This document shows, piece by piece, positions 1 to 64,000 of a stretch of 64,000 bases of DNA. This DNA is from Thermococcus chitonophagus. GTDB lineage: Archaea; Methanobacteriota_B; Thermococci; Thermococcales; Thermococcaceae. The translations under genes were made by a program, and so were the position numbers. The notes below the pieces were generated by a model that had not been told where the DNA came from, made no database searches, and saw nothing but the letters and a program-made list of their open reading frames with translations. The stretch spans positions 662,978 to 726,977 of the forward strand of contig NZ_CP015193.1 of the NCBI RefSeq assembly GCF_002214605.1. The letters run 5' to 3'. The first letter of the stretch is position 1; every line of letters starts with the position of its first letter.

Positions 1-1009
1 GGAGTTCGAGGAAGCTGAGAGGTTGATACCTGAAGAGGATAAGGAAGTGATAAAGAAGACAATTGAAAGACTCAGGGAGTACCACGAGAAGCAAAAGCCA
101 GCTGATATTGTGTACGTTAAGGAGGGCTCCCTTTACGGCATCGTATTCAAGCCAATAAGGAGGATCGGGATATACGTCCCTGGCGGGAAGTTTCCACTTG
201 TGTCAACGCTGATGATGGTTGCAGTACCGGCCAAGATCGCTGGGGTGAGGGAGATAGTGGTGACAACTCCTCCAAGGGACGGAAGGGTTAATCCCTACAT
301 ACTGTACACAGCGGAACTTCTGGGAATTGAGGAAGTTTACAAGCTTGGCGGAATTCAGGCTATAGCCGCGATGGCTTACGGGATCGGCATGGAGAAGGTG
401 GATAAGATATTTGGCCCGGGAAACAGGTTCGTGAACGAGGCCAAGAGACAGGTTTTTGGAGTTGTAGGTATAGACAGCCTTGCTGGGCCCTCTGAAATAG
501 CAGTAATAGCCGATGAAACTGCGGAAAAGGAGTACATTCTTGCGGACTTGATGAGTCAGCTTGAGCACGGGAAGGACAGCAAGGCATGGCTTCTAACAAC
601 CTCCAAGGAGCTTGCAGAGTACTGCGGGAGGGAGGGAATTGAAGTTGTGTTGTGTAGTAGTCTCGAAGAGTGTGTTGAGAAGGTCAATGAGATAGCCCCG
701 GAGCACCTTGAAATCATGACCAAGGAGCCCTTGGAGTTGTTAGACAGGATTCAGAACGCTGGGGCGATATATCTAGGCCCTTACACACCTGTCCCCTCGG
801 CGGACTACTTCCTTGGGGTTAACCACGTCCTCCCAACGGGAGGGGCCGCGAAGTTCATGGGGGTTCTCACGGTCTTGGATTTCATGAAGCCGGTGAGCGT
901 TGCGATGGTCTCAAGGAAGGAATTCATAGAGAATAGATACTTGGGAATAAGGCTGGCCGAAATCGAGGGTATGGAGCTTCATAAGAGGAGTATGGAGGTT
1001 AGGAAATGA
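1..1009 (+). CDS. hisD: Histidinol dehydrogenase, 5' end outside window
   Basis: Catalyses the last two steps of histidine synthesis, oxidising L-histidinol to L-histidine with two NAD+ and zinc. The frame is open from base 2, so the start lies upstream; about 335 residues are visible, against roughly 375 for small archaeal family members. Visible family motifs are [11 protein letters not shown], the zinc-ligand region [12 protein letters not shown], and the substrate segment [19 protein letters not shown]. It is the first visible gene of a his operon and is followed after about 75 bases by hisB. Recognition rests on motif and length match to the HisD family and on the his context. Confidence 0.96.
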
Positions 1010-1084
1010 GGGTTAGGGCTAATCACTGCGTCCTTCACTGCATTCCGAAGGAAAGCCCGGTTTTGATGCTGTGGGGTGTTGGGC

Positions 1085-1615
1085 ATGAGGAGGAAGACGA
1101 AGGAGACGGACATAATTGTGGAGATAGGAAAAGAAGGGACAATAAGGACAGGGGATAGAGTTCTAGATCACATGCTCACAGCTTTGTTTTTCTACATGGG
1201 AGTTAAGGCCAGCGTGAAAGCTGAGTATGACCTGAGGCACCACCTGTGGGAAGACGTTGGAATAACGTTAGGGGAGGAGATAAGGGCCAAGCTCCCGGAG
1301 AAGTTCGCGAGGTTTGGGAATGCAGTGATGCCAATGGATGACGCTTTGGTTTTGGTTGCGGTGGATATCTCGGGGAGGCCCTACCTCAGCCTTGAGCTGG
1401 ATCCCAGGGAAGGGGAGGAGGGGTTCGAAGTTTCCTTGGTTAGAGAATTCCTGTGGGGGCTGGTTAGGTCTTTAAGGGCGACAATCCACGTTAAGCAGTT
1501 CTCGGGAATTAATGCCCATCACATCATTGAGGCGACATTTAAAGGGCTGGGTAAGGCCCTGGGTGAGGCGATAAAAGAGGTGGAAAGGTTGGAGAGCACG
1601 AAAGGGGTCATATAG
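1085..1615 (+). CDS. hisB: Imidazoleglycerol-phosphate dehydratase
   Basis: Dehydrates imidazole-glycerol phosphate to imidazole-acetol phosphate in histidine synthesis. It is a monofunctional dehydratase of 176 residues with no fused histidinol phosphatase. The manganese-binding histidine motifs are present as DHML near the N terminus, RHHLWEDVG, and NAHHIIEATFKGLGKAL near the C terminus. I take ATG 1085 (MRRKTKETDI), which is where homologues begin; a GTG at 1076 is in frame but adds only three residues. The gene ends exactly where a minus-strand C/D box sRNA begins. Confidence 0.95.
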   Translation: MRRKTKETDIIVEIGKEGTIRTGDRVLDHMLTALFFYMGVKASVKAEYDLRHHLWEDVGITLGEEIRAKLPEKFARFGNAVMPMDDALVLVAVDISGRPYLSLELDPREGEEGFEVSLVREFLWGLVRSLRATIHVKQFSGINAHHIIEATFKGLGKALGEAIKEVERLESTKGVI

Positions 1616-1670
1616 TCAGCACTTAAAATCCTCATCACGCCTCAGCGCTGCGCGGGCTCATCATGTCGCC
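1612..1670 (-). ncRNA. Candidate C/D box sRNA (2'-O-methylation guide)
   Basis: On the minus strand the order C, D', C', D is complete. The C box ATGATGA is at 1664-1658, D' CTGA at 1645-1642, C' GTGATGA at 1638-1632 and D CTGA at 1619-1616. Both guide segments are exactly 12 nt (1657-1646 and 1631-1620) and the D'-C' spacer is 4 nt (GGCG). This is the compact geometry of archaeal sRNAs bound by L7Ae, Nop5 and fibrillarin. The D' guide is GC-rich inside an AT-rich intergenic region. The D box lies against the hisB stop codon on the other strand. I have not identified rRNA or tRNA targets. Confidence 0.75.
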
Positions 1671-1689
1671 TGTTTCTTTGTATACACCT

Positions 1690-1705
1690 CTTTAATAGTT
1701 TTTAG
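1690..1705 (-). promoter_or_regulatory. Possible promoter of the C/D box sRNA
   Basis: Read on the minus strand, AAAAACTATTAAAG resembles a BRE/TATA element and sits about 30-35 bases upstream of the C box. The sRNA may therefore have its own transcript instead of being cut from a longer RNA. The rest of 1671-1945 shows no gene: it holds this element, a perfect tandem 10-bp repeat and the promoter of the next gene. Confidence 0.4.
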
Positions 1706-1846
1706 CAATATACCTATTAAGAACACCCTCCAAGACCATACACATCATAACTCAACACCGTTGTTGTACAGCTTTTGTTGGTAATTTTAGGCCTTCCACG
1801 ATAATGTCTGTCCCGATGGAAATAGTTAGAATTCTTCTATCGCCAT

Positions 1847-1866
1847 TTTACTCTAGTTTACTCTAG
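1847..1866. repeat. Perfect tandem 10-bp repeat upstream of membrane-protein pair
   Basis: TTTACTCTAG occurs twice head to tail, about 40 bp upstream of the TATA-like element near 1904-1912. The one-helical-turn period suits two protomers of a regulator on one face of the DNA. No function is shown; this is a candidate operator only. Confidence 0.4.
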
Positions 1867-1945
1867 TTGCTCATATTTGAATTTTAAACTTATAATGATC
1901 CCAAATTTTTTATACTATTCAGAGGAAATGTTGGTGGGTGATCAT

Positions 1946-2869
1946 ATGGAAAAGACAAAAGTTGAGGGGATAAGAACTCTACTCGTGATTGGAACACTTA
2001 CGATGCTCCTCTCGTTCCTGCCGGTGGTCGGCCTTGCTTTGGCCGTAGTCGGTGGTCTCCTGTACCTTTACGCTCTCTACAGGTGGGGAGAGGAAGTTGA
2101 CGGCAGGCCCTTCAAGCTGGCAATAATAAACCTGATATTGGGGATAGTTGGTGCCGGTGTTGCCATAGTTGGGCTGATAAAGATCAGTTCTGCAACGAGT
2201 GAGCTCTACGTCCTTGATATTCTCCAACCAACGATTTTCTCAGTTTTAGGGCTTCTCTACATATATCTTCTTCTCATGTATCCCTTCTTAGTTGCCATGG
2301 CCCTCATCCATAGGGAAGTCCTTAAGTGCTTCTACGAGGCGACGAAAATTGGGGAGTTTACATTCGCCGGGAAGCTGACACTTTACGGTGCCCTTCTGGC
2401 TCCGGCTTTAATTGGATTAATAATCGGCTTCATTGCAAGGATCATTGAAGTGATAGCATACAATAAGATACCCACGGAAGTTGAAATTCTAAAGGGCGGG
2501 GAAATTGAGTTGGATAAGAGGAAAGTAGTTGCTCTATCTTCGGTTGCTCTCATAATAACCCTGCTCGTCCTTAATTTCACGATTCCTTCGTACGATGTAA
2601 AGGTAGTGCAGGGAGATGTTAAGTTCATAGGGAAAGTTGAAGGAGAGTACATCAAGGGGGCCGTTATATACGACTTTCCATGTGTTAGGGGGGATGGATG
2701 CATAAAGGAAGTCAAGGTTGATGGAAAACTCGTGTATTCTGGGGGAAGCTATGAATTCGTTAATGGAAAGCAGGTTGTTCGCTTAACGATCCCAAGGAAC
2801 TCCAAGGAGGTAGAAGTAATGTTCTGGACAGGAGAGGTTGTTGTACTCCACATAGGTGAGGTAACATGA
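1946..2869 (+). CDS. Multi-pass membrane protein, DUF996-like, copy 1
   Basis: I do not recognise a specific function. The 307-residue protein has about five hydrophobic segments (roughly residues 10-45, 55-77, 90-118, 140-165 and 195-212). A polar C-terminal domain of about 90 residues follows, with a Cys pair (CVRGDGC) and the run SYEFVNGKQVVRLTIP. The N-terminal half resembles archaeal DUF996 proteins. ATG 1946 is chosen because GGTGATC precedes it; an in-frame ATG at 1877 lies upstream of the likely TATA element. The stop overlaps the ATG of a paralogue, so the two are translationally coupled. The pair sits inside the his operon. Confidence 0.75.
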   Translation: MEKTKVEGIRTLLVIGTLTMLLSFLPVVGLALAVVGGLLYLYALYRWGEEVDGRPFKLAIINLILGIVGAGVAIVGLIKISSATSELYVLDILQPTIFSVLGLLYIYLLLMYPFLVAMALIHREVLKCFYEATKIGEFTFAGKLTLYGALLAPALIGLIIGFIARIIEVIAYNKIPTEVEILKGGEIELDKRKVVALSSVALIITLLVLNFTIPSYDVKVVQGDVKFIGKVEGEYIKGAVIYDFPCVRGDGCIKEVKVDGKLVYSGGSYEFVNGKQVVRLTIPRNSKEVEVMFWTGEVVVLHIGEVT

Positions 2870-3723
2870 CCAGTGTAAAGAATGCAAAATCTTTTCTCTA
2901 CTGGGGAGCGATACTTTCTCTCCTCTCGTTTATTCCGTTTATTGGAGGATTGTTGGGCTTTCTAGGTGTCGTTCTGTATTTTGTTGGCCTGTATGAGTGG
3001 AGAGACATTGACGACAGACCGTTTACGGTTGGGATAGCTCAGATAATCCTGGGGCTGTTCTTCGTGGTGTTTTTGGTAATTGGAATGGAGCATGGCTTCT
3101 TTGCCACCCTAAGCTTTCTGAAGGCCTTCTACGTTGCAATGCTTTACACTTATCCCGTCACGGCAATAATGGTGATGCTTGAGAGGTACCTAGTCCAGTA
3201 CTTCTACGAGGCAACTGGTGAGGAAAGTTTCCTGAAGGCTAAGAAGATGTACTTCATTGGCTTTCTAACGACTCCCTTCCTAGTTGGTATCCTCATAAAC
3301 CTCATTGGGAGGGTGTACGAGATCATGGGTTATGGTAGCATGACGGACAATCCGAAGGTACTCAAGGGGAGTGAGCTGGACATTAGCGGTAGGCAGATAG
3401 GAGGAGCTGTGTTGTATTCTATTGCTCTCTCGGCGTTAATCATTTACTTGGTGACTCCGCACTACGATGTTAAGCTGGAGAAGGGGAAGGTGGAGGTTCT
3501 CCTTCGAAAAGTTGACGGAAAATATGAGGCTAAAGTTGTATATCATGGAAGGTGCTGGGGTTCGTGCATAAGGGAAATATCTGTCGATGGGAAGGTAGTC
3601 TATACGGGAACCTCGTACGCTTTCGTTGATGGGAAGCAGATAGTTAGCTTAACGATCCCAGTAAATTCCTCTGTTCTGGTCGTCAATGATGGCTATGAAA
3701 GGTACACATTTAACCTAAAGTGA
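2866..3723 (+). CDS. Multi-pass membrane protein, DUF996-like, copy 2
   Basis: This 285-residue protein is a tandem paralogue of the preceding gene. It shares the N-terminal hydrophobic region with the D(I/V)DDRPF-type loop, the FYEAT segment before the fourth membrane span, and the C-terminal domain with a Cys pair (CWGSC) followed by SYAFVDGKQIVSLTIP. The start ATG overlaps the upstream stop by four bases. The C-terminal domain probably lies outside the membrane, where a conserved Cys pair could form a disulphide; this is inference. Function is unknown, and location between hisB and hisH need not mean a role in histidine synthesis. Confidence 0.75.
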   Translation: MTSVKNAKSFLYWGAILSLLSFIPFIGGLLGFLGVVLYFVGLYEWRDIDDRPFTVGIAQIILGLFFVVFLVIGMEHGFFATLSFLKAFYVAMLYTYPVTAIMVMLERYLVQYFYEATGEESFLKAKKMYFIGFLTTPFLVGILINLIGRVYEIMGYGSMTDNPKVLKGSELDISGRQIGGAVLYSIALSALIIYLVTPHYDVKLEKGKVEVLLRKVDGKYEAKVVYHGRCWGSCIREISVDGKVVYTGTSYAFVDGKQIVSLTIPVNSSVLVVNDGYERYTFNLK

Positions 3724-3792
3724 TTGTCACTTTTCCAAATTTTTTGGGCTGAAATTAAAATAATGTTTACCTCTTTTCCATTAGAGATGGAG

Positions 3793-4368
3793 ATGATAGC
3801 AATAGTTGACCTTGGAGTGGGCAACCTAGCGAACGTGAGAAAGGCCCTCAAGGGAGTTATAACCAGCGATCCCTATGAGATCGAAAAGGCTGAGAAGATA
3901 GTGCTCCCTGGGGTCGGGAACTTTGGTGCCGTGATGGAGAGGCTCCATCCCCTTAAGGATGTAATATTGGAGGGGATTAAGGAGGGTAAACCATTCCTTG
4001 GTATTTGTTTGGGACTTCAGTTGCTCTTTGAGGAGAGCGAGGAGAGCCCTGGGAGCAGAGGTCTTGAAGTTTTTAAAGGTAAGGTCGTGAAGCTGAAGGG
4101 AGTTAGAGTCCCCCACATAGGCTGGAATCAGGTCTGGATAAGAAAGGACTGTCCTCTCTTTAGAGGAATAAAGAGCGGGAGCTACTTCTACTTCGTCCAC
4201 TCCTACCACGTGGTCCCCCAGGATGAGGATATAATCGTGGCGACCACGGACTATGGACTTGACTTCGTTTCAGCGGTGTGTAAGGATAACGTGTTTGCTG
4301 TACAATTCCACCCGGAAAAGAGCAGTAGAAATGGATTGAAGCTTTTAGAGAACTTTAGGAGGCTGTAA
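3793..4368 (+). CDS. hisH: Imidazole glycerol phosphate synthase, glutaminase subunit
   Basis: Class I glutamine amidotransferase that supplies ammonia to HisF for formation of imidazole-glycerol phosphate and AICAR. The nucleophile Cys is near residue 72 in GICLGLQ, and the His/Glu of the triad are in HPEKSS near residue 173. The conserved LPGVGNFG loop is present. The start MIAIVDLGVGN is typical of the family; in-frame starts at 3724 and 3787 would add non-homologous residues. The 70-base gap upstream holds a T-run and an AT-rich element, so this his segment may have its own promoter. Confidence 0.95.
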   Translation: MIAIVDLGVGNLANVRKALKGVITSDPYEIEKAEKIVLPGVGNFGAVMERLHPLKDVILEGIKEGKPFLGICLGLQLLFEESEESPGSRGLEVFKGKVVKLKGVRVPHIGWNQVWIRKDCPLFRGIKSGSYFYFVHSYHVVPQDEDIIVATTDYGLDFVSAVCKDNVFAVQFHPEKSSRNGLKLLENFRRL

Positions 4369-4369
4369 T

Positions 4370-5086
4370 ATGGAGGTATATCCGGCGATAGATCTTATGA
4401 ATGGGAAGGCGGTAAGGCTCTACAAAGGTGAGAGGGAGAGAGTTAGGGTTTATGGTGATCCATTGAAGTTCGCTGAAAAGTTCTCGGAGCTGGTTGATAA
4501 AATTCACATTGTCGATCTTGATGGGGCATTTACGGGGAGGCCTCAGAATCTCGATGTCATCAAGAGGATAATTGAGGAGACTGGCTTGAGGGTTCAGGTT
4601 GGAGGTGGCTTCAGGGATTATAACTCAATAGCGAAGGCCTACGAGATAGGGGTTGAGAACGTCATTCTAGGCACTAAAGCTTTCGATCTAAAGTTCCTTG
4701 AGATGGTAACCCAGGAATTTCCAGGGATAACGGTCAGTCTCGACAGCAAGGCCGGGAAGGTTGCGGTTAGGGGCTGGACTGAGGCCTCGGAAATTGAAGT
4801 CAGCGAGGCCTATGAAATGCTGAGGGGGTATGTGAACAGGTTCGTTTACACCTCCATCGAGAGGGACGGTACATTAACTGGAATAGAGAGCATTGAGAAG
4901 TTCTGGAGGGATGAAGAGTTCATATACGCTGGTGGTGTTTCTTCCCCCCAGGACGTGATTAAACTAGCGGAGATTGGATTTTCTGGAGTTATCGTGGGGA
5001 AAGCCCTGTATGAGGGAGCTGTTTCTCTTGAGGAGCTTGTGGGGGTGGCTGAAATTGCTGGCAAAGAGGATAATCGCGGCCCTTGA
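4370..5086 (+). CDS. hisA: ProFAR isomerase (phosphoribosylformimino-AICAR-P isomerase)
   Basis: Amadori isomerase converting ProFAR to PRFAR in the fourth step of histidine synthesis. It is a (beta/alpha)8 barrel of 238 residues with the N-terminal catalytic Asp in [13 protein letters not shown] (Asp8), the second acidic residue in SLDSK, and phosphate-binding motifs QVGGGFRD and [10 protein letters not shown]. It follows hisH with one base between and overlaps hisF by about 32 bases, indicating tight coupling. The internal half-barrel similarity to HisF is a known feature of the family. Confidence 0.96.
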
Positions 5087-5810
5087 CATCAAAGAGGGGA
5101 GGGTCGTTAAAGGGATAAAGTTTCGGAACATTAGGGATGCTGGTGATCCAATAGAGCTCGCGAGAAGGTACGAGAGCGAGGGAATAGACGAGATAGTCTT
5201 CTTGGACATTACGGCCTCTTATGAAAAGAGGCAGATCCTTCTTGACTTGGTCGAGAGGATAGCCGAGGAGATATACGTTCCATTTACAGTTGGCGGCGGA
5301 ATAAGGACTGCGGAGGAAGCTAGGGAGATAGTTAAGAGGGGAGCGGATAAGATTTTTATTAACACCGCGGCAGTAGATAACCCCAAACTCGTTGAGGAGA
5401 TAGCCCAGGTTATAGGGACTGCCAACCTAGTCGTTGCGATAGACGCCAAGTGGAACGGAAAGTTCTGGGAGGTTTACACTCACGGCGGGAGAAAGGCGAG
5501 GGGAATAGATGCCGTTGAATGGGCAAAAACCGTGGAATCCCTGGGGGCTGGCGAAATACTCCTGACGAGCATGGATACGGATGGAACGAAGCAGGGCTTT
5601 GACATTCCCCTCACGAAGGCCGTAGTTGAGGCAGTTGAAATTCCTGTCATAGCTTCTGGAGGTGCCGGGAAGCCTGAGCACTTCCTTGAGGCGTTTAGAA
5701 TTGGTGCTGAAGCTGCTTTAGCAGCCTCTATTTTCCACTACGGTGAGTATACGGTTAGGGAGCTTAAGGAGTTCCTAGCCGAGCATGGAGTTCCGGTAAG
5801 GCTCGAGTGA
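5055..5810 (+). CDS. hisF: Imidazole glycerol phosphate synthase, cyclase subunit
   Basis: Cyclase partner of HisH; forms imidazole-glycerol phosphate and AICAR from PRFAR and ammonia. The 251-residue barrel carries the catalytic Asp11 (AALDIKEG) and the second catalytic Asp in VVAIDAKW near residue 130, with phosphate-binding loops FTVGGGIR and IASGGAG. No ATG fits the family N terminus; TTG 5055 gives [12 protein letters not shown] and has GGGGGTGG just upstream. A longer open frame from 4974 lies within hisA and is not homologous. The start lies inside the 3' end of hisA. Confidence 0.94.
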
Positions 5811-5819
5811 GGTGGTAGT

Positions 5820-6443
5820 ATGGAGGAGCTAATAGAGCAGGTTAACTGGGAGAAAAATAACGGCGTAGTCCCGGTTATAGTTCAAGACACGAAAGGGGAA
5901 GTGCTGACTTTAGCTTACATGGACAGAGAGGCTTTAAGGAGAACCCTCGAGACCGGGTACGCTCACTACTACTCCAGATCCCAAGGCAGGATAAGGATGA
6001 AGGGGGAGGTAAGCGGAAACCTTCAGATTGTGAAGGAGATAAGGATAGACTGCGACAACGATGCCCTCCTTTTGATTGTGGAGCCCAAGGGTCCAGCATG
6101 TCACACCGGCAACTACTCTTGCTTTTACAGGAAGTTGGGTGAGCCTGAGAGAATTCTCCCCATGGATTATTCACTCACGATACTCAGGGAGCTTGAGGAG
6201 CTGATAAGAAAGAGGAAGGAGAATCCTGTGGAGGGCTCCTACACGTCCTATCTGTTCAGGGAGGGCAAAGAAAAGATATACAAGAAGTTTGGGGAGGAAG
6301 CCGTTGAAGTGCTAGTGGCCGAGGGAAGGGATAGGATAATATACGAGGTTGCAGATCTGCTGTATCATCTCCTAGTGCTTTTGGCTTACAACGACATAAG
6401 CCTCGGGGAGGTAATGGCCGAACTCAGGAGGAGAAGGAAATGA
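5820..6443 (+). CDS. hisI: Bifunctional phosphoribosyl-AMP cyclohydrolase / phosphoribosyl-ATP pyrophosphatase
   Basis: HisIE fusion catalysing the second and third steps of histidine synthesis. Residues 1 to about 115 are the cyclohydrolase (HisI) with metal-binding CDNDALL and CHTGNYSC motifs. Residues of about 120-207 are the pyrophosphohydrolase (HisE) with KKFGEEAVEV and the helical DLLYHLLVLL segment. Length (207) matches bacterial and archaeal HisIE fusions. ATG 5820 follows GAGGTGGTAGT. Its last bases overlap the start of hisC. Confidence 0.95.
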   Translation: MEELIEQVNWEKNNGVVPVIVQDTKGEVLTLAYMDREALRRTLETGYAHYYSRSQGRIRMKGEVSGNLQIVKEIRIDCDNDALLLIVEPKGPACHTGNYSCFYRKLGEPERILPMDYSLTILRELEELIRKRKENPVEGSYTSYLFREGKEKIYKKFGEEAVEVLVAEGRDRIIYEVADLLYHLLVLLAYNDISLGEVMAELRRRRK

Positions 6444-7450
6444 AGATAAGGAAGGAAGTCCTCGAGTTCCGGCCTTACAGGGTACTCGAGGGCAATTACA
6501 AAATATGGCTTGACAAAAATGAGAACCCTTTTGATTTACCGTTATGGCTTAAGGAAGAGATATTCTGGAAGCTTAGGGGTTTACACTTCAACAGGTATCC
6601 CCACATAACTTCAATGCCTCTGAGAGAAGCCCTTGCAGAGTTCCTGGGGTTAGATTCTTCGAACATTGCCGTTGGAAACGGTAGCGATGAGCTGATAAAC
6701 TACCTGGTCAGGATGTTTGAGGGAAAGTACATCGTAACTACCCCACCGACCTTCGGCATGTACTCCTTTTACTCGAAGCTTTACGGCATTCCAATAGTTG
6801 AAGTGCCTCTAGATGAGAACTTCAGAATAAGGGGTGATGAGATAGCCGAGAAGGCCAAAGATGCTTTGGCCGTTTTTATAGCCTCTCCAAACAACCCTAC
6901 GGGAAACCTTCAGCCCGAGGAGGAAATTCTTAAGGTTCTTGAGACTGGGGCTCCAGTTGTCTTGGACGAAGCTTACGTAGAGTTCGCGGGAAAAAGCATG
7001 CTGGATTATGTTGGGGATTATCCAAACCTGATAATCCTAAGGACGTTTTCAAAGGCCTTTGGCCTTGCCTCGATAAGGGCTGGCTACATGATAGCTGATT
7101 CCTCTGTCGTTGATGCCCTCTACAGGATTAAGTCGCCATTCAGTGTAAGCTCAGTTACAATGGCCATAGCCCAAACCCTCCTTGAGCACTATGAGGTCGT
7201 TGAGGAGAGGGTTAAGTTCATAATGAAGGAGAGGGAGAGAATGTACGAGGAGCTTATGCCTTATGCTTATCCAAGCGATGCTAACTTCCTCCTCGTAAAG
7301 CTTGACGCTTACAACTACCTTTTGGATAGGGGAATAGTTGTTAGGAAGCTTTCGGGCAGGCTTCAGGGCCACATTAGGATTACTGTTGGAAAGAGAGAAG
7401 AAAACGATGAAGTTATTAAAGCGCTGAAGGAATTTGCCAAAGAACTTTAA
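6440..7450 (+). CDS. hisC: Histidinol-phosphate aminotransferase
   Basis: PLP-dependent class I/II aminotransferase that converts imidazole-acetol phosphate to histidinol phosphate. It has the N-terminal DKNENPFDLP motif, the GNGSDELI phosphate-binding segment, ASPNNPTGN, the Asp of LDEAYVEF, and the PLP Lys in RTFSKAFGLASIRAG. Length is 336 residues, normal for archaeal HisC. It overlaps hisIE by four bases and is the last recognised enzyme of the his operon here. No hisG is visible because the window starts inside hisD, and no histidinol-phosphatase family of the PHP or DDDD type is present. Confidence 0.95.
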   Translation: MKIRKEVLEFRPYRVLEGNYKIWLDKNENPFDLPLWLKEEIFWKLRGLHFNRYPHITSMPLREALAEFLGLDSSNIAVGNGSDELINYLVRMFEGKYIVTTPPTFGMYSFYSKLYGIPIVEVPLDENFRIRGDEIAEKAKDALAVFIASPNNPTGNLQPEEEILKVLETGAPVVLDEAYVEFAGKSMLDYVGDYPNLIILRTFSKAFGLASIRAGYMIADSSVVDALYRIKSPFSVSSVTMAIAQTLLEHYEVVEERVKFIMKERERMYEELMPYAYPSDANFLLVKLDAYNYLLDRGIVVRKLSGRLQGHIRITVGKREENDEVIKALKEFAKEL

Positions 7451-7484
7451 CATGTAATACCAAAAGTATGAAATGGTGAGACCT

Positions 7485-7763
7485 ATGGTTAGTTCAGAGA
7501 TGGTGAGCATAAGGCTGAAAGTTGGGCCTAAAGGTCAGATAGTTATACCCAAGGTTTTCAGGGAGGCCTACGGCATAGAGGAGGGCGGTGAGGTGGTGGT
7601 AATACCAACGAAGGAAGGCTTACTGATCAAGAGGAAGAAGTCACCTGAGGAGCTCATTAAGGAACTTAGGGAATGGAAGAAGAGAGTTGAAGGAATTCCA
7701 GCAAAACTTGGTGATCTAAAGGACATAGACTTGGAGGTTGAGTTTGATGAAGATCTTTCTTGA
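7485..7763 (+). CDS. AbrB/MazE-type antitoxin (VapB-like)
   Basis: This is a small protein of 92 residues whose first 45 residues form a swapped-hairpin AbrB DNA-binding domain (LKVGPKGQIVIPKVFREAYGI, then GGEVVVIPTKEGLLIKR). The acidic, helical C-terminal tail would wrap the toxin. ATG 7485 follows GGTGAGACCT; ATG 7473 and ATG 7500 are in frame alternatives. It overlaps the PIN-domain gene downstream by 17 bases, the usual toxin-antitoxin arrangement. Such pairs usually repress their own promoter. Confidence 0.85.
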   Translation: MVSSEMVSIRLKVGPKGQIVIPKVFREAYGIEEGGEVVVIPTKEGLLIKRKKSPEELIKELREWKKRVEGIPAKLGDLKDIDLEVEFDEDLS

Positions 7764-8142
7764 CGCAAGCTTCCTATTATATATCTTGGCCAAGACTCCT
7801 GGAATAACTGATAAAGTATTGAAACTGTATTCTGATTTATTGTCTCAAGAGCTGTATACCGATTCCCTAGTGCTCGATGAAGTAATATATGTGGCAAAAA
7901 AGAAGTACAGAATACCTCCTGAATTGTCGATAGAATTCATAGACGAATTTGTTCTTCCGTACGTTCAGGTGCTCTCTATTGGAATTAGGGAATACCTGAA
8001 AGCCAGGGACATAATCCTCGAGTATAACTTCAATCCGTCAGATGCTCTTCATTTGGCCGTTATAGAGAACTATGGCCTTCAGGCAATAGTTACTGAAGAT
8101 GAGGACTTCGATAGGGTTCCAGTAAAAAGAATATGGGTGTGA
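7747..8142 (+). CDS. PIN-domain ribonuclease toxin (VapC-like)
   Basis: PIN-fold RNase of 131 residues, presumably cleaving RNA when freed from its antitoxin. The four acidic positions are visible: Asp6 in IFLDAS, Glu in VLDEVIYVA near residue 44, Asp in NPSDALHLA near residue 97, and Asp in VTEDEDFDRV near residue 117. ATG 7747 gives the canonical MKIFLDAS start; an upstream in-frame codon at 7738 adds three residues. The toxin-antitoxin pair separates the his genes from a HAD phosphatase in the same orientation. Confidence 0.85.
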   Translation: MKIFLDASFLLYILAKTPGITDKVLKLYSDLLSQELYTDSLVLDEVIYVAKKKYRIPPELSIEFIDEFVLPYVQVLSIGIREYLKARDIILEYNFNPSDALHLAVIENYGLQAIVTEDEDFDRVPVKRIWV

Positions 8143-8145
8143 AAG

Positions 8146-8874
8146 ATGTGGCTGGTATTTGATGTGGATGGGGTTTTAATAGACACGAGCGAAAGCTATG
8201 ACGTTGCAACGAAGCTCACGGCTGAGTACTTCCTCTCAAAGCTAGGTAAAACTATTGAAATACCGCTGGATGCAATAAGGGAGCTGAGGAGGAAGGGCTC
8301 ATTTCCAGATGACTTTAAGCTGAGCGAGGCCATAATCATAGGAGCACTAACTGGTGACCTCAAGGATTTCGTGAATGAGTTCCCTTTAGGGGCGGGAGTT
8401 GAATGGGTTCGCGATAAGTTCGGTGTGGCACTTGACGGATGTGAAATCAGGAGGGTTTTCAACACCTACTACTTAGGCACAATTTACGAGAACAGGCTTT
8501 TTGATTATCCTGGGCTCTGGAGACTTGAGAAGCCTCTGGTTGATGTGAACTTACTAAGGGAGGCTTCAAAGCATTTTAGGCTTGGCGTTGTCACGGGGAG
8601 GGACTCCCTTGAGATGGAGCTTGCCGAGAGGATAATAGGCTTTAGGTTTGAGCACGTAGTCACGAGGGATGTTATAGAAAAGCCAGATCCCAGGGCTCTC
8701 TACCTGATAACCAAGGGAGAATCAGCAGTGTACATCGGGGACAGTGGAAGTGACGAAGTAATGGTTAAGGAGTACCGGAAGATTTATGGGGATGTGAAGT
8801 TCTTCAAGGTTGGAAGGGACGTTAAGGACGTTAATGAGGCGATTAATTTCATATTGCTAGTCTCAGTTCGGTAA
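8146..8874 (+). CDS. HAD-superfamily phosphatase, possible histidinol-phosphatase candidate
   Basis: HAD hydrolase of 242 residues with the full motif set: nucleophile DVDGVLID (Asp7 and Asp9), motif II VVTGRDS, motif III Lys in EKPDP, and motif IV YIGDSGSDEV. The alpha-helical cap between residues 15 and 130 places it in subfamily I. The substrate is not evident. It lies three bases after the PIN toxin and downstream of hisC. Because no standard histidinol-phosphate phosphatase is visible in the cluster, it is a reasonable candidate for that step; this is context-based inference only. Confidence 0.8.
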   Translation: MWLVFDVDGVLIDTSESYDVATKLTAEYFLSKLGKTIEIPLDAIRELRRKGSFPDDFKLSEAIIIGALTGDLKDFVNEFPLGAGVEWVRDKFGVALDGCEIRRVFNTYYLGTIYENRLFDYPGLWRLEKPLVDVNLLREASKHFRLGVVTGRDSLEMELAERIIGFRFEHVVTRDVIEKPDPRALYLITKGESAVYIGDSGSDEVMVKEYRKIYGDVKFFKVGRDVKDVNEAINFILLVSVR

Positions 8875-9036
8875 CCAAAATTGTTGGGCTGATATTAGTT
8901 ATATTAATTTTTATTTTGGTATAAGTTTATGCTTATTTAGATATTTTATCCAGATGATGTATTCCCATCCATAACTTGGATTTTTATACTTATACTACAA
9001 AAAGTTTATATAATTTGATACTATATATCTGTAGTG
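8875..9036 (+). promoter_or_regulatory. AT-rich intergenic region with promoter
   Basis: This gap is strongly AT-rich and I see no gene in it. AAGTTTATATAA near 9004-9013 is a good TATA element for the exported-protein gene that follows. Several ATAAGTTTATGC- and TTATACTTATAC-like near-repeats lie upstream of it and could bind a regulator. Confidence 0.45.
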
Positions 9037-9447
9037 ATGCCCATGAGACAAATTTTTAAAAATTTATGGTTGGGATTTTTATTTTATTTATTAATAGTTT
9101 CTCTAGGGGTCGTCAGTGCACAATCTTGGGGTTCAAAAAAGACTACTAATGTTATTGATATTCAAAAACTCCCTGAGAAGGGTTATGCCACAGACAAAAT
9201 TGTTTACATTAATGGTCATAAAGTGCATGCAATAGTATATCATCCGGGTCTGGAGGATTTAAAAGTGGATGCCCTTTATAAGTTTGCAAAGAGAAATGGA
9301 GTAGATATGAACGCTTTTTTCAAATACCTAAGTGAATATGCATGGGAACATGGAGAAGTTACGTATGATGAAGTAAAGTCTCTTCTCATTGAATTTGCAA
9401 GTAAGAGGGGCATTGATCTGGTTAAGATAGCTAAAAAGGAGGTATAG
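9037..9447 (+). CDS. Exported protein of unknown function, signal peptide
   Basis: I do not recognise a family. The roughly 136-residue product begins with a positively charged, strongly hydrophobic signal sequence ending near VVSAQS (about residue 29). A charged domain with KVDALYKFAKRNG and a helical C terminus follows. Three starts (GTG 9034, ATG 9037, ATG 9043) are in frame. The base composition is more AT-rich than the biosynthetic genes around it. It ends at TAG 9445-9447, immediately beyond a perfect GGAGGT that would serve the next frame, which has no normal start codon. Confidence 0.6.
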   Translation: MPMRQIFKNLWLGFLFYLLIVSLGVVSAQSWGSKKTTNVIDIQKLPEKGYATDKIVYINGHKVHAIVYHPGLEDLKVDALYKFAKRNGVDMNAFFKYLSEYAWEHGEVTYDEVKSLLIEFASKRGIDLVKIAKKEV

Positions 9448-9608
9448 ATCTGAATTTTGACAATATTAGTAAGAGCCTCTCAACAGCGGATTTAAGTCCT
9501 CGGATTGTTGATATTGTTGACTTATCGCCCGTAGGGGATATATCAGGCAGTAAATGTGGAAGTGATCCAGACATAATTTATGACTATCAGCCCAATATCC
9601 TGAGGATT

Positions 9609-10199
9609 ATGAAAATTACGCCACCCTATGGAAATATTATTTGGGATGCTACATGTGATCCAGCAACTTTATATTTCAAAAAAGGAGAGTTTGTTGGGAT
9701 ATTTGCCTCTGCAAAGGTTAGTACCTCATGGTATATTTTCACGTTTGATACATATAGACGTCCTTCAGAGGTAAGGGATCAGATCTTTAATTATCTGAAA
9801 AGTGAATATGGAATTCCTCCTAGTATTGTTGAATTAGTACACATAAAATATTTTATTCAAGGCTATGCCCCTTGGATGAAAAAGTACTCAACGACAGTAC
9901 ATTTTAATAATGCCCCTGTTCCAGGCTATATACTCTTTGAGCTTTGGAGCGAGGCAACATACTATACTTCAACAAACAGATGGGTAAAACATGGTTATCC
10001 TGATTCATATCTCGCGGGCCTTTATATAATCCAAGGTCAGAGGATAAAAACGCTAGCAGGATTTGCCATGAGAGATTATACTCCTTATCCGACGCTCTCA
10101 AAACGGACTGTTGGTAGTGGCATAACCCATGTTTACTTGACTATATATTCTCATATTTGGCATCAACAAAGACTTGAAGGGGTGGGGGATTGGTGGTAA
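9609..10199 (+). CDS. Unknown protein, probably exported; true 5' end uncertain
   Basis: From ATG 9609 the product is 196 residues, rich in aromatic residues and beta-strand-like sequence, with no recognised domain and no signal peptide. The same frame is open upstream to 9435 with no ATG, GTG or TTG, and the upstream translation (for example KCGSDPDIIYDYQPN) looks like real protein. A strong Shine-Dalgarno GGAGGT lies at 9438-9443, followed by an in-frame CTG at 9450. Either a CTG start, a frameshift joining it to the preceding signal-peptide gene, or a sequence error would explain this. The stop overlaps the next gene. Confidence 0.55.
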   Translation: MKITPPYGNIIWDATCDPATLYFKKGEFVGIFASAKVSTSWYIFTFDTYRRPSEVRDQIFNYLKSEYGIPPSIVELVHIKYFIQGYAPWMKKYSTTVHFNNAPVPGYILFELWSEATYYTSTNRWVKHGYPDSYLAGLYIIQGQRIKTLAGFAMRDYTPYPTLSKRTVGSGITHVYLTIYSHIWHQQRLEGVGDWW

Positions 10200-11326
10200 G
10201 TAGAAAAATTATTTTTGTTCCTATATTTCTTTTTTTGTTTTTCTCATTGGCTGGATATCTAGTTGTGAATCTCGGTGAAAACTCTTCAAGAACACCAATT
10301 AGTGGAGAAAATACCTCTACTACTAAGGCACCTCGGCCACAATCTCTTTCCGAAAAGTGTCCTATCGAAACCGTAAGTGAAATCAAAATAACTCCAAAAA
10401 GAGTATCATACGCCAACGGTTTTTTGGTGCTTAGTAATGGTACTATAACTATCTTTCGGGGAGATAAGAAGTATAGGGTGTGTTATCCGACCGCTTATCC
10501 CCTTGAATGGGGCTTTATAGGCATCAATGATTCGAAGCTTTATGCTTATACCTACTCAGGGGAGCCTCTCTGGAACTACACTCTGAATTCAACGAAGTTT
10601 GGTATTGCGGTAACTCCAAACTATCTCTTTCTGCTGATCCCGGCGGATGAAGATCCTCAAGGCACGAACGTCCTTTATATCTTTGGAAAAACAGGTCTCT
10701 TAGCTGAGCATAGCTTCCCGAACATATACTATCCCTTAAGGTGCTTTTTCCTGAAGTCCAGAGGGAACTACACGTTGCTCCTCCTTGACCACCCTCAGGC
10801 GGACGGTAGCGCAGGCATGGGTAGAGTTATTGTCTTCAAGGGAGAAAAGATAGCTTTCGAAAAGACTTTCACGTTCAGGGATTCAATCGAGGACCCCGTG
10901 TACTGCGTTGGCGATATATCTCCAACTGGCATGGCAGCTTTTGGGCTCTACCATGGGGTCGGTATCTTAGACTTAAATAGTACCATAAGGTACTTTGAGT
11001 TCCCTCCCTATGGAGTGGATGATGTGGCTATAGTTGGAGACAGGGTCTTTGCTTTAGTTTCCAGGGAGACACCTTCCTTCTACGTGGTTAGAGATCTAGT
11101 CATGATAGACAAAGCTCCCACCTTCATCATGAAGAACCTAAGTAAGAGAGCGGAGCTCTTCTCTTCCGGGGAACTTCTGCTTGTTACTGACCCATGGAAG
11201 GAGAAGGCATACATCTTTTCTCCCACTGGAAAGCTCCAGAGAACCATTGAATACCATCAGGAAATAGTCGTTGAAGGAGAGAAGTTGCTTCTTTGTAGTG
11301 TGAAGGGATGCACTCCCATTGGCTGA
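10190..11326 (+). CDS. Membrane-anchored exported protein, beta-propeller-like, unknown function
   Basis: The 378-residue protein has one N-terminal hydrophobic segment (about residues 7-27) followed by a Ser/Thr-rich linker, typical of a membrane-anchored archaeal surface protein. The rest is repetitive beta-strand-like sequence with short units such as FLVLSNGTITIF, LYAYTYSGEPLWNYTL and VIVFKGEKIAFEKTF, which suggests a WD40/PQQ-like propeller. TTG 10190 or GTG 10193 follows GGTGGGGG and overlaps the upstream stop. It closes the AT-rich cassette of exported proteins. No specific ligand can be named. Confidence 0.6.
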   Translation: MVVSRKIIFVPIFLFLFFSLAGYLVVNLGENSSRTPISGENTSTTKAPRPQSLSEKCPIETVSEIKITPKRVSYANGFLVLSNGTITIFRGDKKYRVCYPTAYPLEWGFIGINDSKLYAYTYSGEPLWNYTLNSTKFGIAVTPNYLFLLIPADEDPQGTNVLYIFGKTGLLAEHSFPNIYYPLRCFFLKSRGNYTLLLLDHPQADGSAGMGRVIVFKGEKIAFEKTFTFRDSIEDPVYCVGDISPTGMAAFGLYHGVGILDLNSTIRYFEFPPYGVDDVAIVGDRVFALVSRETPSFYVVRDLVMIDKAPTFIMKNLSKRAELFSSGELLLVTDPWKEKAYIFSPTGKLQRTIEYHQEIVVEGEKLLLCSVKGCTPIG

Positions 11327-11345
11327 CTTTTTTTTATTTTTTAGG
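11327..11345 (+). terminator. T-rich run between convergent genes
   Basis: A run of eight T, then A, then six T follows the plus-strand stop at 11326 and precedes the stop of the convergent minus-strand gene. Oligo-T runs of this kind terminate archaeal RNA polymerase. Confidence 0.55.
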
Positions 11346-12201
11346 CCAGTCCTATCAGGACTATCCCCAGGGACGTGAGGATTAGGGAAACTGCAAGCCT
11401 TTTCGTAAACCTCTCTTTTAGGAACGCTACAGCCATTAGAGCGGCCATTACTGGACTAGATTCCGTAACTGGAGTCGCTATGCTCGAGCTGACTAGGCTT
11501 ATCGACTTTATGAAGAAGTACTGGCCCAAGATAGTTCCCAGTACGGTAATAACAACTACAAGTGCCCAGTCCTTGGTGTTCATTCTCTTAATATCTTCCC
11601 TGAGGGTAGATGCAAACACTAGAGCCCCTAAAGCCCCTGAGCTTATCCTGAGACCTGTTATCAGAACGGCCGATTCTCCGTGAACCAGCCAGTCCGTTAT
11701 TAAAACTGCAACCGTCCACAATACTTCCGCTGTCACGACGAATGCGATGCCCTTCCAGCTCATCTCCTTATTGTCCATGGCTTCACTTACGAGTATAAGG
11801 ACGGCAATAACTATCATCACAGCCCCGGTTGCTATGGAGGCATTCAGAGGCCTATCCAGTAGGTAGTGGGCGAGAACCATCGTGAGTATGGGATGTGGAG
11901 TTACTAGGATACCTGCCCTAGACACGCCTATTATGTTCATGCCCTCCAAGAACAGCCAGTCAGCTATAGTGAATCCTATTATTCCAGAGATTATTACTAT
12001 GGTCCACCACTCCCATCCCCTGTTAGGAATTAGCCCCAGGAATATTATCAGGGGAATGTAGAATGCCGAGCTTATAAACAGCCTCAGGGTATTTAAGCTG
12101 ACTGGGTTAATTTTGGCCATGGATATTTTGGATAAGACCGAAGCAAGTGCCCATACAAAGGCAGCTCCTAGGGCTAATCCAACTCCCAGAATCAAGCTCA
12201 T
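11341..12201 (-). CDS. EamA/DMT-family permease
   Basis: Ten-helix drug/metabolite transporter family protein of 286 residues with two EamA repeats (about residues 1-135 and 150-286). Typical segments are GAAFVWALASVLSKIS at the N terminus and SSSIATPVTESSPVMAALMAVAFLKERFT in the second repeat, where the E-R motif closes helix 9. It probably exports or imports a small metabolite, possibly an amino acid, but the substrate cannot be told from sequence. It is a single gene, divergent from the DUF434 gene. Confidence 0.85.
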   Translation of the reverse strand: MSLILGVGLALGAAFVWALASVLSKISMAKINPVSLNTLRLFISSAFYIPLIIFLGLIPNRGWEWWTIVIISGIIGFTIADWLFLEGMNIIGVSRAGILVTPHPILTMVLAHYLLDRPLNASIATGAVMIVIAVLILVSEAMDNKEMSWKGIAFVVTAEVLWTVAVLITDWLVHGESAVLITGLRISSGALGALVFASTLREDIKRMNTKDWALVVVITVLGTILGQYFFIKSISLVSSSIATPVTESSPVMAALMAVAFLKERFTKRLAVSLILTSLGIVLIGLA

Positions 12202-12261
12202 GCCTTAACGTTATCACATTAATTTTAAAACTTTGTTCAGAGTAAATGGGAGGAACGACAA

Positions 12262-12924
12262 ATGGGGAGGCTTTATGAGGCCTACATAGACTTGAAGTTT
12301 CTCCTTAACAGGGGCTACAGGAAGTCTTCGGCCCTTGAATTTGTAACCAACCACTACAGGCTTCCCGCAGAGGGAAGATATTTCCTGGCAAGATGCGTCT
12401 TCTCAGACAGTTGGATTATTGGAGTTTACGGGAAGTTAGTTAGAACCGCTGGGGATGCGATCTTGGGAGTTGACGGGTTCAACGTTCTAATAACACTGGA
12501 ATCCCTCTTGGATGGAGTTGCAATAAGGTGTGAGGATTCTCTGGTAAGGGATATCAAGTATCAGAAGAAGTATAAAGTGAATGAACGGACTTGGGATGTT
12601 CTCAGGCTGATGATTCTTTCAATAAAATCTGCAGGGCCGAGAGAGGTCGTAATCTTTTATGGTAAATCAGTTCCCAGGAGTGGCCAAGTAAAGAAGGCAA
12701 CCCAGGAATTGCTTGAAGAACTTTCAATTGTAGGTCGGGTTGAACTTGTTAAGAGCCCCGACTTTGAGCTGAAGAAGTTTGAATATGTTGCAACGGCCGA
12801 CACTGGGATAATAGAGAAAGTTTTTCATGTTATTGATCTTGTAGATATTGCTTCAACATTGGTTGGAGTTAAACCAATGGAGTTCAAGGTTGCGTTGAGG
12901 ATATTCGACGAAAAGCTTAAATAG
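12262..12924 (+). CDS. DUF434 family protein
   Basis: The 220-residue protein begins MGRLYEAYIDLKFLLNRGYR and continues with ALEFVTNHYRL and RYFLARCVFS, the signature of the archaeal DUF434 family. The C-terminal half contains IFYGKSVPRSGQ. The molecular function of the family is unknown to me. ATG 12262 follows GGGAGGAACGACAA. It has its own short intergenic region upstream, shared with the divergent DMT transporter. Nothing in the neighbourhood indicates its partner. Confidence 0.7.
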   Translation: MGRLYEAYIDLKFLLNRGYRKSSALEFVTNHYRLPAEGRYFLARCVFSDSWIIGVYGKLVRTAGDAILGVDGFNVLITLESLLDGVAIRCEDSLVRDIKYQKKYKVNERTWDVLRLMILSIKSAGPREVVIFYGKSVPRSGQVKKATQELLEELSIVGRVELVKSPDFELKKFEYVATADTGIIEKVFHVIDLVDIASTLVGVKPMEFKVALRIFDEKLK

Positions 12925-12944
12925 TTAAGTGGATAGTCGAAGCC

Positions 12945-13070
12945 ATGCTTAGACCTCAACCAATGCTCTTTAGGAAAGTTGAAATAAAGTTTGAGAACTG
13001 GAATGAGGAGGAACATGAAAAGCCAAAGGTTCGTCTCATAACTAACGTGAAGAGAGTTCAGCTTTCATGA
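12945..13070 (+). CDS. Small ORF, 41 residues, hypothetical
   Basis: ATG 12945 opens a 41-residue frame starting MLRPQPMLFRKVEIKFEN and ending NVKRVQLS. GCTTAAATAG at about 12915-12924 is TATA-like and lies near 28 bp upstream, which would give a leaderless transcript. The 3' end overlaps the convergent methyltransferase gene by 29 bases. The amphipathic, charged composition is plausible for a small basic protein. No family is recognised; conservation in related genomes would decide. Confidence 0.4.
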   Translation: MLRPQPMLFRKVEIKFENWNEEEHEKPKVRLITNVKRVQLS

Positions 13071-13641
13071 CGTACAACTCCTCAAAAAACAGCCTTTTTC
13101 TTGAAATTACCTTAGTCGAGAATCCCATCTTTTGGGCTACTTCTATAGGATTTGGTCTCGTTAGCGAGCTGTAGACTAGGAGTATTCTCCCCTGGGGCTT
13201 TAAAAAATTCTTGGCTTGTTCAAAAAACTTAGCTATAACCTCTCCGCCCTGAGGACCACCTATTAAGGCCCTGTCTATATCTTCTTGAATTTCATGATCC
13301 TCCCCAGGAAGATAGGGAGGGTTGAATACTATAAGATCAAACCCGCCCCTTAGGTTCTCAAACAGGTCACTTACTACGAAAATTGCATTGTTTATCTCGT
13401 TGATCTTTGAGTTCCTCCAAGCGAGTTCAACTGCCTCTTTCGATACATCAACTCCAACAACAAACTTTGCCTTCTTTGCCGCGAGAAGAGCTAGTATTCC
13501 AGTTCCAGTCCCCATGTCGAGCACCACATCATGGGGCCTAACTTCTTCAGCAAGGACTTCTGCAAGCAGGAATGTATCCTCGGCTGGCTCATAAACGTTC
13601 TCTGAAGTTTCGATTCTAAGGTCCATATAATGGATTGCCAT
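13042..13641 (-). CDS. HemK/PrmC-like class I methyltransferase
   Basis: SAM-dependent methyltransferase of 199 residues with motif I VLDMGTGTGILALLAA, acidic motif II VGVDVS, and the (N/D)PPY motif FNPPYLPGE that marks N-methylation of glutamine, asparagine or an exocyclic base nitrogen. Length and N terminus (ENVYEPAEDTFLLAE) match archaeal and eukaryotic HemK2-type enzymes, which methylate the GGQ glutamine of release factor aRF1 with a Trm112 partner; this specificity is inferred. A second in-frame ATG at 13626 (MDLRIETSENVYEP) is also possible. Confidence 0.85.
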   Translation of the reverse strand: MAIHYMDLRIETSENVYEPAEDTFLLAEVLAEEVRPHDVVLDMGTGTGILALLAAKKAKFVVGVDVSKEAVELAWRNSKINEINNAIFVVSDLFENLRGGFDLIVFNPPYLPGEDHEIQEDIDRALIGGPQGGEVIAKFFEQAKNFLKPQGRILLVYSSLTRPNPIEVAQKMGFSTKVISRKRLFFEELYVMKAELSSR

Positions 13642-13662
13642 AGAATAGTAATGGAAGAATTC

Positions 13663-13740
13663 TGGCGCCCGGGCCGGGATTTGAACCCGGGTCGCGGGAG
13701 TGACAGTCCCGCATGATAGGCCGGGCTACACCACCCGGGC
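13663..13740 (-). tRNA. tRNA-Asp (GTC)
   Basis: On the minus strand the acceptor strand GCCCGGG (from 13740) pairs with CCCGGGC before discriminator G 13666, and CCA is encoded at 13665-13663. The T arm contains GGTTCAAATCC, and the anticodon loop CTGTCAC carries GTC at 13704-13702. It lies 7 bases after the 5S rRNA, so the two are likely co-transcribed. The mature molecule without CCA is 75 nt. Confidence 0.95.
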
Positions 13741-13747
13741 GCTTTAG

Positions 13748-13870
13748 CGGCCGGCGGCGTCCCCGGCTTCCCGCCCCCTCTCGGAGGGCAGTACAACCGG
13801 GATCGCTGGGGGGCTTAACTTCCGGGTTCGAAATGAGACCGGGTGTAGCCCCCCCGCTATGGCCGCCGTG
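13748..13870 (-). rRNA. rrf: 5S ribosomal RNA
   Basis: The minus strand holds a full 5S sequence with the conserved loop segments CATTTCGAACCCGG and GAAGTTAAGC, and complementary ends (GGCGGCC near 13869 against the GCCGCCGGCC region near 13748). Length is about 122 nt. It is unlinked to 16S/23S, as known in Thermococcales, and precedes tRNA-Asp. Exact ends are estimated from helix I pairing. Confidence 0.95.
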
Positions 13871-13891
13871 CCGATTTCTCATCAATGTGTT

Positions 13892-13911
13892 TGCTTTAAA
13901 AAATTTTCGGT
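13892..13911 (-). promoter_or_regulatory. Promoter of the 5S rRNA-tRNA-Asp unit
   Basis: On the minus strand CGAAAATTTTTTAAAGC is a strong BRE plus TATA element, about 25-30 bases before the 5S 5' end. It lies directly next to the stop of the upstream phosphoesterase gene. Confidence 0.65.
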
Positions 13912-13912
13912 C

Positions 13913-14605
13913 TTATAATGGTGAGAGCCCTTTAAGAGCTTCAATCAATTCACCAAATTTGCCGAAGCTTAGCACTTCACTCTCAACTGGAATGAGAACC
14001 TCGAGTTGCGTGATGTCTGCGTTCTTTAGGATTGGTGATATCGGCTCATTTAGCGTTAAATCATTCCCATAAGCCCACGGGCTGAATGCAGGTAAGACTA
14101 CAATATTTTCTCTCCTTAGAAAAGCAGGAACTTTAACCGTTGCTCCAACTTCATCCCTCAGCCTTATTGCGGGATGCTCGTGACCTATTATAACCCTCTC
14201 ACAATCGCACTCTTTATGTCCATGCACTATCGTCCATCCCATAACTTCAACACTCTCAACTACCTCCACTCCAAACTTCCTTATCCAATTGATTCCTGTA
14301 TCGTGGTTTCCCTTAACCACTATAATTTCACTAAACTCTTTGAGGATGCTCTCCAGAAATGTTGAGATTTCAATGAACTCCCTCCGTTCAGGAATGAAGG
14401 AGTGCTTTAGATCTCCGTTTATTATTAGCTTATCCACCCTATACCTCTCCCCCATACTTATGACCTGATTTATCACCTCTCCTAGGAGTCTTGGAACATA
14501 CTTTCCTCCTTTAACTAGGGCCTCTTCAAATCCTATATGGAGGTCGGCTATTATCAGGTAATCCCCCAGGATAACTCCTTTCTCAGGGATTATCCTTGGT
14601 TGCAT
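13913..14605 (-). CDS. Calcineurin-like metallophosphoesterase
   Basis: Metal-dependent phosphoesterase of about 230 residues with all family motifs in order: IADLHIGF, INGDLKH, VKGNHDTG, VHGHKEC and IGHEHPAI, which supply the dinuclear metal ligands. It resembles the archaeal COG1407-type subgroup; the substrate is unknown. ATG 14605 follows AAGGTGG; an in-frame GTG at 14614 is the alternative. It overlaps the end of the phosphatase gene upstream, suggesting one transcript. Confidence 0.85.
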   Translation of the reverse strand: MQPRIIPEKGVILGDYLIIADLHIGFEEALVKGGKYVPRLLGEVINQVISMGERYRVDKLIINGDLKHSFIPERREFIEISTFLESILKEFSEIIVVKGNHDTGINWIRKFGVEVVESVEVMGWTIVHGHKECDCERVIIGHEHPAIRLRDEVGATVKVPAFLRRENIVVLPAFSPWAYGNDLTLNEPISPILKNADITQLEVLIPVESEVLSFGKFGELIEALKGLSPL

Positions 14606-15036
14606 TTTGTCCACCTTTCTAACTCTTTAAGCACTTCAAGCTGATCCTCGGTTTCAACGGCGCTCGGCTTAAGCAATCTTATCTCCCTAAGGGCTTCTCT
14701 AAGGTTCAGTCCATATCTGTACATAAGCCAAGCCACAGCTACGGTTCCGCTCCTTCCGCTTCCCCCATAGCAGTGAATAAACACTTTCTTCCCCTCTTTA
14801 ACTTTCTCCTCTATCCACCTTAGAATCTCAAGAAGCTGTTCTAATGATGGCGCCGTAAAGTCGGGGATTGGAGAGTGCAAAACGTTCCTGTCCTTAAGCA
14901 TCTCGAGGTCATAAGCTAACTCAAAATCCTCAACTAAAACTACGAAAGCATCAAACTTCTTCTTTAGTTCGTCTATTTCATCCGGATAGGGCATCCTTCC
15001 AAATGCCACGTTGTCATCAATGAACTTCACCTGCAT
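14590..15036 (-). CDS. Dual-specificity protein phosphatase (DSP/PTP family)
   Basis: Cysteine-based protein phosphatase of 148 residues. The active-site P-loop HCYGGSGRSGT matches HCx5R(S/T), and the general acid is the Asp in IPDFTAP about 30 residues earlier. Length and sequence match small archaeal phosphatases studied in Thermococcus and Pyrococcus, which act on phosphotyrosine and phosphoserine. ATG 15036 (MQVKFIDD) with AGGGAGA upstream is preferred over the open frame from 15060. It is co-directional and overlapping with the metallophosphoesterase. Confidence 0.88.
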   Translation of the reverse strand: MQVKFIDDNVAFGRMPYPDEIDELKKKFDAFVVLVEDFELAYDLEMLKDRNVLHSPIPDFTAPSLEQLLEILRWIEEKVKEGKKVFIHCYGGSGRSGTVAVAWLMYRYGLNLREALREIRLLKPSAVETEDQLEVLKELERWTKCNQG

Positions 15037-15105
15037 ACTTCTCCCTGAATTTCGCTTCATAAAAACCCTCTTAAGCTTTTGTCTTCACGTTTTCACGGTG
15101 ATAGT

Positions 15106-15789
15106 ATGAAGAGGATAGGCATCATCGGCGGAACAACTCCTGAATCAACTTGCTATTATTACAGAAAGTATATAGAGATCAGTAGAGAGAAGTTCGAGAA
15201 GTATGTTTATCCTGAGCTTATAATCTACTCAATAAACTTCAAGGAGTTCTTCCAGAACCCTGAGGGCTGGGAGGGCAGGAAGAAAATTCTCATAAACGCG
15301 GCAAAGGCCCTTGAGAGGGCTGGGGCTGAACTCATAGCTTTCTCCGCAAATACTCCCCACATAGTGTTTGATGACGTCCAGAAAGAGGTAAACGTTCCGA
15401 TGGTGAGCATAATAGATGCCGTTGCCGAGGAAGTTAAAAGGAGGGGTGTAAAGAAGGTTCTCCTACTTGGAACCAAGACCACGATGACGGCTGACTTCTA
15501 CATAAACGCCCTGAGGGAGAAGGGCCTTGAAGTCGTTGTTCCTAATGACGATGAGAAGGAAGAGCTAAACAGGATAATCTTTGAAGAGCTGGCTTTTGAG
15601 AACCTCAAGAGCAAGGATTGGATAGTTAACCTCATCGAGAAGTACGCTAGGGAAGAAGGCATCAAGGGAGTAATCCTAGGGTGCACAGAGCTACCACTAG
15701 CTATAAGGCAAGGTGATGTAAGCGTTGAGGTCTTCGATTCTGCTGAGATTCATATGAGGAAGCTCATTGAGTTAGCATCCCAGGATTGA
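15106..15789 (+). CDS. Aspartate/glutamate racemase family protein, one catalytic Cys missing
   Basis: The 227-residue protein has the two-domain Asp/Glu racemase fold: N-terminal IGIIGGTTPEST and C-terminal GVILGCTELPLA with the second catalytic Cys. At the first catalytic position, where cofactor-independent racemases have CNT(A/M)H, this protein reads SANTPH, so the Cys is Ala. It may be a one-base enzyme, a lyase or isomerase, or a racemase with altered specificity. Known variants (for example with Thr at this site) show that substitution can change the reaction. ATG 15106 follows GGTGAT. Confidence 0.8.
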   Translation: MKRIGIIGGTTPESTCYYYRKYIEISREKFEKYVYPELIIYSINFKEFFQNPEGWEGRKKILINAAKALERAGAELIAFSANTPHIVFDDVQKEVNVPMVSIIDAVAEEVKRRGVKKVLLLGTKTTMTADFYINALREKGLEVVVPNDDEKEELNRIIFEELAFENLKSKDWIVNLIEKYAREEGIKGVILGCTELPLAIRQGDVSVEVFDSAEIHMRKLIELASQD

Positions 15790-15900
15790 CTTTTTGCTAA
15801 TTTTTATCTCCTCATTAAGTTAATTTTTGTCAAATATGCATTCCCTCAGGGAAAATTTGTAAATTGTGAGGGCTCTTCTCCGTTAGATTAGGTGGGCTAA

Positions 15901-17067
15901 ATGCTCTCTAGGAGAATAAAATCAATTGACACGACCGCACTGAAGAGGGTTCTCGACCTAATAAGTGCGGGCGATATAATATCCTTTGCTGGTGGAGTGC
16001 CGAGTGTTGAAACCTTCCCATTAGGGGAGCTTAAGAATATTCTGGCTGAAGTTTCCGAAATCCCACAGGCCTTTCAGTACGGTCCTTCTGAGGGTATTCC
16101 TGAGCTTAGGGAAGAGCTGAGCAAGTACATGAAGGAAAGATGGAGCGCCAAGGTTGATCTTGGGGACATAATAGTAACACACGGATCTCAGCAGGGTATA
16201 GATGTCGTTGGAAGAGCTTTAATAGATCCTGGGGATGTAGTCCTCGTTGAAGCTCCAACGTACTTTGTAGCGTTGAATACGTTCCAAGTTTACGAGCCGA
16301 AGTTCGTTCAAGTGAGGGTAGATGAGGAGGGCATCGTCACGGAAGACCTGGAGGTTATAATAAGGAATATGAACGGCAGGGTTAAGATCCTCTACACCGT
16401 TCCAACATTCCAGAATCCCACTGGAACGACTCTCAGTGAAGATAGAAGGAAGCACCTTGTGGAACTAGCTGAAGAATATAACTTTTACATTGTCGAAGAT
16501 AATCCCTATGGCGATATAAACTACTCTGGTAGGAAAATAAAGGCAATAAAAGCATTTTCAAGTGATAGGGTAATATATCTTGGCTCATTCTCAAAGATAT
16601 TCGCCCCAGGATTTAGGATAGCTTGGATGGCTGTTCCTCATGATCTCTATGAGAGGTTCCTAGTAGCTAAGCAGACTGCAGATGTCTGCACGAACACATT
16701 TGGCCAATATGCCGCTGCACTCTTCCTGAAAAAAGGTCTGCTTGATGATCAAGTTAAAAGGATCGTAGAATATTATAGACCCAAAAGGGATACTATGCTG
16801 GATGCCTTAGAGGATTACATGCCCGAGAGTGTTACCTGGACGAGGCCTGAGGGAGGAATGTTTGTCTGGACAACGGTTGAAGGCATGAATACCGACGAGT
16901 TGCTGAAGAAGGCCGTTGAGAGGGGAGTTGCCTACGTCCCTGGGAGCGTATTCTATGCACTTAACCCGAGGAGCGATCAGATGAGACTAAACTTCACATT
17001 TGAGAGCATTGATAGAATACAGGATGGCATTAAGGTGCTGGCTTCCCTTGTCAAGGAATTGTCATAG
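15901..17067 (+). CDS. Class I aminotransferase, LysN / 2-aminoadipate type
   Basis: PLP-dependent fold-type I aminotransferase of 388 residues. It shows FAGGVPSVETFP near the N terminus, the HGSQQGIDV segment, YTVPTFQNPTGTT, and the PLP Lys in GSFSKIFAPGFRIAW. It belongs to the group with 2-aminoadipate, kynurenine and multisubstrate aminotransferases. Its place just before the homocitrate-synthase-like gene suggests it makes 2-aminoadipate from 2-oxoadipate for the LysW pathway. ATG 15901 has weak upstream GGTGGGCTAA. Confidence 0.85.
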   Translation: MLSRRIKSIDTTALKRVLDLISAGDIISFAGGVPSVETFPLGELKNILAEVSEIPQAFQYGPSEGIPELREELSKYMKERWSAKVDLGDIIVTHGSQQGIDVVGRALIDPGDVVLVEAPTYFVALNTFQVYEPKFVQVRVDEEGIVTEDLEVIIRNMNGRVKILYTVPTFQNPTGTTLSEDRRKHLVELAEEYNFYIVEDNPYGDINYSGRKIKAIKAFSSDRVIYLGSFSKIFAPGFRIAWMAVPHDLYERFLVAKQTADVCTNTFGQYAAALFLKKGLLDDQVKRIVEYYRPKRDTMLDALEDYMPESVTWTRPEGGMFVWTTVEGMNTDELLKKAVERGVAYVPGSVFYALNPRSDQMRLNFTFESIDRIQDGIKVLASLVKELS

Positions 17068-17237
17068 TGCCCACTTATCTTCCCAAGAAATTTACTTTGA
17101 GATGCAAATTCCAAATCTCCCCTCTCCATCTTCCTTTTTCCTAAAATGTTTCGGATATGTTAGGTAACTATTGAAATATTTTTAGAATATTTCAAATTTA
17201 TAAAAATTCTTTGGAAGTGACGAAAAATTTCTCGAAA

Positions 17238-17280
17238 ATTTTATATATGTACACTTTTGATGCCTCGAAGGGTGGTGAGT
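17238..17280 (+). promoter_or_regulatory. Promoter and ribosome site of the lysine cluster
   Basis: TTTTATATA at 17239-17247 is a TATA element; the start point should fall near 17265-17270. GGTGGTGAG at 17271-17279 is the ribosome-binding site. No ATG, GTG or TTG follows it in the synthase frame until 17306, so the start of the next gene is abnormal. The gap 17068-17238 shows nothing else. Confidence 0.6.
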
Positions 17281-17305
17281 ATTAAGCGGCAGAGAAATAC
17301 TACTC

Positions 17306-18385
17306 TTGGACTCAACCCTGAGGGAAGGAGAGCAGACACCAGGAGTAAACTACACGCCAGAGCAGAGGCTTGAAATAGCCCTAGCCCTAGATGAGTTTGG
17401 AGTAGATTTCATAGAGGTCGGTCACCCTGCAGTGAGCGATGATGTATTTGCTGGAATAAAGCTCGTTTCAAATCAGGGGCTGAGGGCTAATCTCTTGGCC
17501 CACTCAAGGGCTCTAATCAGGGATGTTGATTACGTGCTAAAGGTTGGAACCAACTGGATAGGCATATTCTTCTGCGTTTCCGAGGCCTGCCTGAAGAAGA
17601 GATTTGGAATTACACTCGAGCAGGCCATGAACAGGATAGCGGAGGCGATAGAGTATGCAAAGGATCACGGTCTTAAGGTTCGTTTCACACCTGAAGATAC
17701 AACAAGAACGGAATGGAGGAACCTTGAGGCAGTACTTAGACTCGCAAAAGAACTCAAAGTTGACAGGGTTAGCATCGCGGACACAACTGGAAGCACTCAC
17801 CCCCTGAAGTTCTACCTTTTAGTCCAAAAGATAGTGAGCTTTGGAATCCCCGTGAACGTTCACTGTCACAATGATCTCGGCTTAGCCTTGGCAAATGCGA
17901 TAATGGGCATAGAGGCAGGAGCAAGCTTAGTCGATGCAACTGTTAATGGCCTAGGAGAAAGGGCTGGGATTGTTGACCTTGCACAAATAGCAACTGTCCT
18001 CTACTATCACTACGGCGTGAAGAAGTACAAGATAGACATGCTGTACTATCTAAGCAACCTTGTCAGCAAAATAACTGGGATAAAGGTCCAGCCAAACTAT
18101 CCAATTGTTGGGGCAAATGCGTTCACCCATAAAGCTGGACTTCACGTTTCAGCAGTCATAAAGGATCCAACGTTCTACGAGTTCCTGCCAGCGGAAACCT
18201 TTGGCAGAGAAAGGACGATCTACGTTGACCGCTTCGCGGGCAGGGACACCATAAGGTACTACCTTGAAAGGGCCGGTATTACGGACGAAAAAATTATCGA
18301 TGCCCTTCTTAGGAGAGTGAAGAGCTCGAGAGAGCCCTTTACGTGGGAGAGGCTTATTGAAGAGGCAAGGAGGTTAATGACATGA
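17306..18385 (+). CDS. Homocitrate synthase-like (2-isopropylmalate/homocitrate synthase family)
   Basis: DRE-TIM metallolyase condensing acetyl-CoA with a 2-oxoacid, here probably 2-oxoglutarate to give homocitrate. Motifs are the catalytic [12 protein letters not shown], the metal-binding [12 protein letters not shown], and [11 protein letters not shown] 17306 is the first standard start but would begin at Asp of the DSTLRE motif and remove the first beta strand. The frame continues upstream as GREILLL to a TGA at 17276, so translation probably begins near 17282 with a non-standard codon after GGTGGTGAG. It overlaps lysT-like by four bases. Confidence 0.88.
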
Positions 18386-19524
18386 CGTTAGTTGAGGAAG
18401 TTCTCAATGCAAAAACTGGAGAGGCTATAATAAGAAGGGTTGATTTGGTCTACGCTCACGACGGAACAATGCCACTTATAATTGAGGCATTTAAGAAGGC
18501 TTTTAATCAGGTAAAGGCGAATGCCTACATCTTCTTTGACCACGTCTTTCCAGCTCCAACGGTTAAAGTTGCCAACCTGCAAAGGGAGATAAGGGAGTTT
18601 GCAAGGCAGCACGGGATTCCAATAGTTGAAGGACAGGGAATATGCCACCAACTCGTAGTTGAAATGGGGCTCGCTGAGAACGCTAGGGTCGTTGTTGGAG
18701 CTGACAGTCACACTCCTACCTTGGGCGCCCTGGGCGTGTTTGCCGTGGGTATGGGAGCTACTGACGCTGCTGTAGCACTTGGTCTTGGAAAGACTTGGCT
18801 GAGAGTTCCTGAGAGTGTTTCTGTTGTGTTTGAGGGCAAGCCCTCGAGCTATGTAATGGCTGCAGATGCGATGCTCTACATAATCTCGGCCCTAAAGGAA
18901 TATGACATGAATTATAAAGCCATGGAGTTCTTCAACGTCCCTTTCAGCTTTGATGAGAGGTTAACGCTGACGAACTTCAGCGTTGAGGCTAATGCTAAGA
19001 CGGCCTTGATAGGGGATGATTACTCTGGAGACGGTTACGTGAAAGAGCTGATCGTTGATTTATCCTCCCTCGGTCCAATGGTTGCTAAGCCCCACCACCC
19101 ATCTAACGGCGTTCCAGTTGAGGAGGTAGAGGGTACTAAGATTGATCAGGTTTTCATAGGCTCGTGTACCAACGGCAGGTTTGATCACATAAAGAAAGTA
19201 GCTGAAATCCTTGAAGGGGAGAGGGTGAGCGTTAGAACGATAATTGGGCCTGCTTCAGTTAACGTTTACAGGAAAATGGTTGAAGAAGGCCTTGTTAACG
19301 TTTTCCTTGAGGCTGGGGCCGTTATAATACCCCCAGGCTGTGGGCCTTGCTTAGGAAGGCACATGGGAGTTGCAGCTGACAATGAGGTTATCCTTAGTAC
19401 GACGAACAGGAACTTCCGCGGCAGAATGGGTTCTCCTAATGCCGAGATATACCTTGCAAGTCCGATTACTGCCGCTGTAAGCGCCATTTATGGTGAGATA
19501 ACCAGCCCGGAGGGAGAGCTATGA
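18382..19524 (+). CDS. Homoaconitase/isopropylmalate isomerase large subunit-like (LysT type)
   Basis: Large subunit of an aconitase-family enzyme of 380 residues. The [4Fe-4S] cysteines are in GSCTNGRF and [11 protein letters not shown], with the substrate motif [13 protein letters not shown]. In the lysine route it converts homocitrate through homoaconitate to homoisocitrate together with the small subunit next door. The archaeal LeuC/LysT subgroup is about this length. Its four-base overlaps with both neighbours mark a compact operon. Leucine synthesis is an alternative role that sequence alone cannot exclude. Confidence 0.9.
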
Positions 19525-20012
19525 TCACTAGGGGAAGAGTTTGGAAGTTCGGGGACAACGTTTCCACGGACGCAATAACCCCAGGAAGGTACAACTTGAC
19601 GAAGGATCCAGAAGAATTGGCGAGAATAGCGTTCATAGAGGCCCGCCCAGAGTTTGCTAGGGAGGTAAAGCCTGGGGATGTGGTGGTTGGCGGTAGAAAC
19701 TTTGGCATTGGCTCTTCAAGGGAATCGGCTGCTCTCTCCTTAAAGGCCGCTGGAGTTGCCGGTGTTATAGCGAAGTCCTTCGGGAGGATATTCTACAGGA
19801 ATGCGATCAACCTAGGCCTTCCTCTACTGATTGGAGACACTGACTGGCTTCAGGATGGAGACATTATTGAGGTGAACTGGAGAACGGGGGAAGTTAGGAA
19901 GGGAGATGAGGTTAGGCAGTTCAGGCCTTTGGAAGGCTTCCTTTGGAAGATAGTTGAGGAAGGCGGGATTATAGAGTACGTGAGAAGGAGGGGTGATCTA
20001 TGTATAGAGTAG
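19521..20012 (+). CDS. Homoaconitase/isopropylmalate isomerase small subunit-like (LysU type)
   Basis: The 163-residue swivelling domain partner of the preceding subunit. It shows [19 protein letters not shown] at the N terminus and the conserved [12 protein letters not shown] substrate loop. The residues after the first beta-strand set the specificity of this family for isopropylmalate or homocitrate, but I cannot decide from reading alone. The gene overlaps the dehydrogenase downstream by 13 bases. Confidence 0.9.
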
Positions 20013-21037
20013 CCGTCATTAAGGGAGATGGAATAGGTCCCGAGGTTGTTGACGCTGCAATTGAGGTTGTGAATGCTGTAACTAGTAGGGTAAGATTTTA
20101 TGAGTTTGAGGGTGGAGTTGAGGTATTCAAGAGGCACGGAGTGCCAATAACCCAGGATGACTTAGAAGAGATAAAGAAGATGGATGCTGTGCTGTTTGGT
20201 GCTACGACAACTCCCTTTGATCTTCCTGGATATAAGAGTCTGATAATAACTCTGAGAAAGGAGCTCAACCTCTATGCTAACCTAAGAATAATTCCCGACT
20301 TCACAGATGGCAGGGAAATCGTTATAGTCAGAGAGAACAGCGAGGGCCTTTATTCAGGGCAGGGCAGGGCCTTTGATGATAGGGCTGTAGATGTAAGGCT
20401 GATAACAAGGGAAGGTGCTGAGAGGATAGCGAGGTTTGCAGCTAGGGTTGCCAAGGAGAGGGGATCTTTCATAACATTCGTCCACAAGGCTAACGTACTA
20501 ACTAGTGACAAGTTCTTCAGGAGGATAGTCCTTGAGGTTGCGAGGGAGGAAGGTGTTGAGGTAAGGGAGGCCATAGTTGACTCATTCACGATAAAGCTAG
20601 TAAGGAATCCCTGGGATCACGGGGTTATTCTAAGTGAGAACCTATTTGGAGATATACTTTCAGATTTAGCCACGATACACGCTGGAAGCATTGGTGTGGT
20701 TCCTACTGGGAATTATGGTGATGACATAGCCCTGTTTGAGCCCATACACGGTTCTGCTCCAGATATCGCGGGCAAAGGCATAGCGAATCCAATAGGGGCC
20801 ATTCTGAGCGCGGCAATGATGCTTGATTATCTCGGCCTAGATGGGTCGAGGATCTGGAATGCTGTCAGAAGCTACGTTAGAAAGGGGAACTTAACTCCCG
20901 ACATGGGCGGCACGGCAACGACAATGGAGGTCACTAGGGGAATAATACAGGAAATCCATGACCTTGACCCTTTCGATCTGGATGAGTTGTGGATGGAAGA
21001 GGTTAGGCTTGGGAGGATACCCTTAAGGATGGAGTGA
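20000..21037 (+). CDS. Homoisocitrate/isopropylmalate dehydrogenase-like
   Basis: Beta-decarboxylating dehydrogenase of 345 residues that would oxidise homoisocitrate to 2-oxoadipate with NAD+. Features are the N-terminal [11 protein letters not shown], the phosphorylation-loop-like region and [12 protein letters not shown], the metal Asp cluster in [11 protein letters not shown], and the adenine-binding [18 protein letters not shown]. Archaeal LysB proteins sometimes act on isocitrate and isopropylmalate too. It completes the upper part of the aminoadipate route and is followed by a separate promoter for lysW. Confidence 0.88.
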
Positions 21038-21109
21038 ACAGAAATGCTTGCTTTCTTTCTATTTGCAACATTTAGTTTCGATTTAGAACCAAATATTACG
21101 AAAACATTA

Positions 21110-21160
21110 CAAACCCTTTATGTTTGACACGCCTTGTCGTTGGTAAAGGTTAGGAGGTGA
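21110..21160 (+). promoter_or_regulatory. Promoter and strong ribosome site of lysW
   Basis: An AT-rich stretch with CCCTTTATGTTTG near 21113-21126 can serve as TATA element. GGAGGTGA at 21153-21160, five bases before the lysW ATG, is among the strongest Shine-Dalgarno sites in the window, in keeping with a carrier protein needed in excess. Confidence 0.5.
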
Positions 21161-21165
21161 AGACT

Positions 21166-21333
21166 ATGGCAAAGGCAGAGTGTCCGGTGTGCGGAGCCGA
21201 GATCGAGCTCGAAAACGTCGAGCTGCACCAGATAGTTGAGTGTCCTGTATGTGGCGCTGAGCTAGAGGTTGTCAGCTTAAATCCACTGACTCTAGAGGAG
21301 GTTCCTGAGGTAGAAGAAGACTGGGGCGAGTGA
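21166..21333 (+). CDS. lysW: LysW amino-group carrier protein
   Basis: This 55-residue zinc-ribbon protein protects the alpha-amino group of 2-aminoadipate (or glutamate) by an isopeptide link to its C-terminal Glu. Two CPVCGAE motifs supply the four zinc cysteines (residues 6, 9, 26, 29), and the protein ends in EDWGE, the hallmark of LysW with the modified terminal Glu. The acidic body suits binding to basic patches on the enzymes that follow. A T-rich run separates it from lysX. Confidence 0.95.
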
Positions 21334-21342
21334 GCCCCCTCA

Positions 21343-21358
21343 ACTTTTTACTTTTTGG
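21343..21358 (+). terminator. Possible partial terminator between lysW and lysX
   Basis: CTTTTTACTTTTTGG follows the lysW stop within 25 bases and precedes the lysX ribosome site. In archaea such T-runs can terminate part of the transcripts, which would raise the ratio of carrier protein to enzymes. No test of this is possible from sequence. Confidence 0.35.
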
Positions 21359-21368
21359 AGGTTTTGCC

Positions 21369-22190
21369 ATGAAAATTGGAATCACCTACAGTATAGTAAG
21401 AAAGGAGGAAATAATGATCAAAGAGAGAGCGGGTGAGTTTGGGGAAGTTGTCATGCTACACGAGGATGAGGTAACGTTTCCAAAGGAATATGATGTTGAT
21501 GTCGTTATAATAAGGAACGTTAGTCACTTCAAGGGAATGTACCTAGCTAAGCTCTTTGAGGATTTGGGAATTCCTACCATTAACTCCTTTAACCTGATGT
21601 TTGAAGCTGGAGATAAGCTTCTCGCAACATTAAGGTTACAGAAGAAGGTTCCCGTTCCAAAGTGGGGAGCTGCCGTTAGTGAGAATGCGGCCAAGAAGGT
21701 TGCCCATGAGCTGGGCTTTCCCCTAGTTTCAAAGCCCGTATTTGGTAGCTGGGGTAGATTGCTCGCTAAGATAAACGATGAAGATTCCTTAGACAGCGTC
21801 CTTGAGCATAGGAAATGGATGAAGAATCCTCTGTACAACATCCATTACATGCAGGAGTTCGTTGAGAAGCCTGGGAGGGATATCAGGAGCTATGTAATTG
21901 GCGGAGAGTTCGTGACAGCGATCTACCGCTACTCGAACCACTGGATAACAAACACAGCGAGGGGTGGTAAAGCAGAACCCTGCAATGATGAGGAAGTTGC
22001 TGAAATCTCAATCAAGGCGTGGGAAGCTTTTGGAGAGGGAGCTTTGGCTATAGACATATTTGAAGGCCCTAATGGCCTTTTAGTTAATGAGGTTAATCCT
22101 AATATGGAATTTAAGAACGCTCAAAGGGTTACTGGCGTTGATATTGCGAAGAAGCTTGTTGAATACGCGGTGGAGGTGGCAAAGAGATGA
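21369..22190 (+). CDS. lysX: LysW-2-aminoadipate/glutamate ligase
   Basis: ATP-grasp ligase of 273 residues that joins 2-aminoadipate, and probably also glutamate, to the C terminus of LysW. It has the RimK-type ATP-grasp layout: FGSWGRLLAKI loop, MQEFVEKPGRDIRSYV, and the metal-ligand segment LVNEVNPNMEFKN. The TNTARGGKAEP loop lies in the substrate site. ATG 21369 follows GGAGG at 21356-21360. In Thermococcus the orthologue handles both substrates and so serves lysine and ornithine synthesis; the same is likely here. Confidence 0.93.
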   Translation: MKIGITYSIVRKEEIMIKERAGEFGEVVMLHEDEVTFPKEYDVDVVIIRNVSHFKGMYLAKLFEDLGIPTINSFNLMFEAGDKLLATLRLQKKVPVPKWGAAVSENAAKKVAHELGFPLVSKPVFGSWGRLLAKINDEDSLDSVLEHRKWMKNPLYNIHYMQEFVEKPGRDIRSYVIGGEFVTAIYRYSNHWITNTARGGKAEPCNDEEVAEISIKAWEAFGEGALAIDIFEGPNGLLVNEVNPNMEFKNAQRVTGVDIAKKLVEYAVEVAKR

Positions 22191-23179
22191 TTAAGGCTGC
22201 AGTTGTAGGGGCGAGCGGTTACATCGGCGGTGAGCTTGTGAGGCTCTTGGCAATGCACCCGGAAGTTGAAATCACGGCAATAACCTCAAGAAAGTACGCG
22301 GGAAAGAAGGTTCACAAGGTTCATCCAAACCTAAGGGGTCTTGACCTAAGGTTTACCGATAAGTACGACTTTGATGCTGACGTAATATTCCTTGCAGTAC
22401 CTCACGGCACTTCAATGAAGATAATAGACGAGTTCCTAGGAAGTGCTAAAATCATAGATATGAGCGCTGATTTCAGGGTTAGCAAAGAGTTGTACGAGAA
22501 ATACTATGGGCCTCACGAGAAGCCTGAGCTCATTGACAAGTTCGTTTATGGCCTTCCCGAGCTACACAGGAAAGAAATAAAGAAGGCCGAGCTCGTTGCA
22601 AACCCAGGATGCAACGCTACGGCGGTAATATTGGCCCTCTACCCCTTCAGGGACATCGCGAAGGAGGCAATAGTTGACCTCAAGGTCAGTTCATCAGCGG
22701 GAGGAAGGAGGGAAAACGTTGCAAGCATACACCCGGAGAGGAGCCATGTCGTTAGGGTGTACAAGCCTTTCCACCACAGGCACGAGGCCGAAGTTATTCA
22801 GGAGACTGGAGTTAAGCCAATGTTCACTGTTCACTCCGTGGACTTAGTGAGGGGCCTACTCGCAACGATATACTTCCCCTTTGATGGAACCGAGAGGGAT
22901 CTTCTTAGGAGGCTTCTAATGTACAGGAATGAGCCATTTATAAGGCTTGTAACGGACAAGGGAGGTCTTCAGAGGTATCCTGATCCTAAGTACGTAATAG
23001 GAAGCAACTTTGTGGATATAGGATTTGCCTACGATGCTGAAAATTCGAGGGCGATAATTCTCTCAGCTATTGATAATTTGATTAAAGGAGGCTCTGGCCA
23101 AGCCGTTCAAAACATGAACATAATGTTTGGCTTAGATGAAACCACTGGGTTGAGCTATTACCCTGTATATCCCGTGTGA
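22187..23179 (+). CDS. lysY: LysW-aminoadipyl/glutamyl phosphate reductase (ArgC-like)
   Basis: NADPH-dependent reductase of 330 residues that turns the LysW-bound acyl phosphate into the semialdehyde. The N-terminal Rossmann motif is VVGASGYIGGELVRLL, and the catalytic Cys is in ANPGCNATAVILAL near residue 142. A His-containing SSSAGGRRENVASIHPERSHVV segment follows in two halves of the active site. It overlaps lysX by four bases and precedes lysZ by one. Confidence 0.93.
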   Translation: MIKAAVVGASGYIGGELVRLLAMHPEVEITAITSRKYAGKKVHKVHPNLRGLDLRFTDKYDFDADVIFLAVPHGTSMKIIDEFLGSAKIIDMSADFRVSKELYEKYYGPHEKPELIDKFVYGLPELHRKEIKKAELVANPGCNATAVILALYPFRDIAKEAIVDLKVSSSAGGRRENVASIHPERSHVVRVYKPFHHRHEAEVIQETGVKPMFTVHSVDLVRGLLATIYFPFDGTERDLLRRLLMYRNEPFIRLVTDKGGLQRYPDPKYVIGSNFVDIGFAYDAENSRAIILSAIDNLIKGGSGQAVQNMNIMFGLDETTGLSYYPVYPV

Positions 23180-23189
23180 GGTGGTTGAG

Positions 23190-23939
23190 ATGAGGGTAGT
23201 TAAGATCGGTGGTTCCGTTATCTCAATGCTTGAGGAGCTCTGGAGGAGCGATGGCATTTCCAGCTTAATGGACAATACGGTAATAGTTCACGGGGGTTCA
23301 AGGCACGTTGATGAGCTTTCAAGGAAGCTTGGGATTAAGGTAGAAAAGCTCACGAGCCCCTCAGGAGTAACCTTCAGGAGGACTACGAGGGAAGTACTAG
23401 ATGTTTACGTTGCTGCATTAATGAAGGCCAATAGGGAGATAGTCGAGTTTCTCAGGAGTCAGGGCATTAACGCGATAGGTCTCAGCGGTCTTGATAGGGG
23501 GCTTATAATTGGCCAGAGGAAGAAGCTCATCAAGGCGGTAATTAACGGCAAAGTAGTTGCGATAAGGGATGATTACTCGGGGGTTATAAAACAGATCAAT
23601 ACTGATGCCCTAAGCGAGTACATGAAAGTTGGAATCCCCGTTATAGCCTCGATAGCCTACGATCCCGTCGAAAATGTCCCTCTTAACGTTGATGGGGACA
23701 AGGTTGCTTACCACATTGCCCTAGCAATGAGGGCCAAGGAGCTCTACTTCCTCTCAGACACTGCCTTCTTGGCAAATGGAAGGGTCGTTCCCGAGATACC
23801 TGTGGAAAAGATTGGGGACTACATGGCTTATGCTAGGGGAGGGATGAGGAAGAAGCTGATGATGGCCAAGAAGGCAATAGAGAGTGGAATTGACAGTGTG
23901 GTCATTGAAGGTCTCAATGGAAGGACGGTGATATATTGA
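23190..23939 (+). CDS. lysZ: LysW-aminoadipate/glutamate kinase (ArgB-like)
   Basis: Amino-acid kinase family protein of 249 residues that phosphorylates LysW-bound aminoadipate or glutamate. It has the N-terminal [16 protein letters not shown], and the nucleotide-binding [14 protein letters not shown] and [16 protein letters not shown] regions. ATG 23190 follows GAGGTGG; a GTG at 23181 would add three residues. In pathway order it acts before LysY, though the gene comes after it. Confidence 0.93.
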
Positions 23940-23944
23940 GGGAG

Positions 23945-25045
23945 ATGAGCCTTTATAGGAAGAGGCTTAGGGTTGTTAGGGGAGAGGGAGTCTACGTCTG
24001 GGACTCCCAGGGCAAAAAGTATCTAGATCTGATAGCCGGAATAGGGGTCAACGTTCTTGGCCATAATCATCCAGAATGGGTTTCGGCAATCAAGGAACAG
24101 CTGGAAAAGCTTGTAGTTGCAGGCCCAATGTTCGAGCACGAGGAAAGGGATGAAATGCTTGAAGAGCTCTCTCACTTCGTTAACTATGAGTACGTTTACA
24201 TGGGAAACTCGGGAACCGAGGCTGTAGAGGCGGCTATAAAGTTCGCAAGGCTTTACACTGGCAGGAAGGAAATAATTGCAATGACAAACGCTTTTCACGG
24301 AAGAACTATGGGCGCCCTTAGTGCAACATGGAAGCCAAAGTACAGGCAGGGTTTTGAGCCCCTGGTTCCGGGGTTCAAGCACATCCCCTTCAACAACGTT
24401 GAGGCTGCAAAGGAAGCTATAACGAAGGAAACTGCGGCGGTTATTTTTGAGCCAATTCAGGGGGAGGCAGGAATAATCCCAGCGAAAGAAGAGTTCGTTG
24501 AGACTCTGAGGGACCTGACAGAGGACGTTGGTGCACTGTTGATAGCTGACGAGGTTCAGAGTGGACTTAGAACCGGTAAGTTCCTTGCCATAGAACACTA
24601 CAAAGTTGAGCCCGATATAGTTACGATGGGGAAGGGCATTGGGAATGGAATCCCGGTGAGCTTAACGATGACTAACTTTGACGTGGAGAGGGGCAAGCAT
24701 GGTTCAACATTTGGCGGGAATCCTCTGGCTTGTAAGGCCGTAGCAACTACCCTCAGGATACTTAGAAAGGAGAATCTTATAGAGAAAGCTGAGGAGAAAT
24801 TCATTGAAGTTAAGGCCAAGGACGTTGTGATGACGAGGGGCAAAGGACTAATGATAGGTATAGTTATGAGGAAGCCGGTGGGGAGATTCGTTGAGGAGTT
24901 GCAGAACAGGGGATACCTTGTTCATACCGCAGGTCAAAGGGTTATCAGGTTGCTTCCACCCCTAATAATAAGTAAAGAGCAGATGAATAAGGTAAAATCA
25001 GCGATAGAAGGTGTAATAAATGATCTCAGCGGAGGAGAAGGTTGA
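23945..25045 (+). CDS. lysJ: LysW-aminoadipate semialdehyde / glutamate semialdehyde aminotransferase
   Basis: Class III PLP aminotransferase of 366 residues that converts the LysW-bound semialdehyde to LysW-lysine or LysW-ornithine. Key segments are [32 protein letters not shown], the Asp of [10 protein letters not shown], and the PLP Lys in [16 protein letters not shown] 23945 is preferred; TTG 23936 is in frame and overlaps the lysZ stop. The 3' end overlaps lysK by 26 bases. Confidence 0.93.
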
Positions 25046-26000
25046 GTTCTTAAAGAAGCTTGTTGAGATATACAGCCCGACTGGAAGGGAAGAGGAAGCA
25101 GCAAGGTTCGTTAAGGAGTCCTTTGAGAGTTATGGAGTAGAAAGTTATATCGACAAAGTTGGAAATGTTATTGCAATAAAGGAGGGCAAAGGGCCCAGAA
25201 TACTCTTGGCTGGCCATGTAGATACTGTTCCTGGGTACATCCCGGTTAAAATAGAAAACGGGACTTTGTGGGGAAGGGGAAGCGTTGATGCTAAAGGCCC
25301 TCTAGCAACCTTCTTCTTTGCAACCATCGAGAGCGATGCAAACATAGTATTTGCCGGTCTGGTGGATGAAGAAGGCTTCTCCAAGGGTGCGAAGAACCTT
25401 GATGTTCCAAGGCCTGACTACATAATTGTGGGCGAGCCGAGCGGTGTTGATGCCGTGACGATAGGATACAAGGGCAGTTTAACGGCTAGGTTCGTGGAGA
25501 AGGTTGACAAGGTTCATGGGAGCTTGGGAATTGGTGCTGCGGAAAAGCTCATTGAGAAATGGCTGATGATATCTAGGGAGTTTAATGAGGGCTTCAATGC
25601 ACTAAGCGGGAGGATAGTGAGGTTTATAGCCTATGAAAGGGATTTCGACTTCTATGGTGAAATGATAATTAACCTGAGAACTCCGCCCGGCTACACTCCA
25701 CCTCAGGATTGGGAGATAATTGACTTCGTTCCAGCTTACGAGGTTGACAGAAGGTCCCCTCTTGTTAGGGCCTTTGTTAGGGGAATCAGGAGGTCAGGAT
25801 TTAGGCCTAGGCTTAAGAAGAAGATGGGCACGGCTGACATGAATATACTTGGGCCAAGGTATGGGGTTGACGCGGTGGCCTATGGTCCGGGAGATTCGAG
25901 CTTAGATCACACTCCCAATGAGCATATAAGCCTTGAAGAGTACATTAAGGCAATTGATGTTCTCAAGACTGTCCTTAATGAAATAAAGACGTCCACTTAA
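25020..26000 (+). CDS. lysK: LysW-lysine/ornithine hydrolase
   Basis: M20 family metallopeptidase of 326 residues that releases lysine or ornithine and recycles LysW. The zinc ligands and catalytic acids appear in [33 protein letters not shown] and VGEPSG, with the C-terminal His in [11 protein letters not shown]. It is the last gene of the lysine cluster. A 23-bp imperfect inverted repeat begins three bases after its stop. Confidence 0.93.
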
Positions 26001-26002
26001 CT

Positions 26003-26025
26003 GACAATAATATTGAATAATTGTC
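26003..26025. repeat. Imperfect inverted repeat after lysK
   Basis: GACAATAATATT...AATTGTC spans 23 bases, and about eight of eleven half-site positions are symmetric. It could be a hairpin at the end of the lysine transcript or an operator for the shikimate operon. The remaining sequence to 26080 shows no gene. Confidence 0.4.
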
Positions 26026-26080
26026 GGTAAAGAACCTATATGTCCTCCGATGTCTTGAAATTGTTCTCTTTCTCTGCCCT

Positions 26081-26100
26081 TTGTCTAGACACTTAGACAA
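26081..26100. promoter_or_regulatory. Perfect inverted repeat upstream of the shikimate operon
   Basis: TTGTCTA (26081-26087) and TAGACAA (26094-26100) are exact reverse complements separated by six bases, about 70 bp upstream of the TATA element. A related TGTCTAAAC lies in a palindrome upstream of the tyrosine operon (41473-41488). A dimeric repressor or activator site is likely. Confidence 0.5.
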
Positions 26101-26164
26101 CTATACTACTTTTACGTTGATAAGACTTCAACCTTCGTCATATGGATAGGAACAGGTAACCAAG

Positions 26165-26204
26165 AGTTTAAATAGGGATATTATGTGCACATTTGGTGGT
26201 GATC
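26165..26204 (+). promoter_or_regulatory. Promoter and ribosome site of the shikimate operon leader
   Basis: TTTAAATA at 26167-26174 is the TATA element, giving a transcript start near 26195. GGTGATC at 26198-26204 is an ideal Shine-Dalgarno site for Pyrococcus 16S rRNA and lies five bases before ATG 26210. A strong ribosome site is thus devoted to the small leader frame and not to a full-length gene. Confidence 0.7.
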
Positions 26205-26205
26205 A

Positions 26206-26290
26206 GGTGATGCCACGCCAATTTACACAGTCCAAGGTGATGCCCCGCCAATGGGTGATGCCCTGCCAATATCTATAGCTGAAGGCGGGG
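26206..26290 (+). promoter_or_regulatory. Possible RNA switch: alternative hairpins in the leader
   Basis: GGCGGGG at 26284-26290 can pair perfectly with CCCCGCC of the Trp module (26243-26249). It can also pair with CCCTGCC of the Tyr module (26261-26267, one G-U), and nearly with CCACGCC of the Phe module (26213-26219, one mismatch). These pairings exclude one another, so ribosome position on the leader could select among them. This is read directly from complementarity; no folding energy has been computed. Confidence 0.5.
26210..26278 (+). CDS. Putative aromatic leader peptide (Phe-Trp-Tyr modules)
   Basis: A 22-codon frame starting at ATG 26210 and ending with TAG 26276-26278. It contains MPRQ-F (residues 1-5), MPRQ-W (11-15) and MPCQ-Y (17-21), then Leu and stop. 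Each module begins with the DNA motif GGTGATGCC (at 26206, 26236 and 26254) and ends with a different aromatic codon: TTT, TGG, TAT. Module spacings of 30 and 18 bases keep frame. GGTGATC sits five bases before the ATG. The frame overlaps the start of the next gene by 28 bases. It precedes the operon making the common precursor of all three aromatic amino acids. I infer a regulatory leader peptide; a repeated operator or RNA element is the alternative. Confidence 0.7.
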   Translation: MPRQFTQSKVMPRQWVMPCQYL

Positions 26291-26565
26291 TAGAGGTTCT
26301 CAGGAAATTGCTTCTGAGGGCCTTAAACGAAAACCAGAGGCTTATACTTCAGAGTATAAACGGTAAGCACAGGTCACTGAACGCACTTTTAGAAGAGCTG
26401 AGCAGGAAAGAAAGGAAGCCACTGTCCACACTGAAGCTTAATGCAAGGATACTCAAGGAGCTTGGCCTAATTGACTACGGTACAAAGGAAAACCCGAGGC
26501 CCGTTACCCTTACCGAGGAGGGTAAGCTTATTCTTAGGATCTTGGGGGGTGATGGTTTTGAGTGA
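26251..26565 (+). CDS. Small winged-helix-like protein, candidate regulator
   Basis: The 104-residue protein has a helix-rich core resembling a winged helix: RLILQSINGKHRSLNALLEEL, then STLKLNARILKELGLIDYG, then RPVTLTEEGKLILRIL as the wing. It is the first full-length gene of the shikimate operon, so it may control the operon. ATG 26251 overlaps the leader peptide frame; TTG 26308 would give an 85-residue protein retaining the whole domain and lies beyond the G-rich segment of the hairpin. It overlaps the transketolase gene by 14 bases. No ligand domain is visible. Confidence 0.65.
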   Translation: MGDALPISIAEGGVEVLRKLLLRALNENQRLILQSINGKHRSLNALLEELSRKERKPLSTLKLNARILKELGLIDYGTKENPRPVTLTEEGKLILRILGGDGFE

Positions 26566-27211
26566 AATATTAACCACAAAGCTAAAGGAAATGCTAAAGC
26601 CCGTAAACGGCTTCCATATTAACTCCTCTATTACCTGCCTTAGGATAATGCAGGCAGTGCTGGAACTCAAGAAAGAGGAAGACACAGTAATAGTAAGCAA
26701 AGGACACTCAGCTCCAGCCTTCTACGTAATGCTCTGGAAGCTTGGTCTCTTAAGCGATGAGGAGCTAATGACCTTTGCCCACATAGATGGCCTCCCAAGC
26801 CACGTCGCTAGGGGACTTCCCTTCATAGAAGTATCCTCAGGATCCCTTGGACAGGGACTCTCAGTTGCCAACGGGATTGCACTGGCCAACAGGATAGATG
26901 GCAAAAACGGCAGGGTCTTTGTAATCCTGGGGGACGGGGAACTGGATGAGGGCCAAGTCTGGGAGGCCGCAATGACATCTGCTCATCACAAGCTGGACAA
27001 TGTTATAGCAATAGTTGACAGGAACTTCCACCAGCTCAACGGTGGAACTGAGGAAATTCTAGCTAAGGAGCCCCTTGCAGAGAAGTGGAAGGCTTTCGGA
27101 TGGGAAGTTAGGGAAGTTGAAAACGACGTTGAGAAGTTGAAGAAGGCTATAGAGGAGCTCGACAAGATCAAAGGAAAGCCCAAGGTGATTATAGCGAGGT
27201 GGGTTGAGTGA
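26552..27211 (+). CDS. Transketolase, N-terminal (TPP-binding) subunit
   Basis: This 219-residue half of a split transketolase carries the thiamine diphosphate site: VSKGHSAPAFYVML, SSGSLGQGLSVANGIAL, and the metal motif GDGELDEGQVWEAAM...DRNFHQLNG. Archaeal transketolases are commonly encoded as two adjacent genes. In this operon it would supply erythrose 4-phosphate for the shikimate pathway. ATG 26552 follows GGGGGGTG; TTG 26558 is an alternative. The frame upstream of 26552 overlaps the winged-helix gene and is not homologous. Confidence 0.92.
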   Translation: MVLSEILTTKLKEMLKPVNGFHINSSITCLRIMQAVLELKKEEDTVIVSKGHSAPAFYVMLWKLGLLSDEELMTFAHIDGLPSHVARGLPFIEVSSGSLGQGLSVANGIALANRIDGKNGRVFVILGDGELDEGQVWEAAMTSAHHKLDNVIAIVDRNFHQLNGGTEEILAKEPLAEKWKAFGWEVREVENDVEKLKKAIEELDKIKGKPKVIIARWVE

Positions 27212-28128
27212 TAGAGAGTTTCAGGGAAGCCTTTGGAAGGGCCTTGGTCGAAATAGGGAGGAAGAATGATAAGGTAGTTGTCATAGACGCGGACGTTAAG
27301 GGCTCAACTAAAACCATATACTTCGAGAAGGCCTTCCCAGAGAGGTTCATTCAAGTTGGCATTAGCGAGCAGGATATGATAGGCACTGCTGCGGGCCTTG
27401 CTATTGCGGGAAAGATTCCAGTTGCCTCCGCCTTTGCTTCCTTCCTTATGAGGGCATGGGAGCAGATAAGGAACACTGTCGCAAGGGACAACTTAAACGT
27501 CAAGATAGTGTCAACGCACTCAGGATTCTCCGATCATATGGACGGTTCTTCTCATCAGTGCCTAGAGGACATAGCCCTAATGAGGGTTCTTCCAAACATG
27601 ACTGTCGTTGTTCCGGCGGATGCTTATGCCACGAAGGTTCTCCTGGAGCAGGTAATTGAGCATGAAGGTCCAGTTTACATGAGGCTCGGCAGGGACTATG
27701 CTCCCCGGGTGTACAGGGAAGGCGATGAGATTGAGCTTGGTAGGGCTAGTGTCCTAAGGGAGGGAAGTGACATACTGCTAGTAGCAACGGGGGTTATGGT
27801 TTCAGTGGCCCTCGAAGTCGCTGAAAAGCTTGCCAAGGCAGGAATTGATGCTAGTGTAGTTGATATGCACACGATAAAGCCTTTTGACGAAGAAACCCTG
27901 CTTAAGTTGGCTAAGCCCGTGAACGCGGTGATAACCCTCGAGGAGCATACCATATATGGAGGTCTCGGAGGAGCAGTTGCGGAAGTTCTGAGCGAGAAGA
28001 TGCCAAAGAGGGTTATCAGAATAGGAACGACGGAATTTGGTAGATCAAGCAGGGACTACCTATCCCTATTGGACAGGTACGGGCTAACGGCGGATAAAGT
28101 CTATGATAAAATCGCGGGGGTTGTTTAA
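27208..28128 (+). CDS. Transketolase, C-terminal subunit
   Basis: This 306-residue partner holds the pyrimidine-binding and C-terminal domains: VVVIDADVKGSTKT, the catalytic Glu in VGISEQDMIGTAAGLA, HSGFSDHMDGSSHQ, and the C-terminal domain with VVDMHTIKPFDEETL and EEHTIYGGLGGAVAEV. The start is GTG 27208, whose bases overlap the stop of the first subunit, ensuring equal translation. Together the two form one transketolase supplying erythrose 4-phosphate. Confidence 0.92.
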   Translation: MIESFREAFGRALVEIGRKNDKVVVIDADVKGSTKTIYFEKAFPERFIQVGISEQDMIGTAAGLAIAGKIPVASAFASFLMRAWEQIRNTVARDNLNVKIVSTHSGFSDHMDGSSHQCLEDIALMRVLPNMTVVVPADAYATKVLLEQVIEHEGPVYMRLGRDYAPRVYREGDEIELGRASVLREGSDILLVATGVMVSVALEVAEKLAKAGIDASVVDMHTIKPFDEETLLKLAKPVNAVITLEEHTIYGGLGGAVAEVLSEKMPKRVIRIGTTEFGRSSRDYLSLLDRYGLTADKVYDKIAGVV

Positions 28129-28920
28129 ATGATGAAGTATTCGAAGGAGTATAAGGAGAAGACGGTAGTTAAGGTTGGAGACGCTAAAATAGGGGAAGGC
28201 TTCACGATAATTGCTGGTCCATGTGCAATTGAAAGTGAAGAGCAGATAATGAAGGTTGCCGAATTCTTAGCGGAGCTTGGGATTAAAGTGTTAAGGGGAG
28301 GAGCGTTTAAGCCAAGAACCTCCCCATACTCTTTCCAGGGACATGGAGAAGAGGCGCTGAAGTGGATGAGAAAGGCCGCTGACGAGTACGGCCTTGTTAC
28401 AGTGACAGAGGTTATGGACACCAGGCACGTGGAACTCGTGGCAAAGTATTCTGACATACTTCAGGTAGGTGCCAGGAACTCTCAAAACTTTGAACTGCTG
28501 AAGGAAGTCGGAAAGCAGGAAAATCCAGTGTTGTTAAAGAGAGGTATGGGAAATACCGTTCAGGAACTCCTGTATTCAGCAGAATACATCATGGCCCAGG
28601 GAAATGAAAATGTAATCCTGTGCGAAAGAGGAATAAGGACGTTTGAAACGGCAACAAGATTTACCTTGGACATTGCAGCTGTCCCAGTTGTAAAAGAGCT
28701 TTCTCACCTGCCGATTATAGTTGATCCATCACACCCAGCGGGCAAGAGATCCTTAGTTATCCCACTGGCAAAAGCTGCCTATGCAGTTGGCGCTGACGGG
28801 ATAATGGTTGAAGTGCATCCCGACCCTGATAATGCACTCTCAGATTCAAAGCAACAGCTCACATTTGATCAGTTCAAGCAACTCCTAAGAGAGCTGGAGG
28901 GCCTCGGATGGAAGGGATAG
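28129..28920 (+). CDS. aroF: DAHP synthase, type I-beta, without regulatory domain
   Basis: Condenses phosphoenolpyruvate and erythrose 4-phosphate to 3-deoxy-D-arabino-heptulosonate 7-phosphate, the first committed step. The 263-residue barrel has IIAGPCAIESEEQ, RGGAFKPRTSPYSFQG, the metal Cys/His ligands, and IIVDPSHPAGKRSLV. There is no N-terminal ferredoxin-like or ACT domain and no chorismate mutase fusion, so feedback inhibition through such a domain is absent. The Pyrococcus enzyme is known as an unregulated, KDO8P-synthase-like form. Expression control therefore matters here. Confidence 0.94.
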   Translation: MMKYSKEYKEKTVVKVGDAKIGEGFTIIAGPCAIESEEQIMKVAEFLAELGIKVLRGGAFKPRTSPYSFQGHGEEALKWMRKAADEYGLVTVTEVMDTRHVELVAKYSDILQVGARNSQNFELLKEVGKQENPVLLKRGMGNTVQELLYSAEYIMAQGNENVILCERGIRTFETATRFTLDIAAVPVVKELSHLPIIVDPSHPAGKRSLVIPLAKAAYAVGADGIMVEVHPDPDNALSDSKQQLTFDQFKQLLRELEGLGWKG

Positions 28921-29912
28921 TTTTTGAAAAATTGAATTCCCTGGGGGCTCTTCTTGAGCCCCTTAATCCATTTAAAGTTGCTGTTCTCACAAATACTACC
29001 GTTAGAGATATCTGGCTTGAGGAAGTTCTTGACTCGATAAGTGAATATGAAGTTCATCCAATCATTATTCCCGATGGAGAAAAGTACAAGGATCTTGAGA
29101 CGGCAAGATATGTGTGGGAAAAACTCATTAAGATTGGCTTTACTAGAAAGTCCCTCCTCATAGGGTTGGGAGGGGGAGTAATTACTGATATTGCTGGATT
29201 CGTTGCTTCAACGTACATGAGGGGCACGCTTCTTGGTTTAATTCCAACGACGTTATTGGCTCAAGTTGATGCTGCTATTGGAGGCAAAACAGGGATAAAC
29301 TTCCATGGAAAGAACATGATAGGGACTTTCTACCTTCCGAACTTCGTTCTAATTGATATAATGACCCTTTCAACTCTTCCCATGGTTGAAGTTTTGAATG
29401 GGCTTGCTGAAGTTGTTAAGTATGCTATTTTGGATAGAGAGGTTTATGAAATCTTAACAAGGATAAGCTCGCCCCAGGAAGCAATAAAAAGTGAAGAGTT
29501 AATTAGGAAATCCGTTGAAGTTAAAGTTAGGGTTGTTGAAGAGGATCTCAGGGAGAGCGGAAAGAGGAGGATTTTAAACCTGGGACACACCGTTGGTCAT
29601 GCAATTGAAAAGCTATCTGGATATAAGATAAAGCACGGCTTTGCGGTCTCAGTAGGGCTCGTTGTTGCTTCAAAGCTGGGGGAGAGACTTTATGGCTTCG
29701 ATTCGGGTAAGGTTTATGAGCTTTTGAAAAAGTTTGGCCTTCCGATAAATCTGCCTTTTGAACCTTCAAAGGTTCTTGAGGCAATGAAGCTTGATAAAAA
29801 AGCTTGGTATGGGAAAATAGTTTTCATAATTCCCGTTAAAATTGGTGAGGTTGTTATAGAGGAGGTTCCCGAGTCCCTTGTCCTTGAGGTTTTGAGGGAG
29901 GTAAGGGAATGA
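28908..29912 (+). CDS. aroB: 3-dehydroquinate synthase
   Basis: NAD+- and zinc-dependent cyclisation of DAHP to 3-dehydroquinate. The 334-residue protein shows PDGEKYKDLETA, IGLGGGVITDIAGFVASTYMR in two halves of the nucleotide site, TTLLAQVDAAIGGKTGINF, and the zinc-ligand motif LNLGHTVGHAIE. Length is normal for the bacterial-type AroB, so this organism uses the classical route and not the aspartate semialdehyde route of methanogens. It overlaps the DAHP synthase gene by 13 bases. Confidence 0.94.
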   Translation: MEGIVFEKLNSLGALLEPLNPFKVAVLTNTTVRDIWLEEVLDSISEYEVHPIIIPDGEKYKDLETARYVWEKLIKIGFTRKSLLIGLGGGVITDIAGFVASTYMRGTLLGLIPTTLLAQVDAAIGGKTGINFHGKNMIGTFYLPNFVLIDIMTLSTLPMVEVLNGLAEVVKYAILDREVYEILTRISSPQEAIKSEELIRKSVEVKVRVVEEDLRESGKRRILNLGHTVGHAIEKLSGYKIKHGFAVSVGLVVASKLGERLYGFDSGKVYELLKKFGLPINLPFEPSKVLEAMKLDKKAWYGKIVFIIPVKIGEVVIEEVPESLVLEVLREVRE

Positions 29913-30547
29913 TAGCTGGAGTTGTCGTTGCTAAGAGTATAAAGGAAGCAGTCAGGAAGATGAACTCTAGCGACGCTGATCTCTACGAATTAAGGGTGGA
30001 TGCCCTAGAGGATTACTCGGATATTGACATTCTCCGTCCGTTCTCTTCGAAGTTGATAATAACTATCAGGTCAAAGGATGAAGGGGGAATTAGGGAATTA
30101 GGTGACGAAGAGAGGCTGTCCCTATTTGAAAAGTTTTTGGAAATAGAGCCTGCATACATTGACATTGAGTTGAAATCAAGAATCCTTGAAGATGTAATTG
30201 AACTTGCTAGGCCCAGCTCAAAGATTGTCATCTCCTATCATGATTTTTCTAGAACCCCCACGTTTGAAGACCTACTTTCAATACTTCACTCGGCGGAGGA
30301 TCACGAGCCTGACATCGTGAAGATTGTTACGTATGCACGAACTCCTTGGGACAACCTTCGAGTAATAAAGCTGTATGAGCATGCCAACAACCTAATCGCG
30401 TTCTGTATGGGTCAGAAGGGCAAGATATCTAGGGTGTTTAGTGCCATATTCTCCCCCTTCACGTATGCTTCCATAGATGAAAGCGTGGCCCCAGGACAGA
30501 TGAGCATCTACGAGCTTAGGGAAATACTCAGGATCCTGGGTGGTTGA
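29909..30547 (+). CDS. aroD: 3-dehydroquinate dehydratase, type I
   Basis: Schiff-base dehydratase of 212 residues converting 3-dehydroquinate to 3-dehydroshikimate. The N-terminal LYELRVDALED contains the conserved Glu/Arg. The catalytic His is in VISYHDFSRTP near residue 109, and the Schiff-base Lys is in DIVKIVTYAR near residue 137. The C-terminal Arg/Gln substrate segment ASIDESVAPGQMS is present. It overlaps aroB by four bases. Confidence 0.93.
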   Translation: MIAGVVVAKSIKEAVRKMNSSDADLYELRVDALEDYSDIDILRPFSSKLIITIRSKDEGGIRELGDEERLSLFEKFLEIEPAYIDIELKSRILEDVIELARPSSKIVISYHDFSRTPTFEDLLSILHSAEDHEPDIVKIVTYARTPWDNLRVIKLYEHANNLIAFCMGQKGKISRVFSAIFSPFTYASIDESVAPGQMSIYELREILRILGG

Positions 30548-30548
30548 T

Positions 30549-31367
30549 ATGGATGCTGAAACGAGGGTTTATGCTGTAATAGGGAATCCCGTTAGGCACT
30601 CTCTAAGTCCCACGATGCATAACGCGCTATTCAAGAAATATAGCCTAAATGCAGTTTACGTTGCATTTGAAGTCTCTCGTGAAAATGCCAGGGAAGCCGT
30701 GGAAGGCATAAGGGTCCTGGGAATAGCCGGGGTAAATGTCACAATGCCCCTCAAAGAAGAAGTTGCGAGGTACGTTGAGTTATCTGAAGACGCAAGAGCC
30801 ATTGGCAGCGTGAATACGATAGTAAATTCCAATGGCAAACTTCTCGGTTACACGACTGACGGTATTGGAGCGAGAAGAGCTTTAGAGAGATTTACAACAC
30901 TTGAAGGAGCTAATGTTCTCATACTTGGGGCTGGTGGCGCAGGTAAGGCCATAGCTTATGAGCTCTCCAAAGTTGCCAGCGTTGTTGTTCTGAACAGAAC
31001 CGTTGAAAAGGCTAAAGCCCTGGAAGATTTTGGAGTTAAGGGCGATGCTCTTACTCCAGAAAATCTTGAGTATTACCTCGAACTTGCTGATGTCCTGATA
31101 AATGCAACTTCTGTTGGTATGAATGAGGATCGCAGCTTAGTGCCGCGTGAAATGTTGAAGCCGGGACTTGTTGTGATGGATATAGTCTACAAGCCGTTAA
31201 TAACAAGGCTTCTAAGGGAGGCGAAGGAGAAAGGATGCACGATCGTAGATGGGTTGTGGATGCTGGTTTACCAGGGAGCGGAGAGCTTCAAGCTGTGGAC
31301 TGGTATTGAGGCTGATGTAGAGCTGATGAGGAGGGTTGCACTTGAGAGGCTCGGGGAGAGCAAGTAG
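30549..31367 (+). CDS. aroE: Shikimate dehydrogenase
   Basis: NADPH-dependent reduction of 3-dehydroshikimate to shikimate. The 272-residue protein has [18 protein letters not shown], the catalytic Lys in [10 protein letters not shown], the nucleotide loop [16 protein letters not shown] with LNRT (NADPH-selecting Arg), and [17 protein letters not shown] near the C terminus. ATG 30549 is chosen because GGGTGGTTGAT precedes it; GTG 30540 is in frame. The 3' end overlaps aroK by about 26 bases. Confidence 0.94.
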
Positions 31368-32163
31368 CGCGGTTACTGTTATAAATGCCTTCGCCACGGG
31401 TAAAGGAGCGGCTATAGGAATCGATCTATGGACAGAAGCTGAAGTTAAGCTGAAGGATTCGGGTATTGAAGCTGAGATAACGGTAAATGGCAAGAGAATT
31501 CATGATTTAAGACTTGTCAATGCAATAGTGGACATTTTCAGGGAATATACGGGAGAGGAATTTGGGCTTTACGTTAAGGTAACTTCGGAAATTCCCATTG
31601 GGAAAGGGTTAAAGAGTAGCTCTGCTGCTGCAAATGCCCTGGCAAGTGCTTTGGCTAATGCTCTGAACCTTAGTATTCCGGATATAAAGCTTGTAAAGCT
31701 TGGTGTTGAAGCGGCAAAGCGGGCGGGAGTAACGATTACTGGTGCATTTGACGACGCCTGTGCCTCTTACTTTGGAGGTCTGTGTATAACTGACAACTAT
31801 AAGATGGAGCTTTTAGTGAGGAGAGATGTTGAAGGTCTTCCAGTTGTGGTTCTAGTTCCCAGGGAAACTGTACTTACGGAGTCCCTTAAGGGGCTAGACT
31901 TCACTGTGTTGGCTCCCTACGTTGAGGAGGCCTTTAAGTTGGCCCTGAATGGTGAGTGGGAAAAGGCATTGGTAATAAATGGGCTCGTGTACTCGGCCTT
32001 TCTCGGATATAATCCTAAACCTATCTCTGAAGCTTTAAGAGTTGGTTGTATAGTAGGACTCAGCGGCAAGGGGCCAGCGGTGTTTGGTATAACGGAGGAT
32101 CCCGAAAACTTAGTTGAGGTTTGGGATAGGTACGGTGAGGTTATAGTAACTGAACTCCGCTGA
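31342..32163 (+). CDS. aroK: Shikimate kinase, archaeal GHMP type
   Basis: Phosphorylates shikimate at O3. This is the archaeal GHMP-family enzyme and not the bacterial P-loop type. Motifs are [17 protein letters not shown], the phosphate loop [19 protein letters not shown], and [12 protein letters not shown]. The start TTG 31342 gives [11 protein letters not shown], matching the family, and GAGGAGG lies six bases upstream; TTG 31336 is the alternative. It is the last gene of the shikimate operon; aroA and aroC follow 7 kb downstream. Confidence 0.92.
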
Positions 32164-32200
32164 ATATATAAATCACGGATCTGTAACCTGAATGGTGATC
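32163..32200 (+). promoter_or_regulatory. Promoter of the BMP transporter operon
   Basis: AATATATAAA at 32164-32173 is a TATA element directly after the aroK stop, and GGTGATC at 32194-32200 is the ribosome site for ATG 32203. Confidence 0.6.
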
Positions 32201-32202
32201 CC

Positions 32203-33471
32203 ATGAAGAAAGTGGCCCTATTGATTGTTGGCCTCTTCCTCGTTGCAATAGTTAGTGGGTGCATTGGAGGAGGAACAACTACTACTGGAGGCCCAACGAC
32301 AACTGAAAAGGCCACATCGGCTCAGGCTCAGGAACAAACCCAAACTCAACAGGCAAAAAAGATAAAGGTAGCGGTCCTTTTTGATGTGGGAGGTAGGGGA
32401 GATCTGAGTTTCAACGACATGGCTTATCTAGGGGCTGAAAGGGCAAAGAAGGAGCTTGGTGTTGAAATAGAGTACATGACTCCAAAATCTACAAGCGATA
32501 TGACATATCTCCTAGCTCAGCTTGCTCAGAGTAAGGAGTACGATCTCATAGTTCTCATAGGATTTCTCTGGACTGATCCTTTGAATAAGGTAGCCGACAA
32601 GTACCCAGAGCAGAAGTTTGCGCTTATAGACTCGACAACCGGAAAGGTAAGGCCAAATGAGGTTGATATACTCTTTAGGGAGCAAGAGGTCGCAGCTCTT
32701 ATGGGTGTCATTGCCTCTGGAATGGCCTACGAGCTTGGCGGTGACACCATTGGTGCAGTAGCTGGAATGGATATTCCTCCACTCTGGAAGTTCCACATTG
32801 GCTACCTCTTCGGTGCGAAGTACTTTGAAAAGAAGACTGGTAAGCCGGTTAAGTTGCTCTGGCAGTACACCGGAACGTTTACTGACACTCAAGTCGGTTA
32901 CAACACCGCAATGCAACTCCTCCAGCAGGGTGCAAAGGTTCTCTACGGATTAGCTGGTTTAACTCACGTAGGAATGTTCAATGCTGTAATTGACTGGAAC
33001 GAAGAAGGGAAGGGTAAGGCCCTTGCCATGGGTCAGGATGCAAGTCAGGAGTGGTATGCACCGAAGTACATTCCGATAAGCGGTGCAAAGAGGGTTGACG
33101 TTGCAGTGTACGATGCTATAAAGATGGTGGTCGATGGAACTTGGAAGGGCGGAATAGTAACTCTCGGCCTTAAGGAGAATGGTGTTGGTTACTGGGATCT
33201 TGACGGAGTTAAGCAGTTTGCAGAGTTAGCCTATCAGGCGGGCAAGCTCAAGGGCATGACCCCAGACGAGGTAGTAAAGATTGTCAAAGAGCAGAGGGAG
33301 AGGTATATAAAGCCCTATGTTTGGGATATCGTCAACGAGCTTGCTGAGAAGATAAAGAGCGGCGAAATAGTCTTCAAGACTCCAAAGACCCACGAGGAGT
33401 ATGAAAAGATAATTGAGGAGCTCCAGAAAGGCAACCTTAGTGCAGCACTTGAGAAGGGTTCAGTTGGCTGA
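32203..33471 (+). CDS. BMP-family (PnrA-like) substrate-binding lipoprotein
   Basis: Extracellular solute-binding lipoprotein of 422 residues. A signal peptide ends in the lipobox AIVSGC (Cys20), then a Thr/Gln-rich linker to about residue 48. The BMP domain follows: VAVLFDVGGRGDLSFNDMAYLGA, FALIDSTTGKVRPN, FREQEVAALMGVIAS and GMDIPPLWKFHIGYLFGA. BMP proteins bind nucleosides or related molecules. With the ATPase and two permeases downstream it forms a complete importer. ATG 32203 follows GGTGATC. Confidence 0.9.
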   Translation: MKKVALLIVGLFLVAIVSGCIGGGTTTTGGPTTTEKATSAQAQEQTQTQQAKKIKVAVLFDVGGRGDLSFNDMAYLGAERAKKELGVEIEYMTPKSTSDMTYLLAQLAQSKEYDLIVLIGFLWTDPLNKVADKYPEQKFALIDSTTGKVRPNEVDILFREQEVAALMGVIASGMAYELGGDTIGAVAGMDIPPLWKFHIGYLFGAKYFEKKTGKPVKLLWQYTGTFTDTQVGYNTAMQLLQQGAKVLYGLAGLTHVGMFNAVIDWNEEGKGKALAMGQDASQEWYAPKYIPISGAKRVDVAVYDAIKMVVDGTWKGGIVTLGLKENGVGYWDLDGVKQFAELAYQAGKLKGMTPDEVVKIVKEQRERYIKPYVWDIVNELAEKIKSGEIVFKTPKTHEEYEKIIEELQKGNLSAALEKGSVG

Positions 33472-33518
33472 CCTAAGGTTTTTATCCCTCCTCTTCTTTT
33501 TACCCTCAGGTGCATCTC

Positions 33519-35021
33519 ATGCATGCCGTGGAGATGCTTGGTATCGTTAAAGTTTACCCTGATGGCGTTGTTGCTCTAAAGGGCGTTAACTTAACTGTAG
33601 AGCAGGGAGAAATCCATGGCCTTCTTGGAGAGAACGGGGCGGGCAAATCTACGCTTATGAGGATTCTCTATGGGGAAATAAAGCCCACAAGGGGCACTAT
33701 AAAAATATTCGGTGAGGAAGTTAACTTTAGTGGACCTTGGGATGCCATAAGGAAAGGCATAGCGATGGTTTATCAGCACTTCACACTTGTTCCAACTTTT
33801 ACTGTCCTGGAAAACTTGTATTTGGCCATGCTCTCTCTAAATCCGAGGGTTACAATAAATGAAGTGGAAAAAATGGCGAGGGAAAAGATGAAGGAGCTTA
33901 ACTTTGAAGTCCCACTCAATGAAATCGTTGAAGAACTCCCCGTTGGCGTTCAGCAGAGAGTTGAAATACTTAAGGCTCTACTTTCAAATGCGAAGATTCT
34001 TATCCTAGACGAGCCAACTTCAGTCCTGACACCTCTAGAGACTGAAGACCTTTTTAGGACACTAAGGAAGTTAAAGGAGAGTGGTATAACTGTAATTTTC
34101 ATTACTCACAAGCTCCGGGAAGTCAAGGAAATCACGGACAGAGTGACAGTTCTGAGGAGGGGAGAAGTTGTTGGAGTTGTTGAGACATCTAAAGTTTCAG
34201 AGAAAGACTTGGCAAGGATGATGGTTCAGAGAGACGTCATCATGGAAATTAGGAAGTCCCCAGGAACCCCAGGTGAGCCCCTGCTTAAGGTAGATGACCT
34301 TTGGGTTAGGGACGACAGGGGGCTGGAGGCAGTAAAAGGGGTTTCATTTGACGTCAGGGCTGGGGAAATTTTAGGAATTGCAGGAGTTCAAGGGAACGGG
34401 CAGAGAGAGCTAGCTGAGGCCTTGGCTGGAATAAGGAGTGCAGAAAAAGGGAAGATCTTCCTGTTGGGAAAGGATGTTACCTCACTTAACGCTCAAGAGA
34501 GATATAAGTTGGGCCTTGCCTATGTTCCGGATTCAAGGAAAGTAGGTCTAGTCTACGACATGAACATTACGGAGAATGTTATCCTGACTAACCTAGATGC
34601 TGTGACATCCTCTAGGAGGATACTGTGGGGAAAGGCATCATCCTTAGCTAAAAAGGTTGTTGAAGAATTCGAGGCCTTGGTTCCATCGTTATCAACCCCA
34701 GTGAAGCATCTCAGCGGAGGTAATCAGCAGAAGATCATGGTTGGTAGGGAGATCGTTAGGGAGCCAAAGGTGTTCATAGTTTCCGAGCCCACTCAGGGGC
34801 TTGACGTAGGTGCCACGGAGTTCATTAGGAAAACGATACTTAGGCTCAGAAATGAGGGGAAGGCTGTTCTGTTAATCTCGACGGATTTAGATGAAATAAT
34901 TCAGCTGAGCGATAGGATAGCCGTGATTTACGAGGGGAGAATAATGGCAATTGGAAAGAGCGAAGAGTTCTCTCTGGAGAGGCTTGGACTACTTATGGGT
35001 GGTGTCAAGGGTGAAGCGTGA
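33519..35021 (+). CDS. Nucleoside/sugar-type ABC transporter ATPase, duplicated
   Basis: Double ABC protein of 500 residues of the RbsA/NupO type. The first domain has Walker A GLLGENGAGKSTLM, signature PVGVQQRVEILKAL and Walker B ILILDEPTSVLT. The second has a degenerate Walker A (GVQGNGQRELAEAL) but an intact LSGGNQQK signature, as usual in this family. ATG 33519 follows AGGTG; GTG 33510 and ATG 33531 are alternatives. It overlaps the first permease gene. Confidence 0.9.
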   Translation: MHAVEMLGIVKVYPDGVVALKGVNLTVEQGEIHGLLGENGAGKSTLMRILYGEIKPTRGTIKIFGEEVNFSGPWDAIRKGIAMVYQHFTLVPTFTVLENLYLAMLSLNPRVTINEVEKMAREKMKELNFEVPLNEIVEELPVGVQQRVEILKALLSNAKILILDEPTSVLTPLETEDLFRTLRKLKESGITVIFITHKLREVKEITDRVTVLRRGEVVGVVETSKVSEKDLARMMVQRDVIMEIRKSPGTPGEPLLKVDDLWVRDDRGLEAVKGVSFDVRAGEILGIAGVQGNGQRELAEALAGIRSAEKGKIFLLGKDVTSLNAQERYKLGLAYVPDSRKVGLVYDMNITENVILTNLDAVTSSRRILWGKASSLAKKVVEEFEALVPSLSTPVKHLSGGNQQKIMVGREIVREPKVFIVSEPTQGLDVGATEFIRKTILRLRNEGKAVLLISTDLDEIIQLSDRIAVIYEGRIMAIGKSEEFSLERLGLLMGGVKGEA

Positions 35022-35997
35022 AGTTGTCGTTGAGGTTTCTCTGTCCCTTTTGATGGCTTTTGCAACTGGTGCAATAGTGTTAGCAGTCTTGGGCTTTAAT
35101 CCTGGGGAAGTCTATAGGGTGCTTTTTAAGTATGGCTACAGTAACATGAACTATCTCTTGGGTAAGAGTGCCCCATATATAATGACGGGCTTAGCTTTTT
35201 CAATTCCAGCCATTGCCGGAGTTTTTAACATAGGTGGGGAGAGCCAGCTGTACGTTGGAGCTTTCCTGGGATTATTAACGGCCTATTATACTGGGAATCC
35301 ATTGCTTGCATTGATAGTAGGTGCCGTGGCTGGAGCCGCTTTAGGCCTCTTTATAGCCATACTTAGGGTTTATAGAGGAATAAACGAGGTAATAACGGCG
35401 ATAATGGTTAACTGGATATTCTATTATCTCTTGGCTTATCTAATTGCTGGAAAATTCTATAACCCCCAGTACTCTCATGAATCCATTCCAGTGCCTCCAG
35501 GGGCTAGGATCTCCTCTATGGTGACCTTTGTAATAGCAGTTTTCGTAGCTTTGATCTACTACTATCTCTTGTATTTCACAGACCTGGGATACAGACTGAG
35601 AGTATCTGGTCTTTCTCCAGCTTCAGCTAGATACGCTGGTTTTGATCCTTCCCGCTCAGTATTAACATCAATGACCCTTGCGGGTGCTGCAGCTGGTTTA
35701 GGAGGCGCGCTCCTTGTGCTCGGGATAACATATAGTATTGATGATACACTAACGGCTGTGTATGGGATAGGCTTCATGGGAATAGGAATAGGACTGCTCG
35801 GTAGGAATCATCCAATTGGAATAATTTTATCATCGATGTTCATGTCTGGCCTCGTGATAGGTGGACAGTGGGTAGAGCTTAAGACCGGCGCTCCTCCGGA
35901 GCTTGCGGATACTTTGATAGGCGTTATAGTGATAGCCTTAGCGATTCCTTATGCATATTCAATGCTCATCAGAAAGCTCAGGAGGGAAGCCCAATGA
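35011..35997 (+). CDS. ABC transporter permease (BPD_transp_2), subunit 1
   Basis: Integral membrane protein of about 328 residues with 8-10 hydrophobic segments and the family motifs FNIGGESQLYVGAFLG and GINEVITAIMVNWIFYYLL. It forms the channel with the next gene for the BMP-dependent nucleoside importer. GTG 35011 or GTG 35002 are the likely starts; the open frame from 34951 lies inside the ATPase gene. It overlaps the second permease by four bases. Confidence 0.88.
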   Translation: MKREVVVEVSLSLLMAFATGAIVLAVLGFNPGEVYRVLFKYGYSNMNYLLGKSAPYIMTGLAFSIPAIAGVFNIGGESQLYVGAFLGLLTAYYTGNPLLALIVGAVAGAALGLFIAILRVYRGINEVITAIMVNWIFYYLLAYLIAGKFYNPQYSHESIPVPPGARISSMVTFVIAVFVALIYYYLLYFTDLGYRLRVSGLSPASARYAGFDPSRSVLTSMTLAGAAAGLGGALLVLGITYSIDDTLTAVYGIGFMGIGIGLLGRNHPIGIILSSMFMSGLVIGGQWVELKTGAPPELADTLIGVIVIALAIPYAYSMLIRKLRREAQ

Positions 35998-36902
35998 TTG
36001 GGGACATTCTTAACATACTCTCCAACACGCTGTTCTCCATGGTTCCACTAACGCTGGCTGCAGTGGGTGAGATAATAACAGAGAAATCTGGGGTTGTTAA
36101 CATAGGTCTTGAGGGAATATTCATGCTTTCGGCATTCACATCAACTGTGGTAACTTTCTACACCGGCAATCCTTACCTCGGCCTGCTCGTTGGTTTGTTG
36201 GTGGGAGCTCTTTCAGGGGTTCTGCATGGTGTCATAAGCGTCTACCTGAAGGGTGACCAAATAATTGCTGGTGTTGGTTTCAATTCTTTGGCCTATGGAA
36301 TAAGTCTCCTGTCATTAGTGGCCCTATGGCATAGTCATGGCTCCTCACCTAGGGTAAGCAAGATAGTAACGTTCACAGTCGGTGATTTCTCGATATCCCC
36401 CCTAACATTTGTGGCGTTCCTAGTGGGAATTTTGGCATGGTGGTGGCTCGAAAAAACTCCAAGCGGTTTAAAGCTTAGGGCCTGCGGTGAAGATCCTAAG
36501 GCAGCGGAAGCCATGGGTGTTAATGTATACAGAACAAGGTTCTATGCTACGGTAATCGGAGGGGCATTGACTGGACTTGGTGGGGCTTACTTAGTCGTCG
36601 GCTGGATTGGTCAGTTTACGAAGTTTATATCCGCTGGAAGGGGCTTTATAGCCTTGGCAAACGTTGCCTTCAGCAACTGGAATCCGCTTATGGCCATAGT
36701 TGGCGGGCTGGTATTTGGCTTCTTTGACGCGCTCTCAATCTACATACCAATAAAGATCCAAGAAGTTACCGGTAGAGTTATTACGGCGGAATCAAACCTC
36801 TTCAGAACGATCCCCTACATTGCAACCCTAATCATAGTGGCAATAATAATGAAGAAAGTTAAGACGCCGAGGGCCCTTGGAAAGCCATACATCAAGGAGT
36901 GA
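35994..36902 (+). CDS. ABC transporter permease (BPD_transp_2), subunit 2
   Basis: Permease of 302 residues with the signature VGEIITEKSGVVNIGLEGIFML at the N terminus (in two overlapping motifs), GDQIIAGVGFNSLAYGISL, and LRACGEDPKAAEAMGVNVYRTR in the cytoplasmic coupling loop. These are typical of the second subunit of BMP-linked nucleoside transporters. Its stop overlaps the convergent dehydrogenase by 11 bases. Confidence 0.9.
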   Translation: MIGDILNILSNTLFSMVPLTLAAVGEIITEKSGVVNIGLEGIFMLSAFTSTVVTFYTGNPYLGLLVGLLVGALSGVLHGVISVYLKGDQIIAGVGFNSLAYGISLLSLVALWHSHGSSPRVSKIVTFTVGDFSISPLTFVAFLVGILAWWWLEKTPSGLKLRACGEDPKAAEAMGVNVYRTRFYATVIGGALTGLGGAYLVVGWIGQFTKFISAGRGFIALANVAFSNWNPLMAIVGGLVFGFFDALSIYIPIKIQEVTGRVITAESNLFRTIPYIATLIIVAIIMKKVKTPRALGKPYIKE

Positions 36903-37878
36903 TCTGGACTTTTATTTCTCCCCTTTCAAAACTTTTTTCAAAGGCTTTAACACCATCACTCAGCTTGAAAGTTGAGGTTACTAGGGGCTTAACATCTATC
37001 ATTTTTGATCTCATTAGGTCAATGGCTTTTTCGAAAGGCCCGCATCTGCTACCAATGATTTTTACTTCTTTGACAACCATGAGGGTGTAGTTGAAGCTGA
37101 CTTGACTGCCATGGGTTGATTTCGCGGCAATAATCCCCCTAGGTCTTACCAGATCTAGGGCAATGTCTAGTGCTTTTGTACTTCCTGTAGCCTCTACAAC
37201 GTAATCAAACCCCTGTCCTTCAGGTGTCCTCTTTTTTATGTACTCTTTCGCCTCCTCAAGCGTCATTACATCCACGAACTTCTCCGCTATCCTTCTCTTT
37301 GGCGAATCTTCTCTTGCTATTGCGACAACGTTGGGAGTTATCAGCCTGATAAGTTGGGCGGATAGCAGTCCTATAGTGCCTATCCCGAGAATAGCAACTC
37401 TATCTGAGGGCTTTATTGGGCTCATCTCAAGCATTTCAACTACTGCAGCCAGAGGCTCAACAAAAGCCCCCTCTTCCCAGGATAAATCCTCTACTGAGTG
37501 AAGCAGGTGGGGCTTCGTCAGAACGTACTCGGCCATTCCCCCATCAATGCTGATTCCTATTGTTTCCCTATACGGGCAGTGTGTGGGCATTCCATGCTTG
37601 CAGTACCAGCACTCCCCGCAGTTCACGTTTATCTCGGTCGTGACTTTCATCCCTTCAAGATGCTCCATCCCTGGGGCCTCCTCCACTATCCCTGCGATCT
37701 CGTGTCCTGGGATTAGAGGTAGCTTTGGGGGAACGTATGTCCCCTTGTAAAACGCTTTGTCAGTTCCGCAGATTCCTACTCTCTTTACTTTTATTCGAAT
37801 CCATCCATCTTTTGGCGTTGGATCTTCGACATCTTCGACGCTTATTCTCTTGGGCTCGTGCAGTACTATGGCCCTCAT
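36892..37878 (-). CDS. Zinc-dependent medium-chain alcohol/polyol dehydrogenase
   Basis: MDR-family dehydrogenase of 328 residues. Catalytic zinc ligands are in GICGTDKAF and IPGHEIAG. The structural zinc motif is CGECWYCKHGMPTHC near residues 91-105, and the nucleotide loop is AILGIGTIGLLSAQL. It resembles glucose, sorbitol or threonine dehydrogenases; the substrate cannot be fixed by reading. It overlaps the DUF257 gene upstream by four bases. Confidence 0.85.
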   Translation of the reverse strand: MRAIVLHEPKRISVEDVEDPTPKDGWIRIKVKRVGICGTDKAFYKGTYVPPKLPLIPGHEIAGIVEEAPGMEHLEGMKVTTEINVNCGECWYCKHGMPTHCPYRETIGISIDGGMAEYVLTKPHLLHSVEDLSWEEGAFVEPLAAVVEMLEMSPIKPSDRVAILGIGTIGLLSAQLIRLITPNVVAIAREDSPKRRIAEKFVDVMTLEEAKEYIKKRTPEGQGFDYVVEATGSTKALDIALDLVRPRGIIAAKSTHGSQVSFNYTLMVVKEVKIIGSRCGPFEKAIDLMRSKMIDVKPLVTSTFKLSDGVKAFEKSFERGEIKVQITP

Positions 37879-38492
37879 GGTATCACCTTAAGCTCTCTCC
37901 CTTCTTCGCTCAGGTCAATTGATTTTACAACCTTAGCTATTCCAGAATCATCGACCCTGATGATTCTTGTTGCTATCTCTTCAAAGAGTGCTAGGTATCT
38001 TTTTTCGGTCAGCTCATAATTCATAAAAACAAATGCCGTCCTTAGAGGATTTCCTATAAGGGTCGTTGGGACAGCTAAGACTTCGTTAAGGAGGTATGGA
38101 TCATACTCATATCTTGCCAGAAGCTTTTCATGGTTTAGTACTATTGCAATTGCCTTATCAACCTCTTTATACGTTGCAACTAATGTTTTGAAGAAGTTTA
38201 TCATGAGAACAACTGGGTCCTTATAGGGATCCATATCAAGTATCACTCTACCCCACTTTGAGTACCCTCCAACTTTTATTCGCTTTATCTTATCTATTGG
38301 AATATTCTTTCCTGAATACTTTAAATGTCTGAGAACGTGAACTCCAGAATCTAGGAAATCTGTAAGTATAACTTTGTCCCACCTATCTTTGCAAATTTCA
38401 TAGAGCACCTCTGGGTATGGGGATAATGAGGAATGTTCTACTAAAACTATTTCTCCAGGTTTTATTCCCTTTAGATATTCTCCAATATTCAT
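37875..38492 (-). CDS. DUF257 family protein, copy 1
   Basis: A 205-residue protein of the DUF257 family, which is largely restricted to Thermococcales. It has a RecA-like look without a clear Walker A: N-terminal EYLKGIKPGEIVLVEHSS, VILTDFLDSGVHVLRHLKYSG, and FVFMNYELTEKRYLALFEEIATRIIRVDD. Function is unknown. It abuts its paralogue and overlaps the dehydrogenase, so the three minus-strand genes are one transcription unit. Confidence 0.75.
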   Translation of the reverse strand: MNIGEYLKGIKPGEIVLVEHSSLSPYPEVLYEICKDRWDKVILTDFLDSGVHVLRHLKYSGKNIPIDKIKRIKVGGYSKWGRVILDMDPYKDPVVLMINFFKTLVATYKEVDKAIAIVLNHEKLLARYEYDPYLLNEVLAVPTTLIGNPLRTAFVFMNYELTEKRYLALFEEIATRIIRVDDSGIAKVVKSIDLSEEGRELKVIP

Positions 38493-39085
38493 TATGCCCC
38501 ACCTGGAGACGCGATTATTTTGACTTCTTGATTTTTATCTATCCTTAACACATAATCTGAAAGTTCTTCAAGGCTTTTGAGGAAATAATGGGAAGATGCC
38601 TCTATATTTACAAAAAGTACTGCAAGTCTCCCTGGTTCTTGCAGATGTCTTCTTCCTATAATTTCAAAATAAGCTTCTATCTTTGAAATTTTGGGGTTTA
38701 TCTGGTCTAGGAATTTGTGAAGACCCAACACTATGACTACCTTACGGTTCTTCTCTGGGATATTCTTGTAAACTTCCCAATACTTGCCCATATGATGGCT
38801 GAAGTCTTCAAACTCATCAATTTTTCCAATTATCTCGCCAATTATTACTCTTCCCCCTTCTTTTATTACCCTAAGCTTTTCAGTATTTACTTGGAGTCCC
38901 TGTAATTTCAGTTGCTGGACAAATACCTGAAGGGTATCCTTTATATCAACAATGACTGGAGTTATATCTTTTTTACTAAATTGTTCTAAGAGGTTATGAA
39001 ATGTTCTTTCAGGATGATCAGTTGGTTCATATTCCAGGAGCACTATCCCCTCATTAATGTTTTCAAGGAATTCCCCAAGTCTCAT
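38492..39085 (-). CDS. DUF257 family protein, copy 2
   Basis: A 197-residue paralogue of the neighbouring gene: GEFLENINEGIVLLEYEPTD, PVIVDIKDTLQVFVQQLKL, and VLFVNIEASSHYFLKSLEELSDYVLRIDK. ATG 39085 (MRLGEFLENI) matches the paralogue's start and has GGAGGG upstream; the open frame extends to 39157 with a non-homologous segment. Function is unknown. The tandem arrangement indicates local duplication. Confidence 0.72.
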   Translation of the reverse strand: MRLGEFLENINEGIVLLEYEPTDHPERTFHNLLEQFSKKDITPVIVDIKDTLQVFVQQLKLQGLQVNTEKLRVIKEGGRVIIGEIIGKIDEFEDFSHHMGKYWEVYKNIPEKNRKVVIVLGLHKFLDQINPKISKIEAYFEIIGRRHLQEPGRLAVLFVNIEASSHYFLKSLEELSDYVLRIDKNQEVKIIASPGGA

Positions 39086-39199
39086 GCTCGAACATCCCTC
39101 CTGTAATGGATAGTTTTTCAAGTTTAAATATTTTCCAAGCCCATACAGGCCATGCACACCTGCCCAAAATGAATAAAATGTATTAGTTAACGGTTTGAC

Positions 39200-40405
39200 A
39201 TGCTGAAAATTGTTCCAATTGCAGAAGTCAATGGTGAAATAAGGGCCCCGCCTTCAAAGAGCTACACCCACAGGGCATACTTTCTCTCTCTATTAGCTGA
39301 AAGAGAGAGTAGGATTATTGATCCTCTAATATCTGATGATACTCTCGCGACGATTGATGCGGTACGGGCCTTTGGGGCGGAGCTTCAAAATGACACTGTT
39401 ATTCCCCCTGACGAGCTTAAGTCGAACTACTTTTTCGTCAGAGAATCTGGAACCACGGCCAGAATAACAATAGCCTTGGCGACCTTAGCGCATGGAAAGA
39501 GCGTTGTAGATGGGAGAGGGAGGTTAAGAAAGAGACCCATGGACGATCTTGTCTTGGCTCTTCAGCACCTTGGATCCAAAATTCATGGGATAAAATTACC
39601 GATTATAATTGAAGGCGGGCAGATTAAAGGTGGTAAAGTCAAGATAAATGCTTCAAAGTCTTCTCAGTTTGTAACTGCCCTTCTATTGTTGGGATCGAAG
39701 ACGGGGCTTGAGGTAGAGGTTACCAACCCCGTCTCTTGGCCTTACGTTGAGATGACACTTAAGACGATGAATTCTTTTGGTGTCAAATATGAGCGTGAAG
39801 GACTGAGGTTTGTCGTATATCCTGGGGTTAAAGGAGCAAGTTATGAGGTTCCTGGGGATTATTCCTCTGCTTCATTTTTTCTTGTAGCGGGGGCTCTGTT
39901 TGGTAGGGTAAAAGTTGAGAATCTTCTCCGAGATGATGTTCAGGCGGATATGGCTATATTAAGGATCCTAAGGGAAACAGGGGCAAAAGTCAAAGTTGGA
40001 AAAAGGTACGTTGAAGTTAGGACCCAGGAACTTAGGCCAATCAATGTTGATTGCTCCCAATTCCCGGACTTATTCCCCATATTAGCAGTTTTAGCGTCCT
40101 ATGCTCCGGGTAAAAGCGTTATAAGGGGGAGACAACTGAGGCTTAAGGAGAGCGATAGGGTTCACGCCATGGCGGTTAACCTTGCGAGGGCTGGGATAAA
40201 GGTGAAGGAGCTGAAGGATGGCCTAGAAATTCACGGTGGAAGGCCTAAGGGAGTTGTAGTTGAAGATTTCAACGATCACAGAATAGCTATGGCAATGACT
40301 ATTCTAGCCCTGGGTGCTGAAGGGATTACGGTGATAAAGAATGAGAGAGTTGTAAACAAATCATATCCGAACTTTTTCGATGATTTAAGGAGGTTGCTTC
40401 AATGA
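39200..40405 (+). CDS. aroA: 5-enolpyruvylshikimate-3-phosphate synthase
   Basis: Transfers the enolpyruvyl group from PEP to shikimate 3-phosphate. The 401-residue protein has RAPPSKSYTHRAYFLSLLA with the PEP-binding Lys, RESGTTARITIALATL, DGRGRLRKRPM, SKSSQFVTALLLL, and RLKESDRVHAMA near the C terminus. It forms a small operon with aroC. The upstream gap (39086-39199) is shared with divergent DUF257; AATAAAATG near 39171 may be the TATA element. No aromatic module like those of the other operons is present upstream. Confidence 0.94.
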   Translation: MLKIVPIAEVNGEIRAPPSKSYTHRAYFLSLLAERESRIIDPLISDDTLATIDAVRAFGAELQNDTVIPPDELKSNYFFVRESGTTARITIALATLAHGKSVVDGRGRLRKRPMDDLVLALQHLGSKIHGIKLPIIIEGGQIKGGKVKINASKSSQFVTALLLLGSKTGLEVEVTNPVSWPYVEMTLKTMNSFGVKYEREGLRFVVYPGVKGASYEVPGDYSSASFFLVAGALFGRVKVENLLRDDVQADMAILRILRETGAKVKVGKRYVEVRTQELRPINVDCSQFPDLFPILAVLASYAPGKSVIRGRQLRLKESDRVHAMAVNLARAGIKVKELKDGLEIHGGRPKGVVVEDFNDHRIAMAMTILALGAEGITVIKNERVVNKSYPNFFDDLRRLLQ

Positions 40406-41472
40406 AGGGAAAGCTGTTGAGCTTTACCCTCTTTGGTGAGAGCCACGGTAGGGCAGTAGGGGTGTTGATAGAGGGGATGCCCCCAGGGATTAAAATCAGC
40501 GTTGATGAAATGAAAAAAGAGCTCGAGAGGAGAAAGGGCATAGCGAGGTTCTCAACAAAGAGAAGAGAGCCTGATGAGCCGATAATTTTGTCGGGAGTGT
40601 TCAGGGACTACACCACCGGAACGCCGATTGCTGTAATCGTCGAGAATAAAGACGTTGATTCTTCATATTATGAGGAGATAAAGAACACGCCAAGGCCAGG
40701 GCATGCCGACTATCCCGCTAGGATAAAGTACTTCGGCTACAACGACTACAGGGGAGGGGGATACTTCTCTGGAAGACTCACCATCGGCATCGTAATCGCT
40801 GGGTATTTCGCCAAGAAAATTCTCGAAAGGTATGGGATAAAGGTGAGGGCCTACCTAAAGAGAATCGGTAAAGTTGAGGCAAGAGAGATAAGCATTGAGG
40901 AAGTTTTCTCTTCAAGGAATCCTTACTGTCCTGATGAGGAGGCATTTGAAAAAATGATTGAGGAAATGGAAGAGGCTAGAAAAAAGGGAGATAGCGTTGG
41001 TGGTGTTGTTGAAGTAGTGGCAATAAACGTTCCTCCCGGCCTGGGTGGGCCCCACGATGAAGATATTGAAGCAGATCTCGCATCGGCATTCTTTAGGATT
41101 CCCGCAGTTAAGGGGGTTGAATTTGGCTTGGGATTCAAATTTGCGGAAAAGAGGGGGAGTGAGGTGAATGATCCCTTCGTCATTAGGGATGGAAAAGTAG
41201 TTACCGAAACAAACAATCATGGTGGAGTTTTGGGGGGAATAACCACGGGCATGCCAATAGTTGCAAGGGTAGCCTTCAAGCCTACCCCTTCCATATACCT
41301 TCCTCAGAGAACCGTAGACCTCGAAAGGATGGAAGAGATCGAGATTAAGCTTAGGGGCAGGTTTGACTCGTGCATAGTTCCAAAGGCCCTTCCAGTGGTA
41401 GAGGGCATGATGGCCTTTGTTATAGCAGATCACCTTCTGAGGAGGAAAGCCTGGGAGGATTTCGTTGGTTAG
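40402..41472 (+). CDS. aroC: Chorismate synthase
   Basis: FMN-dependent formation of chorismate from EPSP. The 356-residue protein shows FTLFGESHGRAVGVLIEGMPPG, KDVDSSYYEEIKNTPRPGHAD, the RGGGYFSGRLT segment, and RGRFDSCIVPKALPVVEGMMA. The ATG overlaps the aroA stop by four bases. Its stop is followed directly by a perfect palindrome and the promoter of the tyrosine operon. Confidence 0.95.
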   Translation: MKGKLLSFTLFGESHGRAVGVLIEGMPPGIKISVDEMKKELERRKGIARFSTKRREPDEPIILSGVFRDYTTGTPIAVIVENKDVDSSYYEEIKNTPRPGHADYPARIKYFGYNDYRGGGYFSGRLTIGIVIAGYFAKKILERYGIKVRAYLKRIGKVEAREISIEEVFSSRNPYCPDEEAFEKMIEEMEEARKKGDSVGGVVEVVAINVPPGLGGPHDEDIEADLASAFFRIPAVKGVEFGLGFKFAEKRGSEVNDPFVIRDGKVVTETNNHGGVLGGITTGMPIVARVAFKPTPSIYLPQRTVDLERMEEIEIKLRGRFDSCIVPKALPVVEGMMAFVIADHLLRRKAWEDFVG

Positions 41473-41488
41473 GTTTAGCTGTCTAAAC
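41473..41488. promoter_or_regulatory. Perfect palindrome upstream of the tyrosine operon
   Basis: GTTTAG (41473-41478) and CTAAAC (41483-41488) flank CTGT and are exact reverse complements. The site touches the TATA-like TTTTATACT at 41491-41499, a good position for a repressor. It shares TGTCTARAC with the inverted repeat upstream of the shikimate operon. Confidence 0.5.
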
Positions 41489-41523
41489 TGTTTTATACTT
41501 TCATTCAATCCTAGGCCGGGGAT
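41489..41523 (+). promoter_or_regulatory. Promoter and ribosome site of the tyrosine operon leader
   Basis: TTTTATACT at 41491-41499 would start transcripts near 41518. GGGGAT at 41518-41523 lies five bases before the leader ATG at 41529, the same spacing (filled by AGGTG) as in the shikimate leader. Confidence 0.55.
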
Positions 41524-41528
41524 AGGTG

Positions 41529-41549
41529 ATGCCACGCCAATATCTTTAG
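41529..41549 (+). CDS. Putative tyrosine leader peptide MPRQYL
   Basis: ATG 41529 opens the six-residue frame MPRQYL, closed by TAG 41547-41549. It is one copy of the module seen three times ahead of the shikimate operon, here with the Tyr codon only, and it precedes chorismate mutase, an aromatic-type aminotransferase and prephenate dehydrogenase. AGGTG precedes the ATG in both leaders. DNA identity to the Tyr module of the shikimate leader continues past the stop (CCAATATCT then TAGCTG). The alternative is that the conserved unit is an RNA or DNA site and the peptide is incidental. Confidence 0.65.
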   Translation: MPRQYL

Positions 41550-41568
41550 CTGGAGATGGCGGAATGGC
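41531..41568 (+). promoter_or_regulatory. Leader hairpin covering the chorismate mutase start
   Basis: GCCA-CGCC (41531-41538) pairs with GGCG (41558-41561) and TGGC (41565-41568) around a GAA bulge. Inside, ATCT (41542-41545) pairs with AGAT (41554-41557) around an eight-base loop. The structure covers the GGAGAT ribosome site (41552-41557) and part of ATG 41564. A ribosome held on the leader Tyr codon (41541-41543) would occupy the 5' arm. Energies not computed. Confidence 0.5.
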
Positions 41569-41794
41569 AAGGATAAAATCATTAAGAGAGCAGATAGATG
41601 AAATAGACAGGGAGATAATAGCTCTTCTTGAGAGGAGATTAGAGATAGCAAGGCAGATTGGGGAAATAAAGAAGTCGCTGGGCCTCCCAATAGAGGACAA
41701 GTCTAGGGAAGAGGAAGTTCTTAGGAGGGCCGGCAAGTTTAGACCAATTTTTGAGAAAATTTTGGAGGTGAGTAAGGATGTTCAACGTTTATGA
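41564..41794 (+). CDS. aroQ: Chorismate mutase, AroQ type
   Basis: Small monofunctional chorismate mutase of 76 residues making prephenate. The AroQ helix carries LREQIDEIDREIIALLERRLEIARQIGEIK in two halves, with the active-site Arg, Lys and Glu positions, and the second helix ends in DKSREEEVLRRA. The start is ATG 41564, right after the leader hairpin; the longer frame from 41465 runs through the promoter and leader and is not homologous. It overlaps the aminotransferase by 17 bases. It lacks any fused prephenate dehydratase or dehydrogenase domain. Confidence 0.9.
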   Translation: MARIKSLREQIDEIDREIIALLERRLEIARQIGEIKKSLGLPIEDKSREEEVLRRAGKFRPIFEKILEVSKDVQRL

Positions 41795-42812
41795 CCTCTT
41801 CAATAGAATTAACCAGGTAAAGCCCAGGATAAGACTTGACGTTGGCCAGCCCGATATACCGGTTGCTGAGGAGATCATCGAGGAGGCCGTAAAATCCCTG
41901 AGGAGTGGAGAGACAAGGTACGTAAGTACATTGGGGTTGGATGAACTTAGAGAGAGGATAGCTGAAGTTGAAGGCGTCTCTAAGGATGAGGTTATAGTAG
42001 GCCCTGGGGCCAAGATACTGATAGCTGCTGAGATTGCAATGGCTAAGAAAATAGCAGTAATAGCTCCCTACTGGAATGCCTACCTCCTGATGGCAAACCA
42101 GTTTGGTAAAGAAGTAGAAGTAGTGGAGACAAGACTCGAGGACTCTTGGGTTCCTCAGCTTGACGGTGTTGATGCTGACCTTCTCATAATAAACTACCCC
42201 AACAATCCAACCGGGAGAGTTCTCTCGAGAAGGGAGCTGAAGGCTCTCTTGGATGTTGCAGAGGATAAAGGCATGAAAGTGCTGTCGGACGAGATATATG
42301 CCGAGATCTCATTCAAGCAGTTCACACCTGCAAGGGAGCTTTACGATAACGTAGTAACTGTAAAGGGGTTCTCAAAGCTCTACTCGATGACGGGCTTTAG
42401 ACTTGGCTACGCGATAGCTGACAGAGAAGAGGTTTTGAAGATAAAGAGGTTCATAGAATCCACAGTAACGTGCGTTCCTCCCTTCGTCCAGCGGGCGGGT
42501 ATTAAGGCCCTGGAACTTAGGGAGAGGCTCATGGATGAAGTCACCAAGGAGTACGAGAAAAGGGCTAAGCTCGCGTCGAAAATCCTTAAAGGGCTTGACT
42601 TTCACGAGCCTGAAGGTGCGTTCTATCTCTTCCTAAGGGTTCCCATTGATGGAATGGAGTTCGTTGAGAGGCTCCTAAGGAGGAGCGTCTCTGCATTCCC
42701 TGGGAAGGCCTTTGGAAACTATGACAACTTCATACGGATCTCCCTCACGAGTGACAAGCTTGAAGAGGGTCTCAAGATAATTAGGGAGGAGGCAGAATGC
42801 GCATCGGAGTGA
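41778..42812 (+). CDS. Class I aminotransferase, probably aromatic/aspartate
   Basis: PLP aminotransferase of 344 residues with LDVGQPDIPVAEE, the INYPNNPTGRVL segment, LSDEIYAEISF with the pyridine-ring Asp, and the PLP Lys in KGFSKLYSMTGFRLGYA. Lying between chorismate mutase and prephenate dehydrogenase, it probably transaminates hydroxyphenylpyruvate and phenylpyruvate, the last step to Tyr and Phe. ATG 41778 overlaps chorismate mutase, and its 3' end overlaps the next gene by 16 bases. Confidence 0.87.
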   Translation: MFNVYDLFNRINQVKPRIRLDVGQPDIPVAEEIIEEAVKSLRSGETRYVSTLGLDELRERIAEVEGVSKDEVIVGPGAKILIAAEIAMAKKIAVIAPYWNAYLLMANQFGKEVEVVETRLEDSWVPQLDGVDADLLIINYPNNPTGRVLSRRELKALLDVAEDKGMKVLSDEIYAEISFKQFTPARELYDNVVTVKGFSKLYSMTGFRLGYAIADREEVLKIKRFIESTVTCVPPFVQRAGIKALELRERLMDEVTKEYEKRAKLASKILKGLDFHEPEGAFYLFLRVPIDGMEFVERLLRRSVSAFPGKAFGNYDNFIRISLTSDKLEEGLKIIREEAECASE

Positions 42813-43576
42813 GCGGCTACGGAAAGATGGGAAGGACATTTGCAAGGATCCTCGGGAAAAAGCATGAGGTCAGGGTGTATTCTAACTACTCCAAGCGAGA
42901 CTTCTCAAGTCTCAGGGAGCTCTACGAGTGGAGTGATGTTATAATATTAGCGACATCGATGGAAAAGATAAGGGATCAGCTACAGGAGCTTAAGGAGATC
43001 GCCCAAGAAAATCCGAAGGGCACTGTTCTCTTTGACATCGCGACGTTTAAGTCGGAGATAATCGAATTGTATGTTGATTTCCCTAAGAGTGTTAAGGTTG
43101 CGAGCGTTCATCCAATGTTTGGCCCAGGTGTTACGTCTTTCGAAGGGGAGAGATTCATAATTGTCCCAGTACCCGGTAGGGAAGATGACTCTAGGATGGT
43201 GGCTGATCTCATTAGAAAGTTTGGAGGGAATGTATCTTTCCTTCCGGCCGAAAAACATGATTACATCATGGGCTACGTTATAGGGGTTCCATATGCCCTG
43301 GGTCTGGCGTATTTGAGGCTTTCCCTCAAGAGGGGTCTTGACGAGTTTGGGGGGACGTCGCACGAGTACCTAATTACCTATGGGAAGGCGGTGCTCAATG
43401 ACTCTCCAGAATTCATCAGGGAGGTTCTCAAGAACTCGTGGAAGCAGATAGTGGAGTTCCTGGGAATGGTTCTTAGTGTAAATCCTGGGCAACTTAAAGA
43501 GGAAGTCGGGAAGGAAGAAATAGAGGGGGCATATAAGAAGTTTTATGAATGCCTTAAAGGCCGGAAAGCTCTTTAA
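42797..43576 (+). CDS. tyrA: Prephenate dehydrogenase
   Basis: NAD(P)-dependent oxidative decarboxylation of prephenate to 4-hydroxyphenylpyruvate. The 259-residue protein has the Rossmann motif GVSGYGKMGRTFARIL, then VIILATSMEKI, and the catalytic-His region VASVHPMFGPGV. Its C-terminal half is the helical dimerisation domain. No ACT domain is present. Its end overlaps the convergent trpA gene by 23 bases, so the tyrosine and tryptophan operons meet tail to tail. Confidence 0.9.
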   Translation: MRIGVSGYGKMGRTFARILGKKHEVRVYSNYSKRDFSSLRELYEWSDVIILATSMEKIRDQLQELKEIAQENPKGTVLFDIATFKSEIIELYVDFPKSVKVASVHPMFGPGVTSFEGERFIIVPVPGREDDSRMVADLIRKFGGNVSFLPAEKHDYIMGYVIGVPYALGLAYLRLSLKRGLDEFGGTSHEYLITYGKAVLNDSPEFIREVLKNSWKQIVEFLGMVLSVNPGQLKEEVGKEEIEGAYKKFYECLKGRKAL

Positions 43577-44300
43577 GCTTCTTCCTTAACATCTCTTCTG
43601 CTCCCTCTCCGTACTCTCCTATCAGCCTTACAAGGGCACTTCCTACAACAACGCCGTTTGCCCCAGCGTTCAATAGCTCTTCAACGTGCTCCCTCTTGGA
43701 GACTCCAAATCCTACCGCTACCTTGTTCTTGCAGATCTTCTTTGCCCTCTTTAGCAGGTCAAATGCTGTTTTAGGTATCTCCTCCCTTGCTCCAGTTGTT
43801 CCGTACAGGGATATTAGGTAGACGAAGCCAGTAGTTGCCCTGTCTATCTCCCTGAGCCTATCATCGGGGGTGTTTGGTGCGGCAAGGAAGACCGTCTTTA
43901 TTCCCTCCTCCCTGGCAACGTCGAGGAAATGCTGGGCGTGAGTTACGGGCAAATCAACTATGAGCATCCCATCAACACCGGCATCCTTTGCCATTCCTAG
44001 GAACTCCTCAACTCCAGTCCTAAATACCGGATTGTAGTACGTCATGAGTACTATGGGAGTGTCTGAGTGCTTCCTGAATTCTCTAACGATCCGGAAGGCG
44101 TCTTCAAGCTTAAAGCCGTTCTTCAGGGCCCTGAAGTGTGACTCCTGGATCGTTTTTCCATCTGCCATTGGGTCGCTGAAAGGTATGCCGAGCTCTATCG
44201 CCCCGGCATATTCATCTACGGCAAGCAGAAACCTTAAGGTTGCCTTGGCGCTTGGATCTCCTGCCGTTATGTATGGGATTATTGACTGATCCTTAAACAT
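43554..44300 (-). CDS. trpA: Tryptophan synthase alpha chain
   Basis: Cleaves indole-3-glycerol phosphate to indole and glyceraldehyde 3-phosphate. The 248-residue barrel has the catalytic Glu in [16 protein letters not shown], the second catalytic Asp in [10 protein letters not shown], and the phosphate-binding [11 protein letters not shown] and GVVVGSALV segments. Length equals the short alpha subunit studied from P. furiosus. It overlaps trpB by eight bases and is the last gene of the trp operon. Confidence 0.96.
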
Positions 44301-45456
44301 CTCCGCTCACCCTCAGGACGATATCTAGATCCTTGTCCCCCCTTCCCGAGAGGTTCACGATTATTATCTCATCCTTACTCATTTCCTTGGCTAGCTTCAT
44401 TGCATAGGCTACTGCATGAGCGGATTCAAGTGCGGGAATTATTCCCTCTGTCCTTGAGAGCTCGTGAAAAGCTCTCAATGCTTCCTCATCGGTGACGGTG
44501 ACGTACTCTGCCCTGCCGCTCTCCTTTAGGTAGGCATGCTCCGGCCCAACCCCAGGATAGTCGAGCCCTGCGGCGATACTGTGGGTTGGTGTTATCTGAC
44601 CCTCTTCGTTCTGCAGGAAGTAGCTCAGCATTCCGTGGAAGACCCCCTTTTGTCCGGCGTTCAGGGAGGCCGAGTGGAGTCCCGTGTGTAGGCCTTTTCC
44701 TCCGGCCTCAACTCCTATTAGCCTGACCTTATCGTTGACGAATGGGTAGAATATGCCCATCGCGTTACTCCCTCCCCCAACGCACGCAACTATGGCATCT
44801 GGTAGGCTTCCCTCAGCTTCGAGTATCTGTTGCTTTGCCTCCCTTCCTATCACTGACTGAAAGTCCCTGACTATTACCGGATAGGGATAGGGGCCAACGA
44901 CGGAACCTATGAGGTAGTGTGAGTACTCAAAGGTTGCAACCCAATCCCTCAAAGCCTCGTTTATCGCATCCTTCAGAGTCCTAGAACCGCTGTGGACGGG
45001 AATTACGTTGGCCCCAAGGAGCTTCATTCTGAACACGTTCATCTTCTGCCTCTCAACGTCTTCCGCCCCCATGTACACGTCAACCTTCATGCCGAGTAAT
45101 GCGCCCGCCATTGCCGTCGCAACGCCATGTTGTCCCGCTCCCGTCTCCGCTATTAGCCTTGTCTTTCCCATGAACTTTGCAAGTAGCGCCTGCCCTATGG
45201 CATTGTTTGTCTTGTGGGCCCCTCCATGGACCAGATCTTCTCTCTTTAGGTAGATCTTTGCACCTCCTATCTTCTTCGTAAGCCTCTCGGCGTAGTAGAG
45301 TGGAGTTGGTCTACCTGCCCATGTTCTCAGGTAGTAGTTTAACTGCCTGTTGAATTCCTCATCATCTTTAAGCCTCTTGTAAGCCTTTTCTAACTCTCTT
45401 AAAGGTTCAATTAGCGTTTCTGGAACAAATTGTCCTCCAAATTCACCGAACCACAC
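44293..45456 (-). CDS. trpB: Tryptophan synthase beta chain (TrpB1)
   Basis: PLP enzyme joining indole and serine to tryptophan. The 387-residue protein has the PLP Lys in [32 protein letters not shown] with the catalytic Glu, the phosphate loop [10 protein letters not shown], and LSGRGDKD at the C terminus. It is the TrpB1 type that pairs with TrpA and not the stand-alone TrpB2. It overlaps trpF upstream by 14 bases. Confidence 0.97.
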
Positions 45457-46069
45457 TTTTAGCCCTCCTTACAAATTCCCTTACAAGCGATTCATCCTTC
45501 CCGTTCTCTCTTTCAACTCCCGAAGAAACGTCAACACCGAACGGCTTCACAATTCTTACAACCTCTTCAACGTTTTCTGGCCTTAACCCTCCGGCTATAA
45601 TGATGGGCACCTTCTTTGCCACTATCGAAGAAACCCTAAGATCGTGCATCCTTCCTGTCCCTGCCCCAGTATCGAGTAAAATTCTATCAACTTCATACTG
45701 GTATATCTTCTCGAGCAACCTTTCTGCGTCTTCCTCGGGGTTCTTGCTCTTTTTGGGTACTTTAAAGGCTTTCATTATAAAAACTCCATACTCATCTTTC
45801 AGCCTATTTACAGTTTCTGGTGTGGTGTCTGAATGAACCTGAATGTACTCCGCATTGGTTTTCTCAATAGCAACTGCCCACTCCGAGAATCCAACCATTC
45901 TAGAGACCAAAAATACTGGAATTTTCGCTTCTTGAATTATCGTCCTTGCTTCGTTGATGGAAATCCTCCTCTTAGAAAGGGAATTTACAACTACTCCCGT
46001 AGCATCAGCGTACTTTTCAACGATCCTGAGCTCGTCCAAACTCCTAATTCCGCAGATCTTCACGAACAT
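45443..46069 (-). CDS. trpF: Phosphoribosylanthranilate isomerase
   Basis: Amadori isomerase converting PRA to CdRP in tryptophan synthesis. The 208-residue barrel starts [13 protein letters not shown] with the catalytic Cys7, has the catalytic Asp in [15 protein letters not shown], and phosphate-binding [11 protein letters not shown] and [14 protein letters not shown] segments. The start ATG abuts the trpG stop. Confidence 0.95.
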
Positions 46070-46641
46070 TATCTCGTCATCTCCACAAAGTTTTTGATAA
46101 TTTTTAACCCTTCCTTACTCTCCCATTCAGTTAAAACGCTCTCAGGATGGAACTGAACTCCTTCAATGGGCTTCCTCTTGTGTCTAATCCCCATTATCAC
46201 ATTATCATCGAGTGAGACTGCCGTAACTTTGAATCCCTTTGGAACCTGGAGAACCGCTAGAGAGTGGTACCTGCCTCCCATTAAGGGGTTCTTAATCCCC
46301 TTAAACACTCCCCTACCGTCATGCTTTATTGGGCTGGCTTTTCCATGCCTGGGCTTAACCCTGCCAACGTATCCCCCAAAGACCTCTGCAATAATCTGAT
46401 GGCCGAGACAAACTCCCAACACCGGAACATCAGCCTCTGCAACGATTTCTGGTGAATTCCCGACTTCCCTTCTATCCCTGGGGTGTCCTGGGCCGGGGGA
46501 GATTATTATGCCGTCAGGGTTCAGCTTTTTCACCTCTGCTAGTCCAATAGTATTGGGAACGACCTTGACCTCGTCAAAAAAGGATGCGTATTCAGCTAGA
46601 TTCCACACGAAGGAGTCTCTGTTGTTAACTATCAGTATCAT
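46069..46641 (-). CDS. trpG: Anthranilate synthase component II (glutaminase)
   Basis: Class I glutamine amidotransferase of 190 residues that supplies ammonia to TrpE. It has NRDSFVWNLAEY, ISPGPGHPRDRREVG, the nucleophile Cys in VLGVCLGHQIIAE near residue 77, and the His/Glu in GVQFHPESVLTEWE. No anthranilate phosphoribosyltransferase fusion is present. It overlaps trpE by 17 bases. Confidence 0.95.
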   Translation of the reverse strand: MILIVNNRDSFVWNLAEYASFFDEVKVVPNTIGLAEVKKLNPDGIIISPGPGHPRDRREVGNSPEIVAEADVPVLGVCLGHQIIAEVFGGYVGRVKPRHGKASPIKHDGRGVFKGIKNPLMGGRYHSLAVLQVPKGFKVTAVSLDDNVIMGIRHKRKPIEGVQFHPESVLTEWESKEGLKIIKNFVEMTR

Positions 46642-47941
46642 ACCCGCTCACCCCAAAGGCCTTGAGAACGGCCTTCATCTTATTCTCCGTCTCATAGAAT
46701 TCCTTTTCAGGCACTGAATCCGCAACTATCCCGGCTCCTGCCCTAATGTACGCCCTCCTCTCGATTTCTGCCATTCTAATTGCTATTGCAAAATCAGCGT
46801 AGCCGGTTGCCGAGAAGTAGCCAACGGCCCCCCCGTAAACCTTTCTCCTGCTCCTCTCCAGCTCATCGATTATCTCCATTGCCCTTATCTTTGGAGCTCC
46901 CGTTAATGTTCCAGCAGGGAACGAGGCTTCGATAGCATCAAACATGTCTTTATCTTCTGCGAGCTCTCCGACAACTTCACTTTCTATGTGCTGGACGTGG
47001 CTGTACTTTATCACGTCGAAGAACCTGACGAGCCTTACTGTGGTTGGCTTTGACACGATTCTAACGTCATTCCTCGCTAAATCAACGAGCATTACATGCT
47101 CTGCTCTTTCCTTCTCATCCTGCAGGAGTTTCCTTTCTATCTCCCTATCTTCCTCGGGAGTTCTTCCTCTCGGAGCAGTTCCAGCTATTGGATTTATCCT
47201 GAATATCCTGCCCTCCACTGAACCCATCGTTTCCGGTGAAGCTCCAACGAGGGTCTTCTCAAATTCAAGGAGGAAGGTGTAGGGCGAGGGATTTATCTCC
47301 GTTAGCCGAGCGTAGATATCGAAAGGATCAAGGTCGGTTTTGACCTCGTACTGCCTTGAAAGAACAACCTGGAAGACGTCTCCTGAGTATATGTAGTCCT
47401 TTCCCCGCTCAACGATTTTCATGAACTCCTCCTTGTCTGCATCCGTTCTTATTATCTTAGAACCGCCGTCACCCAGGCTTATTCTTTCGCTTTCCGCTTT
47501 TCTCACTATCTCCTCTGGGCTGAAGGGAGGCTGTCTGAGGTAAAAGAAGTAGAAATCGCCGTTTAGGTGGTCATAAACAAAGGTCCATGGATAATAGGCG
47601 AATATTGAAGGTTCTTCAATGCTGCCTTCAATATAATTGTGAACGGAATCGTATGCTATATACCCTACGAACCCGGCTAGGAACCTCTCTCCTTCAACTC
47701 TGTCCTTCATTAGTCCCTTTAGGGCTTTGAATGGGTTTGTTTCTTCCTTTATTCTTTCTCCATCTAGATACGTCCCTTTCCCGGATATCTTTACGATGAA
47801 CTCTGGTTCTGCCGATATGAACGTAAACCTTGCCTTTTTGCTGTCCTTCTCTGCTGAGCGGAGGATGAAGGGGTATGAAAGCTCCCTAATGGCGGAGTAG
47901 AGCTTGAGTGGGTCAACGTACTTCAGCTTTTTGATAGGCAT
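46625..47941 (-). CDS. trpE: Anthranilate synthase component I
   Basis: Converts chorismate and ammonia to anthranilate. The 438-residue protein has the N-terminal feedback-site region with LRSAEKDSKKARF, which may bind tryptophan. The chorismate-binding domain shows INPSPYTFLLEF, VGASPETMGSVEGR, PIAGTAPRGRTPEED, and FPAGTLTGAPKIRAMEIIDELE in two halves. It overlaps trpD by 19 bases. If the inhibitor site is intact, tryptophan flux is also regulated at enzyme level. Confidence 0.95.
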   Translation of the reverse strand: MPIKKLKYVDPLKLYSAIRELSYPFILRSAEKDSKKARFTFISAEPEFIVKISGKGTYLDGERIKEETNPFKALKGLMKDRVEGERFLAGFVGYIAYDSVHNYIEGSIEEPSIFAYYPWTFVYDHLNGDFYFFYLRQPPFSPEEIVRKAESERISLGDGGSKIIRTDADKEEFMKIVERGKDYIYSGDVFQVVLSRQYEVKTDLDPFDIYARLTEINPSPYTFLLEFEKTLVGASPETMGSVEGRIFRINPIAGTAPRGRTPEEDREIERKLLQDEKERAEHVMLVDLARNDVRIVSKPTTVRLVRFFDVIKYSHVQHIESEVVGELAEDKDMFDAIEASFPAGTLTGAPKIRAMEIIDELERSRRKVYGGAVGYFSATGYADFAIAIRMAEIERRAYIRAGAGIVADSVPEKEFYETENKMKAVLKAFGVSGYDTDS

Positions 47942-48897
47942 GCGATCTCCTCCAGCTTTCTGAGCATTTCCCTTCCGAGAACATTTTCTACAGCTTCAAC
48001 TCCCTCCTTCAAATCCTTGACAACTTTCGAAGCGTATAGTGCCGTTGCGGCATTGATTAAGATGAAATTCCTATCCTCGCTCCTTCCATTTCCTGCTAAA
48101 ACTGCTTTCACTCTCTCGGCGCTTTCCTGGGGAGAGTTGCAGGGGACTACCTTAACCCTCTCTAGGCCAAAATCTTCTGGTGTAACCTTGTAGACTTCGA
48201 CATTTCTTCCGTTGACTTCGGCAACTATGGTTTCATCCCCTGGGTTCACTTCATCTAATCCTGATCCGTGCACTACTAGGGCCCTCTCCACTCCCAAGAA
48301 TGTTAGTGCCTTTGCAATCTTCTCCACGAGTTCTGGGGAGTTAACCCCAACAACTTGGTAGCTGGGCTCTGCTGGACTTGCCAAAGGTCCCAAGATGTTA
48401 AAGACAGTCTTTATTCTTAGTAGCTTTCTGACTGGCATTATCCTCTTCAGCGCGGGATGGTACATCGGTGCAAATAGAAAAGTAAAGTTTGCTTTTTCGA
48501 CCATTTCTCTAGCTTTCTCCGGTGGGATCTTGATGTTTATTCCTAAGGCCTCGAGAAGGTTCGCTGAACCGCTCTTTGATGTTATTGAAACATTGCCGTG
48601 CTTTGCAACTTTTGTAAATGCCGAGAGTATTATTGCCGAGGCGGTACTAACATTTATCGTTGAGGCTCCATCTCCTCCCGTTCCTGCAGTGTCTGCTACT
48701 TTGCCGAGATCAACCTTTATTGCATGGTCTCTCATGGCCCTTGCGAGCCCCGCTATTTCTTCGGCCGTGTACCCTTTGGTCTGCAGTGCTGCTAGATACG
48801 CAGCTATCCTAACTTCGCTTTCCCTCATTAGCTCGCTGAAAAGGTTGTACGCTTCCTTAAACGTAAGATTTTCCCCCTCGATAATTTTCTCCAACAT
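47923..48897 (-). CDS. trpD: Anthranilate phosphoribosyltransferase
   Basis: Transfers phosphoribose from PRPP to anthranilate. The 324-residue protein has the PRPP loop DTAGTGGDGASTINVSTASA, the KHGNVSITSKSGSANLLEALG segment, and HGSGLDEVNPGDET. The start ATG overlaps the trpC stop by one base. It is an ordinary monofunctional TrpD. Confidence 0.95.
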   Translation of the reverse strand: MLEKIIEGENLTFKEAYNLFSELMRESEVRIAAYLAALQTKGYTAEEIAGLARAMRDHAIKVDLGKVADTAGTGGDGASTINVSTASAIILSAFTKVAKHGNVSITSKSGSANLLEALGINIKIPPEKAREMVEKANFTFLFAPMYHPALKRIMPVRKLLRIKTVFNILGPLASPAEPSYQVVGVNSPELVEKIAKALTFLGVERALVVHGSGLDEVNPGDETIVAEVNGRNVEVYKVTPEDFGLERVKVVPCNSPQESAERVKAVLAGNGRSEDRNFILINAATALYASKVVKDLKEGVEAVENVLGREMLRKLEEIACLSKS

Positions 48898-49580
48898 TAA
48901 AGATCAGCCTCCACAAAAGTTTTGAGAAGTGCCCCAGGATCTTCAGCCTTCATTAGGGCAGTTCCTATGAGTGCTGCATCGGCAACTTTTAGGGCTCTCC
49001 TGAGGTCTTCGATCGTGGCTATACCACTTTCGCTGACTTTCACAAATTTCCTTGGTATTTTTGGTGCAAGCCTCTCCGTCAGTGATACATTGCCATCATC
49101 GAGCTCTAACTTCCCTATATCCCTGTTGTTTATCCCTATCATTGTCGAGTTCGTAGTTAGGGCTATTCCTAGCTCTTCTTCTGTATGCACTTCAACGAGG
49201 GTGTCAAGTCCGTGCTCTTTGGCATAGTCGACGAACTCTGGGAGTCTATCCCTTAGAATTCTGGTTATCAGGAGTATTGCCGAACCTCCAGCTTCGGCTG
49301 TTTTCTCAATTTCCTCTTTTGTTGTAATGAAGTCCTTCCTGAGAACTGGTAGCTCCGTTTCCCTGCAGAGCTTTTTGAAAAATTCGAAACTTCCCTTAAA
49401 GTACTTGGGATCTGTTATGTATGAAATACCTACTGCTCCTGCTTCCTCGTATTTCCTGAGTATCTCAAAAGGATCCCTGCCCCTTAAAAGGTCGCCATAC
49501 TTTGGAGAATAGACTTTAAGCTCGGCTATTATGGCGTTTTTCTTAGAGGTTCTTATTGCCCTGCTTAATCCAAAAACCAT
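48897..49580 (-). CDS. trpC: Indole-3-glycerol phosphate synthase
   Basis: Converts CdRP to indole-3-glycerol phosphate. The 227-residue barrel has IIAELKVYSPKYGDL with the catalytic Glu and Lys, LPVLRKDFIT with the general-acid Lys, GINNRDIGKLELD and VSESGI near the C terminus. ATG 49580 is preferred: the TATA element at 49620-49631 predicts a transcript start near 49600, which excludes the open frame from 49640. The ATG is preceded by AAATGGGTG, similar to the Trp module of the shikimate leader, and lies inside a 14-codon frame that starts seven bases earlier. Confidence 0.93.
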   Translation of the reverse strand: MVFGLSRAIRTSKKNAIIAELKVYSPKYGDLLRGRDPFEILRKYEEAGAVGISYITDPKYFKGSFEFFKKLCRETELPVLRKDFITTKEEIEKTAEAGGSAILLITRILRDRLPEFVDYAKEHGLDTLVEVHTEEELGIALTTNSTMIGINNRDIGKLELDDGNVSLTERLAPKIPRKFVKVSESGIATIEDLRRALKVADAALIGTALMKAEDPGALLKTFVEADL

Positions 49581-49587
49581 CACCCAT
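49543..49587 (-). CDS. Possible tryptophan leader peptide overlapping trpC start
   Basis: On the minus strand ATG 49587 opens a 14-residue frame, MGDGFWIKQGNKNL, ending TAA 49545-49543. GGTGG at 49599-49595 is a better-placed ribosome site for this ATG than for the trpC ATG at 49580. The frame contains adjacent Phe and Trp codons. Its first bases ATGGGTGATG are identical to those at the start of the winged-helix gene of the shikimate operon. The evidence is suggestive only, because a short overlapping frame can arise by chance. Confidence 0.3.
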   Translation of the reverse strand: MGDGFWIKQGNKNL

Positions 49588-49617
49588 TTGAGCCCACCGA
49601 AACTGAAGGATTTCCTA

Positions 49618-49633
49618 AATAAATTTAAAAGTT
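49618..49633 (-). promoter_or_regulatory. Promoter of the trp operon
   Basis: Read on the minus strand, ACTTTTAAATTTATT is a TATA element, with transcripts expected to begin near 49600, about 20 bases before the trpC ATG. The 5' leader is thus very short. Confidence 0.6.
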
Positions 49634-49711
49634 TGGACATTTTTGCCTATCCATATTCCATTCGGAAAAAGATTTAACCCAATGCAACTAAAAAGTCGAA
49701 GGGTGTTTCAA

Positions 49712-50386
49712 ATGGAAGAAGAGAAGAAGAGCATAGCTAAGCTCGTAAAGGATCTCGTGATGGCAAAGCCCTGCGTGAGGGAAATGATGATACTTGGTGT
49801 CGTAAATTACAGTGCTCTCGCTAGGCTATTCCATGAAGAACTCGAAAAGAGAGGAATTAAAGCTTCGGTTGGGGCCATAAAGATGGCTCTAATAAGGCTG
49901 GGGGAGGAGTTGAGTGAGGAGAGGGCATCTTTCGAGAATGCGATAAAGGGGGTCATAGCAAAAACCGTTATAGAGTTGCAATCTGATCTGGTTGTTATAA
50001 CAGTGAACAAGCAGGTGGCCCTTGGCAGAATGAATAGGCTTTTTGAGATAATGAAGGAAACAAGATTCTTCCAGCTCTCCCAGGGAGTCGACACTTTTAC
50101 AATCGCAATAGCTAATGAGGACAAGGAGAAGGTTCTAGAGGCCCTTAAGGATGGAGTAGTTGACATAGTTGACGGCCAGACAGCAATAATACTTATAAGT
50201 CCTTACGGAATCATGCAGACCCCAGGGATAATAGCATTCATAACCACCGCACTTGCGATAAATGGAATAAACCTTACCCAAGTTATATCCTGCCACAAGG
50301 ACACAGTTCTCCTCGTTGACAGGAAAGATGCGCCCTCTGCGTACAGGGTGTTAGAGGATCTCATTCTCAGGATGAGGGAAAGTTAG
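49712..50386 (+). CDS. ACT-domain protein with HTH-like N terminus, candidate amino-acid regulator
   Basis: The 224-residue protein has an N-terminal helical region (about residues 15-75, with VVNYSALARLFHEELEKRG and SVGAIKMALIRLGEEL) that reads as a winged helix. Two ACT-like halves follow (TFTIAIANEDKEKVLEALKD and LINGINLTQV-type segment before VISCHKDTVLLVD). ACT domains bind amino acids. It is divergent from trpC, with only about 130 bases between the starts, so it may sense an aromatic amino acid and regulate trp; this is inference. ATG 49712 follows GGGTG; the open frame from 49643 is longer but not supported. Confidence 0.7.
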   Translation: MEEEKKSIAKLVKDLVMAKPCVREMMILGVVNYSALARLFHEELEKRGIKASVGAIKMALIRLGEELSEERASFENAIKGVIAKTVIELQSDLVVITVNKQVALGRMNRLFEIMKETRFFQLSQGVDTFTIAIANEDKEKVLEALKDGVVDIVDGQTAIILISPYGIMQTPGIIAFITTALAINGINLTQVISCHKDTVLLVDRKDAPSAYRVLEDLILRMRES

Positions 50387-50424
50387 TAACATTTGCAACA
50401 TTACTTTTCTATTTTTGCATCATC

Positions 50425-50460
50425 AGTTACAAAAAGCATTTAAGTATTCCATTTTCCAGC
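50425..50460 (+). promoter_or_regulatory. Promoter of carAB
   Basis: GCATTTAAGTATTCC near 50439-50453 is a TATA element about 30 bases before the ribosome site GAGAGGG of carA. A run of T before it may end the upstream transcript. Confidence 0.5.
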
Positions 50461-50475
50461 TTGAGAGGGCACTTC

Positions 50476-51597
50476 ATGAGGGGTGAGGTAGGATACCTTA
50501 TACTTGAGGATGGAACTATTTTGAAGGGGAAGCCCTTTGGAGCGAGGACTGTTCGCTACGGCGAAGTGGTTTTCACCACGGCGATGGTGGGTTATCCAGA
50601 ATCCCTAACGGATCCATCGTACAAGGGGCAGATCCTGGTGGAGACCAATCCGCTTATGGGAAACTACGGAGTTCCAAGTAAAGAACTAAAGGAGAATGGT
50701 CTTCCTCTCCACTATGAGTCGGACTCAATAAAGGTCGAGGGTTTCGTAGTTTCAAGGTTGATGAGGCCGAATCACTGGAGTAGCGTTATGAGCTTAGATG
50801 AATGGCTAAGGAGGGAGGGCGTTCCAGGCCTGCAGGGAATCGATACAAGGGCAGTTGTTAAGAAGATAAGGGAAAAGGGAGTAATGAGGGGTGCAATAGT
50901 TACCGATGGCTCTGATCCCAAAGAAGTTCTTGAGAACGTTGAAAAAATAGATTATGAAACCACGAACTTCGTTGAGCTCGTTTCTCCAAGTTCCCCAATC
51001 ATTCACGTTCCCGAGGGTAAAATATCTGGAACGATTGTCGTGGTTGATATGGGAATAAAATACGGGATATTGAGGGAGCTCTTGAGGAGGGGCTTCAAGC
51101 TCATTCGTATTCCCTGGGATTGGGATCCAATTGAGGCCTATGAGAGTTACAATGCTGACGGAGTTTTCTTCAGCAACGGCCCAGGAAATCCGTCCCTTCT
51201 CAAGGTAGTCGCAAAGAACGCTAAGAAAGTGCTCGATGCAGGAATTCCAACTATGGGGGTTTGTCTGGGAGAGCAGGTTCTCGCTCTAGCGGATGGGGCC
51301 GAGATATATAAGTTGAAGTACGGACACAGGGGAATCAACAAGCCCGTAAAAGATCTTGAGAGTGGGAAGGCTTTTGTAACGACCCAAAACCACGGCTACG
51401 CGATAGAGCCAGAAACCCTCAACGAGTTCTACGTCTGGATGATAAACCTTGATGACAATACTGTTGAGGCAATTAAGCATAAAGAACTTCCTGTCATTGC
51501 AACACAATACCATCCTGAGGCTTCTCCCGGTCCTTGGGATTCAACTTGGGTGTTTGATGAGTTTGCAAAGCTCGTGAGGGGTGATGCTAATGTTTGA
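50476..51597 (+). CDS. carA: Carbamoyl-phosphate synthase small subunit
   Basis: Glutaminase subunit of 373 residues that delivers ammonia to CarB for carbamoyl phosphate, used in arginine and pyrimidine synthesis. The N-terminal domain has LILEDGTILKGKPFG and TAMVGYPESLTDPSYKGQI. The C-terminal amidotransferase has SNGPGNP, nucleophile Cys in MGVCLGEQVLAL, and QYHPEASPGPWD. ATG 50476 follows GAGAGGG. It overlaps carB by eight bases. Its presence beside the ornithine-producing lys cluster fits arginine synthesis. Confidence 0.95.
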   Translation: MRGEVGYLILEDGTILKGKPFGARTVRYGEVVFTTAMVGYPESLTDPSYKGQILVETNPLMGNYGVPSKELKENGLPLHYESDSIKVEGFVVSRLMRPNHWSSVMSLDEWLRREGVPGLQGIDTRAVVKKIREKGVMRGAIVTDGSDPKEVLENVEKIDYETTNFVELVSPSSPIIHVPEGKISGTIVVVDMGIKYGILRELLRRGFKLIRIPWDWDPIEAYESYNADGVFFSNGPGNPSLLKVVAKNAKKVLDAGIPTMGVCLGEQVLALADGAEIYKLKYGHRGINKPVKDLESGKAFVTTQNHGYAIEPETLNEFYVWMINLDDNTVEAIKHKELPVIATQYHPEASPGPWDSTWVFDEFAKLVRGDANV

Positions 51598-54500
51598 TGT
51601 TTCAAAAGTTCTGATTATAGGTTCAGGAGCGATTAAGATTGGAGAGGCTGCAGAGTTTGACTACAGCGGGAGTCAGGCTTTGAAAGCGTTGAGGGAGGAA
51701 GGAATAGAAACCATCTTGGTTAACCCCAATGTTGCAACAATTCAGACGAGCCATGAGATGGCAGATAAAGTTTACCTCGTTCCCCTTAAGGAGGAGTTCA
51801 TTGAGGAGATTATAAAGAAGGAGAGGCCAGACGGCATACTCTTGGGATTTGGAGGTCAGACCGCTTTATCCCTGGGAGTTTCACTGTACAAGAAGGGAAT
51901 TCTTGATAAGTACAACGTTAAAGTCCTGGGAACTCCAGTTCATGGAATAGAGAAGGCTTTAGACAGGGAGAAGTTCAGGGAGACCATGATAAAGGTCGGT
52001 CTCCCTGTTCCGCCTAGCGGAGCCGCAAAAACACCTGAGGAGGCAATAGAGATAGCTGAGAGCATAGGCTTCCCCGTAATAGTCAGGGTCAGCTTCAACC
52101 TCGGAGGAAGGGGATCCTTCATAGCCCACTCAAGGGAGGAATTTGAGGAGTACATATTGAGGGCCTTCGCGCAGAGCGAGATAAGGAAGGTTCTCGTGGA
52201 GAAGTACCTTGATGGGTGGAAGGAGATAGAGTTTGAAGTCGTGAGGGACAAGAATGGAAATGCAGTTGCCGTTGCCTGTCTGGAGAACGTTGAACCCATG
52301 GGCGTCCACACCGGAGAATCTACCGTTGTTGGTCCATCACAAACCCTCACCAACAGGGACTACCAGATACTTAGGATGGCCGCCATAAAGGTTGCAGAGG
52401 CTATCGATCTAATAGGGGAAGGAAACGTCCAGTTGGCGTTGAGTCCCAACTCTGAAGAATACTACGTTATAGAGACCAACCCGAGGATGAGCCGTTCCTC
52501 AGCTCTAGCTAGTAAGGTCACCGGTTATCCCTTAGCATACATCGCGGCCAAGCTCGCTCTCGGCTACACCCTCGATCAGCTGAGGAACACCGTTACGGGG
52601 GTCACCACGGCGGCATTTGAGCCGAGCCTTGACTACGTTGTGGTTAAGGTTCCAAGGTGGGATCTCCAGAAGTTTGACGGCGTGAGCAGGAGTATAGGGA
52701 GTGAGATGAAGAGCATAGGAGAAGTGATGGCCATAGGCAGGAACCTTCACGAGGCATTTCAGAAGGCAATCAGGATGCTTGACATCGGGGACGAGCTAAT
52801 AGGGAAGTACTACCTTCAGGATGAACCTCTAGAGAACGTACTCTTAAGGTTGAAGAGGAGGGAGCCCTACCTCCTGATGCACCTGGCTAAGGCCTTAAGG
52901 CTTGGAGCTACAGTTGACCAGCTCTACGAGATAACTAAGGTGGATAAGTTCTTCCTGTACGTCATCGAAGACCTCGTAAAAATAGCTGAGCAGCTGAGGA
53001 AGAGTCCTTCAGAGGAGCTAATCGAGGAAGCAAAGAAGCTCGGCTTTAGCGACAATCAGATAGCGCTACTTACGGGAAAGAAGTGGAAGAGGAAGAGCCC
53101 CGTGATAAAGAGCATCGACACCTTGGCTGGAGAATTCCCCGCTAAAACTAACTACCTCTACGTAACCCATGATGGAATTGAAAACGACATACCAAAGCCG
53201 ACAAAGCCCAGGATAATAGTCCTTGGAGCGGGAGTCTTCAGGATTGGAGTCAGCGTTGAGTTTGACTGGGCAGTTGTTAACTTCACGAATGCAGCGAGGA
53301 GGCGTGGAATTGAAGTTGCCGTGATAAACTACAACCCCGAGACTGTTTCAACTGACTGGGACATGAGCGACAGGCTGTACTTCGAGGAGATAACCCTAGA
53401 ACGCGTGCTTGACATCTATGAATTCGAGCATCCCATGGGCGTTGTGGCCTTTGCCGGAGGCCAACTGGCCAATTCTCTGGCTAGGAAGCTTGAGAAGGCC
53501 GGAGTTAAGCTCTTGGGAACCTCAGGAAAGAGCGTTGACAGGGCTGAAAACAGGGCAAAGTTCTCTGCCCTATTGGAAAAGCTGGGCATCCCTCAGCCTG
53601 AGTGGATTTCAGCTGAGAGCGTTGAGGAGGCAGTTAAGTTTGCCGAGGACGTGGGCTACCCGGTTATAGTGAGGCCAAGTTACGTCTTGAGCGGAACGGC
53701 GATGAAGGTTGCGTGGAACGAGGAAGAGCTGAAGTCTTACCTTAAGGCCGCGACGGATGTTTCCCCTGAACATCCCGTTGTGGTTTCAAAGTTCATAAAC
53801 GCGGTTGAGGCCGAGATTGACGCTGTATCCGATGGCAAGAAGGTCGTAGGTGTAACCTTGGAGCACATAGAAGGAGCAGGAGTTCACAGTGGGGACTCGA
53901 CCATGGTTACCCCATGGAGGACGATAGGGGAGAAGAATGCCAAGAGGATGGGGGAGATAGTTTACGCCTTAGCCAACGAGCTTGGCATAAAAGGACCCTT
54001 CAACGTCCAGTTCATAGTCGATGACAAGCCCTACGTTCTCGAACTCAACTTGAGGACGAGCCGTTCGATGCCGTTCTCGAGCAAGTCAAGGGGAGTTAAC
54101 TTGATGGAGCTCTCAGCCCAGGCGGTTCTCGATGGCAAGCTTTCAATGGGCGTCGAGGGGGAGTACTACGAGATACCTCCAGTGGCTTACGCGGTGAAAA
54201 GCCCGCAGTTCTCATGGGCCCAGCTTCAAGGGGCTTATCCTTTCCTAGGCCCGGAGATGAGGTCAACTGGTGAGGTTGCATCCCTGGGAACTTACTATGA
54301 GGATGCCCTACTTAAGAGCTGGCTCTCAGCTAAGCCAAACGAAATGCCAAAGAAGACTGCATTAGTTTACGGCTTCGAGAAGACCTCAATCCTCGAGGAA
54401 GTCGTTAAGGTTCTTGAGAGGGTTGGTCTAACGGTGTATACACTTGATGGTACCTTAAAGAAGGGAGAACCAAAGACAATCCAAGAGCTTGCTGGGATGA

Positions 54501-54745
54501 TAAAAGCTGGGGAGATAGATGTCGTAATGACAACCGGATATGCAATGGAGAGGGACTACGTGATAAGGAGACTCTCCGCGGACATGAACGTTCCATTAGT
54601 CCTGGATGCAAACTTGGCGCTAGAGTTAGCTAAAGCGTTCGAGTGGAAGATGAATGGAGACTTTGAGGTAAAAGAACTGAGGGAGTACTGGGCAAAGGTT
54701 CCAAAGGAGAGCCCAGAGTTCGCAACTTCACTAAGTAGAGTTTAG
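51590..54745 (+). CDS. carB: Carbamoyl-phosphate synthase large subunit
   Basis: Full-length CarB of about 1051 residues with two homologous ATP-grasp halves: LIIGSGAIKIGEAAEFDYSG at the N terminus and LGAGVFRIGVSVEFDW in the second half. Each half has a carboxyphosphate or carbamate kinase site (NPRMSRSSALASKVTGYPLA and NLRTSRSMPFSSKSRGVNL). A short MGS-like allosteric domain follows from about residue 925. ATG 51590 has GAGGGGTGAT upstream; ATG 51584 and GTG 51581 are alternatives. Its end overlaps convergent proC by 15 bases. Confidence 0.95.
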   Translation: MFDVSKVLIIGSGAIKIGEAAEFDYSGSQALKALREEGIETILVNPNVATIQTSHEMADKVYLVPLKEEFIEEIIKKERPDGILLGFGGQTALSLGVSLYKKGILDKYNVKVLGTPVHGIEKALDREKFRETMIKVGLPVPPSGAAKTPEEAIEIAESIGFPVIVRVSFNLGGRGSFIAHSREEFEEYILRAFAQSEIRKVLVEKYLDGWKEIEFEVVRDKNGNAVAVACLENVEPMGVHTGESTVVGPSQTLTNRDYQILRMAAIKVAEAIDLIGEGNVQLALSPNSEEYYVIETNPRMSRSSALASKVTGYPLAYIAAKLALGYTLDQLRNTVTGVTTAAFEPSLDYVVVKVPRWDLQKFDGVSRSIGSEMKSIGEVMAIGRNLHEAFQKAIRMLDIGDELIGKYYLQDEPLENVLLRLKRREPYLLMHLAKALRLGATVDQLYEITKVDKFFLYVIEDLVKIAEQLRKSPSEELIEEAKKLGFSDNQIALLTGKKWKRKSPVIKSIDTLAGEFPAKTNYLYVTHDGIENDIPKPTKPRIIVLGAGVFRIGVSVEFDWAVVNFTNAARRRGIEVAVINYNPETVSTDWDMSDRLYFEEITLERVLDIYEFEHPMGVVAFAGGQLANSLARKLEKAGVKLLGTSGKSVDRAENRAKFSALLEKLGIPQPEWISAESVEEAVKFAEDVGYPVIVRPSYVLSGTAMKVAWNEEELKSYLKAATDVSPEHPVVVSKFINAVEAEIDAVSDGKKVVGVTLEHIEGAGVHSGDSTMVTPWRTIGEKNAKRMGEIVYALANELGIKGPFNVQFIVDDKPYVLELNLRTSRSMPFSSKSRGVNLMELSAQAVLDGKLSMGVEGEYYEIPPVAYAVKSPQFSWAQLQGAYPFLGPEMRSTGEVASLGTYYEDALLKSWLSAKPNEMPKKTALVYGFEKTSILEEVVKVLERVGLTVYTLDGTLKKGEPKTIQELAGMIKAGEIDVVMTTGYAMERDYVIRRLSADMNVPLVLDANLALELAKAFEWKMNGDFEVKELREYWAKVPKESPEFATSLSRV

Positions 54746-55525
54746 AATCCTTGTTGACAGTATCTTTGACTTTTTCGTTGCTGCGTCTATTGCCTTCATT
54801 ATTGCCGTCCTTATCTTCCCTTCTTCGAGCTCAAATATACCGTCGATCGTTGTTCCTCCAGGGGTTATGACCATGTCCCTTATCTCCGCAGGATGGTCTC
54901 CGAGCTCGAGGAGGAGCTTTGCCGTTCCAAGGAGGGTTTGAGCAGCAGCTAGCCTTGCTATGTCCCTGGGGAGGCCGACTTTAAGACCACCATACATCAT
55001 TGCCTCTAAAAACACTGACACGTAGGCAGGGCCTGACCCGCTCAATCCAGTTATTGCATCCATGTACTCTTCCTCAATTCTGAGGCACTTTCCAAATGCT
55101 GAGAACAGCTTTTCCACGGTTTCTATCTCTTCTTCACTTAGATCTTGGGTGGCATAAGCCGTGAAAGATTCCTTGACGAGAACTGCGATATTGGGCATTG
55201 CTCTTACGAACTTAGCTTCCGGAGCGAACTCCTTAAGGAGCTTCAGCGGAATTCCTGCGGCCAACGAGATAACTATTTTGTCTTTTACCTTCTCTCTAAT
55301 TTCCTCGAGAACCTTTCCAACTTTATTGGGCTTTACGGCTATTATAACTATATCCGCCTCTTCGCTGGCCTTCCTGTTATCTCTCTCAAGTCTTACTCCG
55401 GCTTCTTCGAGCCACTTAACTTTTTCTATATGCCTTCTCGTAGCCGTAACTTGATAACCAGCCTCGGCGAGGGCCTTTGCAACGGCACTTCCTATGGTCC
55501 CAGCTCCAATAACTGCAACCTTCAA
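54731..55525 (-). CDS. proC: Pyrroline-5-carboxylate reductase
   Basis: Reduces pyrroline-5-carboxylate to proline. The 264-residue protein has the Rossmann motif VIGAGTIGSAVAKALAEAG, VIIAVKPNKV, VRAMPNIAVLVKES, and the helical dimer domain GLSGSGPAYVSVFLEAMMYGG followed by TPGGTTIDGI. The start is TTG 55525 after GGGTGAAATAA. It lies alone on the minus strand. With ornithine made by the lys cluster and CPS next door, it extends the amino-acid theme. Confidence 0.93.
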   Translation of the reverse strand: MKVAVIGAGTIGSAVAKALAEAGYQVTATRRHIEKVKWLEEAGVRLERDNRKASEEADIVIIAVKPNKVGKVLEEIREKVKDKIVISLAAGIPLKLLKEFAPEAKFVRAMPNIAVLVKESFTAYATQDLSEEEIETVEKLFSAFGKCLRIEEEYMDAITGLSGSGPAYVSVFLEAMMYGGLKVGLPRDIARLAAAQTLLGTAKLLLELGDHPAEIRDMVITPGGTTIDGIFELEEGKIRTAIMKAIDAATKKSKILSTRILNST

Positions 55526-55762
55526 TTATTTCACCCAAGGCTCTAAGCTTGTCCTTGACAGTTAAATAATGTTCTTAAGTATCATTGTCGAAATGTCAAT
55601 CAGAAGATAAAAAGAATAAAAGTGGGATGGATTTTATTTTGATGGTATGTTTTTCTGTAGAGCTTTTATGAGATTCTTTCAAGCACACTCAAACCCAGGA
55701 ATCTCTTCATAGTAACAAATCTTTACCTCAGAATTAGTACCAGAAGAGGTTTAATCATTTGA
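55526..55762. other. Intergenic region without recognised gene
   Basis: I see no gene in these 237 bases. The left part should hold the proC promoter (minus-strand ACATTATTTAACTG near 55563-55576), and GACATTTCGACAATG nearby includes short inverted repeats. The right part is the 3' flank of the minus-strand PIN gene with T-rich runs. Confidence 0.5.
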
Positions 55763-56179
55763 TCACTCGAGCATGCCCTCGAGCTCGAGCTTCTTCTTCT
55801 GCCTTAGGAATATAACAGGAACTCCAGCCTCCCTAAGCCTCTTCCTAAGCTTTCTATCGTTCGTGCACACTATAACGTTATCATTGGCTATCGCGTACTC
55901 GTACAGCAGTTCGTCTGTTGTCTTTGACATGAACTCTCCAATGTACACAACTGGAAACCTTTCGGCAAGCTTTAAGGCCATCCTTGCCGCCATCAGATCC
56001 TTTCCTCTAACCTTGCCCTCCCTTATTATCGTCTTAAGCTCCTCAAGAACGACGTTTGGAATGGCAACTTGATACTTCACATCAAGTATCCTCTCGAATT
56101 CCGAAATTATATCCACCCCAAACTGTCCGGGGATGAAAAGAAAATTTGTATCGGGGAGAACGAGCCAAACCTTCCTCAT
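55763..56179 (-). CDS. PIN-domain protein (FCF1/UTP23-like), RNA processing
   Basis: PIN-fold nuclease of 138 residues: Asp in LVLPDTNFLFIPGQFGVD, Glu in VVLEELKTII, Asp in TTDELLYEYAIANDN, and CTNDRKLRKRL. The layout and the link with aIF2 gamma resemble archaeal FCF1-type proteins, which act in rRNA maturation or turnover; the target is not known. ATG 56179 has AGGGAG six bases upstream and starts two bases after the aIF2 gamma stop. It lacks a partner antitoxin, so a VapC role is unlikely. Confidence 0.82.
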   Translation of the reverse strand: MRKVWLVLPDTNFLFIPGQFGVDIISEFERILDVKYQVAIPNVVLEELKTIIREGKVRGKDLMAARMALKLAERFPVVYIGEFMSKTTDELLYEYAIANDNVIVCTNDRKLRKRLREAGVPVIFLRQKKKLELEGMLE

Positions 56180-56181
56180 GT

Positions 56182-57417
56182 CTACTCCCTTATGAACCCG
56201 TAACCTATGAGCCTCCATCTTGAGCCTATCTGCCTGCTTATTGCCACTCTATCCCCGGGCTCTGCGCACACTGGTATCTGGAGCTTTAATTCTATCTCAT
56301 CCTTTCCTAAGCCCGTAACAAGGCCCATTGTTCTTGCTGTTCCAACGTTCAACAGTAGCACTTCCTTCCTCTTGATTGGCTCTACCTTTAATTCTTGCTC
56401 CGTTCCGACGACCCTCTCGAGGAGGTGGACCTCAAGCCTAAGCTCCTCCCACACCGGTGGAAGCTTTCCGGGCTTTCCGACCACGTTACCGGCCATCAGG
56501 TCACCTTTGGTCAAGTATGGATCGAGCTTTGTTCCAACTCCGACTAAACCTCCTGGGTAGGCCTCCTCGACGAACTTTCCTCCGGCTTGAAGGGAAACTA
56601 TCTCCGTCGTTATCGGCTCGTACTTTATCCTTCCGTGCTCCTCATAGGGAACTCCAGGCCTTATCTCAATCTCATCCCCAACCTTGAGCTTACCCTGAAC
56701 TATTGAACCTCCAAGAACTCCCCCAACGAGCTTTTCTGGAGGTGTTCCCGGCTTATTAACGTCGAAGCTCCTTAAGACTAGCATCTTCGGTGGCTTGTTG
56801 GGATCCCTCTTCGGCGTTGGTATGAAGTCCTCGATGGCCTTCACGAGAACATCTATGTTCGCACCGTGAAGCGCTGAGATCGGAATTATTGGAGCATTTT
56901 CAGCTACGGTACCCTTTATGAACTCCTTAATCTGCCTGTAATTCTCTAAGGCCTTCTCCCTGTCCACGAGCTCTATCTTGTTCTGGGCTATGATTATGTT
57001 CTTCTGCCCGATTATCTGGAGGGCCATCAGGTGCTCTCTAGTCTGAGGCCTTGGGCAGGGCTCGTTTGCGGCTATAACCAAGATTGCTCCGTCCATCAGG
57101 GAAGCTCCAGCGAGCATCGTGGTCATCAGTGCCTCGTGACCCGGGGCGTCTATGAACGAAACTCTCCTAACGAACTCGGTTTCATGACCACAGTAGGGGC
57201 AGACTGGGGAGGTTGAGTACCTTCCACAGTTCGGGCACTTCCTTATCTCGGCATCCGCGAACCCTATCTTAATTGTGATACCTCTCCTGAGCTCTTCGCT
57301 GTGTGTGTCTGTCCAAACTCCCGTTAGGGCCTTAGTTAGTGTGGTTTTACCGTGGTCAACGTGACCAACCATTCCTATATTGACCTCTGCCTGCTTTGTC
57401 TTCCTCTCTTCTGCCAT
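56182..57417 (-). CDS. eif2g: Translation initiation factor aIF2, gamma subunit
   Basis: GTPase core of aIF2, which brings initiator Met-tRNA to the ribosome. The 411-residue protein has G1 [16 protein letters not shown], switch segment [11 protein letters not shown], the zinc knuckle CPNC...CPYC near residues 63-78, G3 DAPGHEALM and G4 NKIE. Domains II and III follow. ATG 57417 (MAEERKTKQ) matches homologues; the open frame to 57453 adds 12 residues. It is operonic with the PIN gene. Confidence 0.96.
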
Positions 57418-57492
57418 GGCTCTCGCCTCCAGAAGAGTTTCAACTAAGTCCATTTAATAGCTTTATCCTGAAGGGAAAATTTGGAAAAGAGG

Positions 57493-58509
57493 TCAGTGCT
57501 TTATGAACCTGCCCTCAAGGCCCGTCCTGGAGGGATCAATGTCGTCTCTCATGATCAATACTACCCTGCTTGGCTCGTACTCGTCCTCTATGTGGTATCC
57601 TGGGAGGTGCTTTACTAGGGCCTCTGCAAACTTCCTTATATCATCGTGGCTCGGCATGTTGTTTATCGTTAACCTGTTCCTTGAGTAGCCAACGAACATG
57701 TAGGCTTTTGCCTCAACGAACATTGGCCTAGCCTTGAGGATCAGCCTCGCATAGCCCTCTGGATTGTGCATGTTCTCTCCCTTCACTAGGGTTAGCCTCA
57801 CAACGGTTCTAGTTTGAATTCCGTTCATGAGCTCGAGGAACTCCTTTATCCTCTCCCATCCATCGGGTATCATTGGAATGTTAACCCTGTTGTACGTTTC
57901 GATGTCAGGTGCAGTAATTGAGATGTAGAGCTGAGTTGGTAGCTTGTCCTCCTTTATCATCTCCTCGAGCCTCTCGGGAACTGTTCCGTTGGTGACTATG
58001 AACGTGGTAAAGCCCCTCTTGTGGAACTCCTCAACTAAATCCCCCATGTAAGGATAGAGCATTGGCTCCCCCGAGAGGCTTATCGCTGCATGCTTTGGGT
58101 ACCATGCCTCTTCGAATTTCTTTTTGTCGACCTTTGGATTGCCCTTGTATCCAACCAAGAGCTTCCTCTGGGCCTTGATGCTCTCCTCCACAATGAACGC
58201 TGGATCATCCCAGGGCTGAGGAAGTTCCGTCCCTATGAAGGTCTCCATGGGGCGCCAGCAGAATATGCAGTTATGGGTACACCAAGCTAAAACCGGAGTC
58301 ATCTGGAGGCACCTATGTGAGTGTATTCCATAGAACTTCTGTTTGTAGCAGAACCTCCCCTCTGTTAGGCTCTTCTTCAGCCAGTGGCATAGCTTAACTC
58401 CGCTGTGCCTTCCCACTAATTCGTAGTGTTGTTTTCTGAAGAGGTTAGCTATCTCAGGAGGCATGTTCGGATTAGCTTGAATGGTAATCTTTCCGGGCTT
58501 TATATCCAT
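57493..58509 (-). CDS. taw1: tRNA 4-demethylwyosine synthase (radical SAM)
   Basis: Makes the tricyclic base precursor of wyosine at G37 of tRNA-Phe from pyruvate and SAM. The radical-SAM motif CTHNCIFC (Cys 77, 81, 84) and three further cysteines (41, 54, 67) match the spacing of the two [4Fe-4S] clusters known in the archaeal enzyme. ATG 58509 follows GGAGGTGAGAGAG; homologues may be numbered from the internal Met16. A TTAGGC-type palindrome overlaps its predicted transcript start. Length 338. Confidence 0.94.
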   Translation of the reverse strand: MDIKPGKITIQANPNMPPEIANLFRKQHYELVGRHSGVKLCHWLKKSLTEGRFCYKQKFYGIHSHRCLQMTPVLAWCTHNCIFCWRPMETFIGTELPQPWDDPAFIVEESIKAQRKLLVGYKGNPKVDKKKFEEAWYPKHAAISLSGEPMLYPYMGDLVEEFHKRGFTTFIVTNGTVPERLEEMIKEDKLPTQLYISITAPDIETYNRVNIPMIPDGWERIKEFLELMNGIQTRTVVRLTLVKGENMHNPEGYARLILKARPMFVEAKAYMFVGYSRNRLTINNMPSHDDIRKFAEALVKHLPGYHIEDEYEPSRVVLIMRDDIDPSRTGLEGRFIKH

Positions 58510-58524
58510 CTCTCTCACCTCCGA

Positions 58525-58538
58525 TTAGGCTCGCCTAA
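58525..58538. promoter_or_regulatory. Iron-box-like palindrome at the taw1 promoter
   Basis: TTAGGCTCGCCTAA is a perfect 14-bp palindrome, 16 bases before the taw1 ATG. The minus-strand TATA element (TTTTTAAAATAA near 58556-58567) places the transcript start within or next to it, as for a repressor. The half-site TTAGG(C) resembles DtxR-family iron boxes, and the target gene encodes a two-cluster Fe-S enzyme. Confidence 0.5.
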
Positions 58539-58645
58539 CTCATGGTGGATTTCATTATTTTAAAAATCTAATTGGCCGATTTTGTGAAGTTTGATTCATG
58601 AAAAGAAGTTAAAAGTCTTCTCTGATAGTATCCTTGGTGATAACC

Positions 58646-59146
58646 ATGAGAGTCCTGATCTTAAGTGGGGATCAGTTCGAAGACGTTGAGCTTATCTATC
58701 CCTACCACAGGCTCAAGGAGGAAGGACATGAGGTTGTAGTTGCGAGCTTCAAGAGGGGAGTAATCACCGGAAAACATGGATATACTGTGAACGTTGACTT
58801 GGCCTTTGACGAAGTTAATCCTGACGATTTTGACGCCCTCGTCCTTCCGGGTGGAAGGGCCCCAGAGCGCGTGAGATTGAACGAGAAGGCTGTTGAAATT
58901 GCAAGAAAGATGTTCAACGAGGGCAAGCCAGTTGCAAGCATCTGCCATGGGCCTCAAATACTCATCTCGGCTGGAGTTCTAAAGGGCAGGAAGGGAACGA
59001 GCTACCTAGGAATTAAGGATGACATGATAAACGCTGGAGTTGAGTGGGTTGATTCTGAGGTTGTCGTTGATGGCAACTGGGTGAGCTCAAGGGTTCCTGC
59101 AGACTTATACGCATGGATGAGGGAGTTCGTTAAACTACTCAAGTGA
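58646..59146 (+). CDS. pfpI: Intracellular protease/deglycase PfpI
   Basis: DJ-1/PfpI family protein of 166 residues. The nucleophile elbow is ASICHGPQ with Cys100 and His101, and LPGGRAPERVR and the N-terminal LILSGDQFEDVELIYPYHRL complete the fold. The family forms hexamers and was described from P. furiosus as an ATP-independent protease; homologues also act on glycated substrates. ATG 58646 follows GGTGAT. It stands alone, divergent from taw1. Confidence 0.95.
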   Translation: MRVLILSGDQFEDVELIYPYHRLKEEGHEVVVASFKRGVITGKHGYTVNVDLAFDEVNPDDFDALVLPGGRAPERVRLNEKAVEIARKMFNEGKPVASICHGPQILISAGVLKGRKGTSYLGIKDDMINAGVEWVDSEVVVDGNWVSSRVPADLYAWMREFVKLLK

Positions 59147-59193
59147 ATAACAAAGTTTATATTCTTTCATGTTTTTTCATCTTTGGTGGTGGT

Positions 59194-59898
59194 ATGAGGA
59201 AAGGTGGCTTTCTAGGCTTCTTTATATTGGGACTTTTCCTAGTAATTGTCATCGTGGGACTCATGGTCGGTGCATTAGCTCTTAAGTACCTTGGCACTCA
59301 CGAAATTAAGATTTGTAGCTGTGATAGCTGTGAGAAAGTACCGGCTGGCCCGCTGAAAACGCTGGGAGAATACAACGCGAGCTCGGTGGAGATCGCGAAG
59401 ATAGTTGGAGATGTTGTAATTAAGCCAGGAAATTTCTCCATTGTCGTAAAGAGCAACCTGCCAATTGAGGTTTCGCTAGATAATAGCACGTTGTTCATAA
59501 CGTGCTCAAATTGCTCTGAATATAAGAACGGGAGGATAATCATAGAGGGCAACATCTCCAAGCTTGAGGTCGGCAAGATCCTGGGGACATTAGAGATTTA
59601 CGCTCCCTTGAAGGAGGTAGAGGTTGATAAAGTCCTTGGTGAGCTTGATGGCTACTCCTACATAGACGAGTTTAAGGCGGAAGATGTCTTGGGTGAGGTG
59701 AACATAAAGGTTAGGAAGAGCGTGGAGATAGAGAAGGTGCTTGGAGAAGTTGACGTTGAGGTGCCCGACGGGTATAAAGCTGAGCTCAGCGTTGGAAAGG
59801 TTCTCGGTGAAGTCCACAACTCTTCGGAGGGGGATAAAGGTAAAGTAGAGGTGAGGGTTTCAAAGGTTCTGGGTGAGCTGAGCGTTGAGAACGAGTAA
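59194..59898 (+). CDS. Membrane-anchored beta-repeat protein, DUF4097-like
   Basis: The 234-residue protein has one N-terminal hydrophobic segment (about residues 6-33) and then a Cys cluster (CSCDSC). A repeating beta-strand domain follows in which the unit (V/A)xK(V/I)LGE(V/L) recurs about six times (KILGTL, KVLGEL, DVLGEV, KVLGEV, KVLGEV, KVLGEL) at 20-25 residue intervals. This is the pattern of DUF4097/bactofilin-like surface beta-helices. ATG 59194 follows GGTGGTGGT. Function is unknown; it is probably exposed outside the cell. It overlaps the CitG-like gene by 14 bases. Confidence 0.6.
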   Translation: MRKGGFLGFFILGLFLVIVIVGLMVGALALKYLGTHEIKICSCDSCEKVPAGPLKTLGEYNASSVEIAKIVGDVVIKPGNFSIVVKSNLPIEVSLDNSTLFITCSNCSEYKNGRIIIEGNISKLEVGKILGTLEIYAPLKEVEVDKVLGELDGYSYIDEFKAEDVLGEVNIKVRKSVEIEKVLGEVDVEVPDGYKAELSVGKVLGEVHNSSEGDKGKVEVRVSKVLGELSVENE

Positions 59899-60793
59899 CA
59901 TCGTTAGGGCGTTCATCCTGGGGAGCTTGGTGGAAGTTGCCATTCCTAAGCCGGGAAACGTTTCGAGGCTTAGAGATTTCCCTGACTTGACTTTTTATCA
60001 CTTCCTCTTTGCCAACACTTCCCTCATTGGTCCCTATATGGAGGCCGCTAGGAGGGGAGAACTCCTTGGTGAAAGTGTTATCGACGAGAGCAATGTTGGC
60101 TTGGGACAACTAATACTTCTGGCAATTAAGGAGTCGAAAAGGTGGCAGGATGCAAATCCGAATTTTGGTGTTGTAACCCTCAGCGTTCCTCTAATAGTTT
60201 CCCTCTCAAGCGGAAGGTCAATAGAAGAAGCTGGTCTTTATGCCTCCAAGCTTGTAGAAAAGTCAACTCCTCACGACTCTATAAATTTCTACAAGGCGAT
60301 AAGGATCGCAAACCCCAAGGGTGTCAGGAGGGGGGTTAAGTACGATGTCTACGATGATTCCTCCTTTGATGAACTCGTTAGAGATAACGTTAATCTTTAC
60401 AAACTTGCTGAGATTAGCTGTTCCAGGGAGATGATATTCTGTGAGTGGCTCAATGGATACTCAAAGGTTTATGAAGCACTAAACATGCTAGAAGGGTTTA
60501 TTGAAAGCGAGGATCTTGAAAATTCTGTGATAAAGACCTTCTTAACCCTCCTAGCTCGATATAGAGACACTTTAATAGAGAGAAAGGCTGGCATTGAAGA
60601 GGCGGAGCTTGTTAGAGAAAAGGCAGATCTCGTGGTGAGGGGGGAGCTAACACTAGAAGAGTTCTCAAGATTTATGGCCGAGAAAGGTGACTTGAGAAAT
60701 CCAGGTAGCCTAGCCGACATAATGGCAGTTGCATTATCACTACTTTTCTTGAAGGGGTACAGGCTCGAAGGGTCATTTTTGTATAAAAGTTAG
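59885..60793 (+). CDS. CitG/MdcB-like (triphosphoribosyl-dephospho-CoA synthase family) protein
   Basis: The 302-residue protein is all-helical. The N-terminal GSLVEVAIPKPGNVSRLRDF, then LGQLILLAIKES and TPHDSINFYKAIRIANPKG, match the CitG/MdcB family, which makes the prosthetic-group precursor of citrate or malonate decarboxylase in bacteria. No citrate lyase genes are near, so the archaeal role differs or is unknown. The start is TTG 59885 inside the upstream gene. Confidence 0.75.
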   Translation: MRTSNIVRAFILGSLVEVAIPKPGNVSRLRDFPDLTFYHFLFANTSLIGPYMEAARRGELLGESVIDESNVGLGQLILLAIKESKRWQDANPNFGVVTLSVPLIVSLSSGRSIEEAGLYASKLVEKSTPHDSINFYKAIRIANPKGVRRGVKYDVYDDSSFDELVRDNVNLYKLAEISCSREMIFCEWLNGYSKVYEALNMLEGFIESEDLENSVIKTFLTLLARYRDTLIERKAGIEEAELVREKADLVVRGELTLEEFSRFMAEKGDLRNPGSLADIMAVALSLLFLKGYRLEGSFLYKS

Positions 60794-60962
60794 GGCTTTA
60801 CTTCCTTCTACTCCCTCAATGTGATCCTCACCTAGGTGTGGTGCTATATCAATTATAGGGCCCCTAAATGTCCCCAGGATTTATGGCTATGACTGTATGT
60901 CCTATTATTAATAATTCATTATTGCTCCGTTGGCCCATATCTCAATTGGAGCCCCAGAAATT
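60794..60962. other. Intergenic region without recognised gene
   Basis: No gene is visible. CACCTAGGTG near 60830-60839 is a 10-bp palindrome, and the region is otherwise AT-rich apart from a few C-runs. The histone promoter follows. Confidence 0.45.
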
Positions 60963-61020
60963 CCGAAAAGTTTATATACTTTTAGAGCCCAAATCCCAAT
61001 GAAAGAACTTGTAGGAGGTG
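60963..61020 (+). promoter_or_regulatory. Promoter and ribosome site of the histone gene
   Basis: CCGAAAAG plus TTTATATA (60963-60978) is a textbook BRE/TATA pair, and GGAGGTG at 61014-61020 is a strong ribosome site. Such strong signals suit an abundant protein. Confidence 0.75.
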
Positions 61021-61026
61021 TGGATG

Positions 61027-61212
61027 ATGGCTGAGTTACCAATTGCTCCAGTTGACAGGCTTATAAGGAAGGCTGGTGCTCAGAGAGTTAGTGAGCAGGC
61101 AGCAAAGCTCCTCGCTGAGCACCTTGAGGAGAAGGCCCTTGAGATTGCAAGGAAGGCTGTCGACCTCGCAAAGCACGCCGGAAGAAAGACTGTTAAGGCT
61201 GAGGACAACTAG
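61027..61212 (+). CDS. Archaeal histone, C-terminally truncated
   Basis: HMf-like histone-fold protein. The start [17 protein letters not shown], helix alpha-2 ([20 protein letters not shown]) and the DNA-contact loop GRKTVK are typical. The frame stops at TAG 61210-61212 after KAEDN, giving 61 residues where family members have 66-67 and end KAEDIKLAI(K/R)S. The missing end is still visible out of frame: GCAATCAGGAGCTGA (61215-61229) encodes AIRS-stop. Two substitutions and a one-base loss relative to the expected sequence explain this. Loss of helix alpha-3 should impair dimer stability. ATG 61024 is an alternative start. Confidence 0.85.
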
Positions 61213-61278
61213 CTGCAATCAGGAGCTGATTTCTCTTCCCTTAGTATTATTTTTAAACCAATTTTGTAACTTTTTCTC

Positions 61279-62553
61279 GTGGTTGAGGTTGTCGTAAAGA
61301 TAACGAGGAGAAATCACAATGCTTTTGTTCACCTACTAGCTGCTTTGGAGAGTCAAGGCTATGACCTAGCTGATGTTCTTGTGACAAAAGACTTGGAGGA
61401 GATAATAAGGGCTAAACCTAAGGTCGTTCTTTATTCATTCTACTCCCAGGAAGTTGACGAAGTGAAAAGGGAGATGGAGATCCTGAAAAGTCGTGTGAAT
61501 GCGATATTTGTTGCTGGCGGCTACCATGCAATGGCCATGCCGAAGCACACTCTTAGGGTCCTTGGCTTTGATGTGGTAGTTATAGGTGAAGGTGAAGAAG
61601 CACTCTATAACCTCCTATTCGAGCTCAAGAAAAACAATTACAAGCTTGGGAAGTCTCTAACTTCCGTTAAGGGTCTCGCCTTCTACTTAGGTGACGATTT
61701 CATTTTTACGGGTTTCGCTAAGGTTGAAGACTTCTGGAGATTTCCTCCCTATCCCGAAGGCTTGAAACTTATCTCTCCAATGGAGATTAGCAGAGGTTGT
61801 CCATTCGGCTGTTACTATTGTCAAACCCCTTACGCCAAGGGCTTCAGGATGAGGCACAGGCCAATAGATCAAATTGTTAAGTATTCAAGGAGAATGAAGG
61901 ACATGCGTTATATAACTCCAAATGCCTTTGCCTATGGCAGTCCTGGGGCCATCCTTAAGCTGGAAAAGCTTGAAGCTTTACTTAAGGCTCTCCAACCTTT
62001 GAGAAGAGAGGGAAGGAGATTGTTCTACGGCACATTTCCTAGTGAAGTAAGGCCGGAATTCGTCACTAGGGAAACCGTTGAGTTGCTAGTAGAGTATACC
62101 GATACAAGAAGACTTGCTATTGGGGCCCAGAGTGGGGATGATGCCATGCTTAAGGCAATGCACAGATTACATAAGGTTGAGCATGTGGTTAATGCAGTTG
62201 AGCTGGCTTTGGAGTACGGCTTGGAACCTGTAGTTGACTTCATAGTGGGTCTTCCTGGCGAGAGTGAGGAGAGCCAGAGGAAGAGCATAGAGTTAATGGA
62301 GTGGATAATGAAGAAGGGAGGTAAAGTTAGGGCACACTACTTCATGCCTCTCCCAGGAACTCCCTGGGCCCGTTGCAGACCCTCTCCACTAAGTGAGGAG
62401 ATGAAAAAATTCTTGGGCAGGATGGCGGCTGAGGGCAAGATTGAGGGCTCCTGGGGAGTTCAAATCCAAATATCTAGAAGACTACAGAAGCTTATTGACG
62501 AGTTCTATGAGGAACCTTTCACTTATCATGGGATTATTAGGGAGGTTTGCTGA
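61279..62553 (+). CDS. Radical SAM protein with B12-binding-like domain
   Basis: The 424-residue protein has an N-terminal cobalamin-binding-like Rossmann domain (residues 1-140, with FVAGGYHAMAMP and VVVIGEGEEAL). A radical SAM core with Cys motif RGCPFGCYYCQTP (CxxxCxxC) near residue 176 follows, then EVRPEFVTRETVELL and AIGAQSGDDAMLKAMHR. It resembles the archaeal MJ1487 type. Substrate unknown. GTG 61279 lies about 30 bases after TTTTTAAACC, suggesting a leaderless transcript. Confidence 0.82.
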   Translation: MVEVVVKITRRNHNAFVHLLAALESQGYDLADVLVTKDLEEIIRAKPKVVLYSFYSQEVDEVKREMEILKSRVNAIFVAGGYHAMAMPKHTLRVLGFDVVVIGEGEEALYNLLFELKKNNYKLGKSLTSVKGLAFYLGDDFIFTGFAKVEDFWRFPPYPEGLKLISPMEISRGCPFGCYYCQTPYAKGFRMRHRPIDQIVKYSRRMKDMRYITPNAFAYGSPGAILKLEKLEALLKALQPLRREGRRLFYGTFPSEVRPEFVTRETVELLVEYTDTRRLAIGAQSGDDAMLKAMHRLHKVEHVVNAVELALEYGLEPVVDFIVGLPGESEESQRKSIELMEWIMKKGGKVRAHYFMPLPGTPWARCRPSPLSEEMKKFLGRMAAEGKIEGSWGVQIQISRRLQKLIDEFYEEPFTYHGIIREVC

Positions 62554-62600
62554 TCGCTAAACTTATAACTTTTAAGTAAGCCTTACTACTTGACGGGGCT

Positions 62601-63035
62601 ATGTACCCCGAGAACTATGAGAAGTTTGAAAAGATCATAGAACGATTGCGAGAGTTTACTGGCCTGATCATCGTCGAAGGTCGGCGAGATGAAGAATCCC
62701 TAAGGAAATTGGGGGTCCGGACGGAGATACTCAGGCTCTCCCGCTCACCCCTCGCGGATGTCGCGTTAATAGCATCGGAATATGAGGAGGTAATGATACT
62801 CACAGATTTAGATGAAACGGGTGAGCGGCTGGCTAAGAAGCTTTACGGGCTGCTTGAGGGCTTAACTAAAGTCGACATTGAAACTAGGAGGGAACTAAAG
62901 TTCATCGCAATGAAGGACATTAAAGGCATTGAAGATCTGTACTCTCTCTGGGAGGGCCTGAGTCTCCGTTTCTGGCCCCTGAGGAGGGGGTTTAATGAAA
63001 AGAAAGCGAACGATACTCCAACACATCCTATCTGA
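62601..63035 (+). CDS. Toprim-domain protein
   Basis: Small Toprim protein of 144 residues: the conserved Glu is in [13 protein letters not shown] and the DxD in [13 protein letters not shown], the metal-binding acids of topoisomerase-primase-OLD nucleases. Size and layout resemble RNase M5-like or primase-associated archaeal Toprim proteins; the exact substrate is unknown. The 3' end overlaps dnaG by about 41 bases, so they share a transcript and possibly a process. Confidence 0.82.
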
Positions 63036-64000
63036 AAAGCAGAGATTTGAAAAAATAAAAGAGGGTGGTATTATGGCAGGAAAGGACGATTTTGGAACGA
63101 CAAAATACATTATTCACGCTGAATTTGAAGCTAATGGTGTTGTTGAAAGGCCTGACGTTGTTGGAGCTATATTTGGTCAAACTGAAGGCCTTCTTGGAGA
63201 TGATCTTGACTTAAGAGAGCTCCAGAAGACTGGAAGAATAGGAAGGATAAAAGTTGAAGTTCACACAAAAGCAGGAAAAACCTACGGCACAATCTTAGTC
63301 CCTTCAAGTCTCGATAGGGTTGAAACTGCCATAATTGCGGCTGCCCTTGAGACAATTGACAGAGTTGGACCATGCGAAGCCAAGATCAGGGTGATAAAGA
63401 TAGAGGATGTCAGGGCGACAAAGAGGAAGTACATAATTGAAAGGGCTAAGGAAATCCTTGAGACCTTGATGGAGGAGGAGATACCTGAGACCCAGGAGCT
63501 AGTCGAGGAAGTCAGGAAGGCAGTGAGGGAAATGGAGCTGATTGAATACGGCCCAGAAAAGCTTCCTGCTGGACCTCATGTGCCGTTCTCAGATTCAATA
63601 ATTGTCGTTGAGGGGAGAGCAGATGTTCTCAACCTCTTGAGGCATGGAATAAAGAACGCTATAGCCGTTGAAGGAACTTCCATTCCAGAGACGATAATAA
63701 GGCTCAGCAAAGAGAGGATAGTTACAGCATTTACTGACGGTGATAGGGGTGGAGAATTAATACTCAAGGAGCTTTTGCAGGTTGCTGACATAGACTACGT
63801 TGCAAGGGCTCCTGAAGGCAAGGAGGTTGAGGAGCTCACTAAGAAAGAGATAATAAAGGCATTAAGGAGTAAAGTTCCAGCGGAGCAAGTTATCAATGAG
63901 CTCTTCAATAAGGGCAAGAGCTTCTATGAGATCGTGAAGGAGCGAGAGAAGGAGGGGGAAGTCAAGGAGGATAAGGAGGAAAAGCGAGAAGAAGAAAAGC
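62995..64000 (+). CDS. dnaG: DnaG-like primase, 3' end outside window
   Basis: Archaeal DnaG-type Toprim protein, reported as part of the exosome in archaea besides primase-like activity. About 335 residues are visible and the frame is open at the window end. Toprim motifs are [14 protein letters not shown] and [16 protein letters not shown]; the C-terminal part is highly charged. ATG 62995 has GAGGAGGGGG four bases upstream and adds 26 residues ([12 protein letters not shown]...) before the more usual start ATG 63073, which follows GAGGGTGG. Confidence 0.92.

Follow-up and report, generated by a model that had tools for sequence, protein, structure and literature searches.

A modular leader ORF upstream of tar in Thermococcus chitonophagus, a candidate frameshift-based sensor of aromatic aminoacyl-tRNAs

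A short leader ORF carrying three copies of one nucleotide module, which end in a Phe, a Trp and a Tyr codon respectively, was found in a 64,000-nucleotide stretch of Thermococcus chitonophagus DNA (hereafter the window) ahead of tar, the gene of the TK0271 family activator, and tar is read in the frame minus 1 relative to the leader. We propose, with a probability of roughly 0.6, that this leader is a modular aminoacyl-tRNA sensor working by a change of reading frame. The existence of the leader is well supported, and the frameshifting is what we infer from the arrangement of frames and start codons in related genomes.

Genomes and loci compared

The tar search covered 94 genomes of the family and gave matches in 33 of them at E<=0.001. 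Seven genomes with only weak or broken matches (G019, G027, G028, G041, G060, G070 and G088) and second matches in G028, G068 and G089 were excluded from the tar count, and 28 tar loci from 26 genomes were analysed. Module counts exclude an out-of-register match in G053 and the places without CAA (the third place of G046, the first of G018, the last of G006 and of G010, and the chorismate mutase leader of G018). The comparison was extended to 20 chorismate mutase loci, to 14 trpC loci (excluding G014, which had no matching motif, and a fragment in G089) and to hisZ, the first gene of the his operon, for which 30 loci were read out of 46 strong matches in the family. As the species are related, the module and locus counts are not independent.

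The leader ORF and the Tar regulon in the window

The features discussed here are collected in Table 1. As originally predicted, a frame of 22 codons with a ribosome site (GGTGATC) five bases ahead of its ATG is present at 26198-26278, and the three in-frame copies of MP(R/C)Q, each with a different aromatic codon, were recovered 30 and 18 bases apart. At the nucleotide level these copies are modules GGTGATG-N6-CAA-(TTT/TGG/TAT) (n=3) in the frame of the leader, in which the 17-base GGTGATGCCNNGCCAAT starts with 0 mismatches at 26206, 26236 and 26254; a fourth such copy, at 41525, lies upstream of the chorismate mutase gene. When up to 3 mismatches were allowed, GGTGATGCCNNGCCAAT had 6 matches in the window against 1.15 expected, and 6 were reached by 0/100 shuffles. 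The presence of an ORF by itself means little, since a short ATG ORF led by a Shine-Dalgarno sequence was found near the start of 10/67 window genes, and it is conservation and frame that carry the argument.

The leader had been described as preceding a shikimate operon; it does lie upstream of that operon, but the first gene (26251-26565) is tar and not a shikimate enzyme. The tar product of 104 residues matches NCBIfam NF053753 (TK0271_fam) with 167.6 bits (cut-off 130), and the tar ATG overlaps the leader Trp codon. In T. kodakarensis, Tar is the activator of the aro, tyr-phe and trp operons and has TGGACA-N8-TGTCCA as its binding site, the absence of any one of Phe, Tyr and Trp raises all three operons, and erythrose 4-phosphate counteracts Tar binding in vitro; how the cell notices the absence of any one of the three amino acids was posed as open (PMC6737238). 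That study deals with transcription and erythrose 4-phosphate, and the terms leader, frameshift and start codon occur 0 times in its main text. Regulator, operons and Tar boxes are the same here: as expected of the Tar regulon, Tar palindromes precede the TATA boxes of all three operons (aro, tyr-phe and trp) in the window. This argument is one of position and not of score, because 22 sites at up to 3 mismatches were found in the window against 17-29 in ten shuffled windows.

Table 1. Features of the window related to the tar, tyr-phe and trp leaders
Feature	Coordinates	Strand	Basis
Tar box TGGATA-N8-TAACCA, 3 mismatches to TGGACA-N8-TGTCCA, directly 5' of TATA box	26143..26162	+	consensus PMC6737238
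TATA box TTTAAATAG, aro promoter	26167..26175	+	sequence, inference
Shine-Dalgarno sequence of leader ORF	26198..26204	+	sequence
Leader ORF MPRQFTQSKVMPRQWVMPCQYL followed by stop; ATG 26210-26212, TAG 26276-26278	26210..26278	+	sequence
Module 1, last codon Phe TTT (26222-26224)	26206..26224	+	motif match
Module 2, last codon Trp TGG (26252-26254); overlapping ATG at 26251, possible tar start	26236..26254	+	motif match
Module 3, last codon Tyr TAT (26270-26272), one sense codon ahead of stop	26254..26272	+	motif match
tar (TK0271 family activator), frame leader minus 1, open from 26203	26251..26565	+	profile match, frame
Tar box of tyr-phe promoter, 3 mismatches	41466..41485	+	consensus PMC6737238
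Leader ORF MPRQYL followed by stop, of tyr-phe operon, module from 41525	41529..41549	+	motif match
Chorismate mutase (AroQ), frame leader minus 1, own ATG present here	41564..41794	+	sequence, profile
trpC, frame overlapping ORF plus 1	48897..49580	-	sequence, comparison
Overlapping ORF MGDGFWIKQGNKNL followed by stop, in trpC, GGTGAT-3 nt-TTT-TGG	49543..49587	-	sequence
Tar box of trp promoter, 1 mismatch	49634..49653	-	consensus PMC6737238

Modules and reading frames in related genomes

The tar gene is in the frame leader minus 1 in 28/28 loci, the paralogue L036 included. All places GGTGATG-N6-CAA-T upstream of tar or chorismate mutase, searched in any frame, stand in the minus 1 relation to the gene (53/53), although their distances to the conserved core take 11 values for tar and 2 for chorismate mutase; a short zero frame that overlaps or joins a gene in a fixed other frame is one mark of programmed frameshifting of the release factor 2 type. 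From the Phe module onward, the -1 frame is without stop in the 6/6 loci that have such a module.

Tar leaders consist of one module (MVMPRQYL or MVMSRQYL), of two (MSRQWVMPRQY) or of three (MSRQFTRPSNQVMSRQWVMPRQY), each closed by a stop codon, with MPRQWVMPRQWVMPRQY, MSRLGRSSNQVMPHQYW, MAEPKVMPRQYW, MRGEFKVMPYQWKILE and MSCQWKYLP, likewise followed by a stop, as variants. Phe, Trp and Tyr occur together in 7/28 leaders, among them those of the window, of its nearest relative by tar (G008) and of G023. The other leaders have Trp and Tyr only, Tyr alone (a single Tyr module in 9 leaders) or Trp alone, the last being the sole aromatic residue in G006 and in the paralogue G004b, so that the amino acid set is not fixed. 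The stop codon lies within one codon of the last aromatic codon in 21/28 tar leaders and 2-8 codons further in 7/28; in G046, the third module is degenerate (CAC-TAT) and the leader continues in a long tail. Extra aromatic codons are present where the module differs (MPRQYW, MSCQWKYLP, MRGEFKVMPYQW and MSRQYW). The idea of a Phe/Trp/Tyr leader holds in so far as the ORF looks translated and its frame is kept in relatives, but most relatives have fewer than three of the amino acids.

The codon that follows CAA, searched in the leader frame, is aromatic in 54/54 in-register modules (TAT 30, TGG 18, TTT 6), and CAA before a Phe, Trp or Tyr codon was counted in 1/79 cases in the long ORFs of 14 loci. 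Tyr is encoded by TAT in 30/30 modules vs 285/822 in long ORFs, and Gln by CAA in 54/54 modules vs 160/441 in long ORFs (loci of 21 genomes in both comparisons). The codon preceding CAA is CGC, TGC, CAC or TAC, with variable first two bases and a constant final C; CGC, the Arg codon of the modules, is rare (0/122 Arg codons counted in G000). At the level of residues, Pro alternates with Ser and once with Gln, and Arg with Cys, His and Tyr, whereas C-CAA-U is fixed in the counted modules. The conserved part of the leader, which had been taken as a Met-Pro-Arg-Gln peptide, is therefore better read as nucleotides: GGUGAU, being complementary to the 3' end of archaeal 16S rRNA, resembles an internal Shine-Dalgarno sequence, and C-CAA a codon context ahead of the aromatic codon. 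The outcome named beforehand as speaking against the original prediction, homologous operons that keep the nucleotides and break the frame or the aromatic codons, was looked for in the 28 tar loci and did not appear in that form, intact modules keeping both frame and aromatic codon.

Two side observations concern tar itself. The second tar-like gene L036 (G004:C1:388477) has a one-module leader, MMVMSRQWKS followed by a stop; in P. abyssi, a tar paralogue lies near tungsten oxidoreductase genes (PMC6737238). In G028 (L032, L049, L084), the tar match is broken by TGA and chorismate mutase is apparently out of frame, which possibly reflects a decaying aromatic pathway.

Chorismate mutase and genes without a start codon

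Chorismate mutase is the first gene of the tyr-phe operon and begins just 3' of the MPRQYL leader. Its 20 loci divide into 10 with their own promoter and leader and 10 in which the gene runs on from the preceding one without a leader. The leader of G018 is degenerate (MVMFR, then a stop) and has an ATG at the spot of the ATA of the others. Between leader start and conserved core, the gene frame is without ATG, GTG or TTG in 9/38 tar and chorismate mutase loci (5 tar, 4 chorismate mutase), and 29/38 have one; it is without ATG or GTG in 13/38.

Genome G023, with the chorismate mutase locus L078, is taken here to be T. kodakarensis. Gene order at L078 is as in PMC6737238. The leader of G023 holds Phe, Trp and Tyr. 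The chorismate mutase frame of L078, GDGDVPPISSPDLVELAILRRRIDEID, has no start codon, and its first in-frame ATG is located 54 nt inside the conserved core; in L078 and L076, the match to the CM_2 profile sets in at residue 19 of the frame that lacks a start. For T. kodakarensis chorismate mutase, the expected transcript was given as 360 nt, with 251 bp downstream of the annotated start (PMC6737238), from which a 109-nt leader and an annotated start on the internal ATG can be deduced. With no start codon anywhere in the full frame, TK0261 has probably been annotated from a Met that lies inside the conserved helix.

trpC, his and other amino acid operons

An overlapping ORF with Phe-Trp is present in 14/14 trpC loci. 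It starts 13 or 16 nt ahead of the trpC Phe codon (ATG 11, GTG 3) and stops 4-11 codons after Phe-Trp, trpC being in the +1 frame. By eye, 11/14 loci have GGTGAT 3 nt ahead of the TTT of the ORF, the remaining three having GGTGAG or GGTGGT at this place; +1 frameshifting is known to use a Shine-Dalgarno spacing of 3 nt (PMC5009743). The trpC Phe codon and the codon preceding it end in T in 14/14 loci, which is moderate evidence since some other trpC codons are as constant. Direct initiation of trpC is possible, since GTG or ATG is found in the trpC frame in 14/14 loci. At locus L099 (G026), trpC has the overlapping ORF with Phe-Trp, and a palindrome resembling the Tar box was seen by eye; the tar search found no tar in G026.

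Upstream of hisZ, 30/30 loci (L134-L163) contain a short ORF whose last few codons include two to four for His, the ends being SYCHHH, LVSYCHHH and VTYCHHLF and, in Pyrococcus-like leaders, HCHH and IFHHI, all directly before the stop. The frame from the His run to the hisZ start is open in +1 in 30/30 loci and in -1 in 3/30, and in mononucleotide-shuffled hisZ spacers a random frame would be open in about 8.5/30. The TGA of the +1 frame overlaps the hisZ start codon in 27/30 loci over ten spacer lengths (51 to 93 nt); the exceptions are G000 (stop at +14), G042 (in frame into hisZ) and G063 (+68). No start codon occurs in the +1 frame from the last stop ahead of the His run up to that run (30/30 loci, L134 and L135 having been read at a wrong His pair). 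At 13 nt ahead of the first His codon, GGTGA or GGTGG is present in 11/13 leaders inspected and is absent in two Pyrococcus-like ones; L146 and L155 are also without it at that place. GGTG precedes the CAA of the tar modules at the same distance of 13 nt. In the genome of the window itself, a his leader with an open +1 frame to the hisZ start is located to the left of the window (G000:C1:661389). The gene hisG, downstream of hisZ, has an ordinary start. These data speak for a ribosome that enters +1 while on the His codons, which would couple the leader to hisZ.

In the LysW operon, whose first gene is homocitrate synthase-like (window 17260-17310; L176-L193), GGTG..ATTAAG with the Lys codon AAG was seen by eye in 18/18 loci. 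Relative to a reading that resembles V-(V/M)-x-I-K, this gene lies in the +1 frame. L187, L188 and L190 have no ATG, GTG or TTG near the gene, and L176 (window) and L177 offer TTG alone. On the other hand, 8 loci have ATG in the gene frame 9 nt ahead of the core, and the zero frame is not a short one. For IlvC, no leader was seen within 160 nt upstream of 7 strong matches.

Proposed mechanism

Translation of the leader, the change of frame with its direction and slip mechanics, and the response to starvation are proposed from the sequences as follows. A ribosome would initiate at the leader AUG and, with ample Phe-, Trp- and Tyr-tRNA, read to the stop shortly past the last aromatic codon, so that little Tar is made. 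If one of these became scarce, the hungry codon (UUU, UGG or UAU) would wait in the A site while CAA occupied the P site, and the internal GGUGAU, 7 nt ahead of CAA, would hold the stalled ribosome in place. The ribosome could then move to the -1 frame, either by re-pairing from CAA on CCA or through an Ile or Met tRNA reading AUN in the A site. Since no stop interrupts the -1 frame between the first module and tar, a shift at any module would make Tar, and the leader would act as an OR gate for the amino acids that it contains; Tar would then activate transcription of aro, trp and tyr-phe. A three-module OR gate would explain why the lack of any one amino acid raises all three operons.

Chorismate mutase would have a one-module (Tyr) copy of the same control. 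The direction would not be the same everywhere: tar and chorismate mutase would be entered by a -1 shift, and trpC would need a +1 shift, as would hisZ, there combined with coupling. The trpC version (GGUGAU-3 nt-UUU-UGG) could let tRNA-Phe slide from UUU to UUU under Trp scarcity. Re-pairing of the anticodons, judged by inspection, would be perfect for UUU to UUU in trpC, would keep two of three pairs for CAA to CCA in tar and chorismate mutase, and would be poor in his.

Several observations count against this mechanism. There is no classical slippery heptamer, and the passage from CAA to CCA leaves a middle mismatch; tar and chorismate mutase would shift by -1 but his and trp by +1; and Phe, Trp and Tyr are all present in a minority of tar leaders. 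The Shine-Dalgarno spacing of 3 nt in trpC fits +1 frameshifting, and in tar and chorismate mutase it is 7 nt to the P-site codon vs 9-14 nt for bacterial -1 sites (PMC5009743). Some ATG, GTG or TTG is available in the gene frame in 29/38 tar and chorismate mutase loci; at the Trp modules, the ATG shares bases with the Trp codon and follows GGUGAU by 9 nt, so that direct initiation is possible there. Erythrose 4-phosphate, through its effect on Tar binding, may be another sensor.

Alternative explanations

Leader codons for the regulated amino acids, a feature of leader-peptide attenuation, are present ahead of tar and chorismate mutase, in trpC and in his. A true leader peptide could sense aromatic tRNAs by stalling alone, and alter mRNA folding, transcription or re-initiation with no change of frame; the cognate codons of the aromatic and his leaders agree with this, as does a 9-bp hairpin that spans the Tyr module in the window. 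We nevertheless consider it unlikely. The fixed frame, the open alternative frames and the start-less genes would stay unexplained; folding z-scores of 6 sequences were not significant (-0.5 to -1.9); several relatives lack GGCGGGG, the partner strand of the hairpin; and a ribosome stalled on the Trp or Tyr module would presumably cover the tar start and lower Tar. Neither the Rfam scans nor the folding z-scores gave conserved terminator/antiterminator or Shine-Dalgarno-sequestering hairpins. The hairpin CCCUGCC/GGCGGGG, which is found in the window and some Thermococcus-like genomes and absent in others, was rejected as a candidate, and so was a structured RNA element common to chorismate mutase and tar, since the relatives have kept frame and codons and not the stem. 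As for a riboswitch or T-box, Rfam over the window returned only 5S rRNA and a tRNA, and what permissive scans of both leaders picked up scored far under the family cut-offs. Over classical attenuation, with which the leader had at first been compared, a frame change at the hungry codon is favoured by the frame relation to tar and chorismate mutase, the start-less genes and the independent his leader.

It could also be that the modules direct initiation, as GGUGAU-9 nt-AUG/AUA/AUU, with Tar and chorismate mutase starting at AUA or AUU where no AUG is available. The spacing suits initiation, the Trp modules hold AUG at the AUN spot, and the degenerate leader of G018 has its ATG exactly where the others have ATA. 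What makes this reading distinctly improbable is that the base after AUN always turns UNN into an aromatic codon (54/54), that leader ATG and C-CAA are conserved though they would not be translated, that variant leaders have extra aromatic codons, and that a His leader would need AUC starts, yet hisZ has its own Shine-Dalgarno sequence and start. That the repeats are instead protein-binding sites (a DNA operator or an RNA site, for instance of Tar) and the ORF incidental would account for the strong nucleotide conservation, the rare Arg codon CGC included. The modules, however, stay in frame over many distances and close with an aromatic codon, they match no Rfam family, and they lie downstream of the TATA box, the known Tar site being a palindrome upstream of it (PMC6737238); we give this possibility hardly any weight, and the modules were rejected as Tar operator on account of that different, upstream palindrome.

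Comparison with known systems and significance

Among the closest known systems is the autoregulatory +1 frameshifting of bacterial prfB (release factor 2), with which the proposed frame change would share a short zero frame, a slow codon, an internal Shine-Dalgarno sequence and a product made only after the change of frame, the spacing of 3 nt being that of trpC here (PMC5009743). It differs from prfB in that charged tRNAs would be sensed, that tar and chorismate mutase would shift by -1, that up to three modules stand in series and that the system is archaeal.

The bacterial leader-peptide attenuators trpL, pheL and hisL have leader codons for the end-product amino acids. The leaders described here have the same kind of codons and presumably respond to tRNA charging as well, but no conserved terminator/antiterminator structure was seen in them and the downstream gene is linked by frame. 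Frameshifting in pheL is considered incidental, and hungry-codon frameshifting is known from E. coli experiments, as the same frame change at a codon with scarce charged tRNA but as a laboratory effect; according to that 2016 review, no natural starvation-specific trans-frame protein was known (PMC5009743). In archaea, one case of -1 frameshifting has been reported, fucA1 of Saccharolobus, where the reason for regulation was stated to be unknown (PMC8211752); the frame change is the same as proposed here, but it uses a slippery heptamer. In the literature searched, mostly at title or abstract level and with preprints outside its scope, no report of such leader frameshifting was recognised.

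Whether the Thermococcales generally control amino acid synthesis by a hungry-codon frame change is to us an evenly balanced question. A cognate codon would then stand at a fixed distance from an internal GGUGA, and the shift would either yield an activator or a first enzyme, as for tar, chorismate mutase and trpC, or bring the ribosome to the hisZ start, with perhaps the lysine/arginine operon as a further case; this would be a natural class of frameshift-based tRNA-charging sensors, in which the fullest tar leaders would be OR gates with three inputs. If true, the proposed leader function would provide natural, starvation-driven frameshifting at hungry codons as a sensor, and amino-acid leader control in archaea. 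It would correct the start of T. kodakarensis chorismate mutase and offer a modular logic element that is testable in a genetically tractable archaeon, and it would show by what means T. kodakarensis detects that any one of the three amino acids is missing.
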